DNA of 41,586 nucleotides, from positions 1-41,586 of the forward strand of contig VMDM01000033.1 in the NCBI GenBank assembly GCA_008080815.1. Reading direction: 5' to 3'. Below are positions 1-41,586 of the stretch, piece by piece. Within the stretch, counting starts at the first letter, position 1. Every line of letters starts with the position of its first letter. The translations under genes and the position numbers were made by a program. Below the pieces are notes generated by a model that was given only the letters and a program-made list of their open reading frames with translations, searched no databases and was not told the DNA's origin. The stretch comes from Candidatus Nitrosopumilus sp. (lineage in GTDB: Archaea; Thermoproteota; Nitrososphaeria; Nitrososphaerales; Nitrosopumilaceae).

Positions 1-148
1 GCTTTGCGACTTCAGCAGGTTTTGTTTCTGCTGGTTTTGCTGCCTCAGCTGGTTTAGAAAGTTGTGTTGAAAGTGAATTCAGTTTTGCTTCTAATTCGGC
101 AATCTTGTTTTCAAGATCTTGTTTTGTTTGCTTTTTAGCAGCTGCCAT
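1..148 (-). CDS. Partial coiled-coil protein with Ala/Pro-rich segment (N-terminus only)
   Basis: Only the first 49 codons lie in the window; the gene runs off the left edge. The reading starts at an ATG at 148 and gives MAAAKKQTKQDLENKIAELE, then a heptad-like helix (about residues 10-34), then a segment repeating KPAE. The helix predicts a short coiled coil and the Ala/Pro/Lys/Glu tail looks unstructured. It is divergent from the gene at 243, and the plus strand carries ATAAAC-like bases about 25 bp from the start, which on the minus strand could not be confirmed as a clear TATA box. I do not recognise the family. The function is unknown. Confidence 0.6.
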   Translation of the reverse strand, partial: MAAAKKQTKQDLENKIAELEAKLNSLSTQLSKPAEAAKPAETKPAEVAK

Positions 149-212
149 AACCAGCATGCGTAAACTGGGGTTTATGTACATTTGGTTTGATCCTAATTTT
201 ATTTTGATCAAG

Positions 213-221
213 TTTTATAAA
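213..221 (+). promoter_or_regulatory. TATA box for the gene at 243
   Basis: TTTTATAAA lies with its centre 26 bp before the ATG at 243. This is the spacing expected for a leaderless archaeal transcript and supports the ATG at 243 over the longer in-frame opening from 105. Confidence 0.55.
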
Positions 222-242
222 CTCAAAAAGACATGTATCTAC

Positions 243-617
243 ATGGATGATTTTGAGCGTGAATTTCCAGATTTTGATTGGAAGAATACTCCTGCATACA
301 AGCATCCAGGAGGTAAAGATTGTCCATGTCCAAAACACGAGTATATCCGTGAACAGATCAATTTTACAAAGCAGGTAAATGACAAAGGCGGAGAACCATC
401 AAAAGTTACTCTGAAGTTTTGTCCTGATCATTACAGGGTATACATGGATGAAGTCATTCCAGCAATGCCACTCAAATACAAGATTTTGACAAAAATAGCT
501 TTGAAGTTGGGAGCAATACAAATTGAGCAGTTAAAGTACATGGAATCAGAACTGTGTTTTTACTGCAAATTTGGTTCAGGTGGACATGATAAAAAAACAG
601 AGTTACCACCTATGTAG
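243..617 (+). CDS. Cys-rich conserved-looking small protein, possible zinc binder
   Basis: The product is 124 residues, starting MDDFEREFPDFDW. It contains three Cys/His groups: CPCPKH near residue 28, FCPDH near residue 62, and CFYC near residue 105. Together these could hold one or two metal ions, most likely zinc, but that is inference. The frame is open upstream to 105, but those residues overlap the divergent gene at 148 and the TATA box at 213-221 fits the ATG at 243. The protein is charged and has no signal peptide or membrane segment. I do not recognise a named family; it sits upstream of the UbiD-type gene with its own promoter between them. Confidence 0.7.
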   Translation: MDDFEREFPDFDWKNTPAYKHPGGKDCPCPKHEYIREQINFTKQVNDKGGEPSKVTLKFCPDHYRVYMDEVIPAMPLKYKILTKIALKLGAIQIEQLKYMESELCFYCKFGSGGHDKKTELPPM

Positions 618-644
618 TGTTAATTCCAAAGTTTTCTAGTTAAG

Positions 645-651
645 CTTATAG
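645..651 (+). promoter_or_regulatory. TATA box for the UbiD-type gene
   Basis: CTTATAG is centred about 26 bp before the ATG at 674, consistent with leaderless transcription. Confidence 0.45.
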
Positions 652-673
652 TTTAATCAAATTCATCAAATTT

Positions 674-2116
674 ATGCCAATTGAAGATATTCATCAACTA
701 ATTTCAGAGCTTGAAAAACACGGAGAGTTGAAACGAGTAAAAGTCGAAGTTGATTCAGAATTAGAAATTGCAGAAATTATGCGCAGAGAGATGTATTCAG
801 ATGGACCTGCAATTCTATTTGAAAATGTCAAGGGTTTTGATATGCCAGTTTTAGGAAACGCGTTTGGTTCAATGAAGAGATTAGAAATTGCATTAGAAAT
901 GACAGACTTTACAGAAATTGGAAAAAGAATAACAGAAATGACTAGAATGGAAATACCATCAGGGTTTTTGAATAAAATTAAAAAACTTCCTGAACTTTCA
1001 AAGATGTCCAATTCTTTTCCAAAACAAGAATCCAGTGGACCTGTTACAGAATTTACATCAGCTAGTGCATCATTTGATGAGTTACCAATTTTAAAATCAT
1101 GGCCTAATGATGCAGGTAAGTTCATCACACTGGGTTTGGTTGCAACAAAACATCCAGAGACAGGAGTAAGGAATCTCGGAACTTATAGAATTCAAATTTT
1201 AGATAAAACTCATGCACTAATGCATTGGCAAAAACACAAACGGGGTGCAGACCATAGTGAAATCTCAAAAGACAAAGGTGAAAAAATTCCAGTAGCAATA
1301 ATTATTGGTGGTGAACCTGCAACGATCTTTTCATCAATTGCGCCAGTTCCAGAAGGTTTAGACAAATACCTATTTGCAGGAATTACTCGAAAAGAAGGAA
1401 TCAAAACCGTCAAATGTAAAACAATTGATGTAGATGTTCCTGCAAATGCTGAAATTGTTTTGGAAGGATATGTTGATCCTTCTGATTTAAGAGACGAGGG
1501 ACCATTTGGTGACCATACTGGATACTATACACCAGTTGAACCTTATCCAACATTTACATTAACTGGAATTATGAAAAGAAAAAATCCAATTTATGTCACA
1601 ACAGTTGTTGGAAAACCAATCTTAGAAGATGCATACATTGGAAAAGTCATTGAACGTTCATTTCTTCCACTGGTTCAAATGTTTCATCCAGAAGTAAGAG
1701 ATTTCAGTATGCCTGCAGCAGGTTGGTTCCAAGGATTTGCAATAATTTCAATAAAGAAACGATATCCAGGGCAGGCAAAAAAAGTCATGATGGGTTTATG
1801 GGGAATGGGACAATTAGCACTGACCAAAATGTTTGTCGTAGTAGATGAAGACATTAACGTTCATGACATTAACGATGTGATTTGGGCAATTACCACAAGA
1901 GCAGATGCTGCAAGAGACACAATCATTATCAACAATACTCCTACGGACACTTTGGACCCTGCATCACCTTTAGTCAACCTGGGTTCAAAAATGGGAATTG
2001 ATGCAACACAAAAGACCAAAGAAGAGGGATATGAAAGAGAAATTCAGAAACCGGTTAAAGTGGATGATGAAACTAGAAAACTAGTGGATTCAAGATGGTC
2101 ACAATACGAATTATAG
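674..2116 (+). CDS. UbiD family decarboxylase (probable menaquinone-pathway decarboxylase)
   Basis: The 480-residue product matches the UbiD family in length and motifs. These enzymes use prenylated FMN to remove or add a carboxyl group on aromatic or unsaturated acids. Visible family signatures include RNLGTYRIQ near residue 166 and EGPFGDHTGYY near 275, which carries acidic residues of the prFMN active-site region. The gene is convergent with mqnC and the two overlap by 6 bp at their 3' ends. In futalosine-type menaquinone synthesis a UbiD-like protein (MqnL) is the proposed decarboxylase of 1,4-dihydroxy-6-naphthoate, so that role fits the neighbour. The exact substrate cannot be read from the sequence; UbiD members are diverse. 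No UbiX-type prenyl-FMN synthase is in the window. Confidence 0.88.
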   Translation: MPIEDIHQLISELEKHGELKRVKVEVDSELEIAEIMRREMYSDGPAILFENVKGFDMPVLGNAFGSMKRLEIALEMTDFTEIGKRITEMTRMEIPSGFLNKIKKLPELSKMSNSFPKQESSGPVTEFTSASASFDELPILKSWPNDAGKFITLGLVATKHPETGVRNLGTYRIQILDKTHALMHWQKHKRGADHSEISKDKGEKIPVAIIIGGEPATIFSSIAPVPEGLDKYLFAGITRKEGIKTVKCKTIDVDVPANAEIVLEGYVDPSDLRDEGPFGDHTGYYTPVEPYPTFTLTGIMKRKNPIYVTTVVGKPILEDAYIGKVIERSFLPLVQMFHPEVRDFSMPAAGWFQGFAIISIKKRYPGQAKKVMMGLWGMGQLALTKMFVVVDEDINVHDINDVIWAITTRADAARDTIIINNTPTDTLDPASPLVNLGSKMGIDATQKTKEEGYEREIQKPVKVDDETRKLVDSRWSQYEL

Positions 2117-3229
2117 AATTTTGACAGTGTTGTAGAAATTATCTCGTTCTTCAACAGAGTAGCCAATTTGATGAATTGCGTTGATGATGATTTTATCGGT
2201 TAATTCTGTAGAACGCGCTCCAGTGCAAGAAACAACTTCTTCACCAATCAAAGTCCCTCCAAAATCATCAGCACCATACTGTAGCGCTAGTTGAGCCATT
2301 CCAACACCGTTTGTTAGCCACGAGGATTGAATGTGTGGAATTAGTCCATCAAATACTAGTCTGCTAATTGCAATCATTTTCAAAAGTTGGTTTCCTCCAG
2401 TTCCATATTCAACTAATCCTTCCTCTTTGAGCAAAGTATTGTTTGGTTCAAAATTCCATGGAATGAAAGCCATGAAGCCTTGAGTTTTTTCCTGTAGTTC
2501 TACAAGTTTGTAAAAATGATCAACAATGTCTTTTTTGTTTTCAACATGTCCATACATCATTGTAGCTGATGATGGTAATCCGATTTCATGAGCTTCTTGC
2601 ATTATTCTAATCCAGTCATTACTAGAAATTTTCTTTGGGCTGATTACATCTTTAACAGAATCAACTAGAATTTCAGCACCGGCTCCAGGAATTGATTGTA
2701 AACCTGCATCTTTGAGTCTAGACAAAATTTCTTTTGTTGAGGATTTTTCAACCCTTGCAATCATATCTATTTCAGATGTAGATAATCCATGAACTCCAAC
2801 ATGCGGAAATTTTTCACGGATTAATTTGAACGCATTTTCATAGTATTCAATTTTTAGTTGAGGGTTATGTCCACCTTGAATTAGTACTTGGCGAATTTTA
2901 AACAAATCCCATGCAGTTTTAACTCTAGATTCAATTTGTTCTAATGTTAAAGTATATGATTCATCATCTCCAGGGGATCTGTAAAAAGCACAAAATTTGC
3001 AATCAGTTACACATACGTTAGTATAATTCAGAATAATATTATTTACAAAGGATGCACGTTTCCCAAATTGCTTTCTAGTAAGAAATCCCGAAACAAGTCC
3101 CATTAGGTAAATGTCATCAGATTCAAGTAAACGCATACAATCATCTGGAGATGGTCTTTTTCCATTTAGAGAATTTTCTAAAATATCTTTGATATCGCTT
3201 TTTTGTATCTGTTCAGTTGCCTGGCTCAA
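2111..3229 (-). CDS. mqnC: Cyclic dehypoxanthinyl futalosine synthase (radical SAM)
   Basis: The 372-residue product is a radical SAM enzyme of the futalosine menaquinone pathway, which cyclises dehypoxanthine futalosine to its spiro form. The 4Fe-4S motif CxxxCxxC is at C73, C77 and C80 within NYTNVCVTDCKFCAFYRSPG. Further MqnC-like stretches are QGGHNPQL, PGAGAEILVD, MMYGH and FIPWNFEPNNT. The related F420 enzyme CofH shares the fold and the cysteine motif, but FYRSPGD and FIPWNF fit MqnC better. It starts at an ATG at 3229 with a TATA-like element about 27 bp upstream. It is convergent with the UbiD-type gene (6 bp overlap), suggesting that both act in menaquinone synthesis although they are transcribed separately. 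Confidence 0.88.
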   Translation of the reverse strand: MSQATEQIQKSDIKDILENSLNGKRPSPDDCMRLLESDDIYLMGLVSGFLTRKQFGKRASFVNNIILNYTNVCVTDCKFCAFYRSPGDDESYTLTLEQIESRVKTAWDLFKIRQVLIQGGHNPQLKIEYYENAFKLIREKFPHVGVHGLSTSEIDMIARVEKSSTKEILSRLKDAGLQSIPGAGAEILVDSVKDVISPKKISSNDWIRIMQEAHEIGLPSSATMMYGHVENKKDIVDHFYKLVELQEKTQGFMAFIPWNFEPNNTLLKEEGLVEYGTGGNQLLKMIAISRLVFDGLIPHIQSSWLTNGVGMAQLALQYGADDFGGTLIGEEVVSCTGARSTELTDKIIINAIHQIGYSVEERDNFYNTVKIL

Positions 3230-3247
3230 TTGTTCTAAATTCTTTAG

Positions 3248-3275
3248 AAATTCTATTTAATTCTTGATAGAATTT
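3248..3275. promoter_or_regulatory. Inverted repeat spanning the mqnC TATA region (candidate operator)
   Basis: AAATTCTAT (3248-3256) and ATAGAATTT (3267-3275) form a perfect 9-bp inverted repeat with a 10-bp centre. On the minus strand a TATA-like TTAAATAG (3253-3260) lies inside it, about 27 bp before the mqnC ATG. A regulator bound here would block or shape mqnC transcription; this is inference, and AT-rich DNA yields such repeats by chance. Confidence 0.35.
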
Positions 3276-3328
3276 GTAAATAATTTTTTGAGCATGATAT
3301 TTTTTAGAAATCAATCAAAATCACGATA

Positions 3329-3336
3329 TTTTTAAG
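3329..3336 (+). promoter_or_regulatory. TATA box of the shikimate gene cluster
   Basis: TTTTTAAG is centred about 29 bp before the ATG at 3362, the first gene of the aromatic cluster. Confidence 0.4.
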
Positions 3337-3361
3337 TAGGGAGCAAGAATCATGAGAAAAC

Positions 3362-4144
3362 ATGGTCACTGCTACTCAAATCAGATTAAATCGTATTATG
3401 AGAAAAGGAAAGATGTTGTGTATTCCAATGGACCATGGAATTTCTAATGGTCCGATTGAAGGTTTAGAAAATCCTGCAGACATTATTTCAAAATGTGAAG
3501 GTCATGGAATTACAAGTGTGATAATTAACAAAGGAATTATCAAATCATTACCAAAACCAACCAAAGTTGGAATTTTAGCACATTTTTCAAGTAGTACGTC
3601 TTTATCATTATCACCAAATCGTAAAATGCTTACTGGTTCTGTTGAAGAAGCAGTAGCATTAGGAGCAGATGGAGTTTCATTACACATCAATGTTGGAGGG
3701 AAAGAAGAACCAGAAATGTTAGAACAATTAGGACTAACTGCAGAAAAATGTCATAGATGGGGAATGCCACTATTGGCCATGATGTATCCAAGAGGAGAGA
3801 ACGTAAAAAATCCACATGATCCTGAAATTGTTGCACATGTTGCAAGAATTGGAGCTGAATGTGGTGCAGATATTGTAAAAACATTGTATACTGGAGATAT
3901 TGATTCATTTTCCAAAGTTGTCAAGAGTGTACCAGTTCCAGTAGTAATTGCTGGAGGACCAAAAGCTAAAACTGACTTAGATATTTTACAAATGACTGAA
4001 GATGCAATGAAGGCAGGAGCAAAAGGGGTGACATATGGAAGAAATATTTTTGCACATAAAAATCCAGAAAAGATAGTTGAAGCATTAGCAGATGTAATTT
4101 TCAGAAAAGTTTCAGCAAAGGAAGCAATGAAAAGAATTGAGTAA
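3362..4144 (+). CDS. aroA': 2-amino-3,7-dideoxy-D-threo-hept-6-ulosonate (ADH) synthase
   Basis: This 260-residue class I aldolase-like enzyme carries out the first step of the archaeal alternative shikimate route, joining L-aspartate semialdehyde with 6-deoxy-5-ketofructose 1-phosphate. The catalytic residues known from the Methanocaldococcus enzyme can be placed here: Asp24 in MDHG, Tyr142 in MYPRG and Schiff-base Lys173 in DIVKTLYTG. The phosphate-binding region near AGGPKAK and VTYGRNIF is also present. It opens a tight run of aromatic genes and overlaps the next gene by 8 bp. This family replaces DAHP synthase, and no DAHP synthase is seen in the window. Confidence 0.93.
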   Translation: MVTATQIRLNRIMRKGKMLCIPMDHGISNGPIEGLENPADIISKCEGHGITSVIINKGIIKSLPKPTKVGILAHFSSSTSLSLSPNRKMLTGSVEEAVALGADGVSLHINVGGKEEPEMLEQLGLTAEKCHRWGMPLLAMMYPRGENVKNPHDPEIVAHVARIGAECGADIVKTLYTGDIDSFSKVVKSVPVPVVIAGGPKAKTDLDILQMTEDAMKAGAKGVTYGRNIFAHKNPEKIVEALADVIFRKVSAKEAMKRIE

Positions 4145-5192
4145 ATCAAGAGAATTAATTATTGCACCAAAGTGTTCACAAGCACAACTTGTTAAATTAC
4201 TTCCACAATTAGAAGAAGAGGGAATTAAAACACTATACATTGATCCAAAAAAAATTAACAAAAAAACTAAGATTCAAACAATTTATCCATCTAATAATGC
4301 AAATTATGTGGTTTTAGAAAAGGAACCAAAAAAAGTAAAGGGTAAAAAAATTGGGAAAAAATTTCAGGTATTATCTAATACAGACATTGAAGATATTCTC
4401 AACATTGCAAAAAAAGGTCTAGATTTTGTTATTGTTGAAGTAAAAGATTGGAAAATAATTCCACTAGAGAATATTATTGCAAAACTCCATAAAATTAATA
4501 CAAAGATTTTTGCAATTGCAAAAACACCTGAAGAGGTCAGAAAGATGTTTTCAATTTTAGAAGTGGGTGTTGATGGGGTTATTTTTAATTCATCATCAAT
4601 TAATGAGGTTAGAGAAGCGACCGTATATCTTGGTACTAGAAGTTTTGATATGAAACCCGCAAAAATCATAGATATCAAGGAAGTAGGTGATGGTGAAAGA
4701 GTATGTGTAGATACTGCATCAATCCTACACAAGGGTGAAGGGATGTTAATTGGAAGTAGATCAAACTTTTTGTTTTTAGTTCATAATGAATCTGTAGGTT
4801 CATCATTTACATCACCACGTCCATTCAGAGTCAATGCAGGAGCAGTTCACTGTTATACATTATCACCAGATGGAACTACAAATTATCTTTCAGAAGTTGA
4901 AACAGGTAAAGAAGTTCTTATTCTAAATTCCAAAGGAAAAGCAAGAAGAGCAACTGTTGGAAGATCAAAAATAGAAAGAAGACCAATGTTAATGATTAAA
5001 GCAAAAGCAGGAAACGAAATTGGTGGAATTATTGCCCAGGATGCAGAAACCATCAGATTTGTGAAACCTAATGGACAACTAGTTTCAGTTACACATCTGA
5101 AAAAAGGAGACACAGTGATGGTTCATTCAAAACCTGCTACGGGAAGGCATTTTGGAATGGAAGTATCAGATGAATATATCCTAGAGAAATAA
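4137..5192 (+). CDS. aroB': 3-dehydroquinate synthase II (archaeal type)
   Basis: The 351-residue product is the archaeal DHQ synthase II, an NAD-dependent enzyme that oxidatively deaminates ADH and closes the ring to 3-dehydroquinate. It has the full family length, with characteristic stretches such as VDTASILHKGEGMLIGSRSN, RPFRVNAGAVHCY and SKPATGRHFGMEVSDEYI near the C-terminus. It is unrelated to bacterial AroB. The start is a TTG at 4137 inside the end of the preceding gene (TTGAGTAA overlap), so the pair is probably translationally coupled; no ATG is nearby in frame. The stop is followed after one base by aroD. Confidence 0.93.
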   Translation: MSKSRELIIAPKCSQAQLVKLLPQLEEEGIKTLYIDPKKINKKTKIQTIYPSNNANYVVLEKEPKKVKGKKIGKKFQVLSNTDIEDILNIAKKGLDFVIVEVKDWKIIPLENIIAKLHKINTKIFAIAKTPEEVRKMFSILEVGVDGVIFNSSSINEVREATVYLGTRSFDMKPAKIIDIKEVGDGERVCVDTASILHKGEGMLIGSRSNFLFLVHNESVGSSFTSPRPFRVNAGAVHCYTLSPDGTTNYLSEVETGKEVLILNSKGKARRATVGRSKIERRPMLMIKAKAGNEIGGIIAQDAETIRFVKPNGQLVSVTHLKKGDTVMVHSKPATGRHFGMEVSDEYILEK

Positions 5193-5193
5193 A

Positions 5194-5868
5194 ATGAAAT
5201 TCAAAACCTGTGTTTCTATCGCAGAGTCTAAACCAAAAAAAATAAGATCAGAATTAGATAAAGCACTAAAAAAATCAGATTATGCAGAAATCAGATTTGA
5301 TTTCCTCAAATCAGAACAAATTCCAGAGACATTGGAGTTAATTAAAAAAGATTTAAAAAAATTGGTTTGTACTTTAAGACCAAAAACAGAGGGAGGAAAG
5401 TTTCAGGGAAATGAAAAAGAAAGAAGTTCAATTTTAAAATTAATTGCAGAGTATAATCCACTATATTTGGATGTAGAATACAATACACTAAAAAAAAATA
5501 AAGAATTAAAAAAATTTCTTGGTGATTCCAAAACAAAAATTTTGGTATCGTGGCATGATTTTAAAAAAACACCAAATCAAAAAAATTTATTAAAACAAAT
5601 GAAACAAATGTCAAAATTTTCATCAACAGTAAAAATTGTAACTACCGCCAATAATACTGATGATGCAACTAGATTACTGGAATTATATTCAAAAAAAGAT
5701 AAAACAAATCTAATTTCATTTGCAATGGGAGATTCAGGTAGAATTTCCAGGATTTTATGCCTGTATTTGGGAAGTCCATTCACATATGTCTCATTAGGTA
5801 AACCAGTAGCACCAGGTCAATTCAGTGTTGATGAAATAAAAAAAATTACCAATCTGAAAAAGAATTGA
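5194..5868 (+). CDS. aroD: 3-dehydroquinate dehydratase, type I
   Basis: The 224-residue product converts 3-dehydroquinate to 3-dehydroshikimate through a Schiff base. The EIRFD motif (residues 32-36), catalytic His121 in SWHDFKKTP and Schiff-base Lys147 in TVKIVTTA are present. The C-terminal substrate loop reads GKPVAPGQFS. The length is typical of archaeal type I enzymes. It begins 1 bp after the DHQ synthase gene and is followed by aroE after 32 bp, as part of the same operon. Confidence 0.95.
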   Translation: MKFKTCVSIAESKPKKIRSELDKALKKSDYAEIRFDFLKSEQIPETLELIKKDLKKLVCTLRPKTEGGKFQGNEKERSSILKLIAEYNPLYLDVEYNTLKKNKELKKFLGDSKTKILVSWHDFKKTPNQKNLLKQMKQMSKFSSTVKIVTTANNTDDATRLLELYSKKDKTNLISFAMGDSGRISRILCLYLGSPFTYVSLGKPVAPGQFSVDEIKKITNLKKN

Positions 5869-5900
5869 GAGTTTAAATCATCATTAAATAAAATTTAGTC

Positions 5901-6722
5901 ATGGGTAAATCATATGCTGTTATTGGAGATCCAATAGATCACTCATTATCACCAAATATTCATAGTGCAGCTTTTAGAGAATTAAATTTAGATGCATCAT
6001 ATATCGCATATAGAATTCCAAGGGACGAATTAGAGATTGGAATAGAAGGATTAAAAAAAATCAAAATAGATGGTTTCAATGTAACGATTCCACACAAAGT
6101 AGAGATGATGAAATATTTAGATAAAATAGATGAGACGTGTAGTGTAATTGGAGCAGTAAATACAGTAACTAATGAAAATGGAATTTTAAAGGGATACAAT
6201 ACAGATATGGATGGTTTTTTGGATCCTATTAAAAAAAGGAAAATTGAAATAAAAAATTCCAGAGTATTATTACTTGGAGCAGGAGGAGCAGCACGAGCGA
6301 TAGTTGCAGGATTTGCAAAAGAGAAATCTCAAGACATATCTATTTACAACAGAACCGAAACCAAATCAAGAGAACTAGTAAAATTTGCTAAAAGTTTAGA
6401 GTTGAATTCATCAGAAATTACTTTGAGTTCAATAAAAAATGAGATTAGAGAATACGACATTATTGTAAATGCAACTTCCATAGGATTACAAAATGAAGAT
6501 AGCATAATTGATTTTGATGGAGTAAAAGAAAATGTTCTAGTTTACGATATTGTTTACATGCCAATGCATACAGATTTTTTGAATAAAGCAAAGGAAAGAA
6601 ACACAAAAATTATTTTTGGTTACGAAATGCTTCTTGGTCAAGCAGTAAGAGCATTTGAAATTTGGCACAAAATAGAAGCACCTTATAATGCCATGAAAAA
6701 AGCACTCTTAGGAGGAGTTTAG
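5901..6722 (+). CDS. aroE: Shikimate dehydrogenase (NADP-dependent)
   Basis: The 273-residue product reduces 3-dehydroshikimate to shikimate. The substrate domain shows SLSPNIHS (residues 15-22), the catalytic Lys66 in NVTIPHK and Asp102 in GYNTDMDG. The nucleotide-binding glycine motif GAGGAARA is at about 127-134, followed by a NRTETKSR segment typical of NADP-preferring members. The ATG at 5901 is the natural start, and the stop directly abuts the kinase gene. Confidence 0.95.
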   Translation: MGKSYAVIGDPIDHSLSPNIHSAAFRELNLDASYIAYRIPRDELEIGIEGLKKIKIDGFNVTIPHKVEMMKYLDKIDETCSVIGAVNTVTNENGILKGYNTDMDGFLDPIKKRKIEIKNSRVLLLGAGGAARAIVAGFAKEKSQDISIYNRTETKSRELVKFAKSLELNSSEITLSSIKNEIREYDIIVNATSIGLQNEDSIIDFDGVKENVLVYDIVYMPMHTDFLNKAKERNTKIIFGYEMLLGQAVRAFEIWHKIEAPYNAMKKALLGGV

Positions 6723-7574
6723 ATGAAAGTCAAATCCACAGTTTTTGGAGCAGTTTCTCTGGTTAATGCAATCGCAAACAAAAAAGGTGCTACGGTAGGT
6801 ATTTCACTTAAAGTAGAAGCAATAGTAGAAAATTTACCAGGTAAAGGAATTACGATAAAATCTGAAAATAAAAGTTTGAGTTCAAGATTAATCAATAAAA
6901 CAATTGAAAGAATTGTATCTAAAGAAGACCTTGAAAAAAATAAAATTGAAATAGAATTAATGTCAGAAATTCCTACTGGATATGGACTAAAAAGTTCTAG
7001 TGCAATATCATCAGCAATTGCATTGGCATGTTCCAAAATTTTTAAACCAAAAATGACAGACAAACAAATCATACTTGCAGGGGTAGAAGCTTCAATTGAA
7101 ACAAAAGTAAGCATAACAGGAGCATATGATGATGCATGTTCTTGTTACTATGGAGGATTCAATGTTACAGATAATGAAAAACGAAAAAGAGTTAGCTTTG
7201 AAAAAGCTCCACCAAATTTAGTAGCAATAATTTTCATTCCAAAAAATAGAAAAAGAGGAAATCTAAAAAATTTGAAATTACTTTCATCAGTATTTGGAAA
7301 TGCTTGGGAGTTAGCCAAAAAAGGCGAGTATTGGGATGCAATGAATATTAACGGAATCGCAACTGCCAACATTCTGAGCTCTGAACCAAATATAGTATTA
7401 GAACTTGTACAGAATGGAGCAATTGCTGCATCAGTTTCAGGAAATGGTCCATCAATTGCAGCAATAGCAAAAAATGAAAATGAGGAAAAAATAAAAAAAG
7501 TTTTAGCAAAATCTAACGGTTCAATAATTGTTTCAAAGATTAACAATAGGAAGGCAGAAGTAATTGAATTGTAA
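6723..7574 (+). CDS. aroK: Shikimate kinase, archaeal GHMP type
   Basis: The 283-residue product phosphorylates shikimate at O3. It belongs to the GHMP kinase superfamily, not to the P-loop kinases used by bacteria. The ATP-binding motif PTGYGLKSSSAISSAIA is at about residues 83-99, and the third GHMP motif SVSGNGPSIAAIA is near 241. The ATG follows the aroE stop with no gap, and the 3' end overlaps the EPSP synthase gene by 11 bp. The context leaves little doubt over homoserine or mevalonate kinase alternatives. Confidence 0.92.
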   Translation: MKVKSTVFGAVSLVNAIANKKGATVGISLKVEAIVENLPGKGITIKSENKSLSSRLINKTIERIVSKEDLEKNKIEIELMSEIPTGYGLKSSSAISSAIALACSKIFKPKMTDKQIILAGVEASIETKVSITGAYDDACSCYYGGFNVTDNEKRKRVSFEKAPPNLVAIIFIPKNRKRGNLKNLKLLSSVFGNAWELAKKGEYWDAMNINGIATANILSSEPNIVLELVQNGAIAASVSGNGPSIAAIAKNENEEKIKKVLAKSNGSIIVSKINNRKAEVIEL

Positions 7575-8835
7575 GATATCTAAATCTCAGATTTCAGGGA
7601 CTGTTAAATGCCCTGCAAATAAAAGCTATACACATAGAGCTATTTTCTTGGCATCATTAGCAGGAGATGAGAGTAGAGTAGAGAATGTATTATTTTCTGC
7701 AGACACGAATGCTACAATTAAGGCATGTATGGATTTTGGAGCAGAAATTGAGAAAAAGGAATCCAGTATTACTGTTAAAAATAAAATCAAATTCAACAAA
7801 ACTGTACCTGAAATTAATACAGAAAACTCAGGAACCACAATTAGAATTGCATCAGCTATTGCCAGTTTGTTTGATCATGAAATTACATTAACAGGTGATG
7901 AAAGTCTTCAGAAAAGACCAATGCAGCCATTATTGAATGCATTATCGGAGTTAGGTGCTGAATGTACATCTACTAATGGTAACCCTCCAGTAAAAATTAA
8001 AGGTAAAATTAATGGAGGAAATGTTACAATTCCTGGAAATTTTTCTAGTCAATTTATTTCAGCATTGTTAATTGCTGCACCATTAACTGAAAATGGAATA
8101 AATCTCAACATAGAAGGAAATTTGGTATCAAAACCATATTTAGATGCAACAATTTCATCAATGAGAAATTATGGAGTTTCGGTTCAAACTTTAATCCCAT
8201 ATAAAAAATACAATATTGTTCCACAGATTTATCAAAAGAATGATTTTTCAGTTCCAATTGATTTTTCTAGTTTGGCATTACTGTTAGCTGCTAATGTTTT
8301 AGTTGGTAAGGATATGATTATTCAAGGAGACATTGGACACCTTCCACAAGGTGATGAAGTTTTTTTAGACATTCTTTCAGAATTAGGAGTAAAAATAAAA
8401 ATTGAAAATGAACAAATCGAAATCTCTACTCCAGAGAAATTAAAGGGAGGGAAATTTGATTTGAGTAATTCACCAGATTTGTTACCACCATTATCAATTT
8501 TAATTTTGAAGTCTGAAAACCCTATTGAAATTACTAATGTCAAACATGCCAGATTGAAAGAGACAGATAGAATAGCAATAATATCAAGAGAATTACAAAA
8601 AATTGGAATTAATATAGATGAAAAAGAGGATGGCATGGTTTTAAAAAATTCCAATTCCCATCATGGTGCAGAAATGAATTCAGAAAATGACCACAGATTG
8701 TTTATGGCATTCAGTATAGCTGGGATGTATGTGGGGGATTGTATTGTAAGTGATCCTAATTCAATCAATGTTTCATTTCCTAATTTTATAGACGAAATTA
8801 AGCGAATTGGTGGAAAATTAGAGATTATTGATTAA
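7564..8835 (+). CDS. aroA: 3-phosphoshikimate 1-carboxyvinyltransferase (EPSP synthase)
   Basis: The 423-residue product transfers the enolpyruvyl group of PEP to shikimate 3-phosphate. Family motifs are present in order: PANKSYTHRA near residue 18, NSGTTIR (a variant of NAGTATR) near 92, KRPMQPLL, SSQFISALL, ETDRIA near 336 and DHRLFMAFSIAG near 378. The start is a TTG at 7564 within the shikimate kinase gene, implying coupled translation. It is the last gene before a 160-bp gap containing T-rich terminator-like tracts, so it probably ends the first aromatic operon. Confidence 0.95.
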   Translation: MNCKISKSQISGTVKCPANKSYTHRAIFLASLAGDESRVENVLFSADTNATIKACMDFGAEIEKKESSITVKNKIKFNKTVPEINTENSGTTIRIASAIASLFDHEITLTGDESLQKRPMQPLLNALSELGAECTSTNGNPPVKIKGKINGGNVTIPGNFSSQFISALLIAAPLTENGINLNIEGNLVSKPYLDATISSMRNYGVSVQTLIPYKKYNIVPQIYQKNDFSVPIDFSSLALLLAANVLVGKDMIIQGDIGHLPQGDEVFLDILSELGVKIKIENEQIEISTPEKLKGGKFDLSNSPDLLPPLSILILKSENPIEITNVKHARLKETDRIAIISRELQKIGINIDEKEDGMVLKNSNSHHGAEMNSENDHRLFMAFSIAGMYVGDCIVSDPNSINVSFPNFIDEIKRIGGKLEIID

Positions 8836-8850
8836 TCCTTGAAATTCTAA

Positions 8851-8880
8851 ATTTTATTAAAATTTTTTTATTTTTTAATA
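8851..8880 (+). terminator. T-rich terminator region after aroA
   Basis: T7 at 8863-8869 and T6 at 8871-8876 follow the aroA stop. Archaeal RNA polymerase ends at such T-tracts without needing a hairpin. The remaining 8881-8967 is AT-rich and I see no gene in it. Confidence 0.45.
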
Positions 8881-8967
8881 ATAATTTTTGTAAATTTTTT
8901 AAATTAATCAAGATTATGAAATAGAAGGATTTGCATTGTGCCCTAAAATATTTTCAAGAATGAGGAA

Positions 8968-8975
8968 TTATAAAC
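8968..8975 (+). promoter_or_regulatory. TATA box for aroC
   Basis: TTATAAAC is centred about 25 bp before the GTG at 8996. This supports a second transcript starting at aroC and the GTG start. Confidence 0.5.
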
Positions 8976-8995
8976 ATCGATTTGTAATATAACAT

Positions 8996-10090
8996 GTGAT
9001 TGGAAATTCTATTGGAAACAGACTGGTACTAACCAGTTTTGGTGAAAGCCATGGGAAAGTTGTTGGTGCAGTTTTAGATGGATGTCCAGCAGGATTAGAG
9101 TTAGATGAAAAAGATATTCAAAAAATGTTAGATCAAAGAAGACCAGGTCAGAGCATTTTAGCGACACAGAGAAAAGAGGGAGACATTGTGGAAATTATTT
9201 CAGGTGTGTTTAGAGGATTTACAACTGGAGCTCCAATTTCGATGATCATTAAAAATAGTGATCAAAAATCTAATGATTATGAAAATCTTAGAACTCAATT
9301 AAGACCAGGACATTCAGATTATCCAGCAATGATCAAATATAACAAATTTAATGATCATCGTGGCGGAGGGAGATTTTCAGGAAGATTAACTGCCACACAT
9401 GTAATGGGTGGGGCAATTGCGAGAAAATTATTAAAAATAACTTTAGATGTTGAAACTAATTCATTTACACAACAAATTGGAAAAATCAAAATGGAAAAAA
9501 ATTTTGAAAAAAAGATGATCAAAGAAATTTATAAAAATGAAGTAAGATGCCCAGATGCAAATACATCAAAAAAGATGAAAGATGAAATTTTGAAAGCAAG
9601 AAAAAAAGGTGACACATTAGGCGGAATAATACAATCCATTACAACAAATGTTCCAGTTGGTTTAGGAGAACCAATTTTTAATTCTCTTGAATCAGATTTG
9701 AGTAAAGCAATGTTTGCGATACCATCAGTTAAAGGAATTGAATTTGGTTCAGGATTCCAAGGTAGTGAATTATTTGGTTCAGAGAATAATGATCTATTCA
9801 TTATGAAGAAAGGAAAAATTGAAACTAAAACAAATAATTCAGGAGGAATTCTGGGTGGAATTTCAAATGGAATGCCAATTACAATGAGAATTGCATTTAA
9901 ACCAGTTTCATCAATTGCCCAAAAACAACAAACAGTGGATATTAAAACAAAAAAACAATCAATTCTCCAAGTAAAAGGTAGGCATGATCCATGCGTATTG
10001 CCAAGAGCCCCACCAGTAGTAGATTCTCTAGTGGCACTCACAATAGCAGATCATGCATTGATTTCAGGTAAGATTAAGGCTACATTATAA
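8996..10090 (+). CDS. aroC: Chorismate synthase
   Basis: The 364-residue product removes phosphate from EPSP to form chorismate, using reduced FMN. The signatures FGESHG (residues 15-20), RPGHSD, HRGGGRFSGRLTA and GRHDPCVLPRAPP near the C-terminus are all present. The start is a GTG at 8996; an overlapping ATG two bases upstream meets a stop at once. The gene begins the second half of the aromatic cluster and is followed after 3 bp by the mutase-aminotransferase fusion. Confidence 0.96.
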   Translation: MIGNSIGNRLVLTSFGESHGKVVGAVLDGCPAGLELDEKDIQKMLDQRRPGQSILATQRKEGDIVEIISGVFRGFTTGAPISMIIKNSDQKSNDYENLRTQLRPGHSDYPAMIKYNKFNDHRGGGRFSGRLTATHVMGGAIARKLLKITLDVETNSFTQQIGKIKMEKNFEKKMIKEIYKNEVRCPDANTSKKMKDEILKARKKGDTLGGIIQSITTNVPVGLGEPIFNSLESDLSKAMFAIPSVKGIEFGSGFQGSELFGSENNDLFIMKKGKIETKTNNSGGILGGISNGMPITMRIAFKPVSSIAQKQQTVDIKTKKQSILQVKGRHDPCVLPRAPPVVDSLVALTIADHALISGKIKATL

Positions 10091-10093
10091 AAA

Positions 10094-11464
10094 ATGTCAG
10101 AAATAGACAATCTACGCAAAAAGATGGAAGATGTGACTATAGAGCTAATAAAATTATTAAAAATTAGAACAGATATTGCTATAGAAATTGGAGATGTAAA
10201 AAGGAATATTGGAAAAAATGTAACTGATGAGAATAGAGAAGATGATTTACGAAAAAAAATTGTTTCATTATCAAGAGAAATTAATTTAGATGAAAAAATT
10301 GCTACTCGATTTCTAAATTTTTTATTTAATGAATCAGTTCAGGTACAATCATCAACTAAATCTACACATCTTTCAATATTTCTTAAGGCAAAATCACTTG
10401 AACAAGAAGGAAAAAAAATTATTCATATGGAAGTTGGTGAGCCAGATTTTCTTCCACCAATTAATGTAAAAGAATCACTTTCAGAAGTATATGATAAAGG
10501 ATTTCTCAAATATGGTCAAACAAGAGGTTTACCAGAATTTAGAGAAAAATTAGCTCAATATGTTTCAAAAAAATTTTCAACGTCAGTTTCTGAAAAAAAT
10601 ATTTTTGTAACACCGGGAGCCAGATTTGGAGTATTTGCTGCCATTTCTACATTATTGATTCCAGGAGATGAAATAATTGTCATTGAACCATCATGGCCAG
10701 CTTACAAAGATTGTGCATTCAATTCAGGAATTAAAGTTAGATTAGTCAAAACCAGTTTAGAATCTAATTGGGAACCATCTATTTTAGAAATAAAGGAAAA
10801 AATTAATTCTAATACAAAAATGATTATTCTAAACTATCCAAATAATCCAACAGGAAAAATTCTTCCTCAGGAATTACTAAATGAGATTGTAAACATTGCA
10901 AGAAAAAATGATTTGTATATTTTAAGCGATGAGATTTATTCTGAATATTCAAATGAATCATGGAAGAGTATATTGGAATTTAATTATGAAAAAAGTATTG
11001 TTACTCAATCTTTTTCAAAATCACATGCAATGACGGGATTCAGGATTGGGTATGTGATTTCTGACGAAGAAATCATTAATAAATTGACAAAATTAGGAGG
11101 GCTGTGTCTGACTAACGTATCAGAACCAATTCAGTATGTTGCAATGAACGCCCTTGTGGCTGATGTTAGAGAAAATCACAAGATAATCAAAAAAAGACTA
11201 GAACTAATTAATCAAAAAGCTACTGAAATGGGCTTAGATATTATTCCCTCAGATGGAGCCATGTACTTGTTTGCAAGAATAAACCAAGATGATTTTGATG
11301 GAACAAAATTTGCAAATTTTGCATTAGAGAAAGGATTAGCGATTGCTCCAGGAGAAGGGTTTGGTGAATACAGAAGTTTTATTAGAATTTCAGCATGTCA
11401 GGATGAAAAAACACTAAATGAGGGGATGAATTTACTTAAAGAATTGTTGGAGAATTTTAAATGA
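10094..11464 (+). CDS. Fused chorismate mutase (AroQ type) and aromatic aminotransferase
   Basis: The 456-residue product has two parts. Residues 1 to about 85 form a helical AroQ-type chorismate mutase domain, with the charged pattern IDNLRKKMEDVT, LLKIRTDIAIEIGDVK and ENRE typical of that fold. From about residue 90 it is a class I PLP aminotransferase with YPNNPTG (248-254), Asp279 in LSDEIYSEY, PLP-binding Lys309 in SFSKSHAMTGFRIGY and a C-terminal FIRIS arginine. The fusion would turn chorismate to prephenate and transaminate prephenate or an arylpyruvate to make Phe or Tyr; substrate choice is not visible. It overlaps tyrA by ATGA. Confidence 0.9.
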   Translation: MSEIDNLRKKMEDVTIELIKLLKIRTDIAIEIGDVKRNIGKNVTDENREDDLRKKIVSLSREINLDEKIATRFLNFLFNESVQVQSSTKSTHLSIFLKAKSLEQEGKKIIHMEVGEPDFLPPINVKESLSEVYDKGFLKYGQTRGLPEFREKLAQYVSKKFSTSVSEKNIFVTPGARFGVFAAISTLLIPGDEIIVIEPSWPAYKDCAFNSGIKVRLVKTSLESNWEPSILEIKEKINSNTKMIILNYPNNPTGKILPQELLNEIVNIARKNDLYILSDEIYSEYSNESWKSILEFNYEKSIVTQSFSKSHAMTGFRIGYVISDEEIINKLTKLGGLCLTNVSEPIQYVAMNALVADVRENHKIIKKRLELINQKATEMGLDIIPSDGAMYLFARINQDDFDGTKFANFALEKGLAIAPGEGFGEYRSFIRISACQDEKTLNEGMNLLKELLENFK

Positions 11465-12312
11465 AAAAAGTAACAATTGTTGGAGTAGGCGGTCAAATGG
11501 GCCAATGGTTTGCCAAATATTTTATAGAAAATGGGGATGAAGTTACAGGTTTTGATTCAGAGAAAAAAGTTTCTAATAAAAATATCAAACAGTCAGATTC
11601 ACTTGTTGGAGCAATTTTAACTGCAGATTATGTAGTGCTATGTACACCAACTAGAAGAACACCTGAAGTAATTAGATTAATTGCCAAAGAAATGAAAAGA
11701 GGTACTCATCTAATTGAAATTTCATCTGAAAAATCTAAAGTGGTGTCAGCATTATCAAAAATGCCAACGAAAGTTAATCCAATATGTATTCATCCAATGT
11801 TTGGTCCAGGAGTTAAAAGTATAAAAAATCAAAATATAATTTCAGTTCCAATTAGAGATGCAAAGAAAGAATTGGCAACAGCAAAATCACTTTTTGAAGG
11901 TGCAAATTTTGTTACAATTGATGCAGTTGAACATGATAAAAAAATTGCAGTAATTCTTGGATTAACACATTTAATGAATTTAGTTTTTGCAAATATTATC
12001 TCCAAGGATGAAAAAATTCAACTGACAGACAAGATGTCAGGAACAACATTCAGAGTTCAAAAAACATTATCAGAAAGTATTATGACTGAATCTCCAGAAT
12101 TAATTGAAACAATTATCGCAAATCCAGAAATTAGAAGAGTTGCAGAAGAATTATGGAAAGATATTGGAAGACTTCTAACAGCTGTTCAAGAATCAAAAAC
12201 TGAGGAAGTAGTCAATTACATCAAAGAATGTCAAGAGAGGTTACAAAAGACAACAGATATTGAAGAATCTTACAAAAGATTATCAAAAATGGTAAAAGCT
12301 GTAGAAAAATAA
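11461..12312 (+). CDS. tyrA: Prephenate (or arogenate) dehydrogenase
   Basis: The 283-residue product oxidatively decarboxylates prephenate or arogenate toward tyrosine. A Rossmann motif GVGGQMGQW is at residues 8-16, with Asp30 after the second strand suggesting NAD preference. HPMFGPG near 117 contains the TyrA-family active-site His. The rest is the helical dimerisation domain. The start overlaps the upstream stop by four bases (ATGA), so it is coupled to the mutase-aminotransferase. No ACT domain is visible, and thus no obvious tyrosine feedback site. Confidence 0.93.
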   Translation: MKKVTIVGVGGQMGQWFAKYFIENGDEVTGFDSEKKVSNKNIKQSDSLVGAILTADYVVLCTPTRRTPEVIRLIAKEMKRGTHLIEISSEKSKVVSALSKMPTKVNPICIHPMFGPGVKSIKNQNIISVPIRDAKKELATAKSLFEGANFVTIDAVEHDKKIAVILGLTHLMNLVFANIISKDEKIQLTDKMSGTTFRVQKTLSESIMTESPELIETIIANPEIRRVAEELWKDIGRLLTAVQESKTEEVVNYIKECQERLQKTTDIEESYKRLSKMVKAVEK

Positions 12313-12316
12313 AATA

Positions 12317-12721
12317 ATGCACTCTACCAGAATTGTAACGTCCTTTCTAAGGAACAATCAAGAATTTTTGATTTTAAAAAGAAGTTCAAAAGTAAAAAGT
12401 ATGAAGGGATTATGGGCAGGAATTAGTGGATTAATTGAAAATAACGAAGAACCATTAGAAAGAGCAGAGATAGAAATTTTTGAAGAAGTAGGAATAAAAA
12501 AACAAGATCTAAAATTGATTAAATCTGGTGAATCAATGAAAATAAAATCAATACAATACGAGAATCATGAATGGGAAATTTTTCCATTTTTGTTTGAGGT
12601 TGAAAATCCAAAAATTATTCTTAATTGGGAAAATTCAGATTACAAGTGGATCAAAATAGAAGATTTACAAAAATTTGATACGGTACCAAGTTTAGATCAA
12701 GTTTTATTCAATCTGTTGTAA
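12317..12721 (+). CDS. Nudix hydrolase
   Basis: The 134-residue product has a Nudix box at about residues 37-59, reading GLIENNEEPLERAEIEIFEE then VGI. The consensus G-x5-E-x7-R-E-U-x-E-E-x-G-U is met except that Ile stands where Arg is expected. The metal-binding EE pair is intact. The family hydrolyses nucleoside diphosphates linked to other groups; the substrate is unknown. It lies 4 bp after tyrA, so it is probably the last gene of that operon, and its end overlaps the convergent thiC by 18 bp. Confidence 0.8.
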   Translation: MHSTRIVTSFLRNNQEFLILKRSSKVKSMKGLWAGISGLIENNEEPLERAEIEIFEEVGIKKQDLKLIKSGESMKIKSIQYENHEWEIFPFLFEVENPKIILNWENSDYKWIKIEDLQKFDTVPSLDQVLFNLL

Positions 12722-14032
12722 ATTGGGGTTCTCTTTTTCATATTTTTTCTGTTGTGGGAGCATCATGTAGACACAAGCTCCACCACACATAGTGCATGGA
12801 ACATTATTTCCAGGGTGTTGACCAGTTCTGCTATGGATTTTTGCAGCCTCCTCAGGATCTATAGATAGTGCTAGTTGTTTTTCCCAATTCAATGTTCTTC
12901 TAGCTTCAGTCATTTCCATATCCCATTTGATAGCCTTTTCACGAATTTTTACAAGATCGCCTGCATGTGCTGCAATTCGATATGCAATTAATCCTGCTTT
13001 CACTTCATCAGGATTTGGTAATGCTAAATGCTCAGAAGGAGTAAGATAACATAGTAAATCAACACCTTCGCTGGCAGAAATTGCAGCACCAATTGCACTA
13101 GCAATATGATCATGTCCAGATGCAATATCAGTTACAAGTGGACCCAGAACATAATATGGTACATCACCAATAAGAGATTTTGCTAGTCGTACATTTGCTG
13201 CGACCTCATTTAGTGGAACATGTCCTGGTCCCTCTACCATTACTTGAATGTCCTGTTCATGTGCACGTTTTGTGAGTTGAGAAATATTGATCATTTCTTG
13301 AACTTGTAATTCATCATGTGAGTCTAAAATAGAACCAGGTCTTAATGCATCACCTAAGCTAAAAGTCACATCATATTTTTTGGCAATTTCAATCAAATAA
13401 TCATAATGTGTCAGGTATGGATTTTCTTTATCATGTTTCAACATCCAAGCAGCAGTAATAGTGCCTCCCTTGCTTACAACTCCTCCATAACGTTGAACTT
13501 TGAGGATTCTTTTTGCAATTTCTTTTGTAATGCCACAATGAATGGTAGTGTAATCAACACCATCTTTGGCATTATTTTCAAATGCATTGAGAAAATCATC
13601 TTCAGTAAGGTTAAGAGGATTTTTATGAATTTCAACACCGTAATTATATGCTTCATAGATTGGTACTGTTCCAAAAGTGATTGGTGCGGTTTCAAGTAGT
13701 GTTTTCCTGATTTTTCCCACATCACCACCATCACTTAGATCCATTATTGTATCTGCATGGTATTTTACTGCAATCTTTGCTTTCTCAATTTCTTCATCTA
13801 AATTCACATTTAATGTTGAAGTACCAATATTCACATTTACTTTGGTTTTCAGACCTTTCCCAATTCCTACATTATGGATTTTTTGTGGTCGGTTATTGTT
13901 ACTTGGAATAATGATTGAACCTCTGGCAATTTTTGGTAAAAGCCAATCTAATGTTACATCTTCATCATTAGCTACTTGTTTCATTTGATCAGTAGCAACG
14001 CCTCTACGAGCATAACTCATTTGAGTAGCCAT
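12704..14032 (-). CDS. thiC: Phosphomethylpyrimidine synthase (radical SAM)
   Basis: The 442-residue product rearranges aminoimidazole ribotide to hydroxymethylpyrimidine phosphate in thiamine synthesis. ThiC signatures include IMDLSDGGDV, YEGPGHVPL-like MVEGPGHVPLNE, and a C-terminal iron-sulfur motif with C413, C416 and C420 in CTMCGGAC. That is CxxCxxxC, one residue shorter than the CxxCxxxxC of long bacterial enzymes. The protein also lacks the long N-terminal bacterial extension. It starts at an ATG at 14032 with a TATA box at 14056-14061. I found no TPP riboswitch consensus upstream. Confidence 0.95.
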   Translation of the reverse strand: MATQMSYARRGVATDQMKQVANDEDVTLDWLLPKIARGSIIIPSNNNRPQKIHNVGIGKGLKTKVNVNIGTSTLNVNLDEEIEKAKIAVKYHADTIMDLSDGGDVGKIRKTLLETAPITFGTVPIYEAYNYGVEIHKNPLNLTEDDFLNAFENNAKDGVDYTTIHCGITKEIAKRILKVQRYGGVVSKGGTITAAWMLKHDKENPYLTHYDYLIEIAKKYDVTFSLGDALRPGSILDSHDELQVQEMINISQLTKRAHEQDIQVMVEGPGHVPLNEVAANVRLAKSLIGDVPYYVLGPLVTDIASGHDHIASAIGAAISASEGVDLLCYLTPSEHLALPNPDEVKAGLIAYRIAAHAGDLVKIREKAIKWDMEMTEARRTLNWEKQLALSIDPEEAAKIHSRTGQHPGNNVPCTMCGGACVYMMLPQQKKYEKENPNLQQIE

Positions 14033-14055
14033 GTTTTATCATAAGATTCACCTGA

Positions 14056-14061
14056 TTTAAA
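14056..14061 (-). promoter_or_regulatory. TATA box for thiC
   Basis: TTTAAA is centred about 26 bp before the thiC ATG at 14032, as in the leaderless promoters elsewhere in the window. Confidence 0.45.
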
Positions 14062-14117
14062 CAATCAAAATAGAAATTGGATCGCAAATAATTAGGCACT
14101 ATAACAGACAGATTCAG

Positions 14118-14126
14118 ATATTTAAA
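14118..14126 (+). promoter_or_regulatory. TATA box for the 31-residue zinc-finger gene
   Basis: ATATTTAAA is centred about 28 bp before the ATG at 14150. It supports real transcription of this tiny reading frame. Confidence 0.45.
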
Positions 14127-14149
14127 TTCAATAATGATCAAATATTAAC

Positions 14150-14245
14150 ATGAGATTTGTTAAGGAGTGTCTTCATTGTGGAAGAGAATTCCAAAGTTTT
14201 AAAGACGAATTTTGTTCATTTAGTTGTGTCTCACAGACTTCATGA
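14150..14245 (+). CDS. Very small zinc-finger-like protein (31 residues)
   Basis: An ATG at 14150 opens a 31-residue frame ending in TGA at 14243-14245. The sequence holds ECLHCGREF and then EFCSFSC, giving CxxC (residues 7 and 10) and CxxxC (22 and 26) pairs spaced 11 residues apart. That arrangement resembles a compact treble-clef-like zinc knuckle. A TATA element sits at leaderless distance upstream. It lies in the divergent gap between thiC and the minus-strand zinc-ribbon gene at 14264. The function is unknown. Confidence is limited by its length, but four well-placed cysteines in 31 residues are unlikely by chance. Confidence 0.6.
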   Translation: MRFVKECLHCGREFQSFKDEFCSFSCVSQTS

Positions 14246-14263
14246 AATGCTTTTTCAATAATT

Positions 14264-14455
14264 TCATCTAGGAGGACTCCATCCCTCTTCAAATTGATTA
14301 GAATCTTGGTCATTCATTTGAATTTGTTTACCGCATTTGAAACATTGCCATACAAATTTTCCTTTTTGTTTAAATTGGTAATTCATAGGTAACAAACAAA
14401 CAGAACATACGATTTCTGAATTTCCAGAATCACTAAAAGTTGGAATTTTTTTCAA
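14264..14455 (-). CDS. Small zinc-ribbon protein (63 residues)
   Basis: The product has two knuckles, CSVC (residues 17-20) and CFKC (38-41), about 17 residues apart, as in zinc ribbons that bind nucleic acid or other proteins. It ends in the acidic stretch QFEEGWSPPR. The start appears to be a TTG at 14455, with a TATA-like TTATAAAATA on the minus strand about 29 bp upstream. It is convergent with the 31-residue gene and divergent from thiDN. The family is not recognised; being between two thiamine genes does not prove a role there. Confidence 0.65.
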   Translation of the reverse strand: MKKIPTFSDSGNSEIVCSVCLLPMNYQFKQKGKFVWQCFKCGKQIQMNDQDSNQFEEGWSPPR

Positions 14456-14535
14456 GTTGCTTATTAAATTGATTATGAAATATTTTATAAAATTTTAAAG
14501 GAAAAATAGATTAGTAGATTTGGGAAAATTTCTAC

Positions 14536-15834
14536 ATGAATGTTTTAACAATTGGAGGTTCTGATCCGTCAGGAGGTGCAGGAATTCAAAGCGATATTGA
14601 ATATTTTACTACTTTTGACATTCATACATTTTCAGTAATTACAGCAATTACCCAACAAAATACAACAAGTTTTGGAGATGTTCAAAAAATTAAAAGTTCA
14701 ATGATTAAAAATCAATTAGAATCAATTTTTTCAGATTTTGAAATTAACGGAATAAAAATTGGGATGGTATATGATTCAGAAATAATTAAAATAATTTCAA
14801 AATATCTCAAAAATAAAAAAATCCCAATTGTACTAGATCCAGTAATTAAATCAACAACAGGTGGGACATTATTAAAAAAATCAGCTATTCAGGATTTCAT
14901 AAAATATCTCATTCCAATTTCTACAGTAATTACTCCTAATCTTAAAGAAGCGGAAATAATTTCAAAAATAAAATCAAGTGATAAAAATTCAATAGAAAAA
15001 ATAGGAAAAATAATTCAAGATAAAGGAATAAAAAATGTGATTATTACAGGAGTTAAAAACAAAGAAAATGAAATTTGTGATTATGTATTTGAAAAAAATA
15101 AATCTTATTTAATAAAAAGTCAAAATATTCCAATTGAAAATCATGGTAGTGGTGGAATCTATGCTTCATCAGTTTTGAATTATTTGATGAAGGGTAAGAA
15201 CTTAAAAGATTCAACAATATTTGCCAAAAAAATTACTTTGAATTCTATAAAAAATTCAAAAGTATATGGTAAGGGAATCAATATTACTCAAATTTCAAAA
15301 TCAGATCAAATCATTTCAGATTTATTTAATTCAATAAGTAAATTTTCAGTAATACCAAAAATTTATGAAAAAATTCCAGAATGTCAAACAAATTTTGTAT
15401 TTTCAAAAGTTAAACCAAAAAATATCAAAGATATTGTTGGAGTTTCTGGCAGAATCGTCAAATCAGACAAACAAGTAATTGTTGCAGGAGAATTAAGATA
15501 TGGAGCTTCAAAGCATGTTGCAACTGCAGTGTTAGAAATGAATAAAAAATTTCCAGAAATTCGTTCAGCAATAAATATCAAATTTGAAAAGAATATGATA
15601 AAGAAAATGGAGAATAAACAATTTATCATTGCATTTTATGATAGAACAAAAGAGCCAGATAGAAACAAAAGTAAAGGATCATCCATAGAATGGGGAATAA
15701 AAAATGCCATTAAAAATAATGAAGAGCCTCCAGACGTAATTTTTCATGAGGGAGATTTTGGAAAAGAGCCTATGACCATAATTTTTGGAAAAACTCCTCT
15801 AGATGTAATTTACAAGGTGAGAAAAATAATTTGA
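14536..15834 (+). CDS. thiDN: Bifunctional HMP/HMP-P kinase and thiamine-phosphate synthase
   Basis: The 432-residue product joins two thiamine enzymes. Residues 1 to about 250 are ThiD, which phosphorylates hydroxymethylpyrimidine and its phosphate; GGSDPSGGAGIQ (7-18), ITQQNT and VLDPVIKSTTGG are diagnostic, and the GSGG catalytic loop appears as NHGSGGIY near 202. From about residue 260 it is ThiN, the archaeal thiamine-phosphate synthase, with GVSGRIV, ELRYGASKHVA, YDRTKEPD and VIFHEGDFGKEPM. ThiN replaces ThiE. Such ThiDN fusions are known in archaea. It probably acts with ThiC, encoded 0.5 kb away on the other strand. Confidence 0.94.
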   Translation: MNVLTIGGSDPSGGAGIQSDIEYFTTFDIHTFSVITAITQQNTTSFGDVQKIKSSMIKNQLESIFSDFEINGIKIGMVYDSEIIKIISKYLKNKKIPIVLDPVIKSTTGGTLLKKSAIQDFIKYLIPISTVITPNLKEAEIISKIKSSDKNSIEKIGKIIQDKGIKNVIITGVKNKENEICDYVFEKNKSYLIKSQNIPIENHGSGGIYASSVLNYLMKGKNLKDSTIFAKKITLNSIKNSKVYGKGINITQISKSDQIISDLFNSISKFSVIPKIYEKIPECQTNFVFSKVKPKNIKDIVGVSGRIVKSDKQVIVAGELRYGASKHVATAVLEMNKKFPEIRSAINIKFEKNMIKKMENKQFIIAFYDRTKEPDRNKSKGSSIEWGIKNAIKNNEEPPDVIFHEGDFGKEPMTIIFGKTPLDVIYKVRKII

Positions 15835-15850
15835 GTTTTTAATAATTGAA

Positions 15851-15858
15851 CATAAATA
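15851..15858 (+). promoter_or_regulatory. TATA box for the nucleotidyltransferase gene
   Basis: CATAAATA is centred about 26 bp before the ATG at 15880. The same octamer precedes the heme operon at 36095. Confidence 0.5.
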
Positions 15859-15879
15859 CTCAATAAAAAAATCTGAACT

Positions 15880-16581
15880 ATGAAAGCAGTGATTTTGGCT
15901 GGAGGATTAGGTACCAGATTACAACCATACACTACATTTCTTCCAAAACCAATGTTGCCATTAGGTGAAAAACCAATTTTAGAGCACATTATTTCTTGGA
16001 CTAAAAAAAACGGAGTGAAATCAATTGTATTATGCGTAAGTTATCTTCGAAAAACAATTGAAGATTACTTTGAGGATGGAAAGAGGTTCGGGGTTCAAAT
16101 AGAATATGCAATTTCAGATAAACCACTAGCAACTGCAGGTCAATTAAAAACTGCAGAAGATTTTCTTGATGATAGATTTGTTTGTATGTATGGAGATTCA
16201 ATTTTTGATTTTAATTTAAAAAATATGATCAAACAGCATATGAAAAATAAATCATTTGTAACAATGAGTCTTAATCAATTTACAACAAATTTACCATATG
16301 GAGTAATCGAGACATCTAAAGCAGGAAAAGTACTAAAATGGAATGAGAAACCTGAAATTTCTGCCAACATCAATATGGGGTGTTATGTAATGGAAAAAGA
16401 AATTTTGAATTGGATTCCAAAAAATAAACCATATGGAATGGATGATTTAATCAAGAAAGCAATGACTAAGAAAAAAATTGTTTCAAGTTATTTAACAAAA
16501 AAGGGATTCATAGATATCGGGAATAAATCATCTTACAAGAAAGCTAATCAAGAATATCTTCAAAAATTAGGTAAAATATAG
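15880..16581 (+). CDS. Sugar-1-phosphate nucleotidyltransferase
   Basis: The 233-residue product has the nucleotidyltransferase signature GGLGTRLQP (8-16) and LPKPMLPLGEKP, followed by the metal-binding YGDSIFDF near residue 106. It joins a sugar 1-phosphate with an NTP to make a nucleotide sugar. It lacks the left-handed beta-helix found in longer GlmU-like enzymes, so it is a single-domain form. The next gene, 6 bp downstream, is a GNA1-like acetyltransferase; this makes N-acetylglucosamine 1-phosphate a reasonable substrate guess, but mannose or glucose 1-phosphate cannot be excluded. Confidence 0.88.
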   Translation: MKAVILAGGLGTRLQPYTTFLPKPMLPLGEKPILEHIISWTKKNGVKSIVLCVSYLRKTIEDYFEDGKRFGVQIEYAISDKPLATAGQLKTAEDFLDDRFVCMYGDSIFDFNLKNMIKQHMKNKSFVTMSLNQFTTNLPYGVIETSKAGKVLKWNEKPEISANINMGCYVMEKEILNWIPKNKPYGMDDLIKKAMTKKKIVSSYLTKKGFIDIGNKSSYKKANQEYLQKLGKI

Positions 16582-16587
16582 AGTAAA

Positions 16588-17025
16588 ATGGATAAACTTA
16601 TCATAAGAAAATTAAAGATTGATGATCTAAAAAGTGGGTTTCTTGAAAGTCTGGAATCATTAAGAACTACTAAAGATATAGACGAGTCTCTTGCAAATGA
16701 GATTTTTGAAAGAATCAATTCAAATCCTGATCATATTATAATGGTTGCAGAACTTGATGGTAAAATTGTTGGAAGTACAACATTATTAATTGAACAAAAA
16801 TTTATTCATAAAGGCGGAAAAGTGGGACATATTGAGGATGTAGTGGTAGATAGAAAATTCCAAGGTCAAAAAATCGGTCAAAAAATTATTCAAAAGGTTT
16901 TGGAAACATCTAGAGAATGTGGTTGTTATAAAACAATTCTAGATTGTAATGATGAAGTTAGACCATTTTATGAAAAGATGAAGTTTTTCAAATCAGGTAA
17001 TGAGATGAGGTTTAATCATCAATAG
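16588..17025 (+). CDS. GNAT acetyltransferase resembling glucosamine-6-phosphate N-acetyltransferase (GNA1)
   Basis: The 145-residue product is a GNAT enzyme. The acetyl-CoA motif reads VVVDRKFQGQKIGQKI near residues 89-104. Several stretches look like eukaryotic GNA1: FIHKGGKVGHIEDVVVD, GCYKTILDCNDEVRPFYEK and a final EMRF. GNA1 acetylates glucosamine 6-phosphate with acetyl-CoA. Length also fits. It sits 6 bp after a nucleotidyltransferase, so the pair could make part of a UDP-GlcNAc route used for surface or N-glycan sugars. The specificity is inferred by resemblance. Its end overlaps the convergent membrane protein gene by 7 bp. Confidence 0.8.
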   Translation: MDKLIIRKLKIDDLKSGFLESLESLRTTKDIDESLANEIFERINSNPDHIIMVAELDGKIVGSTTLLIEQKFIHKGGKVGHIEDVVVDRKFQGQKIGQKIIQKVLETSRECGCYKTILDCNDEVRPFYEKMKFFKSGNEMRFNHQ

Positions 17026-17459
17026 TATTCTTTTTTTGGACGTTGTTTTTGATGTTTTACTAAATATCCACCAAAAATCATCACTGGACCTGAACATGCA
17101 ACAAAGACCCATGGAAGGTAAGTTACTGCATCAGTTAGATACTGTGTGTCAATTTTTTCAGTTAATGTAGAACAATAGAGCATTCCTGCAAGTAAAACAA
17201 TTCCGCCAGTTATAATTAACAATCCATTTTGTTTTGAACCAAAATTTCTAGACATTATAAAACAAACACCTGCAAGAATTCCGGCAGGGGCTGCTCCAAT
17301 GGACACATATTGAATTAATTTTGGATTTGCTTCAAACTGCATTGCAAATTCTAAATCATCAGGGATATCTGTCATAAAGGAATACAGTGCAATCATCTCA
17401 CCAACAAACATTCCAAATAATGCAATACTTCCAATTGCAAGCCATTTTTCTATTGCCAT
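17019..17459 (-). CDS. Four-helix membrane protein of unknown function
   Basis: The 146-residue product has four hydrophobic segments, about residues 6-29, 48-69, 78-95 and 113-133, joined by short polar loops. It ends in a basic tail, KHQKQRPKKEYY, which by the positive-inside rule is probably cytoplasmic. No catalytic motif is visible. The ATG at 17459 has an AT-rich TATA-like stretch upstream on the minus strand (17470-17485). I do not recognise the family. It is convergent with the GNA1-like gene. Confidence 0.7.
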   Translation of the reverse strand: MAIEKWLAIGSIALFGMFVGEMIALYSFMTDIPDDLEFAMQFEANPKLIQYVSIGAAPAGILAGVCFIMSRNFGSKQNGLLIITGGIVLLAGMLYCSTLTEKIDTQYLTDAVTYLPWVFVACSGPVMIFGGYLVKHQKQRPKKEYY

Positions 17460-17500
17460 AATAGTATCAATTTATTTTAATAAATAAACCATTCAGGAAT

Positions 17501-18517
17501 CTAAATTATTCCTACTAGATTTGCAAGTTCCTTTCTACATGCAGTACCTAATTTTTCAGCAGCCTCCTCTGGGGAAACATCATTTAGATGAATACCATAT
17601 CCTCTTTCTAAACCAGACCAAGATTTTGTTACAGGATAAATTTCAATATGCCAATGAATTTGTCTGCTATTTTTCTTTTCAGGAGATAAATGAAAAACCA
17701 AGTTAAATGAAACATTTTTGATTGTTTGAGTTAGTCCGCCAAGAGTTGAGCGAAGAATCAAGGAAAGATCATTAATTTCTTTTTGAGTAATCTTTGAAAA
17801 ACTTGTATTATGTTTTTTTGGAGCAATCCAAAATTCATATGGATATGAAGGAGACCAAGGAGAAAATGCAATGAATCCCTCAGTCTGTAATATTTGCCTA
17901 GGTCCACTTACCTCTTCGTCAATTGTCTGACATAGAGGGCATACACCCTTTTCATTTTGAATTTTATGATAGGATTCTGCCTCCTCTTCAATTTTTGGAG
18001 GAATATTAGAAAAGGTTAGAATGTTGAGATGAGGGTGAGGGTTATTGGTTCCAGATTCTTCACCTTGATCTGCATAAATTGCAACATATGTAACACCTTT
18101 TTGAGTATAAAGCCACCTCAATCTATCCTGTACAACTACAAGAATGTTGGACCATTGTTCAGTATCGATAGTTGCAAATGAATCCTTTTGATTTGGAGAG
18201 GCAACTACAGTATAATGAAAACCATAAGCGGGTTCACTGTAAAAAGGTCGTTCACTGTAAGAGTTATCAGCATCTATAGAAACAATTGGATTTTTACTTT
18301 CAAAAACACGAATTGACCAACCTTCAACAAACTCATCATCACTATCTTGTAATCGTTGTAACATTCCGTCTTTTGCAACTAGAGATAACACGGATGGATT
18401 TGTTTGTGATTCATTTCCTGGTGTAAAAGGGTTTTTTTTAGGATCTGAAATTTTTTCATTTTTTTTAGAAACGATCATAAAACGTTCTGAAACGTAATCT
18501 TTTCGCATATCACCCAT
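17501..18517 (-). CDS. GalT-like nucleotidyltransferase (HIT superfamily)
   Basis: The 338-residue product resembles galactose-1-phosphate uridylyltransferase and related sugar-phosphate nucleotidylyltransferases. The first half contains NNPHPHLN with H161 and H163, matching the HPHxQ active site where the second His carries the nucleotide; Asn165 replaces the usual Gln. CPLC (193-196) looks like the zinc pair of the second half, and HWHIEIYP (288-295) matches the second His motif. The true substrate could be UDP-hexose, ADP-glucose or another nucleotide sugar. Starts at 18517 or 18508 are both possible. It is divergent from the phosphoglycerate mutase gene. Confidence 0.8.
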   Translation of the reverse strand: MGDMRKDYVSERFMIVSKKNEKISDPKKNPFTPGNESQTNPSVLSLVAKDGMLQRLQDSDDEFVEGWSIRVFESKNPIVSIDADNSYSERPFYSEPAYGFHYTVVASPNQKDSFATIDTEQWSNILVVVQDRLRWLYTQKGVTYVAIYADQGEESGTNNPHPHLNILTFSNIPPKIEEEAESYHKIQNEKGVCPLCQTIDEEVSGPRQILQTEGFIAFSPWSPSYPYEFWIAPKKHNTSFSKITQKEINDLSLILRSTLGGLTQTIKNVSFNLVFHLSPEKKNSRQIHWHIEIYPVTKSWSGLERGYGIHLNDVSPEEAAEKLGTACRKELANLVGII

Positions 18518-18617
18518 AGTTAATCACAAATTCATTTTCGTTTAAAATGTTTACTTAATAATGAAAAATTTTTTTAAAAATATTTTTATGAATTTTGATC
18601 GCAAGTTTTTTGCAAGA

Positions 18618-18625
18618 TTTAAAAA
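18618..18625 (+). promoter_or_regulatory. TATA box for apgM
   Basis: TTTAAAAA lies about 35 bp before the TTG at 18656, which would leave a leader of roughly 8-10 bases. The divergent region 18518-18655 is otherwise AT-rich, with a GCAAG...GCAAG direct repeat at about 18602-18616. Confidence 0.35.
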
Positions 18626-18655
18626 CTAGACTTAGATCGAGATATCAGAAAAGAT

Positions 18656-19945
18656 TTGGATAATTCTGATGTTCATTTAATCTACGTACTATTAGATGGT
18701 GTAGGAGATTTACCTCATCCAGATTTAGATGGAAAAACACCATTAGAGGCAGCAAAAACCCCATCATTAGATAAAATTGCCAGCAATGGTTCAATTGGTG
18801 AAGTCATTTCGGTAGGTAAAGGAATTGCACCTGAATCAGATATTGCCGTTTTCAATATGTTAGGTTACAAATTCAATCATGAAGATTATGCAGGAAGAGG
18901 AGTTATAGAAGCAATAGGAATAGGTATTGATTTTAAAGATGGAGATTTAGCTCTTAGAGGAAATTTTTCCACTCTAGATAATCAAGAAACCATAATTGAC
19001 AGAAGAGCAGGAAGACATATTCAAAAAGAAGATGCAGAAGGAATTGCAAACGAAATTGAGAAAAAGATAGAATTTTCAATTCCCAATACTCATGTAGTTG
19101 TATCACCAACTATTGGACACCGAGTAACAGTTAGAATTAGAAATGAAGATAGTAAATTGTCATCCAGAATTACAAATACTGACCCTGCATATAGTAACAT
19201 TGGAGGGATGGGAGTGGCTAAAACCGTTGGAGACAATTTGAAAATTGAAAAATGTTCACCATTAGATGATAAACAAGACTCGGAGATGACAGCAAAAATC
19301 GTTAATGAGTTCTCTAAACAAGTAATAGATATCTGTAAAAATAGTAACATAAATCAAAAGAGAACTGAAAAAGGAGAAAAAAATCTTAGTTGTATTTTAC
19401 TTCGAGATGCAGGTAACAAATATCCGGATGTAATACCAATTAATGAAAAATACAAAATGAATTTTTCATGTATAGTGGACATGCCTGTAGAGTTAGGAAT
19501 TTCTGAAGTTCTAGAAATGAAAGCTTTTGAAGCTGGAGGATTGACAGATTATGAAGAAAAAGCTAGAGTTGCTGCCAAGTCTATGGAAACACAAAATGCA
19601 ATTTATGTTCATCTAAAGGGACCAGATGAATTTGGACATGATGGTGACGCAATAGGAAAAATGAAAAATATTGAAGAGATTGATCAGCGCTTTTTTAAAA
19701 CATTGTTAGAGAATATTGATTCTAGTAAAGTGGCAATTGTAATATCTGCTGATCATTCAACACCATGTATCAATAAAGGGCACAGTGATGATCCTGTTCC
19801 AGTTTTAGTTTCAGGTGATTTTATTAAAAAAGATGGAACGACTAGAATGACAGAGATACAAGCCAAGAATGGCAGTATTGGTTTGATTCAAGGTGCTCAA
19901 GTGATTGAAAAATCATTAGAATTAATCAAATCTCAAAAAGAGTGA
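18656..19945 (+). CDS. apgM: 2,3-bisphosphoglycerate-independent phosphoglycerate mutase, archaeal type
   Basis: The 429-residue product interconverts 2- and 3-phosphoglycerate in central carbon metabolism. It belongs to the alkaline phosphatase superfamily. The metal and nucleophile regions are visible: LLDGVGDLPHPDLDGKTPLE near residue 12, APESDIAVFNMLGY with the putative nucleophile Ser near 61, AGRGVIEA, LKGPDEFGHDGD and SADHSTPC near 363. The start appears to be a TTG at 18656, since no ATG or GTG fits. The gene end overlaps the convergent DUF309 gene by 20 bp. Confidence 0.93.
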   Translation: MDNSDVHLIYVLLDGVGDLPHPDLDGKTPLEAAKTPSLDKIASNGSIGEVISVGKGIAPESDIAVFNMLGYKFNHEDYAGRGVIEAIGIGIDFKDGDLALRGNFSTLDNQETIIDRRAGRHIQKEDAEGIANEIEKKIEFSIPNTHVVVSPTIGHRVTVRIRNEDSKLSSRITNTDPAYSNIGGMGVAKTVGDNLKIEKCSPLDDKQDSEMTAKIVNEFSKQVIDICKNSNINQKRTEKGEKNLSCILLRDAGNKYPDVIPINEKYKMNFSCIVDMPVELGISEVLEMKAFEAGGLTDYEEKARVAAKSMETQNAIYVHLKGPDEFGHDGDAIGKMKNIEEIDQRFFKTLLENIDSSKVAIVISADHSTPCINKGHSDDPVPVLVSGDFIKKDGTTRMTEIQAKNGSIGLIQGAQVIEKSLELIKSQKE

Positions 19946-20525
19946 GTTTATTGTCTTGTTGCATTTGAATTGCACGATTTCTAATATTATCAATATCAAT
20001 GGAGTTATACTTTGAAGGAGATGTTCCAAGTTTTTCTAGAACTCTTCTAAGCATTCCAATTCCTATACTTAGTTCATTCTTTTGGCCATGTGCAAAAGCC
20101 ACAGCCATCAGAATTATACCTTGAACAATCTCTTTTTCCCGCCCAAAGCATTTTTTCCAAACACCTTCAAAGGCTTCATGACTCTCCCAGAATCGTTCAT
20201 TATTAAAATAAAATATTCCATCTGTAATTCCCTGCTCTTTGTCAATTTCTTCTTCAAACACATGACGAATATTATCAACAGGTCCAATAGGTGACAATTT
20301 TTCTGTCAACTGTTCTAGTTCATTTTGATCTACTGACACATCCAATTCAACAAATTTGTTTGCAATTCTGGCAACTCGTACAGATGCATCCATATCAGAT
20401 ACTAAATCTCTAGCTTTGTAAACTACTTCTCGAGAATGAAGTGGTTGAAAATGGTCATTTTTTAGATGGATCATGTATCGTTCCATGATTAGAGTATGAA
20501 TGAATTTCTTAAATTTCTTATCCAT
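19926..20525 (-). CDS. DUF309 domain protein
   Basis: The C-terminal half carries the DUF309 signature: NNERFWESHEAFEGVWKKCF followed by EKEIVQGIILMAVAFAHGQ. Its conserved acidic and His residues suggest metal or small-molecule binding, but no activity is established that I can state. The first ~90 residues form a separate region with predicted strands and helices, possibly binding a partner. I chose the ATG at 20525 (199 residues); a TTG at 20534 would add three residues. The gene is divergent from S24e, whose TATA box lies just upstream, so the two share a very short promoter region. Confidence 0.82.
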   Translation of the reverse strand: MDKKFKKFIHTLIMERYMIHLKNDHFQPLHSREVVYKARDLVSDMDASVRVARIANKFVELDVSVDQNELEQLTEKLSPIGPVDNIRHVFEEEIDKEQGITDGIFYFNNERFWESHEAFEGVWKKCFGREKEIVQGIILMAVAFAHGQKNELSIGIGMLRRVLEKLGTSPSKYNSIDIDNIRNRAIQMQQDNKLTLFEI

Positions 20526-20536
20526 ACTAATCAAAG

Positions 20537-20544
20537 TTTATATG
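20537..20544 (+). promoter_or_regulatory. TATA box for the S24e-S27ae operon
   Basis: TTTATATG is centred about 28 bp before the ATG at 20569, typical of leaderless ribosomal protein transcripts. Confidence 0.5.
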
Positions 20545-20568
20545 AAATAGGCAAAGGATTTTCGATAC

Positions 20569-20973
20569 ATGTCATTAATTGAAACCATTACAGACGTCAA
20601 TAACACGTTCCTTTCAAGACGTGAATTAACTTGTAATTTTGCAGGATTATCAGGAAAATTAAAAAAATTAGAGGCAGTAGATATGATTTCAAAAGAATTC
20701 AAACTGGATGGCAAAGTTGTAATTCCTATTCGTCTTAAAACTCATGTTGGAAAACCAATAGTTACTGGTACCTTTTTTGTTTATGACGATGAAAATTTAG
20801 CTAAAAAACACATCAACCCAACAATATTTTCAAGATTAGAAAAAACAAAAGCAAAATTGGCAGAAGCAGAAGCTGCTGCTAAAGAAGCAGAAGCTGCTGC
20901 AGAACCAGAAGCTGCTGCAGAACCAGAAGCTGCTGCAGAACCAGAAGCTGCTGCAGAGGAGAAAAGTGAATAA
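20569..20973 (+). CDS. rps24e: Ribosomal protein S24e with Ala/Glu-rich repeat tail
   Basis: Residues 1 to about 92 match archaeal S24e of the small ribosomal subunit, including NTFLSRRELTC near the start and the VGKPIVTGTFFVYDD strand-helix segment. The C-terminal 40 residues are an added low-complexity tail made of EAAAEP units encoded by an 18-bp tandem repeat, ending in EEKSE. The tail is acidic and helix-prone and probably projects from the ribosome. S27ae starts 2 bp downstream. The tail is absent from the S24e core I know and may vary between strains. Confidence 0.9.
   Translation: MSLIETITDVNNTFLSRRELTCNFAGLSGKLKKLEAVDMISKEFKLDGKVVIPIRLKTHVGKPIVTGTFFVYDDENLAKKHINPTIFSRLEKTKAKLAEAEAAAKEAEAAAEPEAAAEPEAAAEPEAAAEEKSE
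20890..20961 (+). repeat. Four 18-bp tandem repeats in the S24e gene
   Basis: GAAGCTGCTGCAGAACCA is repeated without change at 20890, 20908 and 20926, and a fourth copy from 20944 differs at its end. Each unit encodes EAAAEP. Near-identity at silent positions points to recent expansion by slippage or unequal recombination. Confidence 0.9.
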
Positions 20974-20975
20974 GA

Positions 20976-21149
20976 ATGGCAGGTAAGAAAGGTTCCAGCC
21001 CTAATGTTTACAAATATTTCAAGGTTGATGGAGATAAAGTTTCAAGAATAAGAAAAATTTGTTCAAGATGTGGAAAGGGTGTCTACATGTCAGAACATAA
21101 AAACAGACACACATGTGGCAAATGTGGGTTAACAGAATTTAATCAGTAA
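20976..21149 (+). CDS. rps27ae: Ribosomal protein S27ae
   Basis: The 57-residue product is the zinc-binding small-subunit protein S27ae, which in eukaryotes is made as a ubiquitin fusion; here it stands alone. KYFKVDGDKV leads into the zinc ribbon with CSRCG (Cys29 and Cys32) and HTCGKCG (Cys47 and Cys50). The ATG at 20976 lies 2 bp after the S24e stop, the usual archaeal S24e-S27ae order. Its stop is directly followed by the stop of the convergent gene at 21150. Confidence 0.94.
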   Translation: MAGKKGSSPNVYKYFKVDGDKVSRIRKICSRCGKGVYMSEHKNRHTCGKCGLTEFNQ

Positions 21150-21857
21150 TTAATACAAGCGTTTTTTCTTAAATTTCGAACTTTTTGATTCTAGTTCTGT
21201 TAGTTTTGAAATTAAATTAGGATCAATCTTAATTTTAGATATTACATCTGCAGATAATTTAACAGTGTTTTCATCTAAAGAAATATTCACTTTTGGTAAA
21301 TTTTGACTGGTCCAAAATTTTGTAACCTTATCTTCTAATTTGTAATCTCTAAATCCAGATGGGAATCGAGTTGTAATATGATTCAATAACGTTTTATCAT
21401 TAAAAACTGCCTTGGGTTCAAAAAGTCGTGTTTCATCAGAATATACATTTTCAAAAAGATTACTGGAAATTTCATCAGATAGTAATTCCATTTTAGATAT
21501 TCTTCTAACTAACTCAAGAAAATGAAGAAATTCATGAGCTAAAATTGCATGAATTGTTCCTCTGAGACCATAAGCTACTAAGGGTGCGGATATTTGAATG
21601 ACAACCTGAAATTTATCATCAAAAACGACAGGCAAAGTTCTTGCAAAAAGAATTCCATATTCATAAGAATTAGAATTAGATGATGAAATTACAAGAGATG
21701 GTTCAACATAAGCAATTGGAAATCGAATTCCAGAGGCTTTCTCAATTCTATTGATTCCAGCTACAGCTATAGGAAATCTCTTTACTGTTAATTCAAAGAT
21801 ATTTTTTGGGATTAGTCCTTGTGTAAAAGAATCTTTGATACGAATCAGAGGATCCAT
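21150..21857 (-). CDS. Unknown protein with HExxH metalloprotease-like motif
   Basis: The 235-residue product (from the ATG at 21857; a GTG at 21866 would add three) contains LAHEFLHFLE near residue 109, an HExxH motif typical of zincin metallopeptidases. A conserved-looking stretch GLRGTIHAIL precedes it. A possible third ligand is not certain; Glu or Asp residues follow in LLSDEISSN. No signal peptide or membrane segment is present, so it would act in the cytoplasm. The tail is basic (SSKFKKKRLY). I do not recognise the family, and protease activity is only suggested by the motif. It ends one base from the S27ae stop. Confidence 0.7.
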   Translation of the reverse strand: MDPLIRIKDSFTQGLIPKNIFELTVKRFPIAVAGINRIEKASGIRFPIAYVEPSLVISSSNSNSYEYGILFARTLPVVFDDKFQVVIQISAPLVAYGLRGTIHAILAHEFLHFLELVRRISKMELLSDEISSNLFENVYSDETRLFEPKAVFNDKTLLNHITTRFPSGFRDYKLEDKVTKFWTSQNLPKVNISLDENTVKLSADVISKIKIDPNLISKLTELESKSSKFKKKRLY

Positions 21858-21897
21858 CAAAATCACAAAAAGAATATCAATCTAAAAACTTTGGTTA

Positions 21898-22008
21898 TTA
21901 GGATCTAGTTTTGCCAGATTTGGCTTTTTTTCGTTTTCTCATATGTTCACGCTGATCTGCATGTCTTTGATGCTTTCCAGTTTTTCTCATAGGCATGAAA
22001 TTCATCAT
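21898..22008 (-). CDS. Very small, highly basic protein (36 residues)
   Basis: A frame from ATG at 22008 to TAA at 21898 encodes 36 residues, about half of them Lys, Arg or His, with the core RKTGKHQRHADQREHMRKRK and a basic end. Alternative in-frame ATGs at 22005 and 21996 give slightly shorter forms. Such size and charge resemble small ribosome- or RNA-binding proteins. It lies between Pus10 (22 bp upstream) and the HExxH gene (40 bp downstream), all on the minus strand and thus likely co-transcribed with RNA-modification genes. No known family is recognised. Confidence 0.6.
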   Translation of the reverse strand: MMNFMPMRKTGKHQRHADQREHMRKRKKAKSGKTRS

Positions 22009-22030
22009 ATTTACCAATAGTTAATTGTTA

Positions 22031-23170
22031 TCATTTAATTTGGACATCTAGAAAATCAAATTCCAACGAAGTACATGTAGAATTTAAAATACTTGAAATG
22101 GATGGAGAGACATCATCACCCTGAACAAATCGTTTAACAGGTAGTCCTCCATCAAATTTTAAAAATATAACAAATTCATGCGAAGTGATAGGTTTGTAAT
22201 CATATAATGTAATGGATTTCTCAAATCTTTTTCCAGATTTTTCATAGACAATAACAGGATTATTAGAAATAGTCAAAAGTTTTTTTAATGAAGTTTTTTC
22301 GATTGGTTGTTTTGAAGATATCTTACATTCCAAAGTACTTGAAAAATCCACTGGCATTTTGGGCATTGTAGGGATTGTTTTTAAAGAAATGATTTCAATG
22401 GATTCATCTTTGAAAGATGTTTTTTTCATCGTACGTATATTGGGATTAAAAAGTTTAATGAAAAAAGGTCTTCCACATCCTTTAACAAGACTAGTTTTGT
22501 CTTCACTTCCAACCCAAGAAAATTTTGTGATAGTCCCGCCTACTTTTTGGAATACAAATTTAGAAACAATACCTTCAATGCTGTTAAATTCAGAAATTCC
22601 ATGAAAAAGGCAAGTTCTACATCCCTTACCAGAGCAATTATCACATGATTTCTGTTTTTGTTGTAATTTACGCTCATTTTTCAAATATCTTCCATAAAGA
22701 TAAATCGGCTTTGTTCTTGTTTCTAAAGAATCATCTTTGAAATTTATAGTAAAAACAATATCAGGATCTCTGTTATCAAGAATTTTTTTTGTCTTTTTTG
22801 AGAAATTTTTAGTAATTTCCTGAATTATTGATGTTTTAATCCCATCAATACCTTGTAATTTGAATTTTGAACGAATAATGTCATCTCGTTCAATGATTGA
22901 GGGTTTCAAAATTATCCCAATAGAAAATGATGAGTATTCATAATTTGAAGAATTATTCAACATCATTTTTATGAAATAATCTAAATTATCAAAAATATTT
23001 TTACAGATATAACATCTATTTTTTTTATTGGAATTTAGTTTTTTTCCAAGTAATTTATTGGATTTTAAATTTAATTTTTTTACAAATAAACGCCCTAAAC
23101 AATAATCACAAAGATCATATTTTTCAAGAATTTTTTTTGAAAGAACTAGTACGATTTTATTTAATGACAT
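22031..23170 (-). CDS. pus10: tRNA pseudouridine synthase Pus10
   Basis: The 379-residue product makes pseudouridine at positions 54 and/or 55 of archaeal tRNA. The N-terminal zinc-binding part has CDYC (21-24) and CYIC (53-56); a second Cys group, CDNCSGKGCRTC, is at 176-187. The catalytic domain keeps the GRPF motif (233-236) and Asp224 in GSEDKTS, the likely catalytic Asp. The usual sequence there is GREDVD, so the Arg before Glu-Asp is Ser here and the next acidic residue is lost. It follows SRP54 by 11 bp. The family call is secure by domain order; the altered active-site loop is unusual. Confidence 0.85.
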   Translation of the reverse strand: MSLNKIVLVLSKKILEKYDLCDYCLGRLFVKKLNLKSNKLLGKKLNSNKKNRCYICKNIFDNLDYFIKMMLNNSSNYEYSSFSIGIILKPSIIERDDIIRSKFKLQGIDGIKTSIIQEITKNFSKKTKKILDNRDPDIVFTINFKDDSLETRTKPIYLYGRYLKNERKLQQKQKSCDNCSGKGCRTCLFHGISEFNSIEGIVSKFVFQKVGGTITKFSWVGSEDKTSLVKGCGRPFFIKLFNPNIRTMKKTSFKDESIEIISLKTIPTMPKMPVDFSSTLECKISSKQPIEKTSLKKLLTISNNPVIVYEKSGKRFEKSITLYDYKPITSHEFVIFLKFDGGLPVKRFVQGDDVSPSISSILNSTCTSLEFDFLDVQIK

Positions 23171-23181
23171 TTTGAGATAAG

Positions 23182-24507
23182 TTATCCAAGGCCTAATCGT
23201 CTCAGAGTTCCCTGCATCTGTCTACCTTTTGAGGCTTTCATCATAGATTTGGAATTTTTATAATTTTTTAGTAACTCTTTAACTTCACCTTCAGACCAAC
23301 CAGAACCTCTTGCAATTCTTTTAATTCGTGAAGAGTTTAACAAATCAGGATCATTTTTTTCTTCTTTAGTCATACTTTGAATAATATATCGCCACTTTGA
23401 AACTCGCTCTTCCATTTGATTAACTTGATCACCCTTTACCATTCCAGATAAACCAGGCATGCTTTCAAGAATTCCCTGTAAAGAACCAACTTTTGTTACT
23501 TCTTCTAATTGATAAAAGAAATCATCCATGTTCATTTTCCCACTAGAAATCCTTTTCATTCGAACTTCATCACCTTCATTTTCTAAGCGCTTTGCCAAAT
23601 CTAAGACGGCTTGTATATCACCCATTCCCAATAAACGACCTACAAATCTTGTAGGTGAAAATTTCTCCAGGTCATCAATACGTTCACCAGTTCCTATGTA
23701 CATAATTTGAGCTCCAGTTGCTGCAGATGCAGCTAATGCACCTCCACCTTTTGCAGAACTGTCTAATTTTGTAATAATTACACCTCCAACAGGAACAGTG
23801 GAATGAAATGCTTCAGCTTGATTGAAACATTGTTGCCCAATTGTTCCATCAATTACCAATAATGCTAGATCAGGATTTGCAACTTTGTTTATTCTAGACA
23901 TTTCATCAAGAAGATCTTTTTCCTCCTTATGTCGTCCTGCAGTATCAATAAGAATTACATCCAATGGTTGATTTTCAAAATACTTGAGACCGTTTTGAAC
24001 AATATTTGGAGAGTCTTTATTGTTTTCTTCTCCAAATACTTCAACATTTGATTTTTCACACATTGTTTTTAGCTGGACTAATGCACCAGGACGATAAGTA
24101 TCAGCGCCAATTACTCCTACTTTGTATCCTTGTCGAGTAAGAAATTTTGCTAATTTTGATGCAACTGTTGTTTTTCCGCTACCCTGAATTCCTAGTAAAA
24201 TAATTTTATTTTGTCTGCCGGGTTTAAAATCAAAATCAGATTCATTTCCAAGAAGTTTTGCTAATTCATCATAAAGAATTTTGACAATATGATCCTTCCT
24301 AGATAATCCTGGTGGGGGAGTTTCATTTAATGCTCTTTCTTCCAATTTTTTAGTAATTTCTAAAACCAATCTAACATTAACATCTGATTGTAGTAGTGCT
24401 CTTTGAACATCTTTTGAGAGATTTTTTATTAATTCCTCATCTATTCCTGATGATTTGACAATTTTTTTTATTGCATCTGAAAGACTGTTTTTTAAACCGT
24501 CAAGCAT
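23182..24507 (-). CDS. srp54: Signal recognition particle GTPase SRP54
   Basis: The 441-residue product binds signal sequences and 7S RNA and delivers ribosomes to the membrane. An N-domain of helices (1-90) is followed by the GTPase G-domain with GIQGSGKTT near 104, DTYRPGA, DTAGRH near 187, [15 protein letters not shown] near 244, and by the C-terminal Met-rich M-domain with the RNA-binding stretch [16 protein letters not shown]. It overlaps dph6 by 8 bp upstream and leads into pus10. SRP19 is encoded at 30472; the 7S RNA is not in the window. Confidence 0.96.
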
Positions 24508-25189
24508 GATTAACTAACTCTGCGTCCACTATTTCAAACCTTCCTCTATACCCATCCCAAATTTTTTCAAATTGATTAATTTTGATCATTTTGGTAAAAA
24601 GAGGACAATTTACTACAAATGTTTCAGCTTCGCCTCCTTCGAAATTTAGATTAAAACCAAATTTTTCAGATAAAGATTTCAGAGTATTTACATCATCTAA
24701 GGAGATATTTTTCCCGAGCCATTTTTCATCTAATCCATCTGAGGAAACAGAAGATATTATAAAATCAAATTTTTTTTGAATTAATTCTAACATGTACGAA
24801 TGGGGTTCTTTTTCCCATAAGGGAGAAAAGAGGTGTAGGTTGAATTTTTGGCAGATTTTTTCAAAATTATTTTTTTGAAATTTACTTTTTATCCCACCAT
24901 GAACAATGCCATCAATTTGAAACTTTTTCTTAGCATCATAGATTAATTTTTCAAATAGATCTAATTCATCATTAGTATTGTCAGAGAATGATGAGATTGT
25001 TAATTGTTCAATATCCATTGATTGAGCTTGTAAATTAGTCCAGTTTAGATTTGGATGATGAAGTAGATGACTTTCTTCAGAATTTGAAAGAATAGTCAAT
25101 AAACAATTTACATCATGCCCATGTTCCTTTGCAATATTTATTGAAAAAATACTGTCTTTTCCACCGGAAAAAAAAGATGCTAATTTCAT
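24500..25189 (-). CDS. dph6: Diphthine-ammonia ligase (diphthamide synthesis, last step)
   Basis: The 229-residue product is a PP-loop ATPase with SFFSGGKDSIFS at residues 5-16, the ATP-binding loop of the Dph6 family. It amidates diphthine on elongation factor 2 to give diphthamide. Further family stretches are HGGIKSKFQ and the C-terminal FEGGEAETFVVNCPLF. Its ATG at 25189 lies 112 bp after the aIF5A stop, the gap holding the candidate C/D RNA. It overlaps SRP54 by 8 bp. An older description as a generic ATP-binding protein (DUF71) would refer to the same family. Confidence 0.9.
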   Translation of the reverse strand: MKLASFFSGGKDSIFSINIAKEHGHDVNCLLTILSNSEESHLLHHPNLNWTNLQAQSMDIEQLTISSFSDNTNDELDLFEKLIYDAKKKFQIDGIVHGGIKSKFQKNNFEKICQKFNLHLFSPLWEKEPHSYMLELIQKKFDFIISSVSSDGLDEKWLGKNISLDDVNTLKSLSEKFGFNLNFEGGEAETFVVNCPLFTKMIKINQFEKIWDGYRGRFEIVDAELVNHA

Positions 25190-25234
25190 TTTTGAAAAAA
25201 GTTCATTTCAACAAACATAGAAATTTGTTGAATG

Positions 25235-25298
25235 GATGCTTCATTACTCATAATCCTCATCAAAAAATCAGACGGCTTTTCCGCTCATCATCAGCATC
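25235..25298 (-). ncRNA. Candidate C/D box guide RNA (predicted target: C34 of tRNA-Met)
   Basis: Reading the minus strand: stem GATGCT (25298-25293), one G, C box ATGATGA (25291-25285), guide GCGGAAAAGCCGT, D' box CTGA (25271-25268), TTTTT, C' box TGATGA (25262-25257), guide GGATTATGAGTA (25256-25245), D-like ATGA (25244-25241), then AGCATC (25240-25235), which pairs perfectly with the first stem. Size (64 nt) and guide spacing (13 and 12 nt) fit archaeal sRNAs. The D box has A for C. The second guide complements UACUCAUAAUCC, and the fifth base before D pairs with the C of the CAU anticodon. It may be cut from the aIF5A 3' region. Confidence 0.7.
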
Positions 25299-25301
25299 AA
25301 A

Positions 25302-25712
25302 TTAACTTTTAATGCGCATGATTTTAGTTTTGTCCATTACAACCCAATATTCAACATTCTGTCCGTTTTCTAATTTTCCTTGAACTTCATCATCTACTAA
25401 TAAGACATCGATTGTTTCAAAGGTTTCTGAATCCATTACTTGGATAGTTTCACCATTGATTGAAATGATTTGACCGACTTTTTTGTTAATCAGTGGAACA
25501 TGTACTTGCATGCTTACTGGTCCAACTAGAGGTCTTTTTTGACCATCAAAAATTCCTTCACCAACAATACGTGCTTTAGCAGCACCATGTTTTCCAGGCT
25601 TCGATGTATCATATTCTACAATTCTACAAGGTTCTCCACTTGGTTGATCTGAATGTGGTAGTAAAATATAAGATCCAATCTTTAATGCACCTAAATCAGA
25701 AGGTTTGCTCAT
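25302..25712 (-). CDS. eif5A: Translation initiation factor 5A (aIF5A)
   Basis: The 136-residue product is the archaeal IF5A, which relieves ribosome stalling at peptide bonds such as polyproline. The hypusination loop reads SKPGKHGAAKAR, with Lys41 the modified residue. An SH3-like N-domain is followed by a C-terminal OB-fold. It starts at an ATG at 25712, 21 bp after the unknown gene at 25734. With dph6 next door, two enzymes or factors involving unique lysine or histidine modifications in translation are side by side; deoxyhypusine synthase is not in the window. Confidence 0.95.
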   Translation of the reverse strand: MSKPSDLGALKIGSYILLPHSDQPSGEPCRIVEYDTSKPGKHGAAKARIVGEGIFDGQKRPLVGPVSMQVHVPLINKKVGQIISINGETIQVMDSETFETIDVLLVDDEVQGKLENGQNVEYWVVMDKTKIMRIKS

Positions 25713-25733
25713 GGAAAAACAGATTTTGCTCGA

Positions 25734-26357
25734 TTATTTAACTTTTGATTTTAGATTTTCCAGTATTGATAAACTAAGAAAATTTGTCAATGTGAGTCCA
25801 CGTCTGTTTGCATCTTTCTTGGTTTGTTCACAGTATTTTTTTACACTTTGATGACTTTTTTCACTTGCCACTTCAATAATGACAATATTGTCCGAATAAG
25901 GAAATTTGAATTTAGGCGGGATTGTTGAAAAAGTCATCATATTTCCTAAACAAGCAGTTTCAATCTGATTTTTTTTAACAAGTAGGTTTGCAATTTCTTG
26001 AAATTCATCATAACCTTTACCATATTCCAAATAATATACAGAAAGAAAATTTCTTTCTCCTTCAACCTCGTGATTAAATAATTCATCTTCAATGTTGAAT
26101 ACAAATGAAGTATTTTCTTGGTTGAATTTTTGAAGTTCAGAATAAATTTTTTCACTATCAATGAATTTTGCTAGTAAATAGTGATTAGCCAGTTCAGGGA
26201 AAAATGATCTACTATCAGAAGAAAACGTTCCAGTTACAAAGTGTAGTTCCTCTATATTTTTGGATTTTTCCCATAGTTCTTTTAATTCAACAGATTCATG
26301 ATTATGAGAATATGGTACACAGACATACCCTGAAAAATGAAGTTGTAATTCTGACAC
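25734..26357 (-). CDS. Unknown 207-residue protein
   Basis: The start is a GTG at 26357. The product is a soluble, acidic protein with alternating predicted strands and helices, including CVPYSHNHES near residue 13 and a C-terminal helical half with KKYCEQTKKDANRRGLTL. No membrane segment or catalytic motif stands out. It is 21 bp upstream of aIF5A on the same strand and probably shares its transcript, with a TATA-like AATAAATAC on the minus strand upstream. I do not recognise the family. Its place suggests a lineage-specific partner of the translation genes but does not prove it. Confidence 0.65.
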   Translation of the reverse strand: MSELQLHFSGYVCVPYSHNHESVELKELWEKSKNIEELHFVTGTFSSDSRSFFPELANHYLLAKFIDSEKIYSELQKFNQENTSFVFNIEDELFNHEVEGERNFLSVYYLEYGKGYDEFQEIANLLVKKNQIETACLGNMMTFSTIPPKFKFPYSDNIVIIEVASEKSHQSVKKYCEQTKKDANRRGLTLTNFLSLSILENLKSKVK

Positions 26358-26494
26358 GCCTTAAACTTTTTTTTAAAGTATTTATTCATATCACTAAATT
26401 TGCTTTTCAATATAACAAAATCAGGTATTTTAAGAGAGATTTCAAAAAAAATGATTTGTGAGAGCATTTTTTATTTCTAGAGAGTTTGTAAGAG

Positions 26495-26503
26495 TTTTTT
26501 AAT
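26495..26503 (+). promoter_or_regulatory. TATA box for tRNA-Tyr
   Basis: TTTTTTAATA-like sequence is centred about 27 bp before the first tRNA base at 26527. The stretch 26358-26494 is AT-rich and carries an imperfect direct repeat around TTTGTGAGAG (26455) and TTTGTAAGAG (26485), but no gene. Confidence 0.45.
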
Positions 26504-26526
26504 AGCACATTACAATGTTTTTTTGT

Positions 26527-26652
26527 CCCAAGCTAGCTCAGCCTGGTAGAGCTTCCGGCTGTAGTTGTTGGCTAAGATAGCTGACCGAATAACAGCATAT
26601 CAGGCATACAGAAACCGGGTTGTCGAAGGTTCAATTCCTTCGCTTGGGACCA
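26527..26652 (+). tRNA. tRNA-Tyr (anticodon GTA) with a 49-nt intron and encoded CCA
   Basis: The acceptor CCCAAGC (26527-26533) pairs with GCTTGGG (26642-26648); the discriminator is A26649 and CCA follows at 26650-26652. The D arm is GCTCAGCCTGGTAGAGC. The anticodon stem TCCGG pairs with CCGGG (26615-26619), and the loop spliced is CTGTAGA with GTA at 26561-26563. The T arm is GAAGG/CCTTC. The intron (26565-26613) sits at the canonical 37/38 site. A bulge-helix-bulge is visible: CTGT (26559-26562) with ACAG (26608-26611), flanked by three-base bulges AGT and AAA. Confidence 0.95.
26565..26613 (+). other. Intron of tRNA-Tyr
   Basis: This 49-nt insertion interrupts the anticodon loop after G37. 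The bulges are cut as AG^T and AA^A by the standard archaeal splicing endonuclease rule, which leaves a normal 7-base loop. Confidence 0.85.
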
Positions 26653-26667
26653 CAACCCTAAATTTTT

Positions 26668-26979
26668 CTAGAAATCTTTTGGAATATGACCATTATCTTT
26701 GAGCCATTCAACTTGGGGTAGAGTAAATCTCCAAACAATATCTCCCTGTTCTGCATCTTTGAAATCCCAAGGAGCTAAAATTACAATATCATTATCACGA
26801 ATCCAAACTCTTCGTTTTAGTTTACCACGAATTCTTCCTCTTCTAGTAATATTATCAGTACATTTTATGAGAACATTTTCTCCACCTAGCATTTTTAGAA
26901 CTCGACCAAATAATTCCCCTTCTTCAGGCAATCTAATTTCTTTTAAGTCGCTTTCACTTTTTACTTGGCGTTTTCCCAT
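26668..26979 (-). CDS. eif1A: Translation initiation factor 1A (aIF1A)
   Basis: The 103-residue product is archaeal IF1A, an OB-fold protein that occupies the ribosomal A site during initiation. LPEEGELFGRVLKMLGGENV leads into the RNA-binding strands with RRGRIRGKLKRRVWI, and APWDF is a further family landmark. It starts with MGKRQVK at an ATG at 26979. It is convergent with the tRNA-Tyr gene (15 bp between the encoded CCA and its stop) and divergent from the cysteine-cluster gene at 27065. Confidence 0.95.
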   Translation of the reverse strand: MGKRQVKSESDLKEIRLPEEGELFGRVLKMLGGENVLIKCTDNITRRGRIRGKLKRRVWIRDNDIVILAPWDFKDAEQGDIVWRFTLPQVEWLKDNGHIPKDF

Positions 26980-27064
26980 GTTAACAAGACATCTTTTTTA
27001 CATATAACTTGTGGGTTTTAAAGAATGAGTAATAGTAATTATTACAAAAAATTTTTAGGAACAT

Positions 27065-27628
27065 ATGAAATTTGAATGTGTTGAGGATTGTTCTCAATGT
27101 TGTATTGAAAGAGAATATTTTCCCAGTAAGAAATATGGAAAGATTGGAGTTTTAGTTTTACCTGAAGAAAAACAAAAAATTGAAGATTTAGCTAAACATT
27201 TAGAAATAAAAATTAAGATAATCCCAAGAATTGGAATTTCAAAATTAATTGACAAAAAACAAATCAAAATCCTTGCTTATCAATTGATGGGAATTGAAGA
27301 TAATGGAAATACATGTCCATTTTTAGATATTGAATCAGATTTAAGATCACCACACGGTGGATTCCAATGTAAAATTTATGAAGACAGACCATTGGCTTGT
27401 AGAGCATATCCGCTGATTGAAACAGAACCAATGATTTTAGATGAAAAATGTAAATTTTGCAAAGAGTGCGGTCATGCAGATGAAAATCTTCACAAGGAGA
27501 TTGAATCATTGTTGTTGATTAAAGATAAGATGAATTCAGATTTTCCATATATTTGGAGATACGCAACAAATGTTGGAGAAAAAGAAGATAAAGATGAATT
27601 AGAGGAAGGATGGATTTTAGAAAAATGA
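27065..27628 (+). CDS. YkgJ-type cysteine-cluster protein
   Basis: The 187-residue product has the YkgJ/zinc- or iron-chelating pattern: CVEDCSQCC (residues 5-13), CPFL near 95, then CKIYEDRPLACRAYPL near 113 and a further CKFCKECGH group near 139. Members of this family are thought to bind a metal ion or an iron-sulfur cluster; no reaction is established. The N-terminal half is charged and contains a long Lys-rich segment. The gene starts at an ATG at 27065 and ends one base from the stop of the convergent alcohol dehydrogenase gene. Confidence 0.82.
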   Translation: MKFECVEDCSQCCIEREYFPSKKYGKIGVLVLPEEKQKIEDLAKHLEIKIKIIPRIGISKLIDKKQIKILAYQLMGIEDNGNTCPFLDIESDLRSPHGGFQCKIYEDRPLACRAYPLIETEPMILDEKCKFCKECGHADENLHKEIESLLLIKDKMNSDFPYIWRYATNVGEKEDKDELEEGWILEK

Positions 27629-28681
27629 TTACGGGTTAATTACTGCTCTACCAATAATTTTTCTATTTTTAAGATCATTTAATGCAGTGTTTGCATCATC
27701 AAGTGAGTATCGTTTTGAGATGACTGGATTTATGATATTTTTTCTAGCCAAATCAAGTAATTCTACCATATCATTATAATTTCCAGTATATGCTCCCTGA
27801 ATAATAATTGATTTTAATGGAATTGTAACTAAAGATAATTCGATGGAACCACCAAACAAACCTACTAAAACTAGATTTCCACGTTTTCTAATTACTGCCA
27901 AAGCAGTCTTAACAGTAGGTGGGGCATTTACAAAATCTACAATACTGTCTGCACCTTTTCCATTACAAGTTGACATAATTTTTTGAATAACATCTGCATC
28001 TTTAGAATTGAAGATAAAATCAGCTCCCATTTCTTTAGCTGTAGAAAGTTTTTGATCATCTAAATCCACACAAAGAATTTTAGCTTTTGTAATAGCCTTA
28101 GCAATTTGTACACCCATCAATCCAAGTCCACCAGCACCAATTATCAAGATGAATTCAGGGGAATTTTGATTTGCTTTTTTGATTGCAGTATAAGCAGTTA
28201 ATCCAGAACATGCCAAAGATGTTGCAGAGTCAGGATTGACACCATCAAGTTTTGCTAAATATTTGTAACTTGGAATTAAAGAGTAATCGGAATAACCCCC
28301 ATCTTGAAAAACGCCCATTGATTTAGGAGAATCACATAGATTTTCATTGCCTACTTTACAAGCTGGACATTCACCACATCCAATCCAAGGAAAAACTAAA
28401 ACCTCATCATTTTTTGAAATTCCATTTACAGAGTCACCAATTTCTTCAACAATTCCTACAATTTCATGTCCAGGAGTAACAGGATATTTTACTCCTCTAT
28501 CAGTTACTTTCATGAATTGTCCATCACCTAAATCATATCCACCTTCCCATAGGTGTAAATCACTATGACAAACACCCACAGATTTTACTTTAACGAGAAC
28601 TTGATCCCCTTGAGGTTTTGGAGTATCTGTTTCAGAAACTGCTAGAGGTTCATTTGGACCTGTTATCCTAGCAGATTTCAT
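27629..28681 (-). CDS. Zinc-dependent alcohol dehydrogenase (medium-chain family)
   Basis: The 350-residue product oxidises alcohols or reduces aldehydes with NAD(P). Catalytic zinc ligands are Cys38 in GVCHSD and the His-Glu pair in TPGHEIVG, with the second Cys in ACSGLTAY. The structural zinc site CGECPACKVGNENLC has four cysteines. The cofactor motif GAGGLGLMG is near residue 178, with Asp after the next strand (VDLDDQK) suggesting NAD. The physiological substrate is unknown. The gene is transcribed alone, convergent with the YkgJ-type gene and divergent from scpA. Confidence 0.9.
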   Translation of the reverse strand: MKSARITGPNEPLAVSETDTPKPQGDQVLVKVKSVGVCHSDLHLWEGGYDLGDGQFMKVTDRGVKYPVTPGHEIVGIVEEIGDSVNGISKNDEVLVFPWIGCGECPACKVGNENLCDSPKSMGVFQDGGYSDYSLIPSYKYLAKLDGVNPDSATSLACSGLTAYTAIKKANQNSPEFILIIGAGGLGLMGVQIAKAITKAKILCVDLDDQKLSTAKEMGADFIFNSKDADVIQKIMSTCNGKGADSIVDFVNAPPTVKTALAVIRKRGNLVLVGLFGGSIELSLVTIPLKSIIIQGAYTGNYNDMVELLDLARKNIINPVISKRYSLDDANTALNDLKNRKIIGRAVINP

Positions 28682-28776
28682 AAATTGGGATTCGTAGTGA
28701 ACAATATAAGAGTTGACTGGTTATGATAAAAAAATAGAGCCCCTTAGATATTATTGAATAAAAAAAAATATTTTTC

Positions 28777-29451
28777 GTGAGTGAAACCGAGATCCCAAAT
28801 AGCATTTCTCAAGAGCCAGTCAATATTTTATTCAGCCCATTATCAGCTGCAAAAAAAGATGTGTGGGATATTGACTTAATTCAAATTTTAAATTTATTAA
28901 TAAAAATTTTAGAAAGAACTGGAAAAAAGGATCTCAAAGTTGCTGGAATGGCAGCATTATCATCATCATTAATTTATCGAATGAAAGTGGAAAGTATTTT
29001 TGCACTACAAAAAGCAGCTATGGAAAAAAAACCCATGAGACAAAGAACAGATGTAGATATTCAGTTAATAGATATTCCATATAGACATGAATCAACATAC
29101 CCTGTTACTTTAGACGACTTGTTAGGTATGCTACAAAATCTAATTGGTGCAATTGCGAATCCACAATCTAGACGAGGAGGTAAAGCAGAAATTGAACCTA
29201 TTGAACCTCCAAATTTTCAGGAGTATTTCATTTCATTAGAAAACATAATTGGAAAATATGAAGATTTGATTATGAAAAAAATTTTTGCAAAAGGTTTTGG
29301 TTTCTTACAAGAGATAATCGCAGATTTAGATTCTGTAGATTCGATTCGTTGTTTCTTTGCAATATTATTTTTAGCAAGAGATCAGAAAGTAGACTTGGAG
29401 CAAATTGATGAAGATATCAAAATTTCCATAATCAATGATGAGCACCAATAA
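28777..29451 (+). CDS. scpA: Segregation and condensation protein A
   Basis: The 224-residue product is the kleisin ScpA, which bridges the heads of the SMC dimer in chromosome condensation. FSPLSAAKKDVWDIDLIQIL is the N-terminal kleisin helix region, followed by a family-typical SSSLIYRMKVES helix and a C-terminal winged-helix part with FFAILFLARDQKVDLEQ. The start is a GTG at 28777. scpB begins 6 bp after its stop, the usual pairing. SMC itself is not in the window. Confidence 0.9.
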   Translation: MSETEIPNSISQEPVNILFSPLSAAKKDVWDIDLIQILNLLIKILERTGKKDLKVAGMAALSSSLIYRMKVESIFALQKAAMEKKPMRQRTDVDIQLIDIPYRHESTYPVTLDDLLGMLQNLIGAIANPQSRRGGKAEIEPIEPPNFQEYFISLENIIGKYEDLIMKKIFAKGFGFLQEIIADLDSVDSIRCFFAILFLARDQKVDLEQIDEDIKISIINDEHQ

Positions 29452-29457
29452 TGATTA

Positions 29458-30036
29458 ATGATGAGTAAAATTGAAAATCTAGATGATGCAATTGCTAAAA
29501 TCGAGGCAGCGTTATACTCTGCTGGAAGACCTCTCAGACTAGAAGACATCATAACGGCTTCAGGCACAGGTTCACGTACTAAAACAATAGAATTACTTGA
29601 AGGCATAATGAAAAAAACTAAATCAGCATTCAAAGCTCTAGAGATAATTTTACTTCCGGACGGATCATATGTGATGCAATTAAAGCCAGAATATAGTGCA
29701 ACTGTTAAAAGATATGCAGCAAAACCTGTTTTAGCAAATGCAACTCTTAAGACATTATCATACATTGCATATATGCAACCTATTTCATCTAAGCAATTAG
29801 TAGAAACACGAGGCTCTGGAGTGTATGCACATTTGAAGGAACTTCGTCAGTTAGACTACATAACGTATCAAAATGTAGGTAGATTGAAAATTTTTTCAAC
29901 AACTGAAAAATTTCAAAAATATTTTGGAATTCAAGGAGACGTAGAAGATCTTAAACAAAGACTATTTTCAAAGGTCAGAAAAGTAGCATTGCCTGTCACT
30001 AAACAAATTTCAAATGATGATAATGAAGGTCAATAA
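29458..30036 (+). CDS. scpB: Segregation and condensation protein B
   Basis: The 192-residue product is ScpB, made of two winged-helix domains that bind the middle of ScpA. IAKIEAALYSAGRPLRLEDI and LANATLKTLSYIAYMQPISSKQL mark the first helices of the two domains, and LKELRQLDYI the recognition region. ATGs at 29458 and 29461 are adjacent and both possible. It follows scpA by 6 bp, so they form one operon, with the S8e gene 50 bp further on. Confidence 0.92.
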   Translation: MMSKIENLDDAIAKIEAALYSAGRPLRLEDIITASGTGSRTKTIELLEGIMKKTKSAFKALEIILLPDGSYVMQLKPEYSATVKRYAAKPVLANATLKTLSYIAYMQPISSKQLVETRGSGVYAHLKELRQLDYITYQNVGRLKIFSTTEKFQKYFGIQGDVEDLKQRLFSKVRKVALPVTKQISNDDNEGQ

Positions 30037-30086
30037 GGCTAATTTTTTGCGTTTTGTATAAATTAGAGTGATCAATTTAGAAATTT

Positions 30087-30470
30087 GTGAGAAAATCAGT
30101 AGAAAATTTAGCAACAAGTAAAATTACTGGTGGACGTAGACACCCATTAAGAATTAGAAGAAAATATGAAACAGACAGATATCCAAATGAAGCTGTCTCC
30201 GGTCCTCAAGAAACAGTCACTAGAAGAGTTAGAGGCAATAATAAAAAATCAGCAGTTAAAGCAATTGATTTTGTAAATCTATCAATTGGTGATTCAAAAG
30301 TTAAGAAAGTCAAAATTGTAAAGGTTCTAGATAATTCAACAAACAATGATTACAAAAGAAGAGGCATTATTACCAAAGGTGCAATTTTAGAAACATCAGA
30401 TGGTAAGTGTAAAGTAGTTTCAAAGCCAGGTCAAACTGGAATTGTCAATGCTGTTTTGATTAAAGAGTAA
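30087..30470 (+). CDS. rps8e: Ribosomal protein S8e
   Basis: The 127-residue product is the archaeal/eukaryotic small-subunit protein S8e. KITGGRRHPLRIRRKYETDR near the N-terminus and RRGIITKGAILETSDGKCKVVSKPGQ-type C-terminal segment are diagnostic. The start is a GTG at 30087. It is followed by SRP19 after 1 bp, so the two are co-transcribed. Confidence 0.95.
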   Translation: MRKSVENLATSKITGGRRHPLRIRRKYETDRYPNEAVSGPQETVTRRVRGNNKKSAVKAIDFVNLSIGDSKVKKVKIVKVLDNSTNNDYKRRGIITKGAILETSDGKCKVVSKPGQTGIVNAVLIKE

Positions 30471-30471
30471 A

Positions 30472-30771
30472 ATGAAAGATTACGAACATGTCGTAATCTG
30501 GTTGGATTATTTTAATAAAAATTTAAAAAAATCTAAAGGAAGACGAGTACCTTTGGAAAAATCAGTATTTGACCCATCATTAAAAGAAGTGATGGATGCA
30601 ACTAAAGAAGCTGGATTTGAAATAACAGATTCAGATGAAAAGGTGAGATTTCCAAAAAGACCCTTTGTTCGTTCAGGATACGTAGTGGTTCCAAAAGGTA
30701 TGTCGAAATCAAAAATACTATACAAGATTTCTGAAAAATTAGTATCAAAAAGGGCGAAACATTCCAAGTAA
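30472..30771 (+). CDS. srp19: Signal recognition particle protein SRP19
   Basis: The 99-residue product binds helices 6 and 8 of the 7S RNA and promotes SRP54 binding. VVIWLDYFNKNLKKSKGRRV and the basic end KLVSKRAKHSK match the archaeal family. It lies 1 bp after S8e and before Gar1. SRP54 is encoded 6 kb away on the other strand. Confidence 0.93.
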   Translation: MKDYEHVVIWLDYFNKNLKKSKGRRVPLEKSVFDPSLKEVMDATKEAGFEITDSDEKVRFPKRPFVRSGYVVVPKGMSKSKILYKISEKLVSKRAKHSK

Positions 30772-30849
30772 TACGAAATATAGCTTCTAGCTAAAGTAAA
30801 GTTGACAGAAGTACATGATAACAATATCACATTATTTGTTTTAATTGCA

Positions 30850-30855
30850 GGAGGT
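30850..30855 (+). promoter_or_regulatory. Shine-Dalgarno site deciding the gar1 start
   Basis: GGAGGT lies 10 bases before the ATG at 30866. It is the clearest ribosome binding site in the window and argues for that ATG over the upstream in-frame TTG at 30845, which the site overlaps. Confidence 0.7.
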
Positions 30856-30865
30856 AGGCGAAATA

Positions 30866-31114
30866 ATGCACCTAGCCGGTAGTGGCAGGGTAATAGTTCA
30901 ACTATCAACAAAATTGATGGAGGGACAGATACTCTGTGATGAAAAAGGTACTAGAGTTGCAAAAGTAATGGAACTAATAGGTCCAGTAAATAGACCGTTT
31001 GCATCAGCAGCACCGCTGACAAATAGTATCAAAAAATACATTGGCAAAAGTGTTTTCGCATCAGAATATTCTCCTGACAATTTAAAGAAAAAATTTAGGA
31101 GACAAAGAAGATGA
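30866..31114 (+). CDS. gar1: H/ACA ribonucleoprotein protein Gar1
   Basis: The 82-residue product is Gar1, which joins Cbf5, Nop10 and L7Ae in RNA-guided pseudouridylation. The beta-barrel core contains GSGRVIVQLS and VMELIGPVNRPFA, followed by a basic end FRRQRR. I chose the ATG at 30866 because of the Shine-Dalgarno site; the frame is open to a TTG at 30845. Its stop overlaps the TFB start by ATGA, so the two are coupled, a common thaumarchaeal and archaeal pairing. Confidence 0.9.
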   Translation: MHLAGSGRVIVQLSTKLMEGQILCDEKGTRVAKVMELIGPVNRPFASAAPLTNSIKKYIGKSVFASEYSPDNLKKKFRRQRR

Positions 31115-32067
31115 ATGTTTTAGAAAACCAAAACTGTCCTGAATGTCAATCTCATGTGATGAATGATGTTCAGAATGGCGAAATAATCTGTACAGGATGT
31201 GGACTAGTAGTAGCAGATCAGATGGCAGATTATGGTCCAGAGACAATCAGTTCTAATCTCGAAGACAAAATGAAGTTAGCAAGAGCAACAGGCCAAACAA
31301 CATATTCTCAACACGATTTGGGAATATCTACTGAGATTGCAATCTCTTCAAAAGATTTCAGTGGAAAAACAATCCACTATGACGTAGCAAATCAAATGCA
31401 CAATCTCAGAAAATGGCAACAAAGAGTAAGAGTTTCTTCACCAAAAGAAAGACGACTTGCAAATGTATTATCCAAGATGGGTGATACATGCGACAGTCTA
31501 GGACTATCAAAAAATGTTTTAGAAACTGCTTCAATGATCTACAGAAATTTGGACGGACATGTTGATGTGAAGGGAAAATCAGTAGTAAGCATAACTGCAG
31601 CAACAATATACATGGCATGTAAACAATGTGATGTAGTACGATCTCTAGAGGAAATCGTTAGAGGTGTTTGTCCGCCAAAAGATGTAAAATCAAAAACAAA
31701 ACTTGCAGCAAGATACTTCAGAACCATGGTAATGGAAATGGGACAATTAACTGCCCCAGTAGTTACTATGGACAAATACATCTCGAAAATAGCAAACATG
31801 ACTCATACTGAGGTGAGAGTTGAAAGACTAGCCTTAGAAATTGCAGAGAAGACAAAAGGTAGCAGTATTGCAGACGGTAAAGCACCAAATGGAATTGCTG
31901 CAGCTTATCTGTATGTGTCATCAGTCCTATTAGGACAAAATGTACTCCAAAGAGACGTTTCCACAATTGCAGGAGTAACAGAAGTCACAATTCGAAACAG
32001 ATGTAAAGAGATTCTAACTAGTCACAAACTCAAAATCACTTTGAGACCATCTCTGGCAAAAATTTAA
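31111..32067 (+). CDS. tfb: Transcription initiation factor TFB (TFIIB)
   Basis: The 318-residue product recruits RNA polymerase to promoters with TBP. An N-terminal zinc ribbon (CPECQS near residue 9 and CTGCGLV near 28) is followed by the B-finger/linker and two cyclin-like repeats that start near residues 115 and 210. The second repeat carries a recognition helix with GVTEVTIRNRCKEI for the BRE element. The gene overlaps gar1 by four bases. Archaea of this group usually have several TFB copies; only one is in the window. Confidence 0.95.
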   Translation: MNVLENQNCPECQSHVMNDVQNGEIICTGCGLVVADQMADYGPETISSNLEDKMKLARATGQTTYSQHDLGISTEIAISSKDFSGKTIHYDVANQMHNLRKWQQRVRVSSPKERRLANVLSKMGDTCDSLGLSKNVLETASMIYRNLDGHVDVKGKSVVSITAATIYMACKQCDVVRSLEEIVRGVCPPKDVKSKTKLAARYFRTMVMEMGQLTAPVVTMDKYISKIANMTHTEVRVERLALEIAEKTKGSSIADGKAPNGIAAAYLYVSSVLLGQNVLQRDVSTIAGVTEVTIRNRCKEILTSHKLKITLRPSLAKI

Positions 32068-32100
32068 CCCCCCCCCCTCTTTTCATTTTATTTTGATGAT
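32068..32100 (+). terminator. C10 run and T-rich terminator after tfb
   Basis: Ten C residues (32068-32077) follow the TAA directly, then TCTTTTCATTTTATTTTG. The pyrimidine tract with T-runs is a likely transcription end; the unbroken C10 is striking in such AT-rich DNA. Confidence 0.5.
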
Positions 32101-32123
32101 TAGGATTAGCTAAATTCCGTCGG

Positions 32124-32134
32124 TATTATATATA
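32124..32134 (+). promoter_or_regulatory. TATA box for sufC
   Basis: TATTATATATA is centred about 25 bp before the ATG at 32154, indicating a leaderless sufC transcript. Confidence 0.55.
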
Positions 32135-32153
32135 GAAAAAAAATATTTTTTTC

Positions 32154-32924
32154 ATGGCAGTTCTCGAAATAAGGGATTTACACGTTACAAGAGAAGGTAA
32201 AGAAATTCTAAAAGGAGTCAACCTAAAAACAGGCCCAGGAGAAGTCCATGCCATCATGGGACCAAACGGTTCAGGAAAAAGTACATTAGCATACACATTA
32301 CTTGCTCATCCAAAATATGAGGTCACAAAAGGCGACATTTTACTTGATGGTGAAAGTATTTTAGAATTATCAGCAGATGAAAGAGCAAAAAAAGGTTTAT
32401 TCTTAGGTTTTCAATATCCCACTGAAGTTTCAGGAGTAGGGTTTTCTCACTTCTTAAGAACATCATACAATTCTCTTAGTAAAGCTCTTGAAGGAGATGA
32501 TAGAGAAGTATTCATCACAGTTAGAGAATTTCAAAAATATCTAAAAGATAATTTAGAGAAAGTTGGTCTTAGAGAAGAATTTTTGTCCAGATATTTGAAT
32601 GAAGGATTTTCAGGTGGAGAAAAGAAAAGATCTGAAGTATTACAAATGGCAGTATTAAAACCAAAAATTTCCATTTTAGATGAACCAGATTCAGGATTAG
32701 ATATAGATGCAGTTCAAGCAGTTGCTCAAGCAATCAGTAAAGTTTCTGGAAAAGATTCCACAGTTATAGTAATTACTCATTATGCAAGAATTTTAAAATT
32801 TCTTGATAAATTAGATTTTGTACATGTTTTTGCAAAAGGTAAGGTATTGAAAACAGGTGATGCAACACTTGCCGATAAATTAGAATCTGAAGGTTATGAT
32901 TGGGTTTTAGAACAAACAAGTTAA
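32154..32924 (+). CDS. sufC: Iron-sulfur cluster assembly ATPase SufC
   Basis: The 256-residue product is the ABC-type ATPase of the Suf system, which works with SufB and SufD. The Walker A GPNGSGKST is near residue 39, the Q-loop GFQYPTEVSG near 86 is diagnostic for SufC, the ABC signature is GFSGGEKKRSE, and Walker B is ISILDEPDSGLDID near 176. sufB and sufD are not beside it in the window. A HemQ-like gene follows after 12 bp, linking iron-sulfur and heme supply. Confidence 0.93.
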   Translation: MAVLEIRDLHVTREGKEILKGVNLKTGPGEVHAIMGPNGSGKSTLAYTLLAHPKYEVTKGDILLDGESILELSADERAKKGLFLGFQYPTEVSGVGFSHFLRTSYNSLSKALEGDDREVFITVREFQKYLKDNLEKVGLREEFLSRYLNEGFSGGEKKRSEVLQMAVLKPKISILDEPDSGLDIDAVQAVAQAISKVSGKDSTVIVITHYARILKFLDKLDFVHVFAKGKVLKTGDATLADKLESEGYDWVLEQTS

Positions 32925-32936
32925 GATATTAAAATC

Positions 32937-33611
32937 ATGTCTGAAAGTAGCGAGCAATATTTTTTTAATTTTTCATTTTTCAAAATAGATCCCAAATGGC
33001 GATGGATGGCAGATTTAGCTAAAGAAGAATCAGCTAAAGAAGTAGAAAATATTTTAAAAAATTCAGGAATAATGCATAGAACATATTCAAATTTAGGATT
33101 AAGGGATGATACAGATTTCTTAATCTGGTTTGCGGCAAAAACGCTAGATGAAATTCAAAAGGTGATTGAGAAATTGTACAAAACCGTTTTTGGTAAATAC
33201 ATCATTCCATCCAAGACATATTTGTCATGCACAAGACCCTCACTATACGTTAAAGAGCAAAAGCCTCACGGATTTCTTTCAGGTTCAGAAGCAAAAAAAT
33301 TTGTTATCGTATATCCATTTACAAAAACTAGAGAATGGTATCTTTTACCACAAGAAAAAAGACAAAAAATAATGGATGAACATATTGAAGTCAGTAGAAA
33401 ATATCCTCAAATAATTTTGAATACGACATATTCATTTGGAATACATGATGAAGATTTTATGTTAGCCTTTGAAGTAGATGAGGTTAGAGATTTTCAAGAC
33501 CTCATAATGGATTTAAGAGAAACAGAGGTTTCATCATATGTGAAAAATGATATACCAATGATTGTTTGTGTTCAAAAGGATATTGTATCATTAATCACCA
33601 GTCTCGGGTAA
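32937..33611 (+). CDS. Chlorite dismutase/HemQ family protein
   Basis: The 224-residue product resembles coproheme decarboxylase HemQ. Tyr126 in VYPFTKTREWY aligns with the catalytic Tyr of the HemQ motif YPM, and His149 in MDEHIEVSRKY aligns with the heme-ligating His in MYEHG. The charged WYLLPQEKRQKIM between them is also close. In HemQ this protein removes two carboxyl groups from iron-coproporphyrin III to give heme b. In archaea the radical SAM enzyme AhbD usually does that step, so this protein may replace it or do something else. It is 12 bp after sufC. Confidence 0.85.
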   Translation: MSESSEQYFFNFSFFKIDPKWRWMADLAKEESAKEVENILKNSGIMHRTYSNLGLRDDTDFLIWFAAKTLDEIQKVIEKLYKTVFGKYIIPSKTYLSCTRPSLYVKEQKPHGFLSGSEAKKFVIVYPFTKTREWYLLPQEKRQKIMDEHIEVSRKYPQIILNTTYSFGIHDEDFMLAFEVDEVRDFQDLIMDLRETEVSSYVKNDIPMIVCVQKDIVSLITSLG

Positions 33612-33670
33612 AATTCACTAGATTTGTAAAAAAAGAATAAAAATAACTCGTTAAATTCATGAATTGTATA

Positions 33671-34669
33671 ATGAATTTTAACAAACTTGGAAAAACTGAC
33701 ATCAAGGTTTCAGAATTAGGTTTTGGTGCTTGGTCAATTGCATTAGATTGGTGGGGGAAAAAAATTGAGGAGGATGAAGCAAAAAGAATGCTCAAAAGAG
33801 CATATGATTTAGGAATTAATTTCTTTGAAACAGGAGACATGTATGGAAAAGGAAAAAGTGAAAAAATTATTGGAGAGGTCTTTAAAGATATGCGAAAAGA
33901 TGTAATCATATCAACAAAATATGGATACGACTTTTCTAACGTTGAACAGATTGGACATAGTGAATTACCTCAAAGTTTTGAAAAAGAATTTACTAAAAAA
34001 GCATTGAGAGATAGTCTAGAAAGATTACAAACAGATTATTTAGATATGTATGGATTACATAATCCAAAGTTAAATCACATCAGAGAAGATTCCATTTTTA
34101 ATTTAATGGACGAATTCATCAAAGAGGATAAAATCAAGACATATCAAGTTGCATTAGGTCCAGCAATTGGTTGGACGCAAGAGGGATTAGAAGCAATGGA
34201 TAGAACAAACATTAGTGCAGTACAAACAGTTTACAATATTTTAGAACAAACCCCAGGAAATGAATTAATGACAAAGGCAGTTGAGAAGAATGTAGGTATT
34301 CTTGTAAGAGTTCCTGAAGCATCAGGAATTCTAACTGGAAAAGTTACTGCAGATACAAAAATTGATGAGAAGGATCACAGATCAGTTAGAAAAGGTGAAT
34401 GGATTAAAGCCTCACTTCAGAAAGTAGAACAATTAAAACCCATTGCAGAAAGAAATGGACTAACTATCACAGAATTAGCTATGAAATTCATTATGTCAAA
34501 AGAAGGATTTACTTCGGTTTTCCCTACAGTTACAAGTGAAGAAGAAATCATCAGTTATGTAGAGATGACAAAAGGCAACTACATCTCAAAATCAGATATG
34601 AGGGAAATTCAGGAATTGTATAATTCTTGGCCATCTTATGAACTAAAAGCAACTATATCAACAAAATAA
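33671..34669 (+). CDS. Aldo/keto reductase
   Basis: The 332-residue product is a TIM-barrel oxidoreductase using NADPH. The start region NKLGKTDIKVSELGFGAWSI and the catalytic set are visible: Asp and Tyr in ETGDMYGKGKSE, Lys in ISTKYGY and His in YGLHNPK. I chose the ATG at 33671, where the family usually begins and which fits an AT-rich TATA-like element near 33640; an ATG at 33659 would add four residues. The substrate is unknown. The next gene follows after 3 bp. Confidence 0.88.
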   Translation: MNFNKLGKTDIKVSELGFGAWSIALDWWGKKIEEDEAKRMLKRAYDLGINFFETGDMYGKGKSEKIIGEVFKDMRKDVIISTKYGYDFSNVEQIGHSELPQSFEKEFTKKALRDSLERLQTDYLDMYGLHNPKLNHIREDSIFNLMDEFIKEDKIKTYQVALGPAIGWTQEGLEAMDRTNISAVQTVYNILEQTPGNELMTKAVEKNVGILVRVPEASGILTGKVTADTKIDEKDHRSVRKGEWIKASLQKVEQLKPIAERNGLTITELAMKFIMSKEGFTSVFPTVTSEEEIISYVEMTKGNYISKSDMREIQELYNSWPSYELKATISTK

Positions 34670-34672
34670 AAA

Positions 34673-35011
34673 ATGGATTCAAAAATCCAAGATAAAGAAA
34701 TTTTAGATATCATTGAGAGAATGAAATTAGCAAAGATTGGTGAATATAAGAAATGGCAAATACTAATTAAAAAAATTCTAGAAAAAAAACCATGGAACCA
34801 AGGAGAAGTTGAATACTATACACGAATAACAAGAATTTACAACAAAACAGGTACACTTGTCAGAAGTAAAAACTACCATACAAAATTATCAAATGAAGAT
34901 ATTAAACCAAAATGTAAAGAATGTGAAAAAATATCAGAGTTTTATTGTAATATGAATGATCAATATTATTGTCTAAAACATGTAGTTGGACATGATGAAA
35001 ATGAATTCTAG
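34673..35011 (+). CDS. Small protein with C-terminal B-box-like zinc finger
   Basis: The 112-residue product has a helical, basic N-terminal part (to about residue 75) and a C-terminal finger CKECEKISEFYC then YYCLKHVVGHD. The order of Cys, Cys, Cys, Cys and two His resembles B-box zinc fingers. It starts 3 bp after the aldo/keto reductase gene, and its stop overlaps the convergent AhbAB-type gene by 4 bp. I do not know its function; binding to a protein or nucleic acid partner is possible. Confidence 0.7.
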   Translation: MDSKIQDKEILDIIERMKLAKIGEYKKWQILIKKILEKKPWNQGEVEYYTRITRIYNKTGTLVRSKNYHTKLSNEDIKPKCKECEKISEFYCNMNDQYYCLKHVVGHDENEF

Positions 35012-36024
35012 GAGTTTGGAATTGTTTGTTCCAGTGAGAAAGAATGTTCTACAAAATATTCTACCCGTGTTTTTTTGAATTCTCTTGAACTAAATAGAAT
35101 CCGATAATCATCTACTTGGATTTGTTTTTGAATTGTTTGCGCCATTTCTTTTGCTTCATCATGAGTTTTACAGTGTATCATTGAAAAAACATTATACGGC
35201 CAATCAGGATATGTTGGTCGTTCATAACAATGACTTACTTGAGGAAATGCACCTAATTTTGAACCTACGTCACTAATCTTTTCCTTAGGAACATTCCAAA
35301 CAATCATTCCATTTGCAGTGAAGCCAACTTGACGATGTCTCAAAATTGCAGCAAAACGTCTCATCACACCAATATCCTCATAATATCTCATTTTTTCAAA
35401 TAATTGTTCTTCAGTAATACCTAGATTATTTGCACATTTTAAAAATGGTTCATCAACAATATCCATATCTTTTTGTAATTCTCTAACAAAATTTTTGTCG
35501 TCTTCTGTAGGAACGAATTTTATATTTTTAGTAATTTTCTTTTCTTCAGTTGGTGCAACATCATGTTTCTTTTCATCAACCATATCTAATTTGACACCAA
35601 TTTTAAAAAGTTGTAGAGTGGGTAACATTCTAACTTTCTTAATACCATCTAGAGCATTGAATTTTTCAAGTTCAGAGTCAAGATTAGAACCAGGTGGTAC
35701 AGCTAATGTAAACCACAAATTGAATTGATGATCACGTTCATAGTTATGACTCACTCCAGGATGTCTATTAATCTGATTTGCAACATATTCAAGTTTATCA
35801 CTATCAATTTCCATTGCAACCAATGAACTAGTATATCCTAATTTTCGAGTATCAAAAATTGCACTTAATTGTCTCAAAACTCCTATAGATTTTAAATGAT
35901 TGAGACGTTGTTTTACAATTTCAGAAGTGGTGTTAAATTTTTTAGCAATATCATCAAATGGTCTTGTTACAAGCGGAAAAGTCCATTGAATTTCATTCAA
36001 GAGTTCTTTGTCTAAATCATCCAT
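35008..36024 (-). CDS. ahbAB: Fused siroheme decarboxylase (two AhbA/AhbB-type domains)
   Basis: The 338-residue product has two copies of the Lrp/AsnC-like siroheme decarboxylase unit. The first has an HTH-like segment ending KSIGVLRQLSAIFD and the motif VSHNYERDHQFNLWFT; the second has GVMRRFAAILRHR and VSHCYERPTYPDWPYNVFSM. A linker rich in Lys/Glu lies near residues 155-175. AhbA and AhbB usually form a heterodimer that turns siroheme to 12,18-didecarboxysiroheme in heme synthesis; here both halves are in one chain. The ATG at 36024 is preferred to a TTG at 36033. It is divergent from the precorrin-2 dehydrogenase operon. Confidence 0.88.
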   Translation of the reverse strand: MDDLDKELLNEIQWTFPLVTRPFDDIAKKFNTTSEIVKQRLNHLKSIGVLRQLSAIFDTRKLGYTSSLVAMEIDSDKLEYVANQINRHPGVSHNYERDHQFNLWFTLAVPPGSNLDSELEKFNALDGIKKVRMLPTLQLFKIGVKLDMVDEKKHDVAPTEEKKITKNIKFVPTEDDKNFVRELQKDMDIVDEPFLKCANNLGITEEQLFEKMRYYEDIGVMRRFAAILRHRQVGFTANGMIVWNVPKEKISDVGSKLGAFPQVSHCYERPTYPDWPYNVFSMIHCKTHDEAKEMAQTIQKQIQVDDYRILFSSREFKKTRVEYFVEHSFSLEQTIPNS

Positions 36025-36094
36025 GGATGTCAATATTCAAAGACTATTCAATTCAATTAAAAATGTAGCTAGAATCTTAAGGCTAATTCTAATA

Positions 36095-36102
36095 CATAAA
36101 TA
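36095..36102 (+). promoter_or_regulatory. TATA box of the heme operon
   Basis: CATAAATA is centred about 26 bp before the GTG at 36124. It is the same octamer as before the nucleotidyltransferase gene at 15880. Confidence 0.5.
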
Positions 36103-36103
36103 C

Positions 36104-36118
36104 AAATCGTAACGATTT
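36104..36118. promoter_or_regulatory. Perfect palindrome, candidate operator of the heme operon
   Basis: AAATCGT and ACGATTT are perfect 7-bp inverted arms around one A. The site lies just between the TATA box and the likely start of transcription, where a bound repressor would block RNA polymerase. The sensed signal (iron, heme or other) is inference. Confidence 0.5.
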
Positions 36119-36123
36119 TGATC

Positions 36124-36780
36124 GTGATAATTGATCTTAATGTTAAAGGAAAAATGATTCTTGTCATTGGAGGAGGTAATGAGGCTGAAAAGAGAATTAA
36201 ATCACTTCTAAACAATAAATGTCAAATAATTGTATTAAGTAAAAAATTCAATTCCAAGATATCCCAATGGAGTAAAAACAAAAAAATAAAAATTATTAAA
36301 AAAGATTTTGAAAATGAAAAAATTTTAACAGAAATTAAACCTGATTTAATTATCACTACAACTAATGATAAAATAATTAATAAAAAAATAATTGATTTTG
36401 CAAAAAGAATGAAGGTGATTGTGTATAGTTCAGACAATCCAGAAGAAAGTGATTTTACCAATCCAGCAATAATTGATATTGAAAAAATTATTCAAATTGC
36501 CATATTCACGGGAGGAAGAAGCCCTGCTATGTCCAAAAAAATTAAGGAAAAATCTGAAAAGGCAATTCGAAAGATCATAACAAAACAAGATATTGACAAA
36601 ATAAAGTTACAAAAAATTCTTAGAGAAAAAGCAAAAAGTATCATTCCAGCACATAGTTCAAGAAAAGCTTTTCTTACTCATATTATGGCAAAGAAAAGTA
36701 TTGATCAGTTAATAAAAGCCGGAGATATTAAAAAAGCCGAGAACGAAGCAATGAAAATTATGAGGGAATGGAATGAGTAA
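36124..36780 (+). CDS. Precorrin-2 dehydrogenase / sirohydrochlorin ferrochelatase-like protein
   Basis: The 218-residue product (from GTG 36124) matches the N-terminal half of CysG and yeast Met8, which oxidises precorrin-2 to sirohydrochlorin with NAD and may insert iron. LNVKGKMILVIGGGNEAEKR gives the Rossmann motif near residue 10, ATTTND-like IITTTNDKIIN follows, and a Gly-Gly-Arg-Ser-Pro segment (TGGRSPAM) marks the substrate region. A TTG at 36118 is an alternative start but lies in the palindrome. It overlaps hemA by 8 bp. Confidence 0.88.
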   Translation: MIIDLNVKGKMILVIGGGNEAEKRIKSLLNNKCQIIVLSKKFNSKISQWSKNKKIKIIKKDFENEKILTEIKPDLIITTTNDKIINKKIIDFAKRMKVIVYSSDNPEESDFTNPAIIDIEKIIQIAIFTGGRSPAMSKKIKEKSEKAIRKIITKQDIDKIKLQKILREKAKSIIPAHSSRKAFLTHIMAKKSIDQLIKAGDIKKAENEAMKIMREWNE

Positions 36781-38029
36781 AAATATCATAAATGCTAGAG
36801 TCACGTTCAGAAATTCTCCAATACATATTCTTGAGCAGTTTACCATCAAAGATGTTGAAAATGCATATGAAAAATTTAAAAAATCAGGATTAGATGAGTG
36901 TGTGATTATTCAGACATGTAATAGAATTGAATTATTTGCAAAAACAAATCAAAATCAATTTGAACAAATCAAAAAAGTCTGGGCAGAATTATCGGGATTA
37001 AATGAAGAAATCTTTGATGACAATTTGGAAGTTGTTAAAGACCATGAAGCATTTCACCATTTATTGAAACTAACATCTGGTTTAGATTCAATGGTAATTG
37101 GTGAAGAACAAATTTTAGGTCAAATAAAAAATTCCATTACTGAAGCAAGAGAAACCAAAGCTTCAGGTCAACATCTAAACACACTATTTGATAAGGCAAT
37201 CAGAATTGGAACCAGAATTAGAAATTCTAGTGGAATTGGAAAGGGAGGAATTTCAGTAGGTTCAATGGCAGTAAAACTTGCTGAAGAGAATATTGATGAA
37301 TTAAAAAATAAGAAAATTTTGTTAATTGGAACTGGAGAAGTTTCAACATTAGTAGCTAAATCACTTAACAGAAGAGGATATCATTTCAATGTCTCTAGTA
37401 GAACATTATCTAGATCACAAACATTTTGTGAAAATATGGGAGGTAGTGCCATAAAATTTGAAGATATACTTAATGGATTTGAAAATTATGATGTTATTTT
37501 TGTTGCAACAACTGCACCTTATTTTCTTGTTACATATGATAGAATTATGGAAGCAACGAAGAAGAAAGATAACGGTATGATGATATTAGATTTATCAAAT
37601 CCAAGAACAGTGGATGAAAGAGTAGCAACTATTAGAGGAATAAAACTGATGAATTTAGATCAAATCGCTGAAATGGTAGAAAAAAATATGAATGCAAGGC
37701 AAAATAAAGTAAAAGAAATTGAAAATATAATTAGTGAGGAAATTTCAGTAATAGAAGCCTCAATGAAACGTTTAGATGCAGAACCACTTGTAAAAGATGT
37801 TTTCAAAAATATTGATGCATTGAGAATTAAAGAATTAGAAAAAGCATTACGAATGCTTGATGAAAAAGATGAAAGTAAGATAAGAATAATTGAAGAACTC
37901 ACAAAAGCGGTTGTAGAAAGTATTGTATCCACTCCAATGAATAAAATTAGAAAGGCTTCAGAAGAAGGAAATCCAGAGTTGGTGGATTTAGCTACAAAAT
38001 TATTTGATTATCAAAATAGAGAAAATTAG
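36773..38029 (+). CDS. hemA: Glutamyl-tRNA reductase
   Basis: The 418-residue product reduces glutamyl-tRNA(Glu) to glutamate 1-semialdehyde, the first step of tetrapyrrole synthesis. The catalytic Cys49 lies in IIQTCNRIELFAKT, followed by SGLDSMVIGEEQILGQIK near 97 and the NADPH motif LIGTGEVSTLVAKS near 183. The C-terminal coiled dimerisation helix is present. The start ATG lies inside the preceding gene (ATGAGTAA overlap). Glutamate semialdehyde aminotransferase (hemL) is not in the window. Confidence 0.95.
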   Translation: MSKNIINARVTFRNSPIHILEQFTIKDVENAYEKFKKSGLDECVIIQTCNRIELFAKTNQNQFEQIKKVWAELSGLNEEIFDDNLEVVKDHEAFHHLLKLTSGLDSMVIGEEQILGQIKNSITEARETKASGQHLNTLFDKAIRIGTRIRNSSGIGKGGISVGSMAVKLAEENIDELKNKKILLIGTGEVSTLVAKSLNRRGYHFNVSSRTLSRSQTFCENMGGSAIKFEDILNGFENYDVIFVATTAPYFLVTYDRIMEATKKKDNGMMILDLSNPRTVDERVATIRGIKLMNLDQIAEMVEKNMNARQNKVKEIENIISEEISVIEASMKRLDAEPLVKDVFKNIDALRIKELEKALRMLDEKDESKIRIIEELTKAVVESIVSTPMNKIRKASEEGNPELVDLATKLFDYQNREN

Positions 38030-38075
38030 TACATATCTCATTAAATTTTGTCAAATAGTAGATATTTTCTCTAAG

Positions 38076-38085
38076 ATTATATTTT
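38076..38085 (+). promoter_or_regulatory. TATA box for hemB
   Basis: ATTATATTTT is centred about 25 bp before the ATG at 38105, so hemB may have its own start as well as reading from upstream. Confidence 0.45.
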
Positions 38086-38104
38086 ACCGAGTTTAATTTT
38101 CAAT

Positions 38105-39085
38105 ATGTCATTTCCAACTAGACGATTAAGACGACTAAGGATTTCAGAAAAAATGAGAGAATTAGTTCAACAAACTAGCTTATCTCCAAAGGATTTCATC
38201 TGTCCAGTATTTGTTCAAGAAGACCTTCAAAGCAGAGTCAAAGTTCAATCAATGAATGAAATTGAAAGACTTCCATTAGACGATGTAAATGATGAAGTTG
38301 GAACAATTTTAGATCTCGGTATTCCATCAATCATGTTATTTGGAATTCCATCAATTAAAGATGAATCAGGTTCATCAGCTTTTGATGATAATGGAATTGT
38401 TCAAAAAGCAATTTCACAAATTAGACAAAATTTTGGAGACAAGATTGTGATAATGGCAGATGTCTGTTTATGTCAATTCACATCAACCGGTCATTGTGGA
38501 ATTCTGCATAACAACAAAATAGATAATGATTTGAGTCTTGATACTTTAGCAAAAACTGCCGTAAGTCAAGCAAAAGCAGGAGTGGATACAGTATCACCAT
38601 CAGCAATGATGGATGGACAAGTATCTGCAATCAGAAAGGCATTAGATGATGAAGGGTTTTCAGATGTTTCAATTATGTCACATTCTGCTAAACATCGTTC
38701 AAATTTTTATGCACCATTTAGAGATGCTGCAGAATGTGCTCCAAAATTTGGAGATAGAAAAACATACCAAGTACCATTTACAAATCCACGAGAGGCAATG
38801 ATGGAAGTAGAATCAGATATCAATGAAGGAGTAGACATTGTCATGATAAAACCTGCCTTGTCATATCTCGATTTAATTGCTGAAACTAGAAGAAGATTCA
38901 ATGTTCCTGTATCAGCATATAGTGTATCTGGTGAATATGCACTTGTCAAAGCAGCTTCACAGTTAGGTTATGTAAATGAAAAAGACATTACTGAAGAGAT
39001 ACTATATTCAATTAAGAGAGCAGGTGCAGATATGATTGTTACATATTTTGCAAAATCAGCAGCAAAATTTCTACAAGAATCATGA
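38105..39085 (+). CDS. hemB: Porphobilinogen synthase (delta-aminolevulinic acid dehydratase)
   Basis: The 326-residue product joins two aminolevulinate molecules into porphobilinogen. The zinc-type cysteine set is present as C121, C123 and C131 in DVCLCQFTSTGHCG. The two Schiff-base lysines are Lys196 in SHSAKH and Lys249 in MIKPALSYLD. The familiar SYSAK motif reads SHSAKHRSNFY here, a small change. The gene follows hemA after 75 bp with a TATA element between, and its end overlaps the next gene by ATGA. Confidence 0.95.
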   Translation: MSFPTRRLRRLRISEKMRELVQQTSLSPKDFICPVFVQEDLQSRVKVQSMNEIERLPLDDVNDEVGTILDLGIPSIMLFGIPSIKDESGSSAFDDNGIVQKAISQIRQNFGDKIVIMADVCLCQFTSTGHCGILHNNKIDNDLSLDTLAKTAVSQAKAGVDTVSPSAMMDGQVSAIRKALDDEGFSDVSIMSHSAKHRSNFYAPFRDAAECAPKFGDRKTYQVPFTNPREAMMEVESDINEGVDIVMIKPALSYLDLIAETRRRFNVPVSAYSVSGEYALVKAASQLGYVNEKDITEEILYSIKRAGADMIVTYFAKSAAKFLQES

Positions 39086-39393
39086 GAAACGACGAACGCT
39101 TTGAAATTCAAAGGGCATTTGATTTAATTCCATATGTTGTAGGAGCCAGTTGGGCAACAGTGTGGTTTAGAATGAATGAAAATAAGAAACCTACTAGAGA
39201 AGAATTTAGAGAGAAAACATTAGAGTATTTGAAAATGATGGAGCCAATATTTGATTCATATCCAGATGAAAAAAATTTTGAAGCAATAAAAAAATACATC
39301 GACTCAAGAAAAAAAGACGAGTATGAAGCACTAATCAAAGGAGAAAATAAAGAAATTGAAAAAAGATATGACAGATATGTTGATTATGGCTGA
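39082..39393 (+). CDS. Unknown 103-residue protein coupled to hemB
   Basis: The product is highly charged and mostly helical, with a short hydrophobic stretch IPYVVGASWATVWF near residue 16 and many Lys and Glu residues after it, ending KRYDRYVDYG. It has no cysteine and no clear catalytic motif. It starts within the end of hemB (ATGA overlap), which suggests coupled translation and perhaps a role near tetrapyrrole synthesis, though this is only positional. Its end overlaps the convergent HD gene by 10 bp. Confidence 0.7.
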   Translation: MRNDERFEIQRAFDLIPYVVGASWATVWFRMNENKKPTREEFREKTLEYLKMMEPIFDSYPDEKNFEAIKKYIDSRKKDEYEALIKGENKEIEKRYDRYVDYG

Positions 39394-40010
39394 ATTTCAT
39401 TTTCTAGTTCTTTAAGATAGGATGTCAGAATTTTTGTGCGTTTTTTGGCTAGTTTTTTTCCAGATTTAGTATTCATCATGCTTTCAAGGTGAATTAATTT
39501 TTTAAAAAAATGATCAGTGGTCCATTGTTTATCATTAGGTTTTCGTATTTTACAAAATGGATCATCTAGATTGTAGAGTGGTCTATTAAGCGACCCGCCA
39601 GTCGAAAATACTCTAGCAATTCCAATAGCACCTATTGCATCCAATCTATCGGAATCCTGAAGAATTTTCCCTTCTATTGTAGAAGGAATCTTTTTTCTCG
39701 AAAAACTGTGATCTCTTATTGCATCGGCAATAATAGAAATTTCATCTTTGCTAAAATCATATTTTTTTAAAATTATCTTGGCTTTGTTTGCGCTTTCAAC
39801 TGAAGCATTTTTATTTCTTTTATCAGATTTTGGGTATGAAACAATATCGTGTAAAAGCACTGATGCCAAAACTAGTCTTTCATTAGCAGATTCATATTTA
39901 CAGATTTTTTTTGCATTATTAAATACCCGCATTATATGATTGAAATCATGTGCAGGTTCATCATTTGATTTTTTTTTAATTTCATGAATTAATTTTTCTA
40001 TGGTATTCAT
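39384..40010 (-). CDS. HD domain phosphohydrolase
   Basis: The 208-residue product has the HD metal-binding pattern: HDFNHIMRV near residue 21, LLHDIVSYP near 53 with the His-Asp pair, RDHSF near 95 and QDSDRLDAIGAIG near 115. The family hydrolyses nucleotides or other phosphoesters; the substrate is unknown. The ATG at 40010 overlaps the stop of the upstream DedA-like gene by four bases (ATGA on the minus strand), favouring it over a GTG at 40019. Confidence 0.88.
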   Translation of the reverse strand: MNTIEKLIHEIKKKSNDEPAHDFNHIMRVFNNAKKICKYESANERLVLASVLLHDIVSYPKSDKRNKNASVESANKAKIILKKYDFSKDEISIIADAIRDHSFSRKKIPSTIEGKILQDSDRLDAIGAIGIARVFSTGGSLNRPLYNLDDPFCKIRKPNDKQWTTDHFFKKLIHLESMMNTKSGKKLAKKRTKILTSYLKELENEIQP

Positions 40011-40627
40011 ATTCGCCACACTTTAGGTTTTACAAATTTAATTTTTCTTTGGGTGATTAAAACCGTCCAATTTATTGACGCAAATAATATAATTACTCCT
40101 ACTCCAACTCCATCAATTAATAAAATTCCAGTTAATCTATCTTCAAAAATTTCTAAAAATGGTTGTAATACAGCGTTACCAAAATAGATCATCACAATAT
40201 ATGAAAGAGTTCTGCCAAACCAGAATCCAAAATAAATCCCAATACTCTTTGCACGCATTAAACCATATGTAATAAACAACATGTTACTTGGGAGAGGGGT
40301 TGCTCCAAAAAGAAATGATGCAATCAAGTAACCAAATTTTTTCTGATTAAGATAATTTCCAATTATATCTAAATTTGATTTTTGTTCATCACCTACAAAC
40401 TTTCTAAAAATACCACTGATTTTTTTTAAAAAGAATCGTCCAATAGTAGCACCTGTAGCACCAACCATAGCTAAAAAAATTACATTTAGTGAGGGATCTA
40501 TCAAATAGAAAGAAGTTAAAACAATCCAGCTTGGTGGCATCAAAATTGGAGCAGTGTTGACACCAATCAACACTAAAAATATTCCAAAATATGAATACTC
40601 TGAAAAAAATTCAAAAATATCAATCAT
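40007..40627 (-). CDS. DedA/VTT-like membrane protein
   Basis: The 206-residue product has several hydrophobic segments, including about residues 11-45, 48-60, 98-121, 130-150 and 165-190. The pattern of a glycine-rich GATGATIGRFFLKK turn and a FGATPLPSNMLFITYG stretch resembles DedA/VTT family proteins, proposed lipid or ion transporters. The GxxxPxPSE-like motif of DedA is altered to ATPLPSN. The exact role is unknown. It is the first gene of the minus-strand pair with the HD hydrolase. Confidence 0.75.
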   Translation of the reverse strand: MIDIFEFFSEYSYFGIFLVLIGVNTAPILMPPSWIVLTSFYLIDPSLNVIFLAMVGATGATIGRFFLKKISGIFRKFVGDEQKSNLDIIGNYLNQKKFGYLIASFLFGATPLPSNMLFITYGLMRAKSIGIYFGFWFGRTLSYIVMIYFGNAVLQPFLEIFEDRLTGILLIDGVGVGVIILFASINWTVLITQRKIKFVKPKVWRI

Positions 40628-40696
40628 TTTTCAAAATTTTATTTGATTTTTTTACTTCTAAACCCTTTGATTTTAATTTACTCGATAAAAAATTTT

Positions 40697-40723
40697 AAAA
40701 AAATTAAAAAAATTAAAAAAATT
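40697..40723. repeat. Three 9-bp A-tract repeats
   Basis: A7TT is repeated three times (A-tracts at 40697-40703, 40706-40712 and 40715-40721) in the divergent gap between the DedA-like gene and the C2H2 gene. Near-helical spacing could bend the DNA. No gene is seen in the rest of 40628-40782. Confidence 0.7.
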
Positions 40724-40782
40724 TCAAGATATTTAGAAAAATGATCATGTTTTGTATAATTTAGGATCAATCATGCAATATC

Positions 40783-40790
40783 TTTATAAG
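40783..40790 (+). promoter_or_regulatory. TATA box for the C2H2 zinc-finger gene
   Basis: TTTATAAG is centred about 26 bp before the ATG at 40812 and supports that start over the longer opening from 40752. Confidence 0.55.
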
Positions 40791-40811
40791 CAATTTTTAC
40801 TTATTATACCT

Positions 40812-40934
40812 ATGACTGAGAAAGTATGGAAATGTTTTAGATGCAATTTAACTTTCAAAAGTCAAGAACTTGCAGACATGCATAAAGAAATTTCTCATCA
40901 CTCCATTACTAGAGTAAAAGCAATTGTCGCATAA
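40812..40934 (+). CDS. Small C2H2 zinc-finger protein (40 residues)
   Basis: The product has one C2H2 finger: Cys8 and Cys11 in KCFRCNLTF and the His pair in DMHKEISHH, with a spacing close to classical fingers. Short tails flank it, so it is one finger and little else. The start at 40812 fits the TATA box; residues encoded further upstream are out of keeping with it. It ends 17 bp before the 3' end of the convergent tRNA-Leu gene. It might bind DNA or act as an adaptor; the target is unknown. Confidence 0.75.
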   Translation: MTEKVWKCFRCNLTFKSQELADMHKEISHHSITRVKAIVA

Positions 40935-40951
40935 TTTTTGAATATTTTTAA

Positions 40952-41051
40952 TGCAGAGGGTGGGATTTGAACCCACGAACTCCTAAGAGAAGGGATTTCC
41001 AATTTTTGGATCTTGAGTCCCTCTCGGTTGACCGGGCTTCGATACCTCTGC
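40952..41051 (-). tRNA. tRNA-Leu (anticodon CAA) with a 15-nt intron
   Basis: On the minus strand the acceptor GCAGAGG (41051-41045) pairs with CCTCTGC (40959-40953); the discriminator is A at 40952 and CCA is not encoded. The anticodon stem AGGGA pairs with TCCCT, and after removal of the 15-nt intron the loop is CTCAAGA with anticodon CAA (41015-41013). A long variable arm (CTC TTAG GAG) identifies a class II tRNA, and the T arm is GTGGG/CCCAC with TTCAAAT loop. Confidence 0.92.
40997..41011 (-). other. Intron of tRNA-Leu
   Basis: ATCCAAAAATTGGAA interrupts the loop after G37. TCCAA and TTGGA pair around AAA, so the intron is little more than one hairpin. A strict bulge-helix-bulge is less clear than in tRNA-Tyr. 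Confidence 0.8.
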
Positions 41052-41118
41052 AAATTATAATGAAAAACACCGATATTTCTCAATTACTATTTTACAAAAA
41101 TTAAGAATTTTTGAGAAA

Positions 41119-41127
41119 GCTTATAAT
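41119..41127 (+). promoter_or_regulatory. TATA box for the OB-fold gene
   Basis: GCTTATAAT is centred about 27 bp before the ATG at 41150, favouring that start over an in-frame TTG-type opening at 41111. Confidence 0.5.
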
Positions 41128-41149
41128 CAGTAAATTCAGATTTTATTCA

Positions 41150-41464
41150 ATGGCAGAATTCATTCCAATTTCACAAGCAAAGAAAATGCGAAGTGGAGTA
41201 AATGTTGAGGCAGTTGTCAAAAGCAAAGGAGAGTCAAGAACTGTTAATCTTAAAACAGGAGGCACTATTGATGTCTGTGATGCAATTATTGCAAATAGTG
41301 ATGAATCCCCAGAAAATGAAATGAAATTAACATTATGGGGAGACGACATTAAAGCAGTTAATCAAGGCGACAATGTAAGAATCACAAATGGATATACAAA
41401 CGAGTTTAAGGGTGAAGTATCACTTACTAAAGGCAAGTTTGGACAAATGGAAGTAAATCCATAA
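41150..41464 (+). CDS. OB-fold single-stranded DNA-binding protein (RPA/SOSS-B-like)
   Basis: The 104-residue product is a single OB-fold. Landmarks are MKLTLWGDDIKAVNQGDNVRI near residue 64 and GYTNEFKGEVSLTKGKFGQMEV at the end, the strand pattern of archaeal RPA-like and SOSS-B-like proteins. It would bind ssDNA in replication or repair. There is no zinc finger and no long C-terminal tail. The ATG at 41150 is set by the TATA box. It may alternatively bind RNA, as some short OB proteins do. Confidence 0.8.
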   Translation: MAEFIPISQAKKMRSGVNVEAVVKSKGESRTVNLKTGGTIDVCDAIIANSDESPENEMKLTLWGDDIKAVNQGDNVRITNGYTNEFKGEVSLTKGKFGQMEVNP

Positions 41465-41510
41465 AAGATTTTTAAAACTACAAAATTTTAATTTTTTAAA
41501 AATTTAGTTT

Positions 41511-41586
41511 TTATTTTTTTCTAGATTTCTTTTTTGCTGCAGTCTTTTTAGTTGCTTTTCTCTTTGGAGCTGTTTTCTTTTTTGCT
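41511..41586 (-). CDS. Lys-rich C-terminus of a protein running off the right edge
   Basis: Only the last 24 or so codons are present, ending in TAA at 41511-41513. They encode alternating Lys with Ala, Thr, Arg and Pro (KKKTAPKRKATKK, then AAKKKSRKK). Such tails bind nucleic acid electrostatically and occur on histone H1-like proteins, ribosomal proteins and others. The body of the protein lies outside the window, so no name is given. It is convergent with the OB-fold gene across a T/A-rich terminator-like gap (41465-41510). Confidence 0.55.
   Translation of the reverse strand, partial: AKKKTAPKRKATKKTAAKKKSRKK

Follow-up and report, generated by a model that had tools for sequence, protein, structure and literature searches.

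Does the short gap between the genes for aIF5A and dph6 encode a guide RNA, and which nucleotides would such an RNA mark for methylation? We addressed this question in a 41,586-nt contig of Candidatus Nitrosopumilus sp., the whole of which is called the window here. The initial annotation had placed a box C/D RNA in this gap, on the minus strand, with 13- and 12-nt guides and a GATGCT/AGCATC stem. Each of these elements was located where it had been put, and domain matches to PF01287/PF21485 and PF01902 identified the flanking genes (Table 1). From 25298 to 25235 the minus strand reads GATGCT-G-ATGATGA-GCGGAAAAGCCGT-CTGA-TTTTT-TGATGA-GGATTATGAGTA-ATGA-AGCATC, in which the two arms of stem I enclose, after one spacer base, box C, the first guide, D', a linker, C', the second guide and D. 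An RUGAUGA C box followed in order by D', C' and D within a terminal stem, with guides of ~10–13 nt and the target nucleotide at N+5 of D or D', is the archaeal box C/D arrangement; the first base of box D deviates from it (NUGA). This anatomy confirms 25298-25235 as a predicted box C/D sRNA with C, D', C' and D boxes, two guides and a 6-bp terminal stem.

Table 1. Features of the predicted sRNA and its neighborhood in the window. The asterisk follows the predicted target base.
Feature	Position	Strand	Basis
Box C/D sRNA gene, ~64 nt	25235..25298	-	BLAST, anatomy in 60 sequences, covariance model
Terminal stem I, 5' arm GAUGCU	25293..25298	-	Compensatory changes
Box C AUGAUGA (k-turn loop GAU, then GAUGA)	25285..25291	-	Sequence, anatomy in relatives
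D' guide GCGGAAAAGCCGU, 13 nt; N+5 = 25276; predicted target 23S rRNA 5'-CGGC*UUUUCC-3' = C2510 (E. coli numbering)	25272..25284	-	10 Watson-Crick pairs in six genomes; compensatory change in other families
Box D' CUGA	25268..25271	-	Anatomy in relatives
Box C' UGAUGA	25257..25262	-	58/60 distinct sequences
D guide GGAUUAUGAGUA, 12 nt; N+5 = 25249; predicted target elongator tRNA-Met A31-C40, C34	25245..25256	-	Pairing to tRNA-Met of relatives
Box D AUGA (relatives: AUGA, UUGA or CUGA)	25241..25244	-	Anatomy in relatives
Terminal stem I, 3' arm AGCAUC	25235..25240	-	Compensatory changes
aIF5A gene, directly upstream of sRNA; PF01287/PF21485	25302..25712	-	Domain matches, synteny
dph6 (diphthamide synthase) gene, downstream of sRNA; PF01902	24500..25189	-	Domain match, synteny
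Hairpin UUCAACAAA...UUUGUUGAA, U run shortly after	25204..25232	-	Near relatives only

The sRNA starts 3 nt past the aIF5A stop codon and ends 45 nt before dph6. The hairpin and U run downstream are a possible 3' end or terminator; the hairpin arms vary in near relatives (e.g. CAACAAA/UUUGUUG, CAAUAAA/UUUAUUG), and other relatives lack the hairpin. On the far side of aIF5A, positions 25734-26357 (minus strand) encode a conserved 207-aa protein without a Pfam family, which stays adjacent to aIF5A in several outgroups. Rfam at its gathering threshold found only two tRNAs and no sRNA family. An intron-containing tRNA-Leu(CAA) at 40952-41051 (minus strand) and an intron-containing, probable tRNA-Tyr(GUA) at 26527-26649 (plus strand) were found by Rfam and missed by ARAGORN.

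Conservation was assessed at several distances. BLAST found the sRNA region in 33/36 other genomes of the genus, and a covariance model gave matches at E <= 0.01 in 337/400 genomes of the class (202/220 among the good ones); matches in other orders reached about 1e-8 to 1e-14, while some weak, near-threshold matches may represent other C/D RNAs. Boxes and guide are thus kept well beyond the genus. The window scores 89.9 bits against this model, of whose training set it is itself a member. Of 80 named loci around aIF5A, mostly from Nitrosopumilus and relatives, 67 yielded the sRNA to a pattern search and one more to the covariance model; in the remaining 12 it may lie beyond the stretch examined. 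We then parsed 60 distinct sequences, 58 from the family of the window and two from outgroups. Stem I was paired at 6/6 positions in 59 of them, the distance from C to D' was 13 in 56, C' was UGAUGA in 58, and the guide cores were near-invariant with canonical spacings. In 31 aligned sequences 98.9% of the stem I cells were paired and 4/6 pairs had changed on both sides; only 0–3 of 500 shuffles matched this, and slid versions of the stem paired at just 36–49%.

The ATGA in place of CTGA at box D had been singled out earlier as unusual; among the 60 distinct sequences the first base is A or U rather than C in 58. Since stem I closes directly on box D, the sRNA would adopt a k-turn geometry, with the loop GAU and then GAUGA opposite NUGA. 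Base 6 of the C box stands against base 1 of box D as G:A in 27 sequences, U:U in 27, G:U in four and G:C in two, and the sheared G.A pairs of the k-turn are intact. In C/D RNAs the internal D'/C' boxes are normally less canonical than C/D; here the pattern is the opposite, with a canonical internal D'/C' pair and a degenerate box D.

The gene neighborhood is shared well beyond the genus. At 24/30 outgroup loci the flanks examined held a match to aIF5A or dph6, several to both, mostly within about 100 nt of the sRNA and in the same direction (families f2, f3, f4, f7, f8, f12, f13, f16, f18, f21 and f22; two f18 loci have an aIF5A copy in the opposite direction). These proteins are only about 32–60% identical to those of the window over most matches, and SRP54 comes after dph6 in many outgroup loci, as it does in the window. 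As the sRNA matches came from a whole-genome search blind to neighbors, the shared neighborhood is strong evidence of orthology.

To read the pairing of the D guide with elongator tRNA-Met, we turned to relatives, because the assembly of the window, an 87%-complete MAG, lacks the tRNA gene; the 23S site discussed below is missing from it as well. A search pattern that fixed the T-loop distance returned no tRNA-Met in 16 genus genomes, and a shorter pattern found it. In all, elongator tRNA-Met was found, and matches the guide, in 30 genus members, in the form GCCGGGGTAGCTCAGCCTGGTTAGAGTGCCAG-(40-nt intron ending GGCAAT)-ACTCATAATCTGGAGG..., with the intron (~40 nt) at 30/31. The pairing was read in the 27 genus genomes with both RNAs, all of them relatives of the window's assembly. 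There the D guide core GAUUAUGAGU is complementary to the anticodon arm, forming 10 Watson-Crick pairs with A31-C40 that place C34 at N+5, as had been predicted. The complement first proposed was CUCAUAA plus UCC, and its CUCAUAA part stands; the UCC part does not, the genus tRNA reading ...CUCAUAA-UCU. The first D-guide base can therefore make only a G.U pair, which is added at tRNA position 41 where that base is G. The core is invariant in the genus, is kept with minor edge changes in f7, f8, f13, f18, f21 and f22, and matches A31-C40 of elongator tRNA-Met in G043 and G048, outgroups in which the tRNA gene was also read. These complementarities support the initial annotation's reading of the sRNA as a putative tRNA-Met C34 guide. 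One sRNA (L275:2942-3008) has the D guide GGGUUAUGAGUG and a CUGA box D; with its A to G change at N+10 this guide would fit a tRNA-Met with C39.

Against the pre-tRNA the D guide makes 11 Watson-Crick pairs, one of them with the last intron base; 10 of the 11 are conserved, and 1/400 shuffled guides did equally well. N+1 could pair with the last intron base in 22/27 genomes; in five it is G or T and does not track that base, and the guide is retained in G043, whose tRNA-Met is intronless. The conserved pairing is therefore exonic (31-40) and not the intron-inclusive pairing of haloarchaeal-type guides, and we dropped an obligatory eleventh, guide-intron pair, since N+1 varies freely. Unspliced tRNA-Met may be preferred as substrate, since bases 31, 39 and 40 belong to a stem. 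Introns at 30/31 of elongator tRNA-Met are also widespread in other families of the class (L096-L101, L185-L190), and in some of these genes a further intron interrupts the variable or T arm.

Two other tRNAs with this anticodon were compared. The initiator tRNA-Met (L064) and a probable tRNA-Ile(CAU) (L015) have G31 and C39 and form only seven Watson-Crick pairs and one G.U with the D guide, so that A31-U39 appears to be the discriminating pair. L015, from the window's own genome, was the first tRNA-Met candidate and was rejected, as its GGGCCC acceptor stem and CCGG-CUCAUAA-CCGG arm look like tRNA-Ile(CAU), and relatives have a separate elongator tRNA-Met. L064 (G000 C12:24930-25040) is a candidate initiator with only a partial Rfam match; its D-arm region is unusually long and may hold a non-canonical intron.

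The target of the D' guide had been left open. An exact search with its 11-nt complement hit little besides the sRNA gene and scattered sites, none of them in rRNA. The N+1 base is unpaired, and allowing for this gave a site in 23S rRNA. Across the 7-kb rRNA region of six genomes the best site was 5'-U-CGGC*UUUUCC-UAU, with 10 Watson-Crick pairs from N+2 to N+11, a result equaled by 6/400 shuffles. The predicted target base lies 42 bases from U2552 of the A loop, which makes it C2510 (E. coli numbering). Opposite guide position N+7, 23S carries C (CGGCUCUUCC) in all 12 non-genus families listed and U in this genus; the sRNA base at N+7 is correspondingly G (GAAGAGCC) in 26/30 outgroup sRNAs and A in this genus. 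From these sequences the A/G of the guide and the U/C of 23S read as a compensatory change separating the genus from other families, probably a single lineage-level event. Seven of the nine outgroup genomes in which both guide and 23S were read agree at N+7; the exceptions are G054 (5% contamination), with guide A against 23S C, and G040, a weak match away from the locus that has no matching D' guide.

Taken singly, the guide shuffle tests are modest (1/400 for D, 6/400 for D'), so that the argument draws its weight from conservation, register, covariation and synteny in combination. The box motifs are short and about 0.3–1.5% of shuffles give a single guide match this good, as a chance resemblance or a conserved non-RNA sequence would allow; with stem covariation, a compensatory guide change and the same position across orders, we regard such an origin as extremely improbable. 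It is also very unlikely that the RNA directs a reaction other than methylation (base acetylation of C34, for instance) or serves as an L7Ae-binding k-turn in the aIF5A 3' UTR. C/D RNAs can guide acetylation in eukaryotes, according to PMC7994747, but in both targets a C stands at N+5, and this register fits methylation, as do the two complete guide modules. The UTR role would suit an sRNA that begins so close to the aIF5A stop codon, but would make conserved guides needless, and in some genomes the sRNA lies more than 1 kb from aIF5A.

Orthologues with changed D guides bear on whether both guides work. Seven orthologous sRNAs at or near aIF5A/dph6 (L314, L321, L324, L328, L329, L332 and L338) have such guides, with a target found only for G051. 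In this f16 genome the sRNA lies beside aIF5A and a dph6 fragment, and its D guide core, GAUCUUGAGU, makes 10 Watson-Crick pairs to tRNA-Leu(CAA) with C34 at N+5, the window's tRNA-Leu(CAA) serving as stand-in target. G040 and G059 have the same D core at places other than the aIF5A/dph6 locus. The D guides of f2, f3, f4 and f12 gave no convincing target among the tRNAs and rRNA of this genus, and the D' core AGAGCC with G at N+7 is retained in all orthologues with changed D guides. A real C/D sRNA in which only the D' guide works, its tRNA-Met match being accidental or vestigial like other orphan guides, would explain why the D' guide is kept where the D guide changed (f2, f3, f4, f12 and f16) and why box D is degenerate and D' canonical. 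We consider this unlikely, given the invariance of the D core in the genus, its retention and tRNA-Met match beyond it, and a replacement guide that fits C34 of another tRNA. Tentatively, the sRNA locus beside aIF5A/dph6 could have been fixed before the orders of the class split, coupling an unchanging 23S C2510 guide with a D guide that can be re-aimed from C34 of one tRNA to that of another (from Met to Leu(CAA), and perhaps to further tRNAs). If so, this would be a guide locus whose predicted tRNA target changed while its rRNA target stayed, and Cm2510 would be an rRNA methylation common to archaea and eukaryotes.

Our preferred reading, to which we give a probability of about 0.92, is a two-guide archaeal box C/D sRNA whose D guide would direct Cm34 of elongator tRNA-Met and whose D' guide would direct 23S Cm2510. 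It builds on the observed anatomy, conservation, synteny, complementarities, N+5 register and compensatory changes in the terminal stem and 23S pairing. The sRNA would most likely be processed out of the 3' end of the aIF5A transcript and assemble with L7Ae, Nop5 and fibrillarin, the last near-universal in archaea (PMC8481954). The assembled RNP would then 2'-O-methylate C34 of elongator tRNA-Met and 23S C2510, in helix 90 beside the peptidyl transferase center. Following the argument of PMC7668247, Cm34 would likely hold the tRNA to AUG and away from AUA.

Archaeal C/D guide work has centered on hyperthermophiles and haloarchaea, and our literature search found no description of Nitrosopumilus C/D sRNAs. 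The present locus would add a class-wide guide RNA in ammonia-oxidizing archaea with two named predicted methylation sites, one of them adjacent to the peptidyl transferase center and methylated in plants and human. The Haloferax sRNA for Cm34 of tRNA-Met and Pyrococcus sR49 (PMC2584109) are likewise trans-acting C/D sRNAs predicted to methylate elongator tRNA-Met C34 by N+5. There part of the tRNA intron joins the pairing, whereas here, with the intron at 30/31, the conserved pairs are all with exon bases, the guide base adjoining box D does not track the last intron base, and the second guide has a predicted rRNA target. The best Rfam match, the archaeal C/D family sR41 (RF01126), scores 27.1 bits against a gathering score of 54; it shares a D guide with UAUGAG, the last G at N+5 as in the window, but has an unrelated D' guide and a CUGA box D. 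The guides for human 28S Cm4456 and Arabidopsis 25S Cm2880 (PMC11542601) address the same rRNA position by numbering offset, a likeness of target site. Arabidopsis Cm2880 corresponds to E. coli C2510 because Arabidopsis Um2922 corresponds to E. coli Um2552, and it shares one row of Table 2 in that paper with human Cm4456 and with Cm2711 of the alga O. tauri; for E. coli, yeast and P. abyssi the row has no entry. A Pyrococcus sRNA cited in PMC7994747 addresses the wobble base of tRNA-Leu(CAA), and the G051 orthologue resembles it in complementing that tRNA with C34 at N+5, but the G051 match arises at an aIF5A/dph6-linked locus that elsewhere would target tRNA-Met. PMC7994747 also cites a Pyrobaculum survey of tRNA-targeting sRNAs without a second target; compared with those, a single RNA addressing both rRNA and tRNA, as predicted here, is unusual.
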